Assembly (NCBI GenBank): GCA_944389925.1
Contig: CALXOD010000032.1
Span: forward strand, 1-46,772
Length of the DNA: 46,772 nucleotides
DNA from: an uncultured Victivallaceae bacterium
Lineage (GTDB): Bacteria > Verrucomicrobiota > Lentisphaeria > Victivallales > Victivallaceae
Direction of reading: 5' to 3'
The notes under the pieces were generated by a model, which did not search any database, was not told the origin of the DNA, and saw only the letters and a program-made list of their open reading frames with translations. Position 1 is the stretch's first letter; every line of letters starts with the position of its first letter. Shown here piece after piece: positions 1 through 46,772 of this stretch. Position numbers and translations under genes: made by a program.

Positions 1-2
1 TC

Positions 3-98
3 CAATATCAGACGCCGGATGAAGTCTATTTCGGAACTTGTAATCGGCATACAATGGCATATAGTAAACCAAGGGTCTTTACACCAATCTTTTCATAA
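3..98 (+). CDS. IS3-type transposase, C-terminal end (cut by window edge)
   Basis: The frame is open from the first bases and ends in TAA at 96-98. It reads YQTPDEVYFG near its start, the signature of the C-terminal end of IS3-family OrfB (DDE) transposases, where a short tail follows the catalytic core. Only 31 residues lie in the window, so it cannot be told whether the element is whole. The downstream stretch (99-130) holds a TTGTCCAACC-type sequence like those seen near IS3 right ends. The nearest gene remnants downstream are Rhs debris, so this IS probably sits in a decayed Rhs locus. The family call rests on the short motif only. Confidence 0.6.
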   Translation, partial: QYQTPDEVYFGTCNRHTMAYSKPRVFTPIFS

Positions 99-447
99 AA
101 GTTGTCCAACCTAGGGGAGAGGCGCACTCTTTGTCATCATTTTGCAAGCTTTCTTTCGATTTTATACGAGTTTCTTGCAAGAATATATCATGAAAAATCA
201 TGGTTTTCTATTGATATTCAATTTGTTAAATGATTTTTCATAATCGACTAAAATATTGTTCTTCTGGTTGACTGGCAGGTTTAGGCAAGCATAAGGCCAA
301 TGGTGTATTGATGCTTGAGGCCCGGGATATACTTATGATCGCAGGCGTCGCAAGTGTCGTGAATGGAACGAATACGCTTTATGCTTAGGCTGAGCCTGAA
401 CTGACTTGAGACGGCAATATGACGCAATGCACAGGATGCGGTACTGA
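99..447. other. Non-coding stretch after the IS end
   Basis: This stretch is AT-rich and has no convincing gene. Around 270-390 there is a short open frame ending in a glycine/valine-rich segment followed by a stop, which may be further decayed Rhs or IS flank, but it shows no motif I recognise. The exact right end of the IS could not be fixed by eye. Confidence 0.4.
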
Positions 448-741
448 GCTGCCAATGTCTCTTTCTACCGTCTGAACGGCACCACCCCGGCGGTGAACCT
501 GACGCTGAACTTCCTTGACCAGCCGACCGCCATCACGGATGCGGCGAGGACGCGGAATTTCGCCTACAATCCGTCCCACCGGCTTGCAAGTGAAACGAAT
601 CCTGCTATAGTCAATGGTGTACTGAGTTACACCTACGATACGGCGGGGAGATCCACAGCCATGAGCTTCGGAAACGGGAGCACGACCTTGGTCGCTGTAA
701 CGTACCGGCCCCTTATCCGACAGGCTGATAGCAACGGTTGA
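448..741 (+). pseudogene. Rhs/YD-repeat protein fragment
   Basis: The open frame from 448 (just after a stop) to the stop at 739-741 contains YD-repeat-like units: FAYNPSHRLASE and LSYTYDTAGRSTAMSFGN, matching the (Y-x-Y-D-x-x-G-R) repeats of Rhs/wall-associated proteins. Whole Rhs proteins are over 1,000 residues; this piece is 97 codons, has no credible start codon or ribosome site and stops abruptly after a broken repeat. It is therefore a leftover of an Rhs core, not a working gene. A second Rhs fragment on the opposite strand at the right end of the window suggests repeated recombination between Rhs loci. Confidence 0.7.
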
Positions 742-910
742 AGTCTAAACCATCCCTCTTTCTGTGGAAAGACTTTATCTCAAGCGTAAAAAAACAGAGT
801 TGGGAAGTGAAAATTTTTTCTCTGCTAGCTTGCTGCTCTGACTATTGAACTATCTGTAACGTTCATTCTTATGGGGGGAGTTTTTCGGCTTATTTTTTGC
901 ACAGCCTTCC

Positions 911-2557
911 TTAATAAACTAAAACCCCCCATTTCCCGAACTTGATCCGTTCCCCCGTCTTACACTTTTTCTGATAAATGGTGCAAGCTTCGGAAAGACT
1001 CGGCGACGTACGCTTAAAAAGAATAAATTCTGGCTCCGAAGTCTTGGAGAACCCTTGTTTCAGCAACATCTCAACAGCGCTGTCGCGATTACGATCCGGT
1101 TGCGGAGTAAATATATAAGCTATTCCAGGCTCCGTGCAGATCACTTCCAGCCCTTCTATCGGCGCAACTACAAAATGACGATTACGGAATTTTTCCGGAG
1201 GTTCAGCAAGTTTATGATTACGATTAGAGAACAATTTCGCATCTGCTTTGAAAACTTGTTCCTGTTTTTCTGAAAGATTGAACTTGGCCCCTGGCGCGAT
1301 CATAAGCGACTCCGCGGCGGCGTCCATGCGAAGCGGAACTGAAATTTTCTTCTGCATCCGGGGTTTAGGATTGATGCCTGTGGCCCTGTTGACCAACGTT
1401 CTCTTTCGTGCCGCAGTGGAAATGTAATCTCCTGCCAGAATATCCTGCTCTGTAAAAGCTGTAAAGGTAATCTCCTTGTTATCGTACCTCGCCCAGTCAT
1501 GGATCGCATAAATGGTACCATCATCTCCTTGTACAGCATCAGGATAGGAAACACTCGGCCGATCATCCAGCAACAAACCGCCCTGCCAGGTCGCACCATC
1601 ATCAAACGAAAGATAAGCCATCAGATCAGTCCGACTGCCACGCTCATTGATTTTGCCATGGCGAATCAACAATAAATGGCCGGATTTCAATCGTCCGATG
1701 AAAAAACGGCTGGTGGTATGGCGCTGAAAATCTTTCATTTCACTCCAGGTGCGCCCCTGGTCGCCCGACGTTGCTTCCGCAATGCCATAATTCGCAGTGC
1801 GAACCAGCATCCAGAGCGTCCCGTCTCGCTTTTCAACCAGCATGTGTTCGTCACAATTCCGACGATCCTGTGGAACATTGGCGGCGCCGCGCAGGGCCCA
1901 ACTCCGACCAGTGTCCCGACTCACCATTACCATGCTGCCGTTATCCTGCTTCCAGATGGCTGCCGGAGCCAGCCATTCTCCAGCCGAACTGACAATCGGC
2001 TTGTTCAGCATTACCCCCGGAAAAAGCGGTCGTGGCTCGCACCAGTGGCTTTCAGAAGCATCAGGATCAGCAGTATTCATCGCCATCGTCACGCTGATCC
2101 CCTCTTCCTTGCTCTGAAGCCACCAGAAAAGCCATAAACGCCCTTCCGGATCCAGCCAGAGGCAAGGATCAGCAGCCCGTTTTGGCCCGTCACCATCTGG
2201 ATCGACCACAAACCGGACATCACTCCAGGTTCTGCCATTGTCCTCGCTGGTGACGGCAACCAGATAATTGTAACGATCTTCTGTGGCCGGCCCGGCATAC
2301 CAGACGGCCCACAATCGTCCACCGGGAGTGCGTGCAATGGTTGGAATCCCCTGAAATTTACGGGCTTCTGCATTATATTCCTGCCCGGGAGTGAAATTGA
2401 CTTTCTGGTGAACGAACCCTTTGAGCAAAGGAGTTGCCTCAATCGGAGTATCAGCGACAGCAGAAGCCAGCCCTCCGGCAAAACATGCCATGCAGAAAAT
2501 AGATTTCCATTTCCCCTGTCTTCTGATGAGAGCTTTGTGTACAAATCGATTGTTCAT
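911..2557 (-). CDS. Secreted BNR-repeat (sialidase-fold) protein
   Basis: The protein has a basic N-terminus and a hydrophobic segment ending near ASAVA, a likely signal peptide. Four Asp-box motifs (S-x-D-x-G-x-x-W) are visible: SEDNGRTW, SRDTGRSW, SGDQGRTW and SFDDGATW, spread over about 220 residues, which fixes a six-bladed sialidase-type propeller. A SYPDAVQ segment follows, usual in exo-sialidase-like proteins of Planctomycetes and Lentisphaerae. The FRIP arginine is not present: the matching site reads FQGIP. True neuraminidase activity is therefore doubtful, and another glycoside substrate is possible. About 150 C-terminal residues are not assigned. The start at 2557 places the signal peptide near the N-terminus; an ATG at 2581 is the alternative, and both have weak ribosome sites. 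It is monocistronic. Confidence 0.8.
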   Translation of the reverse strand: MNNRFVHKALIRRQGKWKSIFCMACFAGGLASAVADTPIEATPLLKGFVHQKVNFTPGQEYNAEARKFQGIPTIARTPGGRLWAVWYAGPATEDRYNYLVAVTSEDNGRTWSDVRFVVDPDGDGPKRAADPCLWLDPEGRLWLFWWLQSKEEGISVTMAMNTADPDASESHWCEPRPLFPGVMLNKPIVSSAGEWLAPAAIWKQDNGSMVMVSRDTGRSWALRGAANVPQDRRNCDEHMLVEKRDGTLWMLVRTANYGIAEATSGDQGRTWSEMKDFQRHTTSRFFIGRLKSGHLLLIRHGKINERGSRTDLMAYLSFDDGATWQGGLLLDDRPSVSYPDAVQGDDGTIYAIHDWARYDNKEITFTAFTEQDILAGDYISTAARKRTLVNRATGINPKPRMQKKISVPLRMDAAAESLMIAPGAKFNLSEKQEQVFKADAKLFSNRNHKLAEPPEKFRNRHFVVAPIEGLEVICTEPGIAYIFTPQPDRNRDSAVEMLLKQGFSKTSEPEFILFKRTSPSLSEACTIYQKKCKTGERIKFGKWGVLVY

Positions 2558-2765
2558 CGCAACATTCTTTTCACGATTCATAAAACATGCCAGTCCCTTC
2601 TGGGATAATCCAGCAACCGTTCCCCCCTTGAAAAACAATACAGAACTGGAAAAAAACGGAGAGCTCGCCACTATCTGCAAAACATGCCATCGCCCTCTGC
2701 TGTTCTTCAGGAACCCTCAGACGTACTGTCTCCCGTCGCACCTCGACGGAAAATCAAAGAAGAGC

Positions 2766-2850
2766 TGGTACCCGAGGCGGGGGTCGAACCCGCACTTCCA
2801 AAGGAAAACAGATTTTAAGTCTGTTGCGTCTGCCATTCCGCCACTCGGGC
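2766..2850 (-). tRNA. tRNA-Leu (anticodon UAA)
   Basis: Read on the minus strand, the 85-nt sequence folds as a class II tRNA. The acceptor arms GCCCGAG and CTCGGGT pair, with a G-T wobble at the end. The T arm carries GGTTCGA. The anticodon loop is CTTAAAA with anticodon TAA on a five-base-pair stem, and a long variable arm follows it, as expected for leucine. The 3' ACCA is encoded, so CCA addition is not needed. It stands alone between the BNR protein and the aldolase locus. Confidence 0.95.
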
Positions 2851-3186
2851 AACAGGGAAAACACTATGAAGCTATAATACACCGGTTTTCCAATTTTACA
2901 ATCATCGCCGTCCGGTGAAAATCAGGATTTTTCTGCTGTTGGGCAAAGAAGCTGTCCCAGTCATATCAACCGTAACACCAGATAAGCCCAAAGCCTCGGG
3001 GGACATTGTCCCCCAAGCAGCATGAATGAATGGAATATGCTACGCAACCGCTGCCTGCCGGTATCCAGCTGTAGTATAATCCCAAACTGCCATCAAACAG
3101 GGAGCTGCACCCCATCAATCTTCACGCTGTTAGATGAAATCCAGTACAGATACAATCCCCTTTCCTTTCTGAACTGCACTGCACTG
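2851..3186. other. Intergenic stretch without a gene
   Basis: No gene is supported here. A GGGGGA/TCCCCC hairpin with a five-base loop at 2998-3014 lacks a T tract, so I do not call it a terminator. Confidence 0.4.
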
Positions 3187-3224
3187 AAAAAAATCCGGTC
3201 GTCGGAGGTTCATCCGACGACCGG
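3187..3224 (-). terminator. Rho-independent terminator after eda
   Basis: A perfect 12-bp stem (CCGGTCGTCGGA and its complement, 6-nt loop) spans 3195-3224. Read on the minus strand it is followed by a run of seven T at 3193-3187. It lies 13 nt beyond the eda stop and closes the whole minus-strand operon. Confidence 0.92.
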
Positions 3225-3237
3225 TTTGTCTTCCGCG

Positions 3238-3900
3238 TTATTTGAAGCGCGCAGCGAGTTCTACCGCCTTTTTCACACCCTCGGTAATCTCTGCCCATTT
3301 GCCGGCAGCGATATCGGCGGACTTGCCGAGCCAGGTGCCTCCCACCGCGGCAACTTCCGGAATCGACAGATAATCCGCAGCATTCGCCGTCGTCACCCCG
3401 CCGGTCGGCATGAAGCGCACGCCGAGGTGCTTATAGGGCGCAATGATCGACTTCAGCATGGATACGCCGCCTGCGGCTTCCGCCGGGAAAAACTTGAGCA
3501 TGGAGCATCCCAGCTCGAACGCCTGTTCCACTTCCGATGGCGTGCAGATTCCGGGGCTGAAGGCGAAACCGCAACGGACGGCTTCCTTGACCACCGTAGG
3601 ATTAAATCCCGGCGCCACCGCAAACTTCGCACCGGCTTCAAAAGCCCGATGCAGGTCTTTCACATTGAGCACCGTTCCGGCCCCGACCAGCATGTTCGGA
3701 AACGCCTGCGACACTTCCCGGATCACTTCCGGAGCAGCTTTGGTCCGGAACGTAATTTCCGCTCCCGGCAAACCCTGTTCTGCAAAAATCTGGCAGATCT
3801 TCAGGCCGTCTTCCACCTTCTCCAGCGCCAGCACCGGCACAATCCGGATGGCAGCCAGGGCGGCTGCAGTTTCTTTCTGCTTGGCAACAAAATCACTCAT
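3238..3900 (-). CDS. eda: KDPG/KHG aldolase
   Basis: Class I aldolase that splits 2-keto-3-deoxy-6-phosphogluconate into pyruvate and glyceraldehyde-3-phosphate (Entner-Doudoroff and uronate pathways), in the cytoplasm. With the start at 3900 the protein has 220 residues, close to the usual 213. The catalytic glutamate is in EITFRT (Glu48) and the Schiff-base lysine in LKFFPAE (Lys136), at the family positions; PGICTPSE and MPTGGV are also conserved. An ATG lies at 3915, but GGAG nine bases before 3900 favours the shorter form. It follows the PEGA lipoprotein after 36 nt without a visible promoter, so it may be read as the last gene of the Tad-type operon, an odd partner for a sugar-acid enzyme. 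Confidence 0.93.
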   Translation of the reverse strand: MSDFVAKQKETAAALAAIRIVPVLALEKVEDGLKICQIFAEQGLPGAEITFRTKAAPEVIREVSQAFPNMLVGAGTVLNVKDLHRAFEAGAKFAVAPGFNPTVVKEAVRCGFAFSPGICTPSEVEQAFELGCSMLKFFPAEAAGGVSMLKSIIAPYKHLGVRFMPTGGVTTANAADYLSIPEVAAVGGTWLGKSADIAAGKWAEITEGVKKAVELAARFK

Positions 3901-3936
3901 TTTCTGTTTCTCCATTTTTATGATGGGTTCTTTTTC

Positions 3937-5274
3937 CTATTCCTGAATCTCGAGCGGCTTGATGTACTCAAACTCGCTGCGGTTGTAGGGAATCTTCACA
4001 CCGCGGGCAGCTCCGAACGTAACGGTGTCCTCGGTCTCCGCATACACCATCCCGATCTCCACCAGGCCGCTGGAACGCCATTTAACCTCCACATTCGGCA
4101 CCCACAGTTCAATCGGACGTGGCCGGGCCACCTGCCCTTTCACCACCGGCACTGTCACGGTCACCCGCTCAGGATCAGCCCGTTTGTGCGCGGCAGTAAT
4201 CCGATAAGAGCCGGGCGGAAGATTACGCAACCGGATCAATTCGGTCCGGGCGGTATTTTCCGCCTCCTTGACTCTACCGTATTCTCGATCATTGACATAT
4301 ACAGTCACACCGGCAGGAAATACCGAAAGGTCGATGCCACCAGTACTGCTATCCAGGAGCATTTCCACTTCGGCGCGGCTGCCGGCAGCCACTTCCACAT
4401 TCCGGGATGCAGTATCGAAACCATCTTTGGATACCTCCACCTGGTGTTCTCCCGCCGCCAGATCCGGTACAACCAACGGCGTGACACCAACCGCTTTCCC
4501 ATCCAGCCGCACCGTCGCTCCTGCTGGAGTCGAACGAATGGCCAGCGATCCCGGCTGCATCGCCAGATCAAACGTTTTCCGGGTTTCTCGATCGCGTTCC
4601 ACCGTCACACGGGCATCCACCGCCAGGAAACCGGCCTTTTCCAACTGGACCCGGTGAATCCCGGCTTCAATATCCGCTTTATACGGCGTATAACCGCAAT
4701 CACGGCCGTCGATCTTCAGCAACGCCTGAGAGGGCTTGCTCTCGACGATCAATTGGCCTATATTCGAATCCAGCGTCACCATCACCTGCTGCGGGCGAAC
4801 ATCTCCCACATGCCAGCTCACCGCGCGTTCCGCGAAACCGGGACGGCGCACCTGTACCGAATAGTCACCCGGCATCAAACCCGAAAGCACCAGCGGGGTA
4901 CTCCCCTGCACCTTGCCATCCCGGACAATCTCTGCGCCCGTCGGACGACTGGTAAGCAATACACAGGCCCCCTGCTCCGGAAGAGTCACCTCCTCTTTGC
5001 GCACCTCTCCCCGACGCAATTCGAATACAAGCCAGCGTGGCTGGCAACCCGGTTTTTCCAACCGAACCCGGTAACGCCCCGGCGGCCCACTGAGGCGATC
5101 CGGCGTGGTACCAACCCGACGCCCGCGCAGAAAAATCTCGGCACCACTTGGCGTCGAAGTAATTTCCACCTTGCCGACCGGAGGAGGTGCCTGCTGCTTC
5201 TCACAGCCACCGATCACAATACCCGTCAACAGCAGCAGCAAGGCGCCGACAAACCATGAAATCTTTTTTCTCAT
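3937..5274 (-). CDS. PEGA-repeat lipoprotein
   Basis: The N-terminus is a lipoprotein signal (basic start, leucine-rich core, lipobox ending GGC at Cys24), so it should be anchored to a membrane facing the periplasm. The mature part consists of four PEGA-type units of about 68 residues (from about 35, 106, 172 and 242), each with an S-x-P-x-G/Q-A motif and a GxTP turn, then a diverged fifth unit and a C-terminal tail. PEGA units are small beta domains found in surface and signalling proteins, often next to kinase or FHA modules. The start overlaps the stop of the FHA protein by one base (TGATG), so the two are translationally coupled. A role in anchoring or sensing for the FHA/Tad complex is inference. 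Confidence 0.85.
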   Translation of the reverse strand: MRKKISWFVGALLLLLTGIVIGGCEKQQAPPPVGKVEITSTPSGAEIFLRGRRVGTTPDRLSGPPGRYRVRLEKPGCQPRWLVFELRRGEVRKEEVTLPEQGACVLLTSRPTGAEIVRDGKVQGSTPLVLSGLMPGDYSVQVRRPGFAERAVSWHVGDVRPQQVMVTLDSNIGQLIVESKPSQALLKIDGRDCGYTPYKADIEAGIHRVQLEKAGFLAVDARVTVERDRETRKTFDLAMQPGSLAIRSTPAGATVRLDGKAVGVTPLVVPDLAAGEHQVEVSKDGFDTASRNVEVAAGSRAEVEMLLDSSTGGIDLSVFPAGVTVYVNDREYGRVKEAENTARTELIRLRNLPPGSYRITAAHKRADPERVTVTVPVVKGQVARPRPIELWVPNVEVKWRSSGLVEIGMVYAETEDTVTFGAARGVKIPYNRSEFEYIKPLEIQE

Positions 5275-6725
5275 CAGCGTCCTCCCATGCGGTTGAGATA
5301 ATTATCCAGCTTGATCAGCAGCCGCCGGGCATTGTCATATTCCCGCGAATCGGGATCCGCCAGCTCCATGATCTGATGAAACACGTAACGCAACTGCTCA
5401 AATTCCTTGAATTCGGCCAGCCGGATCCGTTCGTAATTCAACTCCTGCAATTTCCGCTCCCGCAACTTCACGGCTTCATCCAGGCGTTTTCTGGCCTTGT
5501 CCCACAAAGCGGGCTTGGGGGAAAACTGTTCCAGATAGCTGACCGTGACCGCGTAACGTTGAATGGCCGCCCGCAGATTCGACAAACGTGCTTCGCGGTT
5601 CGCAAACAGATCCTCTGCCTTGATGAAACTCTGCTCCGCCTGCTCCCGCAGTTCTTCCGGCGTCATTGCAATGGTTTGCAACCCATAGTTGTCGGCCAGG
5701 ATGTTGATCGCGTACTCTACATCTTCGAACGATTTCGGCGCCAGATTATTAAGCACCATCACTTCCGCCATTTTTCCGGCGTCTCCCACGACCAGACGGC
5801 GCTGTTCCCGCTCAGTCGAAGAAACGTCTCCCGGAGGCGGCGAACTCTCCGTCATGATTCCGGAGCGCTCGACAGAGGCGCGCAAAGACTCCAGACTCGC
5901 CTCGTTCAGTGTCTCTATCCGCCGCTGAAAACGACGCTGGGACTTCAAGTCGTCAATCACAAATTCCGCAGCACCGTTCTCTACATGCAGCACGAACCGG
6001 AACACATTATCCGGCGCGACCAGCTCTTTTTCATAATACAGCAGAAAATCCTTCGGATCCGTTCCACGGGACGCCGTCTCCGGGCCACGGACTCCGCGGG
6101 CCTCCTTCATCTGATAAAACCAGCAAATTCCACTGATCACCAGCGCAAACAAAAGAGTATAATACAACCGGTTCGACAACAAGCGTTTCGGCTTACCTTC
6201 CACACTTTTTTCCCGACTCGATCCACCCCCAAAGAGTTTGACCGAACCGCTGCGCACCGCCTCCGACCAGTCCTTTACCGCCATCGTATCGGCATCCGGC
6301 GCCTCGGAAACGTTCCCGGGAGGAGTCGGCGCGGCAGCCGAAGCTGCCACCGCTTCCGGCCTGCCCGCTTCAGCCTGCTCCACGGCAGGACTCTCCTCCC
6401 CCATCGTACAGAAAACCACTTTCGGCGCGTTCTCTGCCAGACCGGTCACCCGAAGCATCTGATCACCAAACTCAACCAGATCGCCTTCTTCCAGCATCTG
6501 CGCTCCGGAAATCTTTTTCCCATTGACCTTGATGCCGTTGGTACTACCGGTATCTTCCACCATCCAGACACCTGCGTCACCGCGCCGGAAGCGACCGTGA
6601 TATCGGGAGACGCCCTCCGTTGGAATCTCCAGAATATTATCGGTTTCCCGACCGACCGTAATCTCCGGCACGGCGAGTTCCAACTCTTCCCCGCGACGCA
6701 CGCCGTTCACGAAAAAAATCTTCAT
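5274..6725 (-). CDS. FHA-domain membrane protein
   Basis: Residues 1-100 form a forkhead-associated domain: VGRETDN, VSRYHGRF and DTGSTNGIKVNG are the phosphothreonine-binding loop motifs. A linker rich in Ala, Pro and Glu follows, then one membrane helix at about 187-204 (YYTLLFALVISGICWF). About 280 further residues have a charged, helical C-terminal half with tandem Arg/Glu-rich segments that could be a coiled coil. The topology is FHA in the cytoplasm and the large C-terminal part outside. The start at 6725 puts the FHA strand at the N-terminus; the further upstream frame adds 12 unlikely residues. It probably links Ser/Thr phosphorylation to the Tad-type locus, but no kinase gene is in the window. 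Confidence 0.85.
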   Translation of the reverse strand: MKIFFVNGVRRGEELELAVPEITVGRETDNILEIPTEGVSRYHGRFRRGDAGVWMVEDTGSTNGIKVNGKKISGAQMLEEGDLVEFGDQMLRVTGLAENAPKVVFCTMGEESPAVEQAEAGRPEAVAASAAAPTPPGNVSEAPDADTMAVKDWSEAVRSGSVKLFGGGSSREKSVEGKPKRLLSNRLYYTLLFALVISGICWFYQMKEARGVRGPETASRGTDPKDFLLYYEKELVAPDNVFRFVLHVENGAAEFVIDDLKSQRRFQRRIETLNEASLESLRASVERSGIMTESSPPPGDVSSTEREQRRLVVGDAGKMAEVMVLNNLAPKSFEDVEYAINILADNYGLQTIAMTPEELREQAEQSFIKAEDLFANREARLSNLRAAIQRYAVTVSYLEQFSPKPALWDKARKRLDEAVKLRERKLQELNYERIRLAEFKEFEQLRYVFHQIMELADPDSREYDNARRLLIKLDNYLNRMGGR

Positions 6726-6785
6726 AATTCTGTGGTTCCGCCTTTCCCCAAAAGACAGCATCGCATACAGCGCCTTCCGCGCCTC

Positions 6786-7190
6786 TTACATGCCATCATG
6801 ATATAATATACCGCCGTATCGCATTTTCGCAATCGCCTCCGGGCGGAGAATCTGGTTAAGCTTGAGTTGATGCCCCATCTGCGTCCCGCTTTCCCGGATT
6901 CTCCCTACCGGCAGCTCCAACACGGTCACCGCACCCGGTGCCCAGACCAGCGGCCGCCAGCAGCCGAGATTTTCGTGCAGGCCCACCACCCGGCTTTCCC
7001 GATTGAGAAACACCACATCCAGCCGCATCCGCATAAAAAACGTATGAATCGCCCCGCAACGCGGAAACACCATCGCATCCATCTCCGGAGAAAAACGCCG
7101 ACCGATCATCCCCCGCGTCCGCTCCCCCCAGCGCAATGCGGTCCGTGGCGCCCGGGCCAGATATCGCTGCGTGTCCAGATTGAAAATCAT
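6786..7190 (-). CDS. DUF192 family protein
   Basis: 134 residues matching the DUF192 pattern: RTRGMIGRR near residue 25, IHTFFMRMRLDVVFL in the middle, then a GLHENL turn and VLELPVGRI near the end. The family has a compact beta fold of unknown role and is often encoded within Tad/Flp clusters, as here. The start lies two bases after the tadC stop. There is no signal peptide, unlike many homologues, so this copy should be cytoplasmic. Confidence 0.88.
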   Translation of the reverse strand: MIFNLDTQRYLARAPRTALRWGERTRGMIGRRFSPEMDAMVFPRCGAIHTFFMRMRLDVVFLNRESRVVGLHENLGCWRPLVWAPGAVTVLELPVGRIRESGTQMGHQLKLNQILRPEAIAKMRYGGILYHDGM

Positions 7191-7192
7191 AT

Positions 7193-8071
7193 TTACATGA
7201 CCACCTGAGCCATTTTCAGCCCCAGCGGCACCAGAAGGATAATGAGTACTGCCGGAAAAATGAACATGATAATCGGCAGAATAATTTTTACCGGCGCCTC
7301 GTTGGCCAGTTTTTCCGCCATGGTAAAGCGTTTATTGCGCAACATATCCCCCTGTATCCGCAATAACTGGCCGATACTGACTCCCAGTTCTTCGGCTTGA
7401 ATGATGGCATTCACCACGGATGTAAGGTCACTTTGCCGCACCCGTCGGGCAAGTTCCCGCAACGCATCCGTCCGCTTGCGTCCCAGCTGAATCTCCTGAA
7501 AGGTCCGCAACAACTCCTCCCCCAGCGCATCCAACCGCCGCCGCTGCAGAATATCCCGTAAACTGGTCATGAAGTCTTTACCTGCCTCCACTGAAAGCGT
7601 CAGCAAATCCAGCAGGTTGGGCAGTGCCTTGAGAATTTCCAGATGACGCGCCTGAATCCGGGTATTGAGCCAGACACCGGGATAAATCGCCAGCATCGCC
7701 CCCAGCAGAATCCCCGCCGCTCCGTGGCCGCCGAATACACCGATTACGGCTGCAATCACCCCCAGCAGAATGAAAATAATACGCAAACCAATAAAATCCA
7801 CCACACCGATGGAGTCTCCATACCCCCCCATCCACAATCGCGGCTCATCCGCCTCCCGCCAGGCGCGGCAAAGCTCGCTGCGGGCAATCCTCCGGAAATT
7901 CGGCACCAGCGGCATGACCAGCCGGATCATCACCGGCACTCCCCGCCGCGCTTCATCGCTCATGGTTCCCTCCGACTCCACAAAGGAAAGCGCCCGCAGC
8001 ACAAACAACGCCAGCATCGTAACGGAAACTCCACAGCAGACCGCCGCCGCCAGCATCAATACCGATCCCAT
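7193..8071 (-). CDS. tadC: TadC-like Tad secretion inner-membrane protein
   Basis: 292 residues with the T2SSF (GspF-like) domain. An N-terminal membrane helix is followed by a cytoplasmic region and a central pair of helices (about 105-150). The conserved LLDLLTLSVEAGKDF motif starts the GspF domain, which also contains EEELGVSIGQLL-like residues (AEELGVSIGQLLRIQGD), and two hydrophobic C-terminal helices end the protein. It pairs with TadB to form the inner-membrane platform for pilin export. The ATG at 8071 has a strong ribosome site (GGAAGGTGAG); the longer frame to 8098 would overlap tadB and is less likely. Confidence 0.9.
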   Translation of the reverse strand: MGSVLMLAAAVCCGVSVTMLALFVLRALSFVESEGTMSDEARRGVPVMIRLVMPLVPNFRRIARSELCRAWREADEPRLWMGGYGDSIGVVDFIGLRIIFILLGVIAAVIGVFGGHGAAGILLGAMLAIYPGVWLNTRIQARHLEILKALPNLLDLLTLSVEAGKDFMTSLRDILQRRRLDALGEELLRTFQEIQLGRKRTDALRELARRVRQSDLTSVVNAIIQAEELGVSIGQLLRIQGDMLRNKRFTMAEKLANEAPVKIILPIIMFIFPAVLIILLVPLGLKMAQVVM

Positions 8072-8087
8072 ACTCACCTTCCCCGCA

Positions 8088-8981
8088 TCAGATATCAATC
8101 GTCGTAATTTTCCGGATTACCAGAAATCCGATCGTCACCAGCAGCACCACCACCGCGATCATCAAATATCCGATCATCGAATCGAATACCCCATCCAGCA
8201 ATCCCGGTGCCACAAAATGAATCCCGATCAGCAACAGAAACGGCATCAGACTGATCAGCCACGCCTGCATCCGCCCCATCGCTGTAATGGCGTGCAACTT
8301 GCCGCTGATACGCATACGTTCCCGGATCAATCCGGCCAGCCGTTCCAGCGTCGAGGTCAATTCTCCTCCCGTCTGCCGTGCGGTAATAATCGCAGTTGCG
8401 ACCAGCTCAAAATCCGCCGATCCCAACCGGCTGTTCATATTGTCCAGCGCCTGGGTCAGCGGCACCCCCAGACGGCATTCCTGAGCCAGCAGCCGGAATT
8501 CCACCGAAATCGGTGGCCGGTCCTGGTCGGCAATTTCATCAATGGCCTGATTAATGCTGAATCCCGCTTTCAGCGAACTGGAGATTGCCATCAGCACATC
8601 CTCCAGCTGCTCATTGAATTTCCGCAATCTCCGCTTGCGCAGAAAACGCAAAATCAGTCGGGGTACGGGAAACACCAGCGCCGCTGCCAGCAACCCGATC
8701 GCCACTCCGCCGCTCCATGAAGAACCGGGATTCAGCCATACTGTGAAAAGCACAGTCAGCAGCAATACCAATGCGCTTAAACCGAGGCTCAAGTCCAGCA
8801 CCCGCCCCGCCGGCATCTGGATGAGAATATCATCCAGTTCCAGCCGCGCTTCGGCCAGATAGCGATCCCGGTAACGGGCGGAAACAAACCCGATCACATC
8901 CACCAGCACGTAAGCCGCCATGGTCACGCTGACAAATGCCAGCAAACTCGGAATCAGCGGACTGTTCAACACCGGAATCAT
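8088..8981 (-). CDS. tadB: TadB-like Tad secretion inner-membrane protein
   Basis: 297 residues: one N-terminal helix, a cytoplasmic stretch with two central helices, the T2SSF domain (EDVLMAISSSLKAGFSINQAI; then ARQTGGELTSTLERLA), and two C-terminal helices (about 230-295). The order tadA-tadB-tadC is the canonical one. The ATG at 8981 is two bases after the tadA stop and has CAGGAG within the tadA end as its ribosome site. Upstream in-frame codons lie inside tadA and were discarded. Confidence 0.9.
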   Translation of the reverse strand: MIPVLNSPLIPSLLAFVSVTMAAYVLVDVIGFVSARYRDRYLAEARLELDDILIQMPAGRVLDLSLGLSALVLLLTVLFTVWLNPGSSWSGGVAIGLLAAALVFPVPRLILRFLRKRRLRKFNEQLEDVLMAISSSLKAGFSINQAIDEIADQDRPPISVEFRLLAQECRLGVPLTQALDNMNSRLGSADFELVATAIITARQTGGELTSTLERLAGLIRERMRISGKLHAITAMGRMQAWLISLMPFLLLIGIHFVAPGLLDGVFDSMIGYLMIAVVVLLVTIGFLVIRKITTIDI

Positions 8982-8983
8982 GA

Positions 8984-10810
8984 TCAATGGCTCCTGCGCG
9001 GATTGAACATATCCACATCCAGCGGCAGCTTGGCCCGCTCGATCTCCTCGAGAAACGTCGGGACGCCGCCGGTGGGAACAAACGCGCCGACAATCCGGTT
9101 GTCCTGATCCCAACCGTCCTGACGAAAGACAAAAATATCCTGCATCGTGATCACTTCCCCTTCCATTTTGGTGATCTCGCTGACGTGCGTTACCTTGCGC
9201 GATCCGTCCCGTTCCCGGCTCACCTGCACCACGATGTCGATGGCCGAGGCGATCTGTTCCCGGATCGCCCGCAACGGTAAATCAAAGCCCGCCATCAGCA
9301 CCAGCGTCTCCAGTCGCGCCAGCGCATCCCGCGGAGAATTGGCATGAATGGTGGTCAGACTGCCGTCATGCCCGGTATTCATTGCCTGCAGCATATCCAG
9401 CGCTTCACCGCCCCGGCATTCGCCGACGACAATCCGATCCGGACGCATACGCAAACTGTTCCGCACCAGATCGCGAATCGTTACCTCACCGCGTCCTTCC
9501 ACGTTCGGCGGCCGCGCCTCCAGCCGGACCAGGTGTTCCTGATGCAGCTGCAGTTCCGCCGCATCTTCAATGGTAACGATTCGTTCGCGGTTCGGCAGAA
9601 ACGAACTGAGTACATTCAGCAGAGTCGTCTTTCCCGAACCAGTCCCCCCGGAAATAAGAATATTCTTACGTACTTTGACGCAGATATCCAGAAAACGCAC
9701 CACATCTTCCGAAATCGATCCGAACCGGATCAGATCTGCCGCCTCCAGCGGCTTACGCGCAAATTTCCGAATCGTAATCGACGGCCCGACCAGAGACAGC
9801 GGCGCAATAATGGCATTAACACGAGAACCGTCCGCCAGCCGGGCGTCCACCATCGGCGAACTTTCGTCAATACGCCGCCCCAGCGGTGACACAATCCGTT
9901 CAATCGCCGCCAGAACCTGAGAGTCATCGGCAAAAGCCGTGTCGGTCCGGTACAACACCCCGCCGCGCTCCACATACACCTGATTCGGCCCATTCACCAT
10001 GATTTCCGTAATATCTTCCAATTCGAGAAGATATTCCAGCGGCCCGAGTCCCACGGCCTCCTGCACCAACTCCCGCTCCAACGTCGCCGGCGTCACCGAC
10101 GGCGGCAACGGTATCGAAAGCTGTGAAAGAATCTCCCGGATGGTATCCGTCGCCTTGCGCTCCAGTTCCGCACCAGTTACGCCGGAAACCGCCAGTTTCT
10201 TCAAATTCAGACGAGTCAAAAGTTCCCGGTGCGCGTGTTTCTTGATCTCCTGCAGCAACGGCCGATCCCGATCCGATACACCGGAGATATGCAGAATCGG
10301 AATTTTCTCCTTTCCATAGGCATCCTGCCCGCCCTGCTCCACCCGGGCAGCCGACGTATCGTGCACAGAGCCGGCCGGAATCGTGGCGGTATCGGACATC
10401 GCCGCCCGCGTCCGGGAGGGCGGAACCGTTGGTGCAGAAGCCGGTGCAGAAGCCGGCACGGCAGCGGTTCGTCCGGCGGATGTCGAACCATCCGGAGACA
10501 ACGACGGCGAAGCGGCGGATTTCCGACGTTCCATAGTCACTTTCCCCACCCGCACGGACTCGTCCGGCCGGATTTCATAGGGCTCATGGGCGAAAAGCGG
10601 ATTTCCGGCGGCGAAAGTACCATTGCTGCTTCCCAGATCCATAACCGTCAGGCGCCCGTTGCGCACGATCAACTGTGCATGATGCCGGGAAATTTCCGGT
10701 CGCTTGAACACCATATGGCAGTCATCTCCGGAACCTACCAGATAAACGCCGTCCTCCAGACGGGCCAGCGTGTCCGGCCGGTCCGGCTGTCTGATGACCA
10801 GCTCCAGCAT
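8984..10810 (-). CDS. tadA: FHA-TadA fusion, Tad secretion ATPase
   Basis: 608 residues. Residues 1-95 form an FHA domain ([17 protein letters not shown]). An Ala/Pro/Ser/Thr-rich linker runs to about 170, and the rest is a CpaF/TadA hexameric ATPase. Walker [10 protein letters not shown] is at 388-396, the Walker B/GECRGGEA region at about 463, and the [12 protein letters not shown] His box at about 480-491; LARLET follows. It powers pilus or secretion assembly from the cytoplasm. Ordinary TadA proteins are 400-450 residues, so the N-terminal FHA part is an extra phosphopeptide-reading module. Such fusions occur in other phyla, but here a second FHA protein lies in the same operon. The start lies one base after the cpaB stop. 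Confidence 0.93.
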
Positions 10811-10811
10811 C

Positions 10812-11603
10812 TCACAGCCCCTGCTGCCGCCGGCTGCGGCGTTCGTTGTATTTGGGAATATCCTTTTCCAGCTGCCGGAAATTGATAGAGCGATTTTCCA
10901 TCGACCGGTCAATGCGCGAATCTTCAAAGTTTCTCAAACTCAAGCTGAGAGTCCCTTTGCGACTGGCGAAAATCAACATTTCCACCTCATCCGGCCAGAC
11001 CAGCAGCGTCACGGTCCCGTAAGTACGTCCGCTCTGTGTATCCGCACCCGGATTCCCCCAACGAGTTCCGGTGGCAAGCACTTTGACATCCTGCAGGATG
11101 GTCAGCGTGATCGTATCCAGCGCGGTATCCCCCCGGAGGTCGGGAAAACGGAAAGTCCCGATCACGTCCACATTATCGTTGGGCTGCACAAGGTTGTTCA
11201 CCGCGGAGACGGTATCGACAGGAATCGAGACGGCCCGCATCCCCTGCCGAATGATGCCGCTGAACCCCTGTCGCAATGAAATCGGCTTGAGGTCGGTATT
11301 CAACAGCGTCTGCCCTGCGATCATGGAACTCTCCAGCCGCCGACCGATAACGGATGCGCTCTGACTCCAGGGAATTTCCCGGTTGGAAATGGGCTGATTT
11401 CGCATACGCTGAACCTCGACCCGAGCGATATCGCCTTCCCGGATCTCTTCACCGGCGGCGATGTTCCGGGTCACTTTGATCAGAAAAACGGATTCGGCGC
11501 TGCCCATGATTTTTTCCTTCTCCGCCTGAATTTGTTGATAACTAAGAACAAATGCCAGAAAACCGAAAAAAACCGCGCCAAGCAACAGAAGCTTTTGTCT
11601 CAT
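10812..11603 (-). CDS. cpaB: Flp pilus assembly protein CpaB/RcpC
   Basis: 263 residues. An N-terminal membrane helix is followed by an SAF domain (about 43-105: RNIAAGEEIREGDI, GRRLESSMIAGQ), then the RcpC/CpaB domain with GMRAVSIPVD and the NDNVDVIGTF motif. CpaB is a periplasmic factor that works with the secretin in Tad systems. It is the first gene of the minus-strand operon; the ATG at 11603 has GGAG at a suitable distance. No secretin (cpaC), TadZ, pilin or prepilin peptidase gene neighbours it, so those must lie elsewhere or be absent. Confidence 0.92.
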   Translation of the reverse strand: MRQKLLLLGAVFFGFLAFVLSYQQIQAEKEKIMGSAESVFLIKVTRNIAAGEEIREGDIARVEVQRMRNQPISNREIPWSQSASVIGRRLESSMIAGQTLLNTDLKPISLRQGFSGIIRQGMRAVSIPVDTVSAVNNLVQPNDNVDVIGTFRFPDLRGDTALDTITLTILQDVKVLATGTRWGNPGADTQSGRTYGTVTLLVWPDEVEMLIFASRKGTLSLSLRNFEDSRIDRSMENRSINFRQLEKDIPKYNERRSRRQQGL

Positions 11604-11855
11604 TGCAATACTCCGCCGGAAAATCGCTTTATGTGTTATGATGATGTTTCAATATATATGGAAGCCAACAGAATTTCCAGCCATGTTATAACTCTTCCTG
11701 AAGGTTTTCCCGGATATTTTTCCGCATCTGCCGGAAAACAGCTGGAAAAAAGGCCGTTCCGGAGATACATTTTCCATCAAAGAATGTATTTTCCAGCGCC
11801 GCGCTTTCCGCGTTCTGCTGGAAGAACCTAATGATTCGCGAAGGAGATTTCCGCC
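11604..11855. other. Divergent region between cpaB and hisB
   Basis: This 252-bp stretch must hold promoters for both cpaB (minus) and hisB (plus), but I could not pick convincing -35/-10 pairs. A 57-codon plus-strand frame (11658-11831) has no family likeness and is probably chance. A strong ribosome site (GAAGGAGA) for hisB lies at its right edge. Confidence 0.4.
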
Positions 11856-12440
11856 ATGCGTTTTGCCGAAGTCGCCCGGACCACCCGGGAAACCCAGATC
11901 ACCGTCCGGCTCGAGCTTGACGGCACCGGCACTGGAACCATCCATACTCCAGTACCTTTCATGAACCATATGCTTGAGTTGTTTACCAGACATGGTTTTT
12001 TTGACCTCACGCTGGAGGCTCACGGTGACGTGGAAGTGGATTATCACCACACTATGGAAGACCTCGGCCTGACTCTGGGCGAAGCTCTGCGCCGCGCCCT
12101 TGGGAATAAGCACGGCATCCGCCGTTATGGCGCGGCGCTTCTGCCGATGGATGAAGCACTCGCCAGAGTTGCACTGGATCTTTCCGGCCGTCCCTGTCTG
12201 GTATACGAGGTTACCCCCCCCGCGGCGATGATTAAGGATCTGGACAGCCGGCTCTTCCATGAATTCTTTCAGGGACTGGTCGCCACTTCGGGGATGAACT
12301 TGCACATCGATCTGCTGCGGGCTGAAGAAGTGCACCATGCTTTTGAAGCCATCTTCAAAGCTTTTGCCAAGGCGCTGGACCAGGCGGTCACCCCGGATCC
12401 GCGCATCCGGGGCGTGCTTTCCACCAAAGGTACGCTCTGA
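11856..12440 (+). CDS. hisB: Imidazoleglycerol-phosphate dehydratase
   Basis: 194 residues, the normal single-domain size. Catalyses removal of water from imidazoleglycerol phosphate in histidine synthesis. The metal-binding histidine motifs are present: FMNHMLELFTRHG, DYHHTMEDLG and EEVHHAFEAIFKA, plus the C-terminal PRIRGVLSTKGTL. The ribosome site GAAGGAGA stands 8 bases before the ATG. No other his gene flanks it; histidine genes are scattered in many bacteria, so this is not alarming. A weak CAGCG/CGCTG hairpin follows the stop. Confidence 0.96.
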   Translation: MRFAEVARTTRETQITVRLELDGTGTGTIHTPVPFMNHMLELFTRHGFFDLTLEAHGDVEVDYHHTMEDLGLTLGEALRRALGNKHGIRRYGAALLPMDEALARVALDLSGRPCLVYEVTPPAAMIKDLDSRLFHEFFQGLVATSGMNLHIDLLRAEEVHHAFEAIFKAFAKALDQAVTPDPRIRGVLSTKGTL

Positions 12441-12483
12441 CAGCGACATCCCCAAAAGCGCTGTTTCACGCGCGACTCTCCCC

Positions 12484-14799
12484 TCAGCGAATCGTGGCAT
12501 CTGCAGGGATCAGGTGCCAGCGATCCGCATTGATCCCGGTCAGCCGGGCGGCGGAGTCGAATGTCGTCCAATCCTCAGGGATGTCGATTTCGCCCGTGAA
12601 CACCTCTCCCGGAAGAATACTTTCCGGCAGACGCCGTCCATCTCCCGGACAAATGGAAAATTCCCGCAGCTCTCCGTTTCCAAGAAGCAGAATTCGGACC
12701 TCGCAGAAATCGGCGGGAGCGGTCGCAAACCGTACCCGGGCCCGAAATTTCCGCCGTCCGTTCTCCTGCACGATTTCGCCACGCACGGCAATCCAGTCCA
12801 CAGGAGTAAGCATTTCAACTTCCGTACCCACAGCATAAAATACCGGATCCGGCCAGATCTGCGGCTCCGGCAACGCACTCGCGGAAGCCCCGCGACGGTA
12901 CCAGAACAGCTTATGCCGTCCTACCGTCCGGACTCCAACCAGACCGAATTCCGGATCCAGCAATGCCATTCGATGCAGCGCCGCCGATGGTGAAATCGGC
13001 GTTCCCAGCGCATACACCCGGTATTCTGCCCCTTTCACCCCTTCCCCCAAACGGGTTGTGGGATTACGGAACAGGAAATGACCCGCCACATTTTCTCCCG
13101 CTTCCACCCGGGAGCCGGGCGGAATCTCCTGGCGCACCTCATCCAGAATTTTTCCCATACGGGGACTTTCCCGCAGAAAGCGCAGTGAGTGCAGCCCGTA
13201 AAAACTTTGAGCAAACAACCAATGCGCCACCCCGCCCGATACCAGGGTCGCCACCGCCAGGGCGAACCGGATCCGTCCGCGCCCCCGTGGTCCGCCTCTC
13301 CCCAGACCCGCCGCCAGCCATTTTTCCCAACGCCCCCCGGAACGGCAGTGTCGAAATGCCAGCACCACAGCCGCAGCAAAGCAGACCACCAGTTCCGTCT
13401 GGTAATGTTGATTGATATTGACCACATCGCGGCTGTTACGCAGCAGATGAGAAAGCAGCAGCAGACCTCCCGCGCCCAGCAACGCGGGCCGTTTCATCGC
13501 CGCTGGAAAAACCGGAACCAGCAACAGCAGCAGAAAAAGCAGGTTTTTCTCTGCCAAAAGCGTTCCGAAAAAAACATCGGGACGGGTGAACGGAGAACAC
13601 AGCACTCCCCACACTCCATGGCCGAGGTGTTCGTACTGCCCGTAGAAGATATAATCCTTTCCTGCGGAAAACAGCGGAATGATCCCCTTCATTGCCAGCA
13701 GCAGCCAGGCTACGCCGATCACCGCGTATAATCCTCCATTCCGACGCCGCCCTGCCAGAATCTCCATCAGCCCCCAGCCCGCCCAGAAAACTCCGACCGT
13801 CTCTTTGATCGTCAATGTGAACAGGAACAAAACAAACGCCCAGCGTTCATGCCCTTCCTCCTTCAGCATCAGAAACAGCAGAAAACAGGGAATAAAGAGA
13901 TAAATCGCATTGAATCCGTAAAACAGACACAGATTCATATTGGACACTGAAGGAAAAAGCAGGTAAATCACGCCGCCCGCCAGCGCGTAAAATGGTGACA
14001 ACCCGATTTTCCGCCCCAGCAGAAACACCAGTCCCGCGCTCCCCCAGAGCAACACCGCATTCAACACAAAAGCCGTTTCCACCCGGGGAACCAACCCGAA
14101 CAGAGGTGCAAATACAAGAAAAAAGCCCGGCATCCAATGCCCCGCCGAAAAGGCAGGCTCCGGATAATCCCCACGAAACCAATTCCCGAGAAAGGTATTC
14201 CGGCAGATTTCCGCATACGTCATCCAATCCGTCCCGGCCAGATAGAGCGTGTCATACGCCAGAAGCGAAGCGTAAATCCCCTGCGCCATCAGCCCAAGCG
14301 TCAGCAATGTTCCCGTCGCCGCACACCAGCCGGGATGCCTGCCGCACCAGCGCACCAGCCCCGCCGCCCCGGGAATTCCTTCCGTCAGCACATACCGGTA
14401 GACCACCCAGCTCGTCGCCAGAAGCGTCACAATCACCACGGGAAAACCAAACGGAAGGAAGTGAAACGGGATCAAAATTGCCAATGGCGCCAGAATCCGA
14501 ACCAAACGCTCCGGCGGCGTACTCCGACGCAACAGCAGCATTTCCGCCAATAAGATCCACGTCAGGGTCCACCAGCGCTCCGGATGATCTACTGCCGCCA
14601 TCCGGAACATGGTCATATCCAGCTCAACAATGCAACCGGACAGTCGTGCCAGACTCATGCCTCCCAGCGCCAACAGCGCCACTGCCGCCACCCGGGATAC
14701 GCCTCTCCGGCTAGGCTCCGACTGTCCCCGCCCCCCCCGCAAAGGCCCGGCTGAGTCCTCCTTCCCCGGCGTCACCAAACGCCGCCGGGCCCGACTCAT
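12484..14799 (-). CDS. DUF2079-like polytopic membrane protein
   Basis: 771 residues with about 11-12 hydrophobic helices up to residue about 500, then a 270-residue soluble C-terminal part. The segment AGHWMPGFFLVFAPLFGLVP, followed by a helix, resembles the core of DUF2079 proteins, which share the layout of GT-C lipid-linked glycosyltransferases. A Lys-Glu pair (TIKETVG) further on is also family-like. The role is unknown; transfer of sugar from a lipid carrier is only a suggestion. The start overlaps the stop of the next upstream gene (ATGA), so the two are translationally coupled. The first 35 residues are very basic and could be partly untranslated. Confidence 0.65.
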   Translation of the reverse strand: MSRARRRLVTPGKEDSAGPLRGGRGQSEPSRRGVSRVAAVALLALGGMSLARLSGCIVELDMTMFRMAAVDHPERWWTLTWILLAEMLLLRRSTPPERLVRILAPLAILIPFHFLPFGFPVVIVTLLATSWVVYRYVLTEGIPGAAGLVRWCGRHPGWCAATGTLLTLGLMAQGIYASLLAYDTLYLAGTDWMTYAEICRNTFLGNWFRGDYPEPAFSAGHWMPGFFLVFAPLFGLVPRVETAFVLNAVLLWGSAGLVFLLGRKIGLSPFYALAGGVIYLLFPSVSNMNLCLFYGFNAIYLFIPCFLLFLMLKEEGHERWAFVLFLFTLTIKETVGVFWAGWGLMEILAGRRRNGGLYAVIGVAWLLLAMKGIIPLFSAGKDYIFYGQYEHLGHGVWGVLCSPFTRPDVFFGTLLAEKNLLFLLLLLVPVFPAAMKRPALLGAGGLLLLSHLLRNSRDVVNINQHYQTELVVCFAAAVVLAFRHCRSGGRWEKWLAAGLGRGGPRGRGRIRFALAVATLVSGGVAHWLFAQSFYGLHSLRFLRESPRMGKILDEVRQEIPPGSRVEAGENVAGHFLFRNPTTRLGEGVKGAEYRVYALGTPISPSAALHRMALLDPEFGLVGVRTVGRHKLFWYRRGASASALPEPQIWPDPVFYAVGTEVEMLTPVDWIAVRGEIVQENGRRKFRARVRFATAPADFCEVRILLLGNGELREFSICPGDGRRLPESILPGEVFTGEIDIPEDWTTFDSAARLTGINADRWHLIPADATIR

Positions 14800-15431
14800 G
14801 CCTTCACCCGGCGCAGCCGAGACAGGAAATCCACTGTGCGTTCCCGTACCTGCTGCAGAAATTCCACCAACAGCACCACTACCGGCAGTAACGAACGCTG
14901 CCGCTCCCCGATGTCACGCAACATGCCGACCAGCTCATTCAGATCAGCCAGCACCCGTTTCCCGAGGCTGAGTTTCAGGGAGCGCATCTCCTGTTCATCG
15001 GTATCCACAAAATCCGCCAGTCGCGCCAGCGTTTTGCCGAAACCACAGCTGACCGCAAGTCCATGGCTGCGCAATGACTCCCGGAGCCGCAAAGCGAATA
15101 CCACATTCCATTCGCAAGCCAGTTTATCAAGCTGTTCGACCAGCTCATCGCCCGGACGCCGACGCCGCGGTCCCTCGCCGGCATCCTCGCGTTCGTCTTC
15201 GTCCTCCTCGTCCAGCACATCCCACATTCGCCAGTGCCCGGGAGCGGCTCCCGCCGGCACCAGCCCGGGATGGGACATCAGGCTGTCGAAAATCATGGAT
15301 TCTTCGCCCGGCAGATCCAGACATCCGGCCAATTCGCGAAAATAACAGCTGATCCGCCGTTCATCACGGCGGATTTCATGCTCCCATTGAAATTCATTCC
15401 AGTCTTTTTCCGAATGGGCGAATCTTCCCAT
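14796..15431 (-). CDS. Hypothetical protein, charged helical
   Basis: 211 residues; I do not recognise the family. It is strongly charged and apparently helical: an Arg/Glu-rich N-terminus (EIRRDERRISCYFRELA), an acidic stretch near residue 75 (EEDEDEREDAGE), and a C-terminal half with a leucine heptad-like pattern and a hydrophobic run (LLPVVVLLVEFLQQV). There are no clear membrane helices. The start at 15431 is preceded by GGGAG. The gene lies between rsfS (36 nt upstream) and the DUF2079-like gene (4-nt overlap), so it belongs to the nadD operon and may serve the membrane protein it is coupled to. Confidence 0.7.
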   Translation of the reverse strand: MGRFAHSEKDWNEFQWEHEIRRDERRISCYFRELAGCLDLPGEESMIFDSLMSHPGLVPAGAAPGHWRMWDVLDEEDEDEREDAGEGPRRRRPGDELVEQLDKLACEWNVVFALRLRESLRSHGLAVSCGFGKTLARLADFVDTDEQEMRSLKLSLGKRVLADLNELVGMLRDIGERQRSLLPVVVLLVEFLQQVRERTVDFLSRLRRVKA

Positions 15432-15467
15432 ACCCCGTTCTGTCTCCCGTCCTGTCAACCTCTGTCA

Positions 15468-15857
15468 TCAACGCGCGGCGCGATCTTCCAGGCGTGCCAT
15501 TGCTTCCCGATCCGGCGCCTCTCCCCAGAGGCTTTCCAGACTGTAGCGATCCCGTGCCGCAGCCGTCATCAAATGTACAACTACCGAACAGAAATCCAGC
15601 AGAATCCAGCCATCCGCCCCGCCGCCGCCATGGGAATGCACCCGGATATGGAATTTCTCCCGGACCTGCCGCTCTATGAATCCGTACAAGGCCTGCAGAT
15701 GCGGCTCCGACGTCGCGGTACAGATCACAAAATAATCCGCTATCGACGTCTGTTCCGCCACCGGAAGAACCAGTACCTGTTCGGCCAGTTTCTCCGTCGC
15801 GGCCCGAGCACAGAAATCCGCAAGTTCCTTCGGGGTCACTTTCACTTCTTCCATCAT
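15468..15857 (-). CDS. rsfS: Ribosomal silencing factor RsfS
   Basis: 129 residues. RsfS binds ribosomal protein uL14 and blocks joining of the subunits when nutrients run low. Family motifs are visible: DYFVICTATSEPHLQAL and the DGWILLDFCSVVVHLM strand, in which the usual aromatic residue near the C-terminal part is present (RDRYSLESLWG). The ATG at 15857 overlaps the nadD stop (AATGATG). The nadD-rsfS order is conserved in many bacteria, which supports both calls. A strong purine-rich ribosome site lies in the end of nadD. Confidence 0.95.
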   Translation of the reverse strand: MMEEVKVTPKELADFCARAATEKLAEQVLVLPVAEQTSIADYFVICTATSEPHLQALYGFIERQVREKFHIRVHSHGGGGADGWILLDFCSVVVHLMTAAARDRYSLESLWGEAPDREAMARLEDRAAR

Positions 15858-16489
15858 TTCTCTTTCTCCTCCCTCCACATTGAACCGACGTATAGCCGAT
15901 GCTCCCGCACATAATCGCGGATCTTTTCCGGAATAAAGGTAGTCGGATTTTCACCGATTGCCATCTTTTTTCTGACTTCCGTCGAAGATATTTCAAAAAA
16001 AGGTGCCTCCAATATCCCAGCTGCCAGTTTTTCCACCAGAAACTCCGGCCAGTAGCGACGCAGCATCGCCCGGTCCGGCGTAACTCCGGCACGCGGGTAG
16101 GTAATCACGTCCCAGTGTTCCGCCAGCTCCCGCCCCCGGTACCAGGTATGCAGCTGCGCAAGACTGTCTCCCCCGATCAGCAGCTGCAGCCGAATCCCCG
16201 GCGTCCGCTCCTCCAGACGTTTCAATACTTCATAGGTATACGAGGGAGACAGCGCAAACTCCCGCTCCGCCTCACACACCTCCATATCCGGCAGCCCTTC
16301 AATCAGCAGTTGCAGCATCCGCACCCGGTCTTCATATGAAGCAAAGGCCCTCCCCTTCTTGTGCGGCGGTGCAAAAGCCGGAACCAGCAGTACCCGATCA
16401 GTCACTCCCGCGGCCAATGCCGCCCGGGCGGGAGCAAGATGACCGTAATGCGGCGGATCGAACGTTCCTCCGAAAAACGCTTCTCTCAC
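15854..16489 (-). CDS. nadD: Nicotinate-nucleotide adenylyltransferase
   Basis: Adenylates nicotinate mononucleotide to deamido-NAD. The signature FGGTFDPPHYGH is at the N-terminus, PPHKKG in the middle and ISSTEVR near residue 170; 211 residues is typical. The start is taken as GTG at 16489, because GGGGAGGAG lies just before it and the family signature should begin within the first five residues; a longer GTG start at 16528 would add 13 non-conserved residues. It heads a minus-strand operon with rsfS and lies divergent from the epimerase operon. Confidence 0.95.
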   Translation of the reverse strand: MREAFFGGTFDPPHYGHLAPARAALAAGVTDRVLLVPAFAPPHKKGRAFASYEDRVRMLQLLIEGLPDMEVCEAEREFALSPSYTYEVLKRLEERTPGIRLQLLIGGDSLAQLHTWYRGRELAEHWDVITYPRAGVTPDRAMLRRYWPEFLVEKLAAGILEAPFFEISSTEVRKKMAIGENPTTFIPEKIRDYVREHRLYVGSMWREEKEK

Positions 16490-16649
16490 CTCACTCCTCC
16501 CCTTGGCACCATTCGTTTTCTTTACCACCTGTTTCCAAACTTAAAATTACCGGATTAATATACCGCGCCCGCGCGCGATTTTCAACATCGCCGGAGTGAG
16601 TCATTGTGAAGCATTTTACAACACTTTCCGGAAAAGCCGCTTTCCGGAC

Positions 16650-16678
16650 TTGACGAAGCGACATTCCGGCAGTATTGT
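16650..16678 (+). promoter_or_regulatory. Promoter of the epimerase-yicC-cysE operon
   Basis: TTGACG at 16650-16655 and TATTGT at 16673-16678 are 17 nt apart, a near-consensus housekeeping promoter. The transcript would start around 16685, which excludes the ATG at 16681 and supports the start at 16732. Confidence 0.7.
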
Positions 16679-16731
16679 GAATGGAGTATTTTTTCAAGGA
16701 ACCAGAACAAACCAAACGGGAGATTCCGAAA

Positions 16732-17766
16732 ATGACGTATCCGCAACGTGTTGAAAACGAAGCCATGCTCGATGAACTTCTGTCCATTCCGGACCAGACT
16801 CTGATCGACTTCATGAAACGCATCGACGGCGACATCGCCATCCTCGGTATCGGCGGCAAAATGGGGCCGACCCTCGGCCGTCTCGCCGTCAATGCCATCC
16901 GCGCCGCCGGTGTCAAAAAAGAAGTATTCGGTGTCTCCCGCTTCAGCAATGCCGAAGCCCGGCAGCATCTGGAAAGCTGGGGCGTAAAAACCATCAGCTG
17001 CGACCTCATGGATCGCGAAGCCGTCGCCAAACTTCCCGAATTCAAAAATATCATTTATATGGCCGGCCGGAAATTCGGTACGGACGGCTCGGAAGATTTG
17101 ACCTGGGCCATGAACGTTCTGGTCCCGGGCATCGTCGGCGAACGTTTCCGCAACAGCCGGATTACCGCGTTCTCCACCGGTTGCGTCTACCCGCTGGTCG
17201 GAGTCAATACCTGCGGCTGCACCGAAGAGGTCAAACCGCTGCCGGTCGGCGAATACTCTCAGTCCAGCCTCGGCCGGGAACGGGTTTTCGGCTACTGCTC
17301 GCGCACCTTCGGCACCAAGGTACTGCTGTTCCGTCTCAACTACGCCATTGATCTGCGTTACGGTGTGCTGCATGACATCGGCCGCCAGGTGTGGAATGAA
17401 GAACCGGTCACCAACACCGTGGGGCATTTCAACGTCATCTGGCAAGGGGATGCCAATCGTATCGCCCTGCTCTCGCTGGAACAGGCCGCCAGCCCCGCCG
17501 TGCCGCTCAATGTAACCGGACCGGAAACGATCAGCATTGAGTATATCGCGGAACGCTTCGCCCAGCTCATGGGGAAGAAAGTCACTTACTCCGGTGTCAG
17601 CGCCGACCTCTGCTACCTCAACAATCCGGCCAAATCGATCCAGCTTTTCGGTTATCCGCGGGTGTCGCTTGCGACCATGATCGATTGGCAGGCCGACTGG
17701 CTGATGCGTGGCGGTCGCTCGCTCGGCAAACCGACCCATTTCGAAGTCAACAACGGTAAATTCTAA
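16732..17766 (+). CDS. NAD-dependent epimerase/dehydratase-like protein
   Basis: 344 residues of an extended SDR-type Rossmann protein: the nucleotide loop GIGGKMG at 39-45, FSTGCVY at about 146, then a tyrosine in GEYSQSSLGRERVF. In classical SDRs the tyrosine is followed by a lysine four positions later (YxxxK); here that position is a serine (Tyr175/Ser179), so catalysis by the standard route is doubtful. It may be a nucleotide-sugar binding or a non-canonical oxidoreductase. The ATG at 16732 has GGGAG upstream and lies well after the promoter. It is the first gene of a five-gene plus-strand run (gaps of 7-19 nt). Confidence 0.8.
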   Translation: MTYPQRVENEAMLDELLSIPDQTLIDFMKRIDGDIAILGIGGKMGPTLGRLAVNAIRAAGVKKEVFGVSRFSNAEARQHLESWGVKTISCDLMDREAVAKLPEFKNIIYMAGRKFGTDGSEDLTWAMNVLVPGIVGERFRNSRITAFSTGCVYPLVGVNTCGCTEEVKPLPVGEYSQSSLGRERVFGYCSRTFGTKVLLFRLNYAIDLRYGVLHDIGRQVWNEEPVTNTVGHFNVIWQGDANRIALLSLEQAASPAVPLNVTGPETISIEYIAERFAQLMGKKVTYSGVSADLCYLNNPAKSIQLFGYPRVSLATMIDWQADWLMRGGRSLGKPTHFEVNNGKF

Positions 17767-17779
17767 ATCCGGAATCGAC

Positions 17780-18538
17780 ATGGGCTTCAGAAACACCGGG
17801 TATCGGCTGTCGGCGGCGGCCATCGCCGCAGCAGCCGCTCTGGCAGTTGCCGGATGCAACAGTACGGCCTATTATCAGGACCGGGCGGTTCAACGTGCCC
17901 GGGAGTTTCTGTTGGAAAACGCTCCGGAATTAACGCCGCAACAGGCCGCCCACGTCCGCTACAATAAACCGACCCTGCTGGCAGAAAATGTACTGGGGGG
18001 CGGCAGCGGAGGTTGGGCCGCGGCCAGTGAACGCAGTCAGATCTGCATCACCTGGTTGATTCCCGGATGCCGGGATGCGTATCTGGTCTATGGCGTCAGC
18101 AGTCAGCGCATGTATGACTGGTTTCCGGAGCGGCTGATCCGCAAAACCTTCACACCGGTGGAAACCGTGCGGCTCGCCGCCATCGAAAAAGCACGGACCT
18201 ATGCGCAGAATAATCTGTATTTCGACCTGAGCAAACGGGAATATAATCAGGTACGGTTCTCCGATCCCCGGATTCTGCGGACAAACTTCAAGCTGAATCT
18301 GAATCAGGACGGACAAGCGACGAAAGCACAGCTGGCCCGGCTGGAGAAACAGACGCAATTTTCTATGATCTGGGGTGAGCAAGAAGAAAAACCGACCGTC
18401 ATCTGTGGGATGGCGGAAGAAGATTTGACAGACTTCCGAGTTTTCTTCGGTGGAAAAATCGAAGCGGATGTGTTGCACCGCCATACTGTCAGTTCGAATC
18501 CGCCCGCTGTGTCGGATGCCGACACCCCCAAACCATAA
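17780..18538 (+). CDS. Hypothetical lipoprotein
   Basis: 252 residues. The N-terminus is a lipoprotein signal with an alanine-rich core and lipobox AVAGC (Cys26). No family is recognised in the mature part; it has two or three cysteine pairs (ICITWLIPGC) and mixed charged segments but no repeats. The start is the ATG at 17780, 13 nt after the epimerase stop, with GGAAT as a weak ribosome site. It ends 19 nt before yicC. The cell-surface location and the operon neighbours give no clear function. Confidence 0.75.
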   Translation: MGFRNTGYRLSAAAIAAAAALAVAGCNSTAYYQDRAVQRAREFLLENAPELTPQQAAHVRYNKPTLLAENVLGGGSGGWAAASERSQICITWLIPGCRDAYLVYGVSSQRMYDWFPERLIRKTFTPVETVRLAAIEKARTYAQNNLYFDLSKREYNQVRFSDPRILRTNFKLNLNQDGQATKAQLARLEKQTQFSMIWGEQEEKPTVICGMAEEDLTDFRVFFGGKIEADVLHRHTVSSNPPAVSDADTPKP

Positions 18539-18557
18539 ATTTTTACGGGAGAAAGCC

Positions 18558-19439
18558 ATGAGAAGCATGACCGGCTTCGGCAAAGGCGAAGCCATGGCCC
18601 CGGACGGTACGGTCTTCAGTGTGGAACTCAGTTCCGTCAATCGTAAACAGCTGGAGATTCGAATCAGTCTGCCAGCTGAATTCAGTGAACTGGATACAGT
18701 GGCACGCCGGATTCTCGGTTCGGGTATCAGCCGGGGAGCAGTCAGCTTGAAACTGACCCGGAGCCATGGAGCCGGTAATCGCACCGCGGTACGGATTAAT
18801 CAGGATCTGTTTCAGCAGCTGGCGGAAAGTTGCGTGGAAATCCGCACCCGGTTCGGATTATCGGCGGAATTTGATCCGGCCACCCTTTTTGCCGTGCCGG
18901 GCGTACTGGAAAACCAGACACCGGACTTGGAACAACCCGGGCTGGTCGCAGCCTTTGAGCAGGCGGTGCAAAATGCTTTGCAGGCATTTCTTGCCATGCG
19001 CAACGCTGAAGGGGAAGCTCTGCGGCAGGATCTCGCCGGACGCATGGACTTCCTGCGGAACAAGCTCAATGCCATCCGTCCCTTCGCCGCCGGAATTACG
19101 GAACGCATCAAACAAAGGCTGCTGGAAAAACTGGAGGCGGAAAATCTTGCCGCCGACCCCCATGATGAACGACTGCTGCGGGAACTGCTGTTTTATGCCG
19201 ACCGCGCGGATGTCACCGAGGAAATCACCCGACTGGAAAGTCATTTCGGGCAATTTGCCTCGTTTTTGAATAACGACCATGAACCAGTGGGGCGCAGTCT
19301 GGATTTTCTGGTGCAGGAGATGTTCCGGGAAATCACCACACTCGGCAACAAGGCCGGCAGTTCCGATATTTCCCCGCTGGTCGTTGCCTTCAAGGCCGAA
19401 CTGGAAAAAATCCGGGAACAAGTGCAAAACGTGGAGTAA
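18558..19439 (+). CDS. yicC: YicC-type endoribonuclease
   Basis: 293 residues, family size 285-295. The family start MRSMTGFG is exact, followed by FSVELSSVNRKQLEI; the C-terminal DUF1732 part shows EEITRLESHFGQF and the ending DISPLVVAFKAELEKIREQVQNVE, whose NVE terminus is very typical. In E. coli YicC has been reported as an RNase acting on small RNAs. Ribosome site GGGAG lies before the ATG. In most genomes guanylate kinase follows; here cysE follows instead. Confidence 0.95.
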   Translation: MRSMTGFGKGEAMAPDGTVFSVELSSVNRKQLEIRISLPAEFSELDTVARRILGSGISRGAVSLKLTRSHGAGNRTAVRINQDLFQQLAESCVEIRTRFGLSAEFDPATLFAVPGVLENQTPDLEQPGLVAAFEQAVQNALQAFLAMRNAEGEALRQDLAGRMDFLRNKLNAIRPFAAGITERIKQRLLEKLEAENLAADPHDERLLRELLFYADRADVTEEITRLESHFGQFASFLNNDHEPVGRSLDFLVQEMFREITTLGNKAGSSDISPLVVAFKAELEKIREQVQNVE

Positions 19440-19450
19440 AATATTTCCTC

Positions 19451-20395
19451 ATGGCCCAGCAATGTAATCTCATTTCCCCGGTCTTTACTCCGGAGGAACT
19501 CCAGAAATTAACCAGAGAAATCGGCGCCGGCTATTCGGACCGGGTGGGGGTCAACCTGCATGAAGACCACAACCTCCCCCGCCGGGGTGAGGTGCTCGCC
19601 ATCGTCGCCCGGCTCCTGGAAGTGATTTTTCCGGGATTTGACGATGCACCGCGTCACCGCGGCGCGCTCCATACCGAAACCGCTGAACTGCTGGATGAAT
19701 TATGTCCGGCGCTCTTCGATCAGATTTCCCGCGCCGTCCGGTTCGGCTGCCGCGAAAGCGACTGCGGGAACTGCAATGCAGTGGAGCGCAGTACCGCTGC
19801 AGTCCGCGCCCTCCTGCTGGCCCTCCCGGATATCCGGGAAACGATGAAGCTGGATGTGGCAGCCGCCTACACCGGAGATCCCGCCGCAACCTCAACGGCG
19901 GAAATCGTACTGTCTTACCCCTGTATCAAAGCCATCACCATCCAGCGCCTGGCACATGTGCTTTATCTGGAAAAAATCCCGCTGATTCCCCGTTTGATGA
20001 CCGAATACGCCCATACTCTGACCGGTATCGACATTCATCCGGGAGCGAAGCTGGGCCGGGGGGTGTTTATTGATCACGGCACCGGGGTGGTCATCGGAGA
20101 AACAGCGGAGATTGGAGATAACGTCCGGATTTATCAGGGGGTGACGCTGGGAGCGCTCTCATTTCCCAAAGATGCCTGCGGCGTCCTGATCAAAGGATGC
20201 AAACGCCATCCCACTGTGCGGGATAACGTGACGATTTACGCCGGAGCCACCGTACTTGGGGACATTGAAATCGGGGAAAATTCCGTCATTGGCGGCAATG
20301 TCTGGCTGACCGAAAGTCTGCCTCCCGGTACCAAAATTACCGCCCGACCGCCGGAACATCAGGTGCGTTTCTCCCACCATGCTGCCGGAAAGTGA
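19451..20395 (+). CDS. cysE: Serine O-acetyltransferase
   Basis: 314 residues, the long EpsC-like type. It transfers acetyl from acetyl-CoA to serine, the first step of cysteine synthesis. The C-terminal left-handed beta-helix carries the hallmark stretch VFIDHGTGVVIGETAEIGD and the GVTLGALSF strand; RHPTVRDNVTIYAGATVLG and GSV-like hexapeptide repeats follow. An N-terminal helical region includes a cysteine cluster (GCRESDCGNC, about residues 96-105). The cluster is not part of the core enzyme; it may bind a metal or be redox active. It lies in the yicC operon. Confidence 0.95.
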   Translation: MAQQCNLISPVFTPEELQKLTREIGAGYSDRVGVNLHEDHNLPRRGEVLAIVARLLEVIFPGFDDAPRHRGALHTETAELLDELCPALFDQISRAVRFGCRESDCGNCNAVERSTAAVRALLLALPDIRETMKLDVAAAYTGDPAATSTAEIVLSYPCIKAITIQRLAHVLYLEKIPLIPRLMTEYAHTLTGIDIHPGAKLGRGVFIDHGTGVVIGETAEIGDNVRIYQGVTLGALSFPKDACGVLIKGCKRHPTVRDNVTIYAGATVLGDIEIGENSVIGGNVWLTESLPPGTKITARPPEHQVRFSHHAAGK

Positions 20396-20402
20396 TTGTC
20401 CC

Positions 20403-21107
20403 ATGTCGGAATTTATCATTCAGCAATACGAAGAAGTTCTGCAGCAGATCCGCGATGCCGCCCAAATGGCGGGGCGCGATCCCGTTTCCATCCGCCTGCT
20501 GGCCGTCAGCAAAACCTTTCCGGCAACCGATATTGCTGCTCTGTATCAGCACGGCTGTCGTGCGTTTGGAGAAAATCGCGTGCCGGAACTGGAGGCAAAA
20601 GCCGCGGTACTGCCGCCTGACATCGAATGGCACCTCATCGGGCAGTTGCAGTCAAACAAGGTCCGCCGCGCAGTCAAAACCGCCGCCGTCATTCATTCGG
20701 TAGATTCTCCGGAATTGCTGGAGCGTATCGACCGCATTGCCGGTGAGGAACAAAGACATCCCGCGATCCTGCTGGAAGTCAACATCTCCGGTGAAGTGGC
20801 AAAAAGCGGCTGCACGCCGGAAGAATTGCCGCGGCTCGCCGCACTCGCCGCCACAGCACAAAATGTGAATTTCCGGGGACTGATGACCATGGCCCCGTTT
20901 GAAGCAGCGGAACCGGAACTGGACCGGATCTTCGAACGGCTGCGTACCTTGCGGGACGAACTGGAGCAACAGTTGAACCGACCGCTTCCGGAATTGTCCA
21001 TGGGAATGAGCGGCGATTACCGTATCGCCATCCGTCACGGTGCGACTATTGTCCGGATCGGCACGGCCATTTTCGGGCGGCGCCCCCTGCAGACGCCTGC
21101 GGTCTGA
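20403..21107 (+). CDS. yggS: PLP homeostasis protein YggS
   Basis: 234 residues. Binds pyridoxal 5'-phosphate and buffers its level; also called PLPBP. The PLP lysine lies in LLAVSKTF (Lys37), and the FGENRVPELEAK, WHLIGQLQSNKV, SVDS and SMGMSGDYRIAIRHGATIVRIG motifs match the family. The ATG at 20403 is 7 nt after the cysE stop; an ATG at 20379 would overlap cysE. Its place behind cysE, whose pathway continues with a PLP enzyme, makes functional sense. Confidence 0.96.
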   Translation: MSEFIIQQYEEVLQQIRDAAQMAGRDPVSIRLLAVSKTFPATDIAALYQHGCRAFGENRVPELEAKAAVLPPDIEWHLIGQLQSNKVRRAVKTAAVIHSVDSPELLERIDRIAGEEQRHPAILLEVNISGEVAKSGCTPEELPRLAALAATAQNVNFRGLMTMAPFEAAEPELDRIFERLRTLRDELEQQLNRPLPELSMGMSGDYRIAIRHGATIVRIGTAIFGRRPLQTPAV

Positions 21108-21160
21108 AAACGCAATCGTCGCACCCCGTTTCCGCTCTTTCTGTTTTTCCACCTGCGTAG

Positions 21161-21198
21161 AAAAAAGGGGAGAGCACCGCGTCGCGGCACCCTCCCCT
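21161..21198 (-). terminator. Rho-independent terminator after adhE
   Basis: On the minus strand an AGGGGAG/CTCCCCT stem with an inner CCGCG/CGCGG stem is followed by six T at 21166-21161, directly behind the adhE stop at 21226. Confidence 0.8.
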
Positions 21199-21225
21199 CA
21201 CTTGCTTCGCCAATGGCGGCGGGGA

Positions 21226-23829
21226 TTATTTCCCGTAATAGGCTTTCAGATAAAGTTCTTTGATTTCCGAAATCAGCGGATAACGCGGGTTGGCACCGGT
21301 ACACTGATCGTCGAATGCCTTTTCCGAAAGTTCGTCGAGCCGTTCCAGGAAATCCTTTTCCGGAACGCCCAGCGCTTTGATCGACTTCGGAATTTCCAGC
21401 CGGTCCTTGAGTTCCTCGATCTTGGCGATGAGCCGCTCCACCTTTTCATCCTCGGTCTTGCCTCCGAGACGGAGGAAATCGGCAATGTCCGCATACCGGG
21501 TCTTGGCTTCCGGACATTTGTACTGCGAGAACGTCCCCTGCTTGGTCGGCTTATTAGTCGCATTGAAGCGGATCACGTCACAAAGCAGCAGTGCATTGGC
21601 CAATCCGTGCGGGATGTGAAATTCCGCACCGAGCTTGTGCGCCATCGAGTGGCAGATCCCCAGGAAGGCGTTCGCAAACGCCATCCCCGCAATGGTGGCG
21701 GCATGATGCATCTTTTCCCGGGCGCGCTCATCCGTCTGGCCGTTTTCGAAGGAAGCCGGCAGATACTTGAAAGTCAGTCGGATGGCCTCCATGGCCAGCG
21801 CGTTGGTATATTCGCTGGCCAGAATCGACACCCGCGCTTCCAGCGCATGTACCAGTACGTCCAGTCCGCTGTATGCGGTCAGTTTTCGCGGCATCCCCAT
21901 GACCAGCTGGGTATCGATGATGGCGATATCCGGCGTCAATTCATAGTCGGCCAACGGATATTTGTTGCCGGTCACCTCGTCAGTGATCACGGCGAAAGGC
22001 GTCACTTCCGAACCGGTTCCGGAGGTGGTCGGGATTGCCACCAGCGTGGCTTTCACTCCCAGTTTCGGGAATTGGTAAACGCGTTTACGAATGTCCATGA
22101 ACCGCATGGCGATATCGCTGAAGTTCACTTCCGGGTGTTCGTACAGCAGCCACATGATCTTTGCCGCGTCCATCGGCGAACCGCCCCCGATGGCAATGAT
22201 CACGTCCGGCTTGAATGTACGCATCCGTTCCAGACCCGAATATGCGGTTTCCAGCGTCGGATCAGGCGACACGTCAGCGAAGATATCCACCTTGATATTC
22301 AGTTCCTCCAGCGTGCTGATGGCCTCTGCGAGTATGCCGCTGTTGTAAAGAAACCGGTCGGTAACGATGAACGCCCGCTGCCGTCCCGCCAGATCACGCA
22401 AGCCTTCCGGCAGACAGCCGTATTTGAAATAAATCTTCGAAGGAACCCGGAACCAGAGCATGTTTTCTCTCCGCTGAGCGATGGTTTTGATGTTGAGCAG
22501 ATGTTTCGGCGCCACGTTCTGACTGACCGAGTTCCCGCCCCAACTGCCGCACCCGAGTGTCAGCGACGGATCCAATTTGAAATTGAACACATCTCCGATC
22601 GCCCCCTGGCTGGCCGGCATGTTGATCAGCGTCCGACCGGTTTTCATGCGGCGGCCGAATTCATCAATACGGTCCCGGTTGCGTGGATTCGTATACAACA
22701 CACTGGTGTGCCCCATCCCACCGAATTCCAGCAGCTGCTGTGCCCGGTCGAGAGCAGCGTTGAAATCCTTTGCTTTGTAGAGGGCAAGCACCGGCGAAAG
22801 TTTTTCGCAGGAAAACGGGTAATCCCGTCCCACGCCATCGGTTTCACCAATCAGGACCTTGGTTTCCGGATCGACTTTGATACCGGCCATCTCGGCAATT
22901 TTCGCAGCACTCTGGCCGACGATCTTGGCGTTGAGCTTGCCGTCCACCACGATGGTCTTGGCAACCTTGGCCCCTTCGGTCTTATTGAGAATGTAGGCAC
23001 CACGGCGGACAAACTCCGCTTTGACCGCATCGTAAATCGATTCAATAGCGATCACCGACTGCTCGGAGGCGCAGATCATACCGTTGTCGAAGGTCTTGCT
23101 TTGCAACACCGAGCTGACTGCCATCAGAATATCGCAGCTTTCATCCATGACAGCGGGCGTATTTCCCGCCCCGACGCCGAGCGCCGGGATCCCCGAAGAA
23201 TACGCCGCCTTCACCATACCCGGTCCGCCGGTGGCCAGGATCAGGCTGATCATCGGATGGCTCATCAGATGTTGCGACAACGATACGCTCGGTTCGTCAA
23301 TCCAGCCGATAATATCAACCGGTGCTCCCGCCCGGACTGCCGCATCCCGCACGATCCGGGCCGCGGCAATGGTACAGTTTTTGGCACGCGGATGCGGAGA
23401 AAAGATAATGCCGTTGCGCGTTTTCAACGCCAGAAGCGACTTGAAGATCGCAGTCGATGTCGGGTTGGTGGTCGGCACGATCCCCGCGATCAAACCGAAT
23501 GGCTCGGCGATTTTGGTAATCCCGAAAGCGTCGTCCCGCTCAATGACACCGCAGGTGCGAGTCTGCTTGTATTTATTATAAACGTATTCGGATGCAAAGT
23601 GGTTTTTGATCACCTTGTCTTCGATGACCCCCATGCCGGTTTCCGCCACGGCCATCTTGGCCAGTTCGATCCGGGCGTTATTGGCAGCCAGCGCGGCGGC
23701 ACGAAATATTTCATCCACCTGCTCCTGAGTGAATGTCGCATAGACTGCCTGTGCCGCTTTTACCCGGGCAATGGTGTCGTCCAATGCCCGAAGCTGTTCG
23801 GTCTCATCCACGATCTTCTTTTCGTCCAT
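21226..23829 (-). CDS. adhE: Bifunctional acetaldehyde-CoA / alcohol dehydrogenase
   Basis: 867 residues. It turns acetyl-CoA to acetaldehyde and then ethanol, using NADH twice, as a fermentation sink for reducing power. The N-terminal aldehyde dehydrogenase half (to about 440) has the catalytic cysteine in NGMICASEQS (Cys253) and the Rossmann glycine stretch GIPALGVGAGNTP. The C-terminal iron-dependent alcohol dehydrogenase half has GGGSPMDAAKIMW and GICHSMAHKLGAEFHIPHG, the latter bearing iron ligands. E. coli AdhE has 891 residues. Start at 23829 has GGAGAAAG upstream. It is a single-gene unit with its own terminator. Its presence points to an anaerobe making ethanol. Confidence 0.97.
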   Translation of the reverse strand: MDEKKIVDETEQLRALDDTIARVKAAQAVYATFTQEQVDEIFRAAALAANNARIELAKMAVAETGMGVIEDKVIKNHFASEYVYNKYKQTRTCGVIERDDAFGITKIAEPFGLIAGIVPTTNPTSTAIFKSLLALKTRNGIIFSPHPRAKNCTIAAARIVRDAAVRAGAPVDIIGWIDEPSVSLSQHLMSHPMISLILATGGPGMVKAAYSSGIPALGVGAGNTPAVMDESCDILMAVSSVLQSKTFDNGMICASEQSVIAIESIYDAVKAEFVRRGAYILNKTEGAKVAKTIVVDGKLNAKIVGQSAAKIAEMAGIKVDPETKVLIGETDGVGRDYPFSCEKLSPVLALYKAKDFNAALDRAQQLLEFGGMGHTSVLYTNPRNRDRIDEFGRRMKTGRTLINMPASQGAIGDVFNFKLDPSLTLGCGSWGGNSVSQNVAPKHLLNIKTIAQRRENMLWFRVPSKIYFKYGCLPEGLRDLAGRQRAFIVTDRFLYNSGILAEAISTLEELNIKVDIFADVSPDPTLETAYSGLERMRTFKPDVIIAIGGGSPMDAAKIMWLLYEHPEVNFSDIAMRFMDIRKRVYQFPKLGVKATLVAIPTTSGTGSEVTPFAVITDEVTGNKYPLADYELTPDIAIIDTQLVMGMPRKLTAYSGLDVLVHALEARVSILASEYTNALAMEAIRLTFKYLPASFENGQTDERAREKMHHAATIAGMAFANAFLGICHSMAHKLGAEFHIPHGLANALLLCDVIRFNATNKPTKQGTFSQYKCPEAKTRYADIADFLRLGGKTEDEKVERLIAKIEELKDRLEIPKSIKALGVPEKDFLERLDELSEKAFDDQCTGANPRYPLISEIKELYLKAYYGK

Positions 23830-24125
23830 TATTCACTTTCTCCTGCTGTTTCTCCGGAAGCCGCTCCGTACAGAACTCGGAGTTTCTCCTGGCATCCTTA
23901 TCCTCAATGTCCGAATCTTGTCCTCAAAACATGCACTTTTTCGTCTCACCCTCCTGTTTTTCTCGGGGTCTCTTCCGCCCGATGGCGGTTGCCCTCCCCT
24001 CCTGCTCCCACTGATTTCTGACGGAATCTTTTACCGGGCATTCGATAAAAGCACATCGATATTTTTTTATCCATCGTAAATGAATATACCTCCGAAATAA
24101 TCAAATGTCAAGCCTATTAGATATA

Positions 24126-24141
24126 AAAATATCGATATTTT
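24126..24141. promoter_or_regulatory. AT-rich palindrome upstream of adhE
   Basis: AAAATATCGATATTTT is a perfect 16-bp inverted repeat about 300 bp upstream of adhE, inside the divergent gap. It has the size of an operator. It does not match the Rex (TTGTGA-type) or FNR (TTGAT-type) consensus. A related half (ATCGATATTT) recurs at about 24057-24066. Function is inference. Confidence 0.35.
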
Positions 24142-24381
24142 ATCCTGTTTGAACCCCGTCCTCATGAAGCCGGCAGAGTGCGTGCCACTGTGATGCTGTC
24201 CCGTGGCAGGAAAGTCAGCCATCATCCCTACTGGCCCGGCATCGCAACTTCAGCCGCCCCCCTCATATTGTATCGGGGTGAAAATTTATGAACATTCACG
24301 CCAGACAGCCTCCTGTCTGGATGCAACCCGGAGTTATTGCAACGAACGCTATGTTCGCGAGGGAATCCGGTCATTTCGAGC

Positions 24382-24410
24382 TTGCATCCTGCCACGAATC
24401 CCTTTATAGT
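24382..24410 (+). promoter_or_regulatory. Promoter of the SGNH hydrolase gene
   Basis: TTGCAT at 24382-24387 and TATAGT at 24405-24410, separated by 17 nt, precede the gene at 24486. The same TATAGT -10 hexamer recurs before genes at 37097, 39123 and 45633. Confidence 0.65.
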
Positions 24411-24485
24411 ATGCCAAGAGTATTCCGTTGTTCCGCCGCAAGACTCTCTCGCGGTATCTATCAATGGTGAAAGGAGGAAGAAATT

Positions 24486-25697
24486 ATGCATCCATTTTCC
24501 CGTCTGCTGAGCGTTTCCGGACTGTTTTTCCTGATCGCCGGCAGTCCTGCTGTTCCGGCGGCGGATTCGCCGAAAAGCGCCCTGGAACTCGATCCCAACA
24601 TGACACTCGCTCCCGCCAACGAAAATGGCCTGCGGTTCGTAGCACCGACGACCGCGCCTGTCCGGTTGACCGGGTTTCCGTTTTTTGAACGGGACCGGGT
24701 ATACCGGCGTATGCCATTGCACCCCGCGGAACCATTTTCGCCAGGCGTGGAAAATCTCTCCTGGAACACAGCCGGTGGCCAGGCGGCCTTTCGTACCGAC
24801 AGTTCCCGGATTGTACTGAAAGTGAAGATGCGCGGCAATCGCCTGATGTACAATATGGCACAAACCGGCAGTGCCGGATTCGATCTTTACGCGGGAGAAC
24901 CGGGCCGGCAGCGCTTTGCAGGAGTGACCCGCTTCCCTGCGGGAGCACAGGAGTATACGGCCCGAATCTTCCGAACTGCCCGCCCCAAAATGCGGGAATT
25001 CATTCTCAACTTCCCGCTCTATGCCGGAGTGGAATCCGTTTGGATCGGTATTGATGAAAAAGCCTCTCTGGAGGCGCCGTCGCCCTGGACCGATGCCCGG
25101 CCGATTGTCATTTACGGGACCTCCATTACGCAGGGCGGCTGTGCCTCCCGCCCGGGAACGGCTTATCCCAACATCCTCAGTCGGGAACTCAACCGACCGG
25201 TCATCAACCTCGGATTTTCCGGAAACGGCAAAGGTGAAGCCGGTGTAGCCGAAGAAATCGCCCAGATCGCCGATCCAGCCATGTTCATCCTTGATTATGA
25301 GGCCAACTCCGGAGGTACGGAGAAAATTGCGCAAACTCTGCCGGTTTTTGTGGAAATCCTGCGGAAGCATCATCCTGTAACCCCGATTCTGGTTATTTCC
25401 CGAATTCGCCACGGGAGTGAAGCACTGGACTATTCCCGCAATGAAAATGCGCCTCGTGCCGAAGCAAAGGCCTCCGCAGCCGTAGTGCAGCGCAGTCTGG
25501 TGGAAAAACGCCGGGCGGCAGGCGATGAGAAAATTTATTTCCTTGATGGCGGGACATTGCTTGGCGCGGATGACTGGGATGAGGCGACCGTGGATGGAAG
25601 CCATCCGACGGATTACGGTTTCATTCTGATGGCCCGCGCCATCATGCCGACAGTAAAGAAGATTCTGGAAGGAAATGCGGCACCTGCCGCGCAGTGA
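24486..25697 (+). CDS. Secreted GxDLY/SGNH hydrolase
   Basis: 403 residues with a signal peptide (about 1-26). An N-terminal beta domain (about 30-195) carries the GFDLY motif (131-135) of the SGNH N-terminal family; the SGNH domain follows. Block I is GTSITQGG with the nucleophile Ser213 (GTSI replaces GDSI), block III is NLGFSGNGKGE, and the Asp-His pair is DGSHPTDYG (Asp370, His373). These enzymes remove acyl or acetyl groups from carbohydrates; the substrate is not fixed by sequence. A very strong ribosome site (AAAGGAGGAAG) stands 6 bases before the ATG. The thioesterase gene follows 11 nt later. Confidence 0.9.
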   Translation: MHPFSRLLSVSGLFFLIAGSPAVPAADSPKSALELDPNMTLAPANENGLRFVAPTTAPVRLTGFPFFERDRVYRRMPLHPAEPFSPGVENLSWNTAGGQAAFRTDSSRIVLKVKMRGNRLMYNMAQTGSAGFDLYAGEPGRQRFAGVTRFPAGAQEYTARIFRTARPKMREFILNFPLYAGVESVWIGIDEKASLEAPSPWTDARPIVIYGTSITQGGCASRPGTAYPNILSRELNRPVINLGFSGNGKGEAGVAEEIAQIADPAMFILDYEANSGGTEKIAQTLPVFVEILRKHHPVTPILVISRIRHGSEALDYSRNENAPRAEAKASAAVVQRSLVEKRRAAGDEKIYFLDGGTLLGADDWDEATVDGSHPTDYGFILMARAIMPTVKKILEGNAAPAAQ

Positions 25698-25708
25698 AAG
25701 GCGTTTCC

Positions 25709-26068
25709 ATGCTGATCGGATCCAAACTTATCAAAAACAGCGACCTCGGTATCGGCGGCCTGCTGTATGGCGGGCGCCTGTTGGAGTTTGTAGCGGAACA
25801 GGCCGCCATTTACGCACGGAAATGCACCGGGGCCCCGCATCTGCTCGGGTACCGGTTTGCGGAGATCGTTATTTCACATCCGGTACGGGAAGGAGAAATT
25901 CTGGATTTTTACGGAGAATCGCCGACGGTGCGAACCTCCAGCATCACGTTTGATCTCTTCGCTCGATCCGGTACTACGGAAATCGTCCGTGCCCGCTGCA
26001 CCTTCGTTGCCGTCGATGACCAGGGACAAAAATATCCGATCGTCCTGCTGCAGAGGCTTGAAGAATAA
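25709..26068 (+). CDS. Hotdog-fold thioesterase
   Basis: 119 residues, single hotdog fold of the acyl-CoA thioesterase (YciA-like) type: an initial strand, then GGLLYGGRLLEFVAEQAAIYARK (the helix carrying the usual G-G-x-x-L-x-x-x-x-A pattern), ISHPVREGEIL, and a strand ending in RCTFVAVDDQG. It probably hydrolyses acyl-CoA in the cytoplasm. The start is the ATG at 25709; a GTG at 25694 also lies in frame after the previous stop. It overlaps no other gene and shares the SGNH transcript, though a cytoplasmic thioesterase and a secreted esterase are an odd pair. A bidirectional terminator follows. Confidence 0.8.
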   Translation: MLIGSKLIKNSDLGIGGLLYGGRLLEFVAEQAAIYARKCTGAPHLLGYRFAEIVISHPVREGEILDFYGESPTVRTSSITFDLFARSGTTEIVRARCTFVAVDDQGQKYPIVLLQRLEE

Positions 26069-26100
26069 GCTGTAAACGCGTACACGTCAGAAAAAAAATC

Positions 26101-26138
26101 AGGCGTTCCGCCCTCTTCATACGGGGGCGGAACGCCTT
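26101..26138. terminator. Bidirectional terminator
   Basis: A 12-13-bp stem (AGGCGTTCCGCCC at 26101-26113 with its complement at 26125-26137) lies between the convergent thioesterase and prepilin genes. A run of T on the minus strand (A run before 26101) and TTTC on the plus strand suit termination both ways, more strongly for the minus gene. Confidence 0.85.
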
Positions 26139-26155
26139 TCTATAGCACTCAACCG

Positions 26156-26902
26156 TTATTTCTTCCGCAAATAATAGTAATCTCTGGCAGGCCATCCTGT
26201 ATTCACGTTTTTCCCCTGCAGCAGAGCGGTTCTTTTCATATAACTGGCATGGCCATCCGCCCAGCCGATATTAATTCCGTTATCATGGCGGTCCCCGATA
26301 CCGGGGGCAATATCGTTGCGATAAAGCGCAGCATTCTGTTCAGCCCAGGTTATAAGATCACTGCTGTCGCCGGTGGCAATGGTCTCAGACGGTTTGGTAA
26401 TGGAGCCAGGCTTCACATAAACGCCGAGGTATCCCAGCCCCATGGGGACACCGTCACTATTGCCGAACCAGTTATATCCGTAGCCTCCCCAGAAGCTCTG
26501 TTTCGTTTCCGGAATAGAGAAACCACCACTGCCGTTTACCCAGGAAGGACACTGAAAAGCGCCTTTCCCCAACGCCTCCACGCCATGCGCCATGGTGGAA
26601 GAGGTTGCCTTCTCCAGAATGCTGATCCCCAGATAGGGGGCCAGCTGCCATTTCCAGCCGGCAAACCCGTAATAAGCCAGCGGTTCATCGCCGGCCTTCC
26701 CGCTTAATACCGGGAAAAAATCATAATCCGCGCTATATAAAAGGATGGCCGTGACAAGTGTTTTCTGATTATTGACACATGCTATTTTCCGTGCCTGTTC
26801 CCGCGCTTTAGTCAACGCGGGCAGCAGCATCGCCGCCAAAATAGCAATGATGGCAATCACCACCAGGAGTTCAATCAGAGTAAAACCGCGCCACTTCCTC
26901 AT
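26156..26902 (-). CDS. Prepilin-type N-methylation protein with H-X9-DG ending (paralogue A)
   Basis: 248 residues from the ATG at 26902. A class II pseudopilin start ([14 protein letters not shown], cleavage after the glycine, Glu at +5) leads into one hydrophobic helix. The rest is a soluble domain with Trp- and Gly-rich segments ending in [19 protein letters not shown] (H-X9-DG motif). Such proteins are usual in Lentisphaerota and Planctomycetota and are thought to go to a type II secretion-like system; their individual roles are unknown. The ribosome site GGAAAGGAG suits the ATG at 26902 (an ATG at 26908 is too close). It is about 80 percent identical by eye to the neighbour at 27157-27897, so the pair is a recent tandem duplication. 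Confidence 0.9.
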
Positions 26903-26956
26903 CCTCATCTCCTTTCCTTGTTCACTATAAATATCCGGGAAAATATCCCGCTTCAC

Positions 26957-27156
26957 ACTTCAATATCCACCCTTTTGTTACCTTTACAGAAAACCTGTCC
27001 CTCCTCAATCCATCGGCCGCGCCTTCCAAGCCAATTTTTCTCCATAACAGGACTCAGATGAATGTTCCTCCTCATTTTTCCCCCTGTGCCGCTTTATAAG
27101 AATGCGCCACCTTAACGTGCCCCCTGCGGAACCTTTGAAACAGGATATTCGCCCTG
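26957..27156. other. Spacer between the prepilin paralogues
   Basis: About 200 bp without a gene. I saw no convincing terminator for the downstream paralogue at 27157. Confidence 0.4.
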
Positions 27157-27897
27157 CTATTTCAGCCGCAAATAATAGTAGTTTCTCCCAGCCCAGTCAG
27201 TACCCCGCCCCTGTTGCAGAGCGGTTTTCTTCATATAACTGGCATGGCCATCCGCCCAACCGATGTTGATCCCGTTATCATGGCGGTCCCCGATCCCGGG
27301 TGCAACGTCATTGTGGTAAAGCGCCGCATTCTGTCCGGCGGAAGTAATAAAATCATTGCTGTCACCGGTGGCAACCGTTTCCGACGGCTTTTTCACGGAC
27401 CCCGGTTTCACATAAACACTCAGATAGCCCAATCCCTGACAAATGCCACTGCTGTTGCCGAACCAGTTATATCCATACCCGCCCCAGAATGATTGGTTGG
27501 TATTGGAAATGGTAAAACCACCACTGCCGTTCACCCAGGACGGACAAAGAAACGGTCCACGCCCCAATGCCTCCATGTTATATCCCATAGTCGTAGAAGT
27601 CGCTTTCTCCAGAATGCTGATCCCCAGATAGGGTGCCAGCTGCCATTTCCAGCCGGCAAACCCGTAATAGGCCAGCGGTTCATCGCCGGCCTTCCCGCTC
27701 AACACCGGGAAGAAATCATAATCCGCGCTGTATAAAACCACGGCGGTTACGAGCGTTTTCTGATTGTTGACGCAGGCGATTTTCCGGGCCTGTTCCCGCG
27801 CTTTATTCAACGCGGGCAGCAGCATCGCCGCCAGAATTGCGATGATCGCAATCACCACCAGGAGCTCAATCAGAGTAAAACCGCTCTTCTTCGCCAT
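27157..27897 (-). CDS. Prepilin-type N-methylation protein with H-X9-DG ending (paralogue B)
   Basis: 246 residues from the ATG at 27897. The start [15 protein letters not shown] keeps the cleavage glycine and the Glu at +5, followed by a helix and the same Trp/Gly-rich domain ending in [19 protein letters not shown]. Compared with paralogue A the divergence is concentrated in two surface-like patches (after ILEKATST and after GNSSG) and the last 15 residues. The leader GGAAAGGGGATGAGGATG is shared, including the in-frame ATG two codons earlier. The pair probably arose by tandem duplication and is being tuned in exposed loops. Confidence 0.9.
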
Positions 27898-27999
27898 CCT
27901 CATCCCCTTTCCTTATAATTAAATGTCCCGGAAAAAACATCCTGTTCAGCGCTCCCGCTCATAACGGAAATCACGACCACCTTCCTCCCCCCCTCGTTG

Positions 28000-28170
28000 T
28001 TACAGGTGTGAAGAAGCCTCCTCCCCCGCAATGATTCTGACCTGCCGGAGAATTTTTCCCGCCAGGGGCAACGTCATGGTCAGCAGAATGAGAATGATCA
28101 CAATCGTCAGCAGCAATTCCAGCACCGTGAAAAACTTCCGCTCCGTTGCCGAACCAGCCAAGTCTGCCAT
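28000..28170 (-). CDS. Short pilin-like protein without the cleavage glycine
   Basis: A 56-residue frame from ATG at 28170 to the TAA at 28000. It reads ERKFFTVLELLLTIVIILILL: a pilin-like helix with Glu five residues after the presumed cleavage point, but the residue before the helix is Phe, where a Gly is needed by prepilin peptidase. The soluble domain is missing: after the helix only about 25 residues remain. AAGG lies before the start. It is either a remnant of a lost prepilin or a small membrane protein. It sits directly upstream of paralogue B on the same strand and is too short to be noticed in a standard search. Confidence 0.5.
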   Translation of the reverse strand: MADLAGSATERKFFTVLELLLTIVIILILLTMTLPLAGKILRQVRIIAGEEASSHL

Positions 28171-28263
28171 GACTGCGCCTTCTCTTCTTGCCGTCTTCTT
28201 ATTAATTATACATTATTTTTAATCGATTGACGTGAAAAATCCATAAAAAGTTCTTTTTTCTGC

Positions 28264-28293
28264 AAAAAAAAACGGACCGGTTTCCCGGTCCGT
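28264..28293 (-). terminator. Rho-independent terminator after fba
   Basis: ACGGACCGG/CCGGTCCGT is a perfect 9-bp stem with a TTTC loop at 28272-28293, followed on the minus strand by a T run at 28272-28264. Confidence 0.88.
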
Positions 28294-28326
28294 CGCAATG
28301 CTTACGAATAATCGAAAGTATCACGC

Positions 28327-29307
28327 TTATTTGTCGAAGGCATGTCCGGCGGAGCCGAGCACTTCCTTGTTCTTGTGAATGTAGAGTTCCTTAAGCGCGG
28401 TTCTGGCCGGGCCAAGGTATTTGCGCGGGTCGAATTCCGCGGGCTTTTCGTTGAACACCTTGCGGATCGCCGCCGTCATCGCCAGCCGACCGTCGGAGTC
28501 GATGTTGATTTTACAGACAGCGGACTTGGCAGCCTGACGGAGCTGTTCTTCGCTGATGCCGATCGCATCCTTGAGCTTGCCGCCGTTTTCGTTGATGATC
28601 CGGACGAGTTCCTGCGGCACACTGGAGGAGCCATGCAGCACAATCGGGAATCCCGGAATCTGCTTTTCGATTTCCGCGAGAATGTCGAGACGGATCTTCG
28701 GATTGTCGCCGGGTTTGAACTTGTACGCGCCGTGCGAGGTGCCGATCGCGATCGCCAGGCTGTCCACGCCGGTACGCTTGACGAAATCCACCACTTCTTC
28801 CGGACGCGTATAGGTGTGCTTTTCCGCCTTGACATCGTCTTCGACGCCGGCGAGCACACCGAGTTCGCCTTCGACGGTCACGTCGTGGGCGTGGGCGTAT
28901 TCAACCACCTTGCGGGTCAGCGCAATGTTTTCTTCATAGGGAAGATGCGAACCATCAATCATCACCGAGCTGAAGCCGTAATCAATGCAGCTCTTGCAGG
29001 TTTCGAAATCCGGACCATGGTCGAGATGCAGCACGATCGGAATCAGTTTGCCGTTGTTGATTTCCTTGGCATATTCCACCGCGCCCTGGGCCATATAACG
29101 CAGCAGCGTCTGGTTCGCATATTCGCGGGCGCCTTTGGAAACCTGCAGAATCAGCGGGGATTCGGTTTCCACACAAGCCTGAATGATGGCCTGCAGCTGT
29201 TCCATGTTGTTGAAGTTGTAGGCGGGGATGGCATATCCGCCCTTGACCGCTTTGGCGAAAAGCTCGCGCGTATTCACCAGTCCGAGATCTTTGTAATTGA
29301 CAGCCAT
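28327..29307 (-). CDS. fba: Class II fructose-bisphosphate aldolase
   Basis: 326 residues. Zinc-dependent cleavage of fructose-1,6-bisphosphate in glycolysis and the reverse in gluconeogenesis. Metal-binding histidines are in HLDHGPD (His97), GTSHGAYKF (His192) and VLHGSSSVP (His225), with the usual DHGPDFETCKSCIDYGFSSVMIDGS segment partly visible. The ATG at 29307 has AAGGGAG upstream; 12 extra residues from an upstream in-frame ATG lack support. It is a single gene with a promoter (29355-29382) and a terminator. Together with Eda it shows two routes of sugar breakdown. Confidence 0.96.
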   Translation of the reverse strand: MAVNYKDLGLVNTRELFAKAVKGGYAIPAYNFNNMEQLQAIIQACVETESPLILQVSKGAREYANQTLLRYMAQGAVEYAKEINNGKLIPIVLHLDHGPDFETCKSCIDYGFSSVMIDGSHLPYEENIALTRKVVEYAHAHDVTVEGELGVLAGVEDDVKAEKHTYTRPEEVVDFVKRTGVDSLAIAIGTSHGAYKFKPGDNPKIRLDILAEIEKQIPGFPIVLHGSSSVPQELVRIINENGGKLKDAIGISEEQLRQAAKSAVCKINIDSDGRLAMTAAIRKVFNEKPAEFDPRKYLGPARTALKELYIHKNKEVLGSAGHAFDK

Positions 29308-29354
29308 GGTATTCTCCCTTGGTTTGGATGAAAATGTTTTCAAACCACTGTTTC

Positions 29355-29382
29355 AATGTAACACCGCTGCGGGAAAATACAA
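29355..29382 (-). promoter_or_regulatory. Promoter of fba
   Basis: On the minus strand TTGTAT (29382-29377) and TACATT (29360-29355) are 16 nt apart. The same TACATT -10 occurs before the gene at 35464. Confidence 0.5.
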
Positions 29383-29583
29383 GCCTTCGTATAAAAAAAC
29401 GCCGTTACACTCTTGCAATCCATGCCGAATTGGGTATTTTAATAACATCATCCGACACTGCGTCCCAGGTGGACATTTCGCGCGTCCCGATGAATCGTCG
29501 CCGGAATGTTTCACTGCGCCGTCGACGTGTTGTTATTGTATAGATTGTCTGATTCACTATCAAAAAAACGGGAGTTGCCTGCC

Positions 29584-30591
29584 ATGCCGTTGATCGATAT
29601 GCCGCTTGCCGAACTGAAAACCTATCGGGGCATCAGCCCCCGTCCCGAGGATTTCGACCTCTTCTGGGAGCGTTCTCTCCAGGAAATGGCGGCAGTCGAT
29701 CCGCAGCTGGAACTCAAGCCGGCCGCTTTTCAGACGCCGTTTGCAGAATGTCTGGACCTGCGTTTCACCGGTGTCGGCGGTGCCAGAATCTATGCAAAAC
29801 TCATCCGGCCCCGCCGTCCGGAAGACCGCAAGGGCCCTGCCGTAATACAGTTCCATGGGTATTCCGGCGACTCCGGAGACTGGCAGGATAAACTTGGGTA
29901 TGCCGCGGCTGGTTTCACCTTTGCCGCGCTGGATTGCCGCGGTCAGGGTGGAAAATCCCAGGACACCACTGCAACCACCGGCACCACCCTGCGCGGCCAG
30001 ATCGTTCGCGGTCTGGATGACGGACCGGAAAAACTGCTCTTCCGCCAGATTTTTCTCGACGGCGCGCAGCTGGTCCGGCTGGTCATGGATATGCCCGGTG
30101 TGGATCCGAAACGCATCGGCGTTTTCGGCGGCTCTCAGGGCGGTGCGTTGACCCTGGCGACCGCAGCGCTGGTTCCGGAAATCAATCGTGCGGCGGCGGC
30201 CTTTCCCTTTCTGTGCGATTACCGCCGGGTCTGGGAAATGGATCTCGCCAAAGGCGCTTACGAGGATATTTGCTATTATTTGCGCCACTTCGACCCCACT
30301 CACGAACGGATTGAGGAAATGTTCCGCCGCCTCGGCTACATCGATGTGCAGAACCTTGCCGACCGCATCCGTGCCAGGGTGCTGATGTTCTGCGGGCTGA
30401 TGGACACCACCTGCCCACCGTCCACGCAGTTCGCCGCCTTCAACAAAATCACCTCCCCCAAGGAGGTAATAATTTACCCGGACTACAGTCACGAATTCCT
30501 GCCCGGCTGCAATGATCGCATCATGCAGTTCATGCTGGAAATGCTGCCCCCCTCCGCATCAACCTTCCCGGGCACGCCCCAGCAGGAGTAA
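29584..30591 (+). CDS. CE7 acetyl esterase (acetylxylan esterase / cephalosporin-C deacetylase type)
   Basis: 335 residues, the usual CE7 size. The family landmarks are in order: RGQ (119-121, CRGQGGKSQD), the nucleophile GGSQGG (Ser184), the Asp in GLMDTTCPP (Asp274), and His in YSHEF (His303). CE7 enzymes remove acetyl groups from short xylo-oligosaccharides and act as hexamers; no signal peptide is visible, so it works in the cytoplasm on imported sugars. The ATG at 29584 has GGGAG upstream; an earlier in-frame ATG gives a spurious N-terminus. The CapA-like gene follows 9 nt later. Confidence 0.93.
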   Translation: MPLIDMPLAELKTYRGISPRPEDFDLFWERSLQEMAAVDPQLELKPAAFQTPFAECLDLRFTGVGGARIYAKLIRPRRPEDRKGPAVIQFHGYSGDSGDWQDKLGYAAAGFTFAALDCRGQGGKSQDTTATTGTTLRGQIVRGLDDGPEKLLFRQIFLDGAQLVRLVMDMPGVDPKRIGVFGGSQGGALTLATAALVPEINRAAAAFPFLCDYRRVWEMDLAKGAYEDICYYLRHFDPTHERIEEMFRRLGYIDVQNLADRIRARVLMFCGLMDTTCPPSTQFAAFNKITSPKEVIIYPDYSHEFLPGCNDRIMQFMLEMLPPSASTFPGTPQQE

Positions 30592-30600
30592 ACTTCCCCT

Positions 30601-31833
30601 ATGGCTCGACTCCAAAACGGGAAATGGGCCATCCGCCCGTTATCAGGCGCCCCGGTCGTTCAAATCGCTATCGGCGGGGACGTCTGTCCCGGTCCTCAAG
30701 CCTCAAAACTGACGTGCGACAATGGCGCTGCCGGGGTCTTCGCGGCGCTTGCCCCGTATCTTCCGGCAGAAGCGCTCAATATCGTACAATGGGAAACCCC
30801 ATTGGCCGTCCGGGAAGCCCCCATCCGGAAAAGCGGCCCCCATCTCAACAGTCCTCCGGAAGCGGTGGAAATCATCAGAAGTGCGAATTTTCACGTCGCC
30901 CTCCTCGCCAATAATCATACTGGCGATCACGGTCCGAACGCTCTGCTGGAAACCATCCGCATCCTTCAGCAAAAAGGTCTGACTACCGTCGGTGCAGGTC
31001 CCGATCCGGAAACCGCCGCCCAGCCGCTGGAAATCCGACGCAATGGGAAATCCATTTGCATTTTCAATTTCTGCGAACATGAATTCGGCACAGCCTCTCC
31101 CGGAAAACCCGGAACCTCAGCGCTGTGCCTGCTGGAAAATCTTGCTGCGGTACGCATGGCGGCGACCAGGACGGACTTCGTATTGGTCACTCTGCATGGA
31201 GGCAATGAATACGCCCCCTTTCCGGCTCCTCGCATGGTGCATCTGCTCCGCGCATTTGCCGACGCAGGAGCCTCGCTGGTATTCAACTGCCATACCCATT
31301 GTCCTGAAGGCATTGAAATATACCATGGGGTGCCGCTGGTGTACGCCCCCGGCAACCTGTTTTTTCCCGGGTTATCCATCACACCTGCCTGGAGAACGGG
31401 ATATCTGCCGGTCTTCCAGCTGGACAACAAAGGGGTATATGAGCTGGAAATCATCCCTTATACCTTCGACGAATGCCGAATTGCCCTGCTGGAAGGCTCC
31501 CGTCGGGAAGCCTTCTTCGCCTATTTCGAAAAACTCTGCCGGCCGCTTGCTGAACCGGAAACGTTACAACGGTTGTATGAAGCATGGTGTCTGAAATACG
31601 GCCGAGATTATCTCTCCGCCATCCTGAACGCCCTGCCGGAACGCTGGGAAAAGGATTTTGCTCAGAGCGCCACCGCTGACCCAATGATGCCGTTGCGCAA
31701 TCTTTTCCATTGTGAATCCCATCGAGACCTCATTGCCGGATTCCTGACACTGGTCGAAGAGGGGCGCACCGCAGCAGCCAGCTCTTCCTGGCCGGAAATC
31801 GCGGCCATGCAGAAAATGCCGTGGGAAAAATAA
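30601..31833 (+). CDS. CapA-family metallophosphatase-like protein
   Basis: 410 residues. The CapA/PgsA domain spans about 20-290 with the metal-binding motifs GGDVCPG, LLANNHTGDHG, TLHGGNEY and FNCHTHCPEGIEIYHGVPLVY. The Asn-Leu-Glu found in many CapA proteins is WET here. The family was first linked to poly-gamma-glutamate capsule export but mostly functions in unknown phosphoester chemistry. No signal peptide or membrane helix is visible, so this copy is likely cytoplasmic. A 110-residue C-terminal extension is not assigned. The coupling to a CE7 esterase suggests a role in carbohydrate use or wall polymers, but this is inference. Confidence 0.85.
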   Translation: MARLQNGKWAIRPLSGAPVVQIAIGGDVCPGPQASKLTCDNGAAGVFAALAPYLPAEALNIVQWETPLAVREAPIRKSGPHLNSPPEAVEIIRSANFHVALLANNHTGDHGPNALLETIRILQQKGLTTVGAGPDPETAAQPLEIRRNGKSICIFNFCEHEFGTASPGKPGTSALCLLENLAAVRMAATRTDFVLVTLHGGNEYAPFPAPRMVHLLRAFADAGASLVFNCHTHCPEGIEIYHGVPLVYAPGNLFFPGLSITPAWRTGYLPVFQLDNKGVYELEIIPYTFDECRIALLEGSRREAFFAYFEKLCRPLAEPETLQRLYEAWCLKYGRDYLSAILNALPERWEKDFAQSATADPMMPLRNLFHCESHRDLIAGFLTLVEEGRTAAASSSWPEIAAMQKMPWEK

Positions 31834-31887
31834 TTTTTTCTCCAGTCCCCCCCCCTGCCCCTCATGCTCAAAGCGCCCCCCTCGGCC

Positions 31888-32817
31888 TCATCCTCGGAGA
31901 TTCCTGCGGTTCAACGCCCCCAGCAGCGCGTAAATCGCCTGCAGCTTCGGCGTTTCCACACCGTGACAACGCGCCCGCCGCAATACGTTGCCGACAATGG
32001 CTTCGACCTCCATCGGACGCCCCGCCTCGAAATCCACCAGCATGCTGGTCTTGTACGGCGGGAAGCTACGGGTATAGACCATGGTTTCCTCCAGCAATTC
32101 CGGTTCCAGCTTCACGCCCTCCGCGGCGGCGACGGCGGCGACCTCCGCCATTATATCAGCACACAAAGCTTCGATTTCGCCCCCATCGGTCAGCTCACGG
32201 GTGTTCAAACCGCCCCCAATAACGGACACCGGATTGAACGGGGTATTCCACAACAGCTTCTTCCAGCGGAAATACCGGATGTCATCCACCGCCCGGGCCT
32301 CGACGCCGACGGAGCACCACGCCTGCGCCAGTCCCGCGGCTTTTTCCGAAGGCGGCTGCCCATCACAGCGCCCGAATATCAACCGGTGAACGCCCTGATG
32401 ATTCAAATGGCATGGATCAATCCGCGTCACCCCGATATAGGCAACGGCACTGTAAATCTCATGCTCAGGGAAAGCAGCCAGCAGAGGCTCCTCGATTCCT
32501 ATTCCGTTCTGAATCAACAGCACCGCCGTATGCTTCGAAGCCAGTGCTCCCCGCAATATGACGGGAAGATCAACCTCGGGCAACACCTTGGTGGCCACGA
32601 TCACCCAGTCCGGCGTATCCGTATATTCCTCCGTCGAGCGCAGCACCTGCGACGGTCGGAAACAAAAATTACCATCCACACTGTCGATCTGATATCCATT
32701 CTGAACAATTCTCTCCCAATGGCTGCGCACCACCACCGACACCTCCGCCCCCGCCTGGGCCAACCGTCCTCCAAAATAAGCACCGACCGCACCGGCACCG
32801 ACCAGTAACACTTTCAT
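31888..32817 (-). CDS. 2-dehydropantoate 2-reductase-like protein (PanE/ApbA)
   Basis: 309 residues. The Rossmann start MKVLLVGAGAVGAYFGGRLAQAG and the later QNGIG-type segment (LLIQNGIGIEE) are of the PanE family, which reduces ketopantoate with NADPH for coenzyme A synthesis. The C-terminal helical domain carries RYFRWKKLLWNTPFNPVS (catalytic Lys region) and MLVDFEAGRPMEVEAI. Similar enzymes act on other 2-keto acids, so panE is not assigned firmly. The ATG at 32817 follows AAGGATGGGGG. The gene converges with CapA across a 54-nt gap without an obvious terminator. Confidence 0.88.
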   Translation of the reverse strand: MKVLLVGAGAVGAYFGGRLAQAGAEVSVVVRSHWERIVQNGYQIDSVDGNFCFRPSQVLRSTEEYTDTPDWVIVATKVLPEVDLPVILRGALASKHTAVLLIQNGIGIEEPLLAAFPEHEIYSAVAYIGVTRIDPCHLNHQGVHRLIFGRCDGQPPSEKAAGLAQAWCSVGVEARAVDDIRYFRWKKLLWNTPFNPVSVIGGGLNTRELTDGGEIEALCADIMAEVAAVAAAEGVKLEPELLEETMVYTRSFPPYKTSMLVDFEAGRPMEVEAIVGNVLRRARCHGVETPKLQAIYALLGALNRRNLRG

Positions 32818-32835
32818 CGCCCCCATCCTTTCCAT

Positions 32836-33075
32836 TATGCCTCATCGAAAGAGAAAAGCTTTTTCCTCTTTCATACTATACGGTTGATCGGGAAAGAAGA
32901 CAAATCCAGCATGATTCCTCGTGTCCGACAGCAAACGGCAGCTCCTCTCGCGGCCGACGTCCCGGAGGGGCGGATTTTTCACGGCTTTCCCGGTTCTCCG
33001 CTTTTATTTGGAGAATCTTGCGGTATATTACTGTATTCTGACAAATTTTACAAAAAAACAGCGAAGGTATTTCCC
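32836..33075. other. Divergent region between PanE-like and HTH-EIIA genes
   Basis: About 240 bp with no gene. The AT-rich part (33005-33070) should hold the promoter of the HTH-EIIA gene, but I could not fit a -35/-10 pair with normal spacing. Confidence 0.4.
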
Positions 33076-33738
33076 ATGTCAAATCCGCTACCGGAAATCA
33101 TGACACTGGAAGAAGTCGCCCGCTACCTGCGCGTCTCCGACCGCACCGTATACGACTGGGCGCAGCGCGGCGAAATCCCCTGCGGCAAAATCGGTACTGT
33201 CTGGCGTTTTCTCCGCCCGGAAATCGAAAAATGGGCCAGAGAACGCATCACCGCCTCCCGATCTGAAATCGACCTGTCGCCTCTGCAACTGGCCTCGGTA
33301 CTGACTCCCGGACGGGCCTTTATCATTGACTCCGCCACCAAACAGGAAATTCTGGAACAGCTGATCGAACGCCTCGCCTCCGGCAGCGAAGTCAAATCCC
33401 GTGCAGAACTCGTCAACGGCATTTTTCAGCGGGAAAAACTCATGTCCACCGGCATCGGCTTCGGCATTGCCATCCCTCATGTCCGCCTGCGCAGTGTGCG
33501 GACACTGGCCATGGCCGCGGCGCTGGTCCGGAACGGCGTTCCCGATTACGAAAGCCTCGACCAGATACCGGTGCGGTTGATCTTCATGATCATCGCCCGG
33601 GACGACCAGCACGCACAACACCTGCGGCTGCTGTCCCAGCTCAGTGCCGGACTCAAGGATGAAAATCACCGTGCCATGTTGTTAGACTGTGCGGACGATG
33701 CCGCCTTTTTTGCGGCCTTGACCGGCCGGGAGGCGTAA
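33076..33738 (+). CDS. Excisionase-type HTH fused to PTS EIIA (PtsN-like)
   Basis: 220 residues. Residues 8-58 form a MerR/excisionase-type helix-turn-helix (LEEVARYLRVSDRTVYDWAQRGEIPCGKIGTVWRF). Residues about 69-215 are a PTS fructose-type EIIA/PtsN domain. The phosphoryl-accepting histidine is His135 in GIAIPHVR, and the HLRLLSQLSAGL helix follows. No EIIB or EIIC gene is near, so the domain works as a signal module, not as a transporter. PtsN proteins with a DNA-binding domain are known from Chlamydia, a PVC relative. The ion antiporter gene starts 4 nt after the stop. I infer that phosphorylation state controls the partner or its transcription. Confidence 0.9.
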   Translation: MSNPLPEIMTLEEVARYLRVSDRTVYDWAQRGEIPCGKIGTVWRFLRPEIEKWARERITASRSEIDLSPLQLASVLTPGRAFIIDSATKQEILEQLIERLASGSEVKSRAELVNGIFQREKLMSTGIGFGIAIPHVRLRSVRTLAMAAALVRNGVPDYESLDQIPVRLIFMIIARDDQHAQHLRLLSQLSAGLKDENHRAMLLDCADDAAFFAALTGREA

Positions 33739-33742
33739 TATC

Positions 33743-35413
33743 ATGTTTCCGCACGGCGTATTGGTATTGCTGGGGCTGGCGGTTTTCGGCGGTCTGATCG
33801 GGGCGTGGATCTTTCAGAAAATCCGTTTCCCGCAGGTGGTCGGCTACATCGTCATCGGCCTGCTGCTCGGACAATCCGGCTTCGCGCTGGTCAGCGCCGA
33901 CGATATTGAAAATTTGAAAATGCTCAACCTCTTTGCGCTCGGCATCATCGGATTTCTCGTCGGCGGCGAGCTGAAATTGAGCATCTTCCGCAAATACGCC
34001 CGCCAATTCACCGCGATTCTACTGCTTGAAGGCGTCCTGGCATTTTTGCTGGTCGGTATCTCCATCGGCCTGGTCACCTGGTTTCTCGTGCACAATTTCG
34101 CCGCTGCGCTGGCCACCGGCATCATCTTCGGTGCCATCGCGTCAGCCACCGATCCGGCCTCCACGATCGACGTCATCTGGGAATACCGGGCCAAAGGCGT
34201 AATGACTACCGCCATTATCGCCATTGTCGCCCTGGACGATGCGCTGGCCATGACCCTTTATGGCCTGGGGACCGGTACCGCACAACTGCTGACCAGCGAA
34301 AAAGGCTCCATCCTGCATTCGCTGATTCAAGTCGGAGTCTCGCTGGGCGGTGCCATTCTGATCGGAGCGGTCGCGGCAGGAATTCTGACCTTGTTCCTTC
34401 GGCATCTGGCCCAGCCGGAACGGGCGGTGGCGCTTTCGGTTGGCGTCATCCTGCTGGTCATCGGCATGGCAGCGACCTATCAGCTGGACGTGATTCTCTC
34501 CACGATGATGATCGGATTTGTACTGGTCAATCTGGCGCCGCGTCGCAGTGAAGACATCTTCAAATTGCTCCGCAGTTTTTCGGTACCGATCTACGTACTG
34601 TTCTTCGTGCTGGTGGGGGCCCGGCTTGAAGTGGGCAACATGCCGTTGTGGCTCTGGGCAGTGGTCGTCCTGTATGTTGCCGGTCGCAGCATCGGCAAAA
34701 TCGTCGGTGCGTACTACGGCAGCAAATGGACGCACGGCCCGCCGGAAGTCAGCCGCAATCTCGGTATGGGGCTCTTTGCCCAGGGCGGTGTGGCAATCGG
34801 CTTGTCGATTGTTGCGGCGGAATATCTGGGCGACATTCGGTTGTCCGATCGGTTGCTGCTCAGTGACATGGTCATTTATGTTGTGACCACCACCACTTTG
34901 ATTCTACAGCTGATCGGCCCGGCCATGGTTAAGTTTGCGGTAAAACGTTCCGGGGAGGCCGGCCGCAATCTGACGGAAGAAGACGTCATGGCGCAACTGA
35001 CCGTCGCCGACGTCCTGGGCGGAGCACAACCACCGCCGATTCGGGAGGGAGACTCGGTGGAGGAAGCTGTCGCTTATTTCACCGAACATGACCTGCTGAT
35101 TTCTCCGGTAGTCGACAGCGACAACCGGATCCGCGGCATCCTGACCTTCGACGCATTAAAAAATGTACTCTCCGACCGGGATGCCTGGCGCTGGCTGCTG
35201 GTGGCCGACCTGATGACCCCGATGTTCGAATCCGCCACACCGGGGGAACGGCTTCCTGAGGTGTATCAGCGGATGCAGCAATTCAAGCTCGATCAGCTGC
35301 CGGTAGTGGATGCGGCCACGCATCAGCTTCCCATCGGCGTGATTGATCTGCGGGCCATCCGCTCCAGGGTCAATGCCGAACTGCTGCGGATTTCGGAAAA
35401 AAACGTCGCTTGA
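33743..35413 (+). CDS. Cation/proton antiporter with CBS pair
   Basis: 556 residues. About 12-13 hydrophobic helices to residue about 410 carry the ion-binding motifs ASATDPASTI and IVALDDALAM (TDP and adjacent acidic pair) of the CPA superfamily. Residues about 420-550 contain two CBS-like repeats that bind adenine nucleotides (PPIREGDSVEEAV and EVYQRMQQFKLDQLPVVD). It probably exchanges Na+ or K+ for protons in the inner membrane under nucleotide control. The gene follows the HTH-EIIA by 4 nt, and its TGA overlaps the -35 of the next gene's promoter. The N-terminus is ATG, with the GGAGG of the previous gene's end as ribosome site. Confidence 0.9.
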   Translation: MFPHGVLVLLGLAVFGGLIGAWIFQKIRFPQVVGYIVIGLLLGQSGFALVSADDIENLKMLNLFALGIIGFLVGGELKLSIFRKYARQFTAILLLEGVLAFLLVGISIGLVTWFLVHNFAAALATGIIFGAIASATDPASTIDVIWEYRAKGVMTTAIIAIVALDDALAMTLYGLGTGTAQLLTSEKGSILHSLIQVGVSLGGAILIGAVAAGILTLFLRHLAQPERAVALSVGVILLVIGMAATYQLDVILSTMMIGFVLVNLAPRRSEDIFKLLRSFSVPIYVLFFVLVGARLEVGNMPLWLWAVVVLYVAGRSIGKIVGAYYGSKWTHGPPEVSRNLGMGLFAQGGVAIGLSIVAAEYLGDIRLSDRLLLSDMVIYVVTTTTLILQLIGPAMVKFAVKRSGEAGRNLTEEDVMAQLTVADVLGGAQPPPIREGDSVEEAVAYFTEHDLLISPVVDSDNRIRGILTFDALKNVLSDRDAWRWLLVADLMTPMFESATPGERLPEVYQRMQQFKLDQLPVVDAATHQLPIGVIDLRAIRSRVNAELLRISEKNVA

Positions 35414-35437
35414 CAAATTCCCGTGCGCGTTTACATT
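35410..35437 (+). promoter_or_regulatory. Promoter of the dolichol-kinase-like gene
   Basis: A perfect -35 TTGACA (35410-35415) overlaps the antiporter stop; -10 TACATT (35432-35437) follows after 16 nt. Confidence 0.7.
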
Positions 35438-35463
35438 AATCCTTCCGGAAAGGAGAATGGTTC

Positions 35464-36111
35464 ATGGATGCAGAAAACACCGCCGGTATTTCCTATCGCG
35501 ATGAAGTGCGGCGCAAACTCATCCACCTGAGTTCGCTCTGGATGGTCGCAGCCATGTGCCTGATACCGCGGTGGCCTCTGGCGGCGGCATTCGCCGTCAT
35601 GCTGGCGCTGAGTGTCCTCTGGGAACGACTCCGCGCGCTGGAAACACCAGTTCTGACACCGGTATACGATTTCTTCTTCGGGCGCACATTGCGGGCAAAG
35701 CCACGCCGCGACCAGTGGATCATCAGCGGGGGGCCCTATGTGTTCGCGTCCGCCCTGCTGGCAACCGTGTTGTTTCCGCCACCGGCGGCGGCGGGAGCGC
35801 TGACGACCATGCTGATCGGCGATACGGCTGCGGCGTTGATCGGGCGACGATACGGACGCCACCGGACGGTTAATGGAAAATCCTGGGAAGGCATGGCCGC
35901 CTTTATTGGAGCGGGCTTTCTGGGGACGGCACTGGTGCTGGCGTTTTGCAGAGCGCCGGGCATATTTTATTTCTGGGCGCTGATCGGGATTTTTCCGGCA
36001 GCGGCAGTGGAACTTTTTGAAAAACAATTGCGGCTGGACGACAATTTTTCGATCCCTCTGGTCATGGGATGGATGCTGTCAATGCCGATGATCTGCGGGG
36101 AGGCAATATGA
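35464..36111 (+). CDS. Dolichol-kinase / CTP-dependent diacylglycerol-kinase-like membrane protein
   Basis: 215 residues with about five to six helices. It starts with a cytoplasmic Arg/Lys-rich segment (YRDEVRRKLIHLSS) typical of the SEC59/Dgk1 group. The motif LIGDTAAALIGRRYGRHR followed by GKSWEGMAAFI is the nucleotide-binding signature of this family (GD-x-A-A-x-x-G-x-x-x-G, then GKSxEG). The reaction is phosphorylation of a lipid alcohol with CTP. Bacterial members are poorly studied. AAAGGAG lies before the ATG. The stop overlaps the start of the PstS-like gene, which means translational coupling. Confidence 0.85.
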   Translation: MDAENTAGISYRDEVRRKLIHLSSLWMVAAMCLIPRWPLAAAFAVMLALSVLWERLRALETPVLTPVYDFFFGRTLRAKPRRDQWIISGGPYVFASALLATVLFPPPAAAGALTTMLIGDTAAALIGRRYGRHRTVNGKSWEGMAAFIGAGFLGTALVLAFCRAPGIFYFWALIGIFPAAAVELFEKQLRLDDNFSIPLVMGWMLSMPMICGEAI

Positions 36112-36959
36112 AAAAACTTCTGATGACCACTGTTTTTCTGATTCTGGCGGCGATACTGCTCCGGGCGGATCCCACATCGGAAACTGCGCCGACACAGGCA
36201 CCAACGGCGACCGAACCAAGCGCGGGCACACCGGCCAAGCCGACCTTGAGCATTTACGATGCCACGCCCGGCGGCGATCAACCGGCCCGGGAGGCGCTGC
36301 TTGATTTTGCCAACGACAACCGGCAACTGGCGATTTCCATTCACTCAGCACCATTGAACGAAGCGTTGAAAGCTCTGGACGCCGGCCAGGCTGATCTGGT
36401 TCTGGCGGAGGAGGAATCCTTGCCCGAAAACTATCGGCTCCGTCGCCGTTATGCGGCGGAAACCGCGATCATTGTCGTCAATGCCCGCAACGCCAAAGAC
36501 CAATTCAGCAGTGCGGAACTGCGTTCGATCTTCTCCGGCACCCTGGGCGACTGGCAGAGCCTGAACGGAAGTGTCTATTCTCTGCACCGGTATGGTCTTA
36601 CCGAGGGGAATCCCGGAGAAAAGGTGTTCCGTACCCGGATTATGCAGGATCGTTCCTACGCGCCGGAGCTGTTCCGCCGTCCCGCCACCTCCGAGCTGCT
36701 GCTGCTGACGGCGGCCAATCCCAATGCCGTCGCTTTCTGCGGTTATCCCGGTGAACTTTCCACCGAAGTGAAAGCCGCAGCGGTGGATGGAGTCTTCCCG
36801 ACGTTGGAAAATCTTCGCTCCGGCCGCTATCCGCTGATGTCCCACCGGGTCATCGTCATGGGGAAAAAGATTTCGCCGCAGACACTGCTCTTTATCCGGA
36901 AACTGGGTTCCGCCGAGTTCGCGGATCTGCTCCGGGAACATGGCTTCTTCGCTGAATAA
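36108..36959 (+). CDS. PstS-like periplasmic binding protein
   Basis: 283 residues with a signal peptide (MKKLLMTTVFLILAAILLRA). It has the layout of a phosphate-binding protein: a long linker rich in Thr/Pro/Ala (about 22-50), then segments usual for the PBP-like domain: FSSAELRSIFSGTLGDWQSLNG and VYSLHRYGLTEGNPGEKVFRTRIM. The matched pst transporter genes are absent here. The start overlaps the previous stop (ATGA) and has GGGGAGG as ribosome site. It could sense phosphate or another anion at the cell surface, perhaps next to the lipid kinase, but the ligand is not known. A terminator follows. Confidence 0.75.
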   Translation: MKKLLMTTVFLILAAILLRADPTSETAPTQAPTATEPSAGTPAKPTLSIYDATPGGDQPAREALLDFANDNRQLAISIHSAPLNEALKALDAGQADLVLAEEESLPENYRLRRRYAAETAIIVVNARNAKDQFSSAELRSIFSGTLGDWQSLNGSVYSLHRYGLTEGNPGEKVFRTRIMQDRSYAPELFRRPATSELLLLTAANPNAVAFCGYPGELSTEVKAAAVDGVFPTLENLRSGRYPLMSHRVIVMGKKISPQTLLFIRKLGSAEFADLLREHGFFAE

Positions 36960-36988
36960 TCCCCCCTCCCCCCATCCTTACCATTGTG

Positions 36989-37016
36989 GCGCCGGAAAAA
37001 TCCGGCGCTTTTTTTA
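36989..37016 (+). terminator. Rho-independent terminator after PstS-like gene
   Basis: GCGCCGGA/TCCGGCGC (8 bp, AAAA loop) at 36989-37008 is followed by seven T. Confidence 0.9.
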
Positions 37017-37025
37017 TTTCTCCAC

Positions 37026-37054
37026 TTGCAAAACAGATTTTCACCCCATATAGT
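37026..37054 (+). promoter_or_regulatory. Promoter of the marR-MATE operon
   Basis: TTGCAA (37026-37031) and TATAGT (37049-37054) have a 17-nt spacer. The likely start site is near 37061, so the direct repeat at 37054-37080 covers it. Confidence 0.7.
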
Positions 37055-37080
37055 AAGCAAGACAATAATAAGCAAGACAA
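37054..37080 (+). repeat. Direct repeat over the marR start site
   Basis: TAAGCAAGACAA occurs twice (37054-37065 and 37069-37080) with a period of 15 bp. The position, over the transcription start and before the MarR gene, suits a repressor site. MarR proteins usually prefer inverted repeats, so binding is unproven. Confidence 0.5.
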
Positions 37081-37096
37081 CTATTCTAAAAACCGA

Positions 37097-37534
37097 ATGA
37101 TACCCCTTCCCTTCAATCTCATTCTTCTGAAAACCCTCAATGCCCAGAAAAAACGGATCCGCCCCCTGATGGATGCGATCGGGCTTTCCCCTGGGCAGCC
37201 GAAAGTTCTCACGTTTCTGGCGCTGCATGGTCCCTGCCTGCAGAAACATCTGGCCGATCGCTGCGACATTGAACCGGCAACGGTCTCCCGCCTGCTGAAC
37301 AATCTGGAAGAACAGCATCTGATCAGCCGCACCCCCCAGACGGAAGATCGGCGTGCAGTGCTGGTGGCACTGACCCCGGCGGGAGAAACGCTGGCCGTCC
37401 GGGAAGTGGCAGCACGTTATGCAGAGGTCAATGCCTGTTCGCTGCGGGGCTTCTCCGAAGAGGAAAAGCGGCAGTTCGCTGAATACTTGAAACGCATGTA
37501 CGGCAACCTGACCGGTACGCCGTTCCAATTCTGA
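37097..37534 (+). CDS. MarR-family regulator of a MATE pump
   Basis: 145 residues, typical winged HTH: LTFLALHGPCLQKHLADRCDIEPATVSRLLNNLEEQHLISRTP, followed by EDRRAVLVALTPAGE (the wing). Starts at ATG 37097. It lies 16 nt before the MATE gene, so it likely represses this operon and responds to a pump substrate. The region 37026-37080 gives the promoter and the candidate operator. Confidence 0.9.
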   Translation: MIPLPFNLILLKTLNAQKKRIRPLMDAIGLSPGQPKVLTFLALHGPCLQKHLADRCDIEPATVSRLLNNLEEQHLISRTPQTEDRRAVLVALTPAGETLAVREVAARYAEVNACSLRGFSEEEKRQFAEYLKRMYGNLTGTPFQF

Positions 37535-37550
37535 CCGGGAGTCCGACGCC

Positions 37551-38966
37551 ATGTCCGATGTCAACCTGCAGCAACAGCAATTCCGGCGTATGACCGAAAC
37601 CCCGGTGCCGCGCCTGATTGTCTCGCTGGCGCTGCCGTCGATCTTCACCATGCTGATCGGTGCTTTCTACAATATGGTCGACACCTTTTTCGTCGCCCGG
37701 CTCGGTACCAGCGCGGCGGGAGCGGTCGGCATCGTCTTTGCCTTCATGGCAATCATTCAGGCTATCGCGTTCATGGTGGGGATCGGCACTGGAAGTTTCG
37801 TCTCCCGGGCGCTGGGCAGACAGGACCGCGATCAGGCCGAGCGCTTCGCGGTCAGCGGTTTTGCCCTGTCACTGCTGTTCGGGTTGTTGCTGACCATCAT
37901 TGGAACGGGGTTCACCTCGCCGCTGATGGTGCTGCTGGGAGCGACGCCGACGATTCTGCCGCATGCCCGGGACTACGCGGGGTATATTTCCATGGGAGCC
38001 ATCATCATGTGCGGTTCGATCGTGCTCAACAACCTGCTGCGGGCAGAGGGCAAGGCAGTCTTTGCCACGGTCGGACTGGGGTTCGGAGGATTGCTCAACA
38101 TTGCCCTGGATCCGTTGTTCATTTTTCATTTCAAACTCGGGATTGCCGGTGCGGCGCTGGCGACGCTGCTCAGTCAGTGCGTAAGTTTCTGCATTCTGTT
38201 CTATTTTTTCCACTCCGGTCGAACGATAGTACAGCTGACGTGGCGGCGCATTTCCCGGGTACCGGCGGACTATTTCGCCATTCTGAAACTGGGCTTTTCC
38301 TCCTTCTGCCGGCAGGGACTGGCCAGCATTTCCACGGTGGCGCTGAACCTCGCAGCGGGCGCCTACGGGGATTCAGCGGTGGCGGCAATGTCGATTGTGG
38401 GGCGGGTATTTCTCTTCATTCTATCTGCGCTGATCGGGTTCGGACAGGGGTTCCAGCCGGTCGCGGGATACAACTACGGAGCGGGAAATTATGACCGGGT
38501 CAGGGAGGCCTTCGGGTTCTGCGTCAAAACCGGAACCGTGTTTCTCACCGGCGCGGGGATTATCGGTTTTCTGCTGGCGCCTCGACTGATCGGGTTATTC
38601 CAGGCCGAGGATACAGCGGTACTCGCTATCGGAACGGCGGCGTTCCGGGCACAATGTCTCGCGCTGCCGTTGCAGGCGACGATTGTGTTGTCGAACATGC
38701 TGTTCCAGTCGGTGGGCAAGGCATTGCAGGCGACGTTCATTTCGGCGACGCGGCAAGGGATTTACTTTCTTCCGCTGATTTTGATTTTGCCGCGGTATTT
38801 CGGGCTGACCGGCATTGAATATACGCAATGTATTTCCGACCTTTTCGCTTTTTCGAGCGCGTTGCCGTTCGTCCTTTTCTTCTTCCGCTCCCTGCCCCGT
38901 ACGGGACAAACACCACCACCGCCGGACGCGGCTGCCATTCCCGGTGGCGAGTGTGAATGCAGCTGA
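37551..38966 (+). CDS. MATE-family multidrug efflux protein
   Basis: 471 residues with 12 hydrophobic helices in two halves, as in the MATE (MatE) family. The first half starts PVPRLIVSLALPSIFTMLIGAFYNMVDTFFVARLG; GVGFVSRALGR-like motifs (GIGTGSFVSRALGRQDRD) and IGFGQGFQPVAGYNYGAGNYDRVREAF mark the second half. It exports organic cations or drugs using an ion gradient. Ribosome site GGGAG lies before the start. It is encoded with its MarR regulator. The tail is Pro/Gly/Cys-rich. Confidence 0.95.
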   Translation: MSDVNLQQQQFRRMTETPVPRLIVSLALPSIFTMLIGAFYNMVDTFFVARLGTSAAGAVGIVFAFMAIIQAIAFMVGIGTGSFVSRALGRQDRDQAERFAVSGFALSLLFGLLLTIIGTGFTSPLMVLLGATPTILPHARDYAGYISMGAIIMCGSIVLNNLLRAEGKAVFATVGLGFGGLLNIALDPLFIFHFKLGIAGAALATLLSQCVSFCILFYFFHSGRTIVQLTWRRISRVPADYFAILKLGFSSFCRQGLASISTVALNLAAGAYGDSAVAAMSIVGRVFLFILSALIGFGQGFQPVAGYNYGAGNYDRVREAFGFCVKTGTVFLTGAGIIGFLLAPRLIGLFQAEDTAVLAIGTAAFRAQCLALPLQATIVLSNMLFQSVGKALQATFISATRQGIYFLPLILILPRYFGLTGIEYTQCISDLFAFSSALPFVLFFFRSLPRTGQTPPPPDAAAIPGGECECS

Positions 38967-39022
38967 CCCACGGTCCGCTGTCTTCCGTCATGTTTCCGAA
39001 TGGACGGGACACGGATTCCCAC

Positions 39023-39050
39023 TTGCATATTTCCTCCGGCCCCCTATAGT
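39023..39050 (+). promoter_or_regulatory. Promoter of the 39123 gene pair
   Basis: TTGCAT (39023-39028) and TATAGT (39045-39050) with a 16-nt spacer. Confidence 0.6.
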
Positions 39051-39122
39051 AAATGCGGGCGGAAGCGTATTCGGGGGCAATCGGCCCGGAAATCCTGACT
39101 CCGCGGAAAAAACGGAAGGCGG

Positions 39123-39572
39123 ATGATGAAAAGCTTTTTCATGGTTTCAGGCATGGTGGAAATGTGTTTCACCGCACTCTTTTTCTGCCGTTTTTTTCTT
39201 CGAGATTTGCGAATGGACGCCGGCACCATCATGGCCCTGTGCTGCGCCGTAGGCTGGGGACTTCTCGGCATCCTTTCGGCCATGCTCCGGGATTTGGACC
39301 GGCCTCTGTGGAAGGCTGCCGAGCAGCTTCCTTCGTCAGTCCGGAAAAACTGCCGCTGGAGCCATGGCATAATGCTATTGATTCTGGCGGTCTATTCGAT
39401 CGGAATGGTCGTCCTCACACCGTACCATGGGCTTGCCGGACTGTTGACGTCTCTACTGTTTTTCATCCTTCTGGCGGGAACGCTGGGACTCTTGAAAATA
39501 AAATTCGTCTTCTCCTGTCTGCTGCAACTTCATATTCCGGAAGCCCAGGATACAGCGAAACGAATCGATTGA
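39123..39572 (+). CDS. Small membrane protein, unrecognised
   Basis: 149 residues with four hydrophobic segments (about 3-26, 35-55, 83-102 and 105-128). No family is recognised. It has its own promoter, and the ribosome site GGAAGGCGG lies before the two adjacent ATG codons, so the start is either 39123 or 39126. The next gene follows after 3 nt. Confidence 0.7.
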   Translation: MMKSFFMVSGMVEMCFTALFFCRFFLRDLRMDAGTIMALCCAVGWGLLGILSAMLRDLDRPLWKAAEQLPSSVRKNCRWSHGIMLLILAVYSIGMVVLTPYHGLAGLLTSLLFFILLAGTLGLLKIKFVFSCLLQLHIPEAQDTAKRID

Positions 39573-39575
39573 GAC

Positions 39576-40529
39576 ATGGCGGACTCCCCTCTGCAAATCG
39601 CTGCACGGGCCTATCGTAGAGCTCAAAAAACCACATGGCTGACCCTGGCGGGCCTGGGCATGCTGGGCAGCATTCCGGCATGGCTGATCGGCAATGGAGA
39701 GTTCTGGAAGCAATTCCTGTTCTGGGAAACCTTTGCCTTGCTTTTCGGGTTCCGCCAATGCCGCCTGTACCTCAAAGGAAAAAAGCAGGCGGTGATCCGG
39801 GAAGCGATGAAAATCCTCGCCGCCGAGTCCGGCATGCAGTGTTCTGAGCCAGCATGGTGGCAGGAACAACAATGTGCGACCGCGCTTTTTTTCCCGCCGT
39901 ACATCAACGGCTTTTATCTGGAACGCGCCATCCCTCTCCAGTTATTGAGCGGGGAAGTCCGGGGAATGGCGCTCCAATGCAGCCAGGTCAGTTGCGGTAC
40001 TCTATTTGCCCGGGCACATTCCATCAACAACTGTCTGGTCTTGCATGAACACTGGAAGCCATCGTCTTTCCAAATTCTCTCCACCGGATTACTGTTCCGC
40101 TGTTCCCTGCCGTTTTCCTTCACGGAGAACTGGCTGTTCCTCCCCCGACCGTGGGGCAGACATATGACCAGGGTGGTTCCAGAAAAGCTCCTCCTCCTGA
40201 ATTTCCACCGAACCATTCCGCTGCCGCGCAATCTACACGCATTGCGGACAACGGGAACGCCTCCATGGGTCTATTCTTCCTCCGCCCCGGAATCGGACCC
40301 GGAAGCTGCAGCAGAATATGCGCTGGGCCGGGCATGTTATGCCCGATTCCCGCATTCTCCGCTCCGCCTGATGAGCTTGACCGGTCATACGATTTTCCTG
40401 TATCTGCCGTTCAGGTGGCGGATCGCCACCGAGCGGGAATTGCAGAACAGCCTCATCGTTTGCCGGGAACTCATGTTGCAAGTCCAGAAAATGCTTGATG
40501 ACGAAATCACATCGTATAGCAATGCCTGA
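39576..40529 (+). CDS. Membrane-anchored protein, unrecognised
   Basis: 317 residues with two hydrophobic helices near the N-terminus (about 20-37 and 45-60), then a long soluble region with Trp and aromatic clusters (EPAWWQEQQCAT, WKPSSFQILS). The layout resembles DUF3137 proteins, which have two N-terminal helices and a soluble domain, but I could not confirm the family. It is coupled to the small membrane protein upstream with a 3-nt gap; the two likely form one unit. Confidence 0.7.
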   Translation: MADSPLQIAARAYRRAQKTTWLTLAGLGMLGSIPAWLIGNGEFWKQFLFWETFALLFGFRQCRLYLKGKKQAVIREAMKILAAESGMQCSEPAWWQEQQCATALFFPPYINGFYLERAIPLQLLSGEVRGMALQCSQVSCGTLFARAHSINNCLVLHEHWKPSSFQILSTGLLFRCSLPFSFTENWLFLPRPWGRHMTRVVPEKLLLLNFHRTIPLPRNLHALRTTGTPPWVYSSSAPESDPEAAAEYALGRACYARFPHSPLRLMSLTGHTIFLYLPFRWRIATERELQNSLIVCRELMLQVQKMLDDEITSYSNA

Positions 40530-40588
40530 TCATCCATCACCGAATGCAGCCAATAGCCGTTTTCTGTCCCCACGAGCCCGCGCATCGC

Positions 40589-41161
40589 TCAGTTACTTGC
40601 CCCTCCCGGAGCTGCCTCACTCAGCCTGCGCGGCGACATCCTTTTTTCAAAGCGGAAAAAGTAATCGGCGGCTTCGTCCGACATCCCACCGTGATACTCC
40701 CCCTCTTCTCCCGGAAACCGATGCTGCGGATGGAAAAATTCCACAATGTGAAAACCGCAGCAGTTGACGTAGAAATGAAGGTTGCGTTTCTCGAAATACG
40801 GCGTACAGGTTTCCCATACCACGGTCTCCGGATACCGCTCCTCCAGAGCGCTCCAAAGCGCCTGCCCCACGCCGCCCCCCTGCATACCGACCCGGACGAA
40901 AAGCAGCTCCAAATGATTGTGTCCGGTCACCCGGTCGATCCGGACGATCGCGCCACCCGCCATGCGGTCGCGCCGCCGGACGACGTAGGCCGCAGCTCCT
41001 TCCGCCCGTAGGGAGCGTTCCACATCCGCATCAGGAAGAACCGCGTCAGAACAAGGCCCGAAGACCTGCTCGTAACCGATTTGAAATGCCCTCTGCATTT
41101 CGCGTTTAAATTCCGGAACGTCCGCTTCATCGAGTGGCAACAGTATCAGCTCATTCTTCAT
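40589..41161 (-). CDS. GNAT-family N-acetyltransferase
   Basis: 190 residues. The acetyl-CoA binding motif is visible as LLFVRVGMQGGGVGQALW (Q/R-x-x-G-x-G type at about residues 87-103), followed by ERYPETVVWETCTPYFEKRNLHFYVNCCGF. The usual substrate is an amine; none can be assigned. The first residues are encoded within the overlap ATGA with the MarR stop, so the two genes are co-translated. It may modify a compound sensed by the regulator. Confidence 0.88.
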   Translation of the reverse strand: MKNELILLPLDEADVPEFKREMQRAFQIGYEQVFGPCSDAVLPDADVERSLRAEGAAAYVVRRRDRMAGGAIVRIDRVTGHNHLELLFVRVGMQGGGVGQALWSALEERYPETVVWETCTPYFEKRNLHFYVNCCGFHIVEFFHPQHRFPGEEGEYHGGMSDEAADYFFRFEKRMSPRRLSEAAPGGASN

Positions 41162-41625
41162 AACTTCCCCTCTTGCCGCCTCGACGCCTCCCGCTTGCCA
41201 CCGGAAAGCAGAACTCGGCGGAATGTTTTCGCATAAAAATCGAGCGCCGTCACGAACTCGGACGAAAATTCGGCCACGGTTTCCCGCATTGCCTCTTCTT
41301 CCGCCGCATGGATTTCCTCAAGAATCAGCTCGGCAAACGCCCTCCCCTTGGGGGTCAAACGCAAAAAACACTCCCGTCGCTGCCCCGGAATCGGCTCCAG
41401 CGTAAGGTACCCCGCCTCCCGGCATTCACTCACAACCGTATTAATGGTCGAAAGCGGCAGCAGCCACTCCTCATGCAGTTTGCGCTGGGAAAGATGTTCA
41501 TCGTCAACCAACGCATACAGCAGGACCACGATGTTCGGTTTGACCGCCATCGACCGCCCTTTGACCAGATAGGAACGATCAATCAGATTGGTAGCTGCCA
41601 CCAATTTCCGGATATCGGATCGCAT
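41158..41625 (-). CDS. MarR-family transcriptional regulator
   Basis: 155 residues. The winged HTH is at about 35-100: LLYALVDDEHLSQRKLHEEWLLPLSTINTVVSECREAGYL with RRECFLRLTPKGRAF as wing. The ATG at 41625 has AGGAG eight bases upstream. It overlaps the GNAT stop by four bases. The promoter/operator at 41659-41687 makes autoregulation likely. Confidence 0.9.
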   Translation of the reverse strand: MRSDIRKLVAATNLIDRSYLVKGRSMAVKPNIVVLLYALVDDEHLSQRKLHEEWLLPLSTINTVVSECREAGYLTLEPIPGQRRECFLRLTPKGRAFAELILEEIHAAEEEAMRETVAEFSSEFVTALDFYAKTFRRVLLSGGKREASRRQEGKL

Positions 41626-41658
41626 GAGCAAAACTCCTGTATTCCGAGTTCGAAACTT

Positions 41659-41687
41659 AATATAAAGTACGAATTCGTATTTTACAA
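41659..41687 (-). promoter_or_regulatory. marR-GNAT promoter with palindromic operator
   Basis: On the minus strand TTGTAA (41687-41682) and TATATT (41664-41659) are 17 nt apart. Exactly between them lies the perfect 12-bp palindrome TACGAATTCGTA (41668-41679). This is the standard place for a MarR operator, so the regulator probably represses its own operon. Confidence 0.75.
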
Positions 41688-41689
41688 GT

Positions 41690-42408
41690 CTTCCCCTCCT
41701 GCATTTTCAGTTTTACAGAGTACTGTCAATACCTCACGGAAAAACAAAGGGAAAAAACATGTAATATTTCTAACGGAATCATCTGACACCGTCACAAACA
41801 AGAAATATAGATAGTGAAGCAAGAAAACTGGTATGGCGAGATGATTTTTATGAAAAAGAAAAATTCTCGTAAAAACATGAACATCATTTTATGTCGTATT
41901 GTTTTCTGCTTCTTCTGCCATATTGACAGGAGACCGCGGTCAAACTCTCCGGAGTTTATAAGGTTCAATTTCTCAAAAAGATAATCACATTTTTCCGCAT
42001 ATTTTTCCAGAAAATATATTTTCCCGGATTCCCAGTCCTGATTCCATGTTCCCCCATCAACCGAATGGCAGAATCAAAGTAAACGGTAATACTGAAATCA
42101 AGAGCAATATAATAATACGAGAGCATCTTTCCGTATAACAACCAGACGGTTATGATTATTTCCTGAATACATTTTGTCCCCTCTTTGATTGAATGAAAAA
42201 TTACTTCGATTGTATCATAAATTGGCCGAGGGGGAGCTCTTTCCAATCACCGACTGTATGGATTTTTCTTGTCTTCCCCCAATATTTAGAGAGAGTTTAT
42301 TTTTATCCACCCCATCACCTGTTTTTTTGTCCTGTCATGCGTAATTTATCTGGCCAAAGATTTATGGCCCGATTATCAAAATAACCACAGTTCAAAGTCT
42401 TATCTGAG
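41690..42408. other. AT-rich intergenic stretch
   Basis: About 720 bp of AT-rich sequence with no reliable gene. A 93-codon minus-strand frame (41965-42246) has aromatic and basic clusters but no family likeness. This is where base composition changes, so it may mark the border of a transferred segment. Confidence 0.45.
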
Positions 42409-42957
42409 CTACTCCGCCTGGATTGCCAGAGGCTGTATCTTTCCCTGAATGATTTCCGCTATGGCATACCGTGAATAAAGGATTGAATGATGGGCAATTT
42501 CCCCTAAAAACCAGTAAAGGAAATTGATTAGTTCAGAAGGAGATGGCTGAGAGTGACTCTGAAAGTATCCCTCAATTTCTCTATGGAAAGTTGCGTAATC
42601 CGCAAAATCAAAAATGACTTTCCGTGACAAGTTCGGGTATTTCTCAACTTTTATCGCAGTTAAATAATCCAAAGCGATATTGAGAACGTCAATGACGACT
42701 CCACGATGATATCCGGCCCGAACTTTTTCAATAAAATCTTCCATATCAAATTCATATGCAGGTTCGTCATTGTATGACACATTGCAAAAATGATTGCGCA
42801 TGAAATTGATGGCGCAGTTTTTCGTCTTGAAGAAAACGATTTTTCCATCAACGAGCAACGGCATATCGGGATCACTTTCATGATCCATCAAATAAGGAGA
42901 ATACAATTTTAGACTTCCTGAGCAAAGTGGAAATTTTACAAAAAAACATTTATACAT
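42409..42957 (-). CDS. Hypothetical protein, immunity-like
   Basis: 182 residues. No family is recognised. It is a small acidic protein of mixed helix/strand content (MDHESDPDMPLLVDGKIVFFKT; ALDYLTAIKVEKYPNL), which is the size and composition of immunity proteins found with Rhs toxins. The start has AGGGGG upstream, 10 bases before the ATG. It is an orphan: no toxin is upstream on the same strand. AT-rich compared with the core genes. Confidence 0.6.
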   Translation of the reverse strand: MYKCFFVKFPLCSGSLKLYSPYLMDHESDPDMPLLVDGKIVFFKTKNCAINFMRNHFCNVSYNDEPAYEFDMEDFIEKVRAGYHRGVVIDVLNIALDYLTAIKVEKYPNLSRKVIFDFADYATFHREIEGYFQSHSQPSPSELINFLYWFLGEIAHHSILYSRYAIAEIIQGKIQPLAIQAE

Positions 42958-43090
42958 AGCGCAAATCCCCCTGCCCTTCTTACTTTATTCAATCCGTCAT
43001 AAGGCTCTGGCAAAGACTCCATATAAAACAGCAGAAAGAACAGAACAAGCCCCTCGCAAGCAACGTTCCCCACCTCGATCCCAACGCTGA

Positions 43091-43432
43091 ATGATCAGAA
43101 AGTTGCGTTTCTCCCCCCTTCTGGGGACAACTTTTGATGGAAAAATTGGTGCAAAATCCTTTAAGTTACTATATCCCCCAGATTATCGATTGCAAGTTCT
43201 GAAACAACGGCTTCCAGAATCTCCTAGACAGGTTATATTTGTGGAAGATGACTCTGGTATATTCAATCTGGCTTTTAAGAGGAAACGTGCACCTGGCATA
43301 AAGTCTAATTTCCTTACGAGCTCTGATTACGAGTTGCAATTGATTGAATGCATGCTATTTCCACTTGCAGCAGGATATAGCGCAATGTTGCTTCTTATCG
43401 ACGGTAAAATCATTGACATAGGGGAAATATAA
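43091..43432 (+). CDS. Hypothetical small protein
   Basis: 113 residues on the plus strand, with a basic N-terminal half and a hydrophobic C-terminus ending LLLIDGKIIDIGEI. No family and no clear ribosome site. It may be a remnant of a toxin or an orphan immunity gene in the Rhs-derived island. Confidence that it is real is modest. Confidence 0.45.
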   Translation: MIRKLRFSPLLGTTFDGKIGAKSFKLLYPPDYRLQVLKQRLPESPRQVIFVEDDSGIFNLAFKRKRAPGIKSNFLTSSDYELQLIECMLFPLAAGYSAMLLLIDGKIIDIGEI

Positions 43433-43481
43433 AAGAGGCTGTCAATATGAATTCCTGTAAATTAAGGTGATCGCGAGCAGC

Positions 43482-43923
43482 ATGGACTTTCTTTTGGTCA
43501 ATATTGCACTGACCATTGCAGTCATCATTATGGCTATAAAAGTTGCAGTTGTAAAAAGAAAAACTTCTAATTTACCTCTTACTCGAATACCAGACGGCAT
43601 CAACGCCGGAAAAAGCTGTTATTGCTTTGACTCAACTCTTAGCTTTGGATGATTCGCCTTATGACGAGCGTAATGAGCGGCAGAAACAGTTGGCGCGTTA
43701 TTATTTAATAAGATTGGATTTTTTGTATCATTTGACTGATCAGTAGGATAAAATCACTTACCTTGGCAAAGATCAAAATAAGTATGAACTGATTCTGATG
43801 TTGGCCCGCTGGGATTATCTGTGTGGAATTCTTTGGGGAAAACTTGCGTTAACAAATGATATTCCCCGGGATAAAATAACGGATCTTGTTAATTTCGCAG
43901 AGAAAAGTGGCGATGGAAAATAG
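43482..43923 (+). pseudogene. Small membrane-protein gene broken by frameshift and stop
   Basis: The frame from ATG 43482 starts with one hydrophobic helix (MDFLLVNIALTIAVIIMAIK), then loses its reading at about 43595. In the shifted frame the protein goes on as TPEKAVIALTQLLALDDSPYDERNER up to a TAG at 43744-43746, and then further as ITYLGKDQNKYELILMLARWDYLCGILWGK to a TAG at 43921-43923. Frame shift plus stop show a decayed gene with a membrane anchor and a charged helical domain, perhaps an immunity protein. The family is unknown. Confidence 0.6.
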
Positions 43924-44104
43924 ACAACATGTTTTCCTGATCAGTTATGCAATTGCAGCACTGCTGATTTTGATTGGATTAAATATCTACGCATACAGGA
44001 TTCGCCATACCTTCATTTCTGAAGATAACACTCTCCTTCTCAAGGCCGTTTCCCATTACAAGCAATATTTCCTATCGGATATCATCCCTAATCTGGAATT
44101 GAAA
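43913..44104 (+). pseudogene. Membrane-anchored protein gene cut by palindromic element
   Basis: ATG 43913 overlaps the end of the previous broken gene. One membrane helix (VFLISYAIAALLILIGLNIYAY) is followed by a charged segment ending with NLELK, after which the palindromic element starts at 44105. The frame runs on through the element but without sense. So the coding part is 64 residues and the C-terminus was lost. Confidence 0.55.
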
Positions 44105-44222
44105 CATTGCAATGCCCCCCCTTTTCTCAAAGACGGCATAAAGAACTCTCAAAAAATGAAATCTACATTTTTTGACTGCGTCTACGTAATGCCGCCCTTG
44201 AAAAAAGGGGGGCATTGCAATG
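44105..44222. mobile_element. 118-bp palindromic insertion-like element
   Basis: The ends are inverted repeats of about 36 bp, beginning CATTGCAATGCCCCCC at 44105 and ending with the matching complement at 44222, with a few mismatches inside (CTTTTCTC against CTTTTTTC; ACGGCAT against GCGGCAT). The loop of about 45 nt is not coding. The size and shape suit a MITE-like or REP-like element. It cuts a small plus-strand gene on the left and abuts an Rhs fragment on the right. No target duplication is obvious. Confidence 0.65.
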
Positions 44223-44287
44223 TTTTGGTCTCTAATCAGACGGTTTTCTCCGTTCCAGGTGTATGTCCAATTTCCATTAGTCAACAT
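44223..44287 (-). pseudogene. Rhs core fragment
   Basis: Read on the minus strand it gives LTNGNWTYTWNGENRLI, the classical Rhs/YD-repeat phrase (NGNWTYTWNxENRLI). It is 20 residues long and ends at the palindromic element. It marks the locus as an old Rhs region. Confidence 0.7.
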
Positions 44288-44661
44288 ATTGCCAACTTTT
44301 TAAGGTCAGAAACGAAAGACTTTATTTCTGTTAAGACTAAGTCCATTTCGAATTTAAGAAATATTTTATGGGAATCATCATCAATATTTATAACAGCTTT
44401 ATAATGTCCCAATTCATCTTTTTTATTAATTGATAATGAAAATCCTATTCCAGCTAATATAGGAAATTCTGAATGGTGCATAAAGCATTTCTCAAGAAAC
44501 TCAATTATTGACTGTGTCAAAAATTCTTCTTGGTAAGAATAATGTAAATTCGCAACTGCTATTTTAATTATTACATCATTACACTCATCAAGATCTGCAT
44601 TGAGCTTTTGGGGGAAAGCAAATTCAATACGGTCTGTACCGTTTGTCAATAAAATATTCAT
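44281..44661 (-). CDS. Candidate Rhs-associated immunity protein
   Basis: 126 residues, acidic, with strand-helix content (MNILLTNGTDRIEFAF at the start; SIINKKDEL-type turns later). No family could be assigned. Its start lies 9 nt after the stop of a short open tail (VLLHITDTTVIPQ, stop at 44671-44673), and AAAGGTG forms the ribosome site. This is the standard order toxin end, then immunity gene. The toxin is lost except for that tail. Confidence 0.55.
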   Translation of the reverse strand: MNILLTNGTDRIEFAFPQKLNADLDECNDVIIKIAVANLHYSYQEEFLTQSIIEFLEKCFMHHSEFPILAGIGFSLSINKKDELGHYKAVINIDDDSHKIFLKFEMDLVLTEIKSFVSDLKKLAIC

Positions 44662-44670
44662 ACATCACCT

Positions 44671-44744
44671 TTACTGTGGAATCACTGTTGTATCCGTAAT
44701 GTGCAACAATACCTGATTTTCCTGACGCAGACTTTTATGCCACC
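44671..44744 (-). pseudogene. Short open tail before the immunity-like gene
   Basis: About 20 residues (WHKSLRQENQVLLHIT and onward) end in TAA at 44671-44673, directly before the immunity-like gene. It is likely the C-terminus of a lost Rhs/toxin protein. Short and unproven. Confidence 0.35.
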
Positions 44745-45015
44745 TTACAAATCGTTTTTTTTTAATTCTATGGTCAACTTGCCGAACGTCTCTTTGAGCC
44801 TCCGTTTTTTGAGTTCTAATCGCTCCCGGGCATGATCAAACTTCGCCCTGCTCAAATATTGGGCTCCATCCGCAAGCAGTTGATCCTGCCATTTGTAGTA
44901 CATTCCTTGCGAGATCCATGCTCATTGCCCAATTCGCTGATCCGGTAGTCTCCTTTCACCTCCTCAAGCCATATCGCGAGCTTTTCCCTGCCGGTCCATT
45001 GCTTTTTCGTGTCAT
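44745..45015 (-). pseudogene. IS3-type OrfA remnant with frameshifts
   Basis: The minus-strand text reads KQWTGREKLAIWLEEVKGD followed by YRISELGNEHG, the start of IS3/IS911-type OrfA, where the usual form is MTRKQWTxxEKLAIVLEEVKGD. The frame shifts at about HG (ISQGMYYKWQDQLLADG follows in the next frame) and a shorter A run at the start breaks it again. The rest goes through LELKKRRLKETFGKLTIELKK to the stop TAA at 44745. The OrfB part is missing. It is a dead, partial element. Confidence 0.75.
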
Positions 45016-45084
45016 GGCCTCTCCTTTTCGATGCCTTTCTTAATTTAGCACATCTTTCTATGGGGAAATATAGCTTAATATCAT

Positions 45085-45633
45085 TCATTTCTTTGAGCGA
45101 TTTAAAACTGCTTTTATATCTTGGAGATATAATGATTCGACTTCGATTCTAGTAATATCCTCCCAACGCAATATTAACTCAGAGGAATCCATACTGCTGA
45201 ATGTTCCTAATGCATGAAGTAAAATATTCTCAGAATCATATTCCTGAACTGTACCCAAAAAACAAATATTTGAGTCTATCTTTTCAATAAATATAGTTAT
45301 GATTTCCGTTTTGAATTGTTCTATAACATCTCTCATGCTTTGAAAATGAAAGTCATTTTTTTTCACAAATGAGTATTGTTTCTTTCTCTCAATCAATGCA
45401 AGTATTGCGTCTTGTTCATTCCCACCATGACGAACTCTACTGATATCACTTTTTTCTATAAAACAATAACCATCAAAAAAACCAGAATCACTGAATTTAG
45501 CTAATCCAATAATACCTTCTCCTATAAAGCAAGGAATTCCTAATATACTCTCATCACAAATCTCTTCTCGAAAAATATCAACGCAACAATTCCTTGCCAT
45601 ACAGTTTTCGAAATATTTATTTAATAAAGACAT
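45085..45633 (-). CDS. Hypothetical protein, candidate immunity protein
   Basis: 182 residues with a start at 45633. Rich in Ile, Phe, Ser and Asp, with a cysteine-rich N-terminus (MARNCCVDIFREEICDE). No family is recognised. It has its own promoter-like site (TTGGGA-N16-TATAGT at 45684-45657). It is a single AT-rich orphan between the IS3 remnant and the right-hand Rhs piece, so it may be a stray immunity gene. Confidence 0.6.
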   Translation of the reverse strand: MSLLNKYFENCMARNCCVDIFREEICDESILGIPCFIGEGIIGLAKFSDSGFFDGYCFIEKSDISRVRHGGNEQDAILALIERKKQYSFVKKNDFHFQSMRDVIEQFKTEIITIFIEKIDSNICFLGTVQEYDSENILLHALGTFSSMDSSELILRWEDITRIEVESLYLQDIKAVLNRSKK

Positions 45634-45656
45634 CTTAAAATTCCCCAGGAATATTT

Positions 45657-45684
45657 ACTATAAATATAATTTATCGAATCCCAA
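45657..45684 (-). promoter_or_regulatory. Promoter-like site before the 45633 gene
   Basis: TTGGGA (45684-45679) and TATAGT (45662-45657), 16-nt spacer, on the minus strand. Confidence 0.4.
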
Positions 45685-46426
45685 TACTATATGTCATATG
45701 CGGAAATAAATAGTTTTATTTTCAATATAAACAAAGTGATACCTTATCAATGTTAATAGATTGAAAATCAATCTGATGCAATATTACCTCAGATTCTGTC
45801 AATTAAGAAAAATAGCATGAATAACTCTGATTGCAAGTCACTAATATTTGAATAATTAATAAACTTGACCGATGCTTCCGGATCAGCCTTCAAGGGAAAG
45901 TACTCCGCAAGCACCAGAACCGTCCGCAAAACAGAGTGAGCGATGAAAAATGCTTCAAGTTATTTCCTTGCAAAGATCTTACTTCGTTTTGTTCTTTGAG
46001 TAAATGTAGTTTTTTCTGAAAAGAGAATTTCGCAAAACTCGAAAAGTTCTCTGAATCAAAAAATCTTTTGTTATGAATTGCGCGAATAAGGGGTCGAACT
46101 CTTGATTTTTTGAACACATGACCTCTGCAAGTTTATTTTTACATTATTATCTTACCTTGATAAAAGATTGCAAAATGAATGTATAGCAGAGAAAAATTGA
46201 CGATCAAAGGGCGAGCTTCTCGACGTGTGTTTCCGTCAAAAAAATTCTCTCTTCCTCAAAATGATGAATTTTCCAAATCTAAAAAGGAGGAGCAATTTCA
46301 GCTTCTCGAAAATTCTCCGAGATTTCACAGAGATTGACAGCTTAAAAGAAACCAGAAATTCAACGCTAGGCACACGCAGATTTGAACTCAAAATATTCTC
46401 TCTGATCTCCAGTAAGAGTTCCATTT
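45685..46426. other. AT-rich stretch without a supported gene
   Basis: About 740 bp. Minus-strand frames at 45890-46117 and 46236-46424 lack start signals and family likeness. The composition is unlike that of the core genes. Confidence 0.4.
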
Positions 46427-46772
46427 TCAAGCCAGCTCGAATTGATGTCGCCCTTCCGTCCTGTTATTGATCCTCGCGGCCAAACGATTGTACTTCGTAT
46501 ACCTGTAATCGATCGGAAGACCGTTCACGATCTGACGGGAGACCCGATTGGCATGGTCGTATTCGTATTGCACAGACTTCCCTGATGAACGGATCTCCAC
46601 CAGACGACCGTAACGGTCGTAAGCCCGCTCCTCACTGAGTTCCAAACCGTTCACACGGGTGGTTCGGCGCGTACGGCTGCCCCAGGCATCGTAGGCATAG
46701 ACCGTCGTAAGCCCCTCCTCGTTCTTCTCCAGAAGACGCCCGAAATAGTCGTAACGGTATGTCGCATGACGA
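46427..46772 (-). CDS. Rhs/YD-repeat protein, internal part (continues beyond the window)
   Basis: The minus-strand frame is open from the window edge to a TGA at 46427. It has YD repeats: YRYDYFGRLLEKNEEGL, VYAYDAWGSRTRRTT, RAYDRYGRLVEIRSS and YEYDHANRVSRQIVNG. The upstream part is outside the window. The sequence stops after RTEGRHQFELA in a region with no conserved Rhs end, so either a frameshift or a truncation is likely. It suggests that a larger Rhs gene starts to the right and is broken here. Confidence 0.8.
   Translation of the reverse strand, partial: RHATYRYDYFGRLLEKNEEGLTTVYAYDAWGSRTRRTTRVNGLELSEERAYDRYGRLVEIRSSGKSVQYEYDHANRVSRQIVNGLPIDYRYTKYNRLAARINNRTEGRHQFELA

Follow-up and report, generated by a model that had tools for sequence, protein, structure and literature searches.

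The window considered here, a stretch of 46,772 nucleotides from an uncultured Victivallaceae bacterium, carries two genes read in the same direction and separated by 4 bases: the first encodes a protein in which an N-terminal HTH motif is joined to an EIIA domain of the PTS, and the second a CPA-family cation/proton antiporter that ends in a pair of CBS domains (Table 1). Both frames begin with ATG at the first position listed and finish with the last stop base at the second, and the coordinates and four-base gap given in the initial annotation proved exact when the start and stop codons were checked. The gene upstream is divergent and ketopantoate reductase-like; a promoter-like sequence lies just past the antiporter, so the transcription unit is likely to comprise only two genes here.

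Table 1 Features of the HTH-EIIA/antiporter locus and related gene arrangements (positions without a prefix refer to the window; G000 is the genome from which it comes)
Feature	Position	Strand	Basis or context
Ketopantoate reductase-like gene	31888-32835	-	divergent, upstream
Putative operator TGCGGTATATTACT, 44-57 nt before the start codon of HTH-EIIA	33019..33032	+	PWM
HTH-EIIA protein, 220 aa	33076..33738	+	Pfam domains, homologue alignment, AlphaFold2 model
HTH_17 (excisionase/MerR-like winged HTH), residues 9-57	33100..33246	+	Pfam E=3e-16
PTS EIIA_2 domain, residues 85-215	33328..33720	+	Pfam PTS_EIIA_2 E=3e-30
EIIA active His135, in GIAIPHVR	codon 33478-33480	+	invariance in homologues
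CPA-family cation/proton antiporter with C-terminal CBS pair, 556 aa	33743..35413	+	Pfam, orthologues
Na_H_Exchanger membrane domain, residues 18-398	33794..34936	+	Pfam E=3e-34
Two CBS domains (regulatory tail)	35027..35377	+	Pfam CBS E=2e-13, two stretches
Promoter-like TTGACA-16-TACATT	35410..35437	+	consensus match only
EIIA-CBS fusion (L007)	G000:C34:7525-7941		directly upstream of CitMHS-family transporter
EIIA-CBS fusion (L011)	G000:C37:17879-18307		directly upstream of CitMHS-family transporter
EIIA-CBS fusion (L010)	G000:C37:5936-6361		precedes another gene
Amino-acid permease (APC) with C-terminal EIIA_2, single chain	G000:C7:61664-62011 (L009:5186-7048)		
Na_H_Exchanger-EIIA single-chain fusion	L147:563-2644		beside window-type antiporter
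Na_H_Exchanger-EIIA single-chain fusion	L093:934-3024		beside window-type antiporter
Na_H_Exchanger fusion with two EIIAs	L077:5561-8392		beside window-type antiporter
Longer Kiritimatiellales operon	L111:3302-9696, also L114, L120		other genomes

The domain composition proposed in the initial annotation, an excisionase-type HTH fused to a PtsN-like EIIA and a CPA antiporter with two C-terminal CBS domains, was confirmed by Pfam. The N-terminal part has the winged HTH of the HTH_17 DNA-binding regulators according to Pfam, to the NCBIfam excise domain, which scored above its cut-off, and to the AlphaFold2 model of the protein (mean pLDDT 85); a MADS1 HTH match below the cut-off was set aside as generic HTH_17 resemblance. 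A fold search with the model returned EIIA-Ntr (1a6j) as the top PDB match, with a TM score of 0.88 on the target. His135, recorded as intact in the initial annotation, is identical in all 27 aligned homologues, and R119, E120, S124-G128, P134 and R137 are likewise invariant. Alignment and predicted fold together give the protein the EIIA_2 fold with a phosphorylatable His expected of PTS-Ntr, although the PtsN equivalog TIGR01419 was matched at 77 bits against a cut-off of 138.7; the top NCBIfam match for the EIIA was fruA, under its own cut-off.

The membrane domain of the antiporter has conserved TDP (136-138) and DD (165-166) motifs in the alignment. It shares the Na_H_Exchanger domain with YcgO/CvrA, the place of RCK_C and CorC being taken by the CBS pair, and it scored 37 bits versus 355 against the YcgO/CvrA equivalog NF003716. 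The solved NhaP-type antiporters (PDB 4czb and 4cz8) match the membrane domain with a phmmer E of ~1e-5, but their chains of ~420 aa stop where the window antiporter runs on into its CBS tail, and we know of no EIIA partner of NhaP-type antiporters. In G084 (L029/L067) and G139 (L031/L065) the antiporter was matched as two pieces, owing to an insertion, a frameshift or a sequencing error.

Profile searches of the whole assembly (2.8 Mb, 97% complete) revealed EI, two HPr (the second described as HPr-like) and, in all, six domains of the EIIA_2 family. The EI gene directly follows one HPr gene (C54), and its open frame of 607 aa begins at the EI N-domain, that is, by length and sequence it does not have the GAF part of a PtsP-type EI. 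No match to PTS_EIIC (PF02378), PTS_EIIC_2 (PF13303) or PTS_IIB (PF02302) was found in the 2.8 Mb, the search with PF13303 being a weak test since its controls barely responded; the observation in the initial annotation that no EIIB or EIIC lies near the locus thus extends to the whole assembly for these three families. With EI, HPr and EIIAs present and no EIIB/EIIC acceptor of these families found, the combination expected of PTS-Ntr, the PTS of this genome looks purely regulatory. An EIIA that cannot be phosphorylated, named earlier as a finding that would speak against PTS control, was not encountered, as His135 is invariant and the genome encodes EI and HPr. That the EIIA_2 family includes the fructose and mannitol EIIA, and that fruA heads the NCBIfam matches, might suggest that the EIIA donates phosphoryl groups within a cryptic sugar PTS, a reading which is largely refuted already and to which we give hardly any credence, since none of the three EIIC/IIB families searched for was found in the genome, PF02378 is absent from 40 of the 41 genomes searched (the window's own and its relatives, the exception being G186) and the closest fold is EIIA-Ntr.

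Conservation of the gene pair was assessed by a GTDB-wide search of all species with the antiporter alignment, from which the 80 closest loci were picked irrespective of EIIA. Of these antiporters, 71 are directly preceded by an EIIA gene of the same strand, as HTH-EIIA in 60 loci and as an EIIA without detected HTH in 11, and the gap has a median of ~4 nt. Given the few EIIA genes per genome, chance would produce such pairing in about one of 80 loci or fewer. By deposited names, the paired loci come from Lentisphaerota, Kiritimatiellota/Verrucomicrobiota, Planctomycetota, Spirochaetota, Hydrogenedentota, KSB1 and Neomarinimicrobiota, about seven phyla; the pairing is missing in both Omnitrophota records and in the single Actinomycetota record among the 80 loci. 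Nine loci have neither EIIA form upstream at the threshold used, including L147, which has an antiporter-EIIA fusion there, and L160, with too little upstream sequence to judge. The eight of 80 antiporters without a nearby EIIA suggest that the antiporter can function unaided or be served by an EIIA from another locus.

For most of the HTH-EIIA orthologues (45-96% identity) in 198 genomes of the class, the next gene downstream is the antiporter, and antiporter orthologues occur in 25 genomes at 27 loci, 22 of which have a same-operon EIIA upstream by our own count; several HTH-EIIAs have no adjoining antiporter (L017-L019, L024, L028 and L036). The neighbour survey called for in the initial annotation found the pairing strongly conserved both in relatives and across phyla, and no description of it was found in the open-access literature, subscription journals being outside the search. 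Both genes could travel together and the loci are phylogenetically clustered, as might be seen in an operon kept stable by descent or joint transfer without functional coupling, its EIIA acting on other targets; we hold this to be very improbable because the gene order is constant over several phyla at ~50% identity while the flanking genes vary, and because, in the same genome, transporters unrelated to the antiporter (CitMHS type and APC permease) likewise have EIIAs coupled to them.

Apart from the EIIA_2 on C31, which stands alone, EIIA domains elsewhere in this genome are parts of fusions (Table 1), and the CitMHS-family transporters beside the EIIA-CBS fusions we take to be NhaD-like. 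The predicted fold of a natural EIIA-CBS fusion matches EIIA-Ntr and nucleotide-binding CBS pairs. EIIA and CBS domains are thus seen to recur together beside ion transporters in the same genome. The operon of G017 has the order HTH-EIIA, EIIA-CBS, CitMHS-type transporter and antiporter, and the longer Kiritimatiellales operon encodes HTH-EIIA, antiporter-CBS, a CBS protein, EIIA-CBS, a CitMHS transporter and a SulP transporter.

The promoters of the HTH-EIIA operons are 59-fold enriched in a TGCGAAAT-like motif compared with the rest of the loci. A PWM trained on 59 homologous promoters, excluding the window and its 96% relative, gave the site TGCGGTATATTACT in the window 13.1 bits and rank 3 of 93,544 window positions; TGCGAAATATTCA is the corresponding putative site in a relative. 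The whole genome contains only two copies of TGCGRWATATTNC, one in the HTH-EIIA promoter and one inside nusA. The 7-mer TGCGAAA was found upstream of 28 of 60 HTH loci and of none of 10 HTH-less ones (Fisher p=0.0045), although roughly half the HTH promoters lack it in exact form, and it may partly represent promoter sequence shared by related species. Enrichment of the motif and its rarity in the genome make autoregulation plausible, and HTH-EIIA probably autoregulates its own operon via the putative operator. Kiritimatiellales HTH-EIIA promoters (e.g. L104, L122 and L131) contain TGCGGTTTGATGTAGTTTTTCGCA, with inverted TGCG/CGCA half-sites and 24 nt end to end, which exceeds the 14-nt TGCGGTATTCCGCA of L163 by about one helical turn.

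The presence of the HTH in 60 of the 71 paired loci, the restriction of the promoter motif to the HTH versions and an operon order of regulator followed by target gene could also be explained if HTH-EIIA were purely a transcription factor, phosphorylation altering its DNA binding and hence antiporter expression with no protein contact. We consider this unlikely, since the 11 paired loci with no HTH detected in the reading frame of the EIIA indicate that coupling does not need the HTH, other CPA antiporters form single-chain fusions with EIIA, and it is the CBS tail with which the EIIA covaries most. In a set of 72 pairs, the pairwise identity of the EIIA correlates with that of the antiporter CBS region at a rho of 0.61 and with that of the tested membrane stretches at 0.40-0.53; between the CBS region and the 150 most variable membrane columns the bootstrap difference is 0.21 (0.07-0.37), a value that could be too large if variable TMD columns are saturated. 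As the pairs share ancestry, and so are non-independent, and the variable columns may be saturated, this signal is suggestive only; it would place the action of the EIIA at the CBS tail of the antiporter, in agreement with the binding of E. coli PtsN to the C-terminal region of YcgO. Lower CBS conservation in EIIA-less antiporters (Mann-Whitney p=0.0005) was kept out of the main evidence, being confounded by their greater overall divergence, and the EIIA-less set took in L147, whose upstream EIIA sits on another antiporter.

In E. coli, PtsN in its unphosphorylated form binds to the CPA1 K+/H+ antiporter YcgO at the C-terminal region and inhibits it, and phosphorylation of PtsN markedly weakens the contact; such PTS control of K+/H+ antiport is a recent finding in that species, and what it is for physiologically is unclear (PMC11808508). 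In both systems the EIIA_2 domain belongs to a PTS that has no EIIC of its own, and the antiporter is of the CPA type and has a regulatory tail at its C-terminus in the cytoplasm; phosphorylation-dependent binding to that tail, shown in E. coli, would be the third likeness. They differ in that the window EIIA carries a HTH and shares an operon with its antiporter, in that the tail is a CBS pair in place of RCK and CorC, and in distribution, the window-type pair coming largely from PVC phyla and Spirochaetota and not from Proteobacteria. The ptsN2 gene of alpha-proteobacterial kdp operons is likewise an extra ptsN copy located with regulated K+ transport genes, but its target is the sensor kinase KdpD and no antiporter, and a HTH was not found mentioned for it in the review (PMC13104625). 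LacS of streptococci and lactobacilli resembles the pair in that an EIIA-type domain, attached to a secondary transporter, controls it through phosphorylation of the domain, and differs in being a single-chain sugar symporter with an EIIA-Glc-like domain (PMC10710835). The best reading of the sequences is PtsN-YcgO-like control in a dedicated two-gene form with other regulatory domains, even though the PtsN and YcgO equivalogs were not matched.

The computed support, namely the domains, the invariant His, EI and HPr, the failure to find EIIC/IIB, the conserved operon, the fusions and the promoter motif, makes it fairly probable that the pair is a dedicated PTS-controlled antiporter in which HTH-EIIA is a phosphorylation-gated subunit and probably also autoregulates the operon. 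Against this reading speak the eight antiporters with no EIIA close by, the HTH-EIIAs with no adjoining antiporter and the different tail domains of YcgO. EI and HPr would relay phosphate from PEP to His135, and the EIIA domain, made from the same mRNA as its partner, would dock on the cytoplasmic CBS tail depending on its phosphorylation state and switch cation/proton exchange on or off. By analogy with PtsN and YcgO, the unphosphorylated form would most likely inhibit antiport. The HTH probably binds a TGCGAAAT-like site within the promoter of its operon, in which case free HTH-EIIA would also set transcription of the pair. The initial annotation had read the locus as a module tying PTS phosphorylation to ion balance, an interpretation that conservation, the invariant His, EI/HPr and the PtsN-YcgO precedent support; the adenine nucleotides that it also named may be bound by the CBS pair.

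The conserved pairing suggests that PEP/phosphate state directly controls ion exchange via a dedicated partner protein. Finding a conserved operon of this kind in phyla where sugar PTS permeases are few or absent further suggests that regulatory PTS systems may have ion transport as a main target, and an ancient one. The two genes also offer a compact system for testing PTS control of ion transport. More tentatively, and with some doubt on our part, HTH-EIIA could be a PTS sensor with two outputs, moving back and forth between the CBS tail and its own promoter, with phosphorylation and antiporter occupancy jointly setting both exchange and expression. If so, it would exemplify a widespread regulatory PTS of PVC bacteria and Spirochaetes, in which EIIA domains act on ion transporters instead of sugars.

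The fold search with the HTH-EIIA model also returned cytoplasmic regulatory domains of human SLC4-type exchangers (5jho, 8zle, 7x1i and 8gvh), in which an EIIA-like fold regulates eukaryotic ion exchangers.
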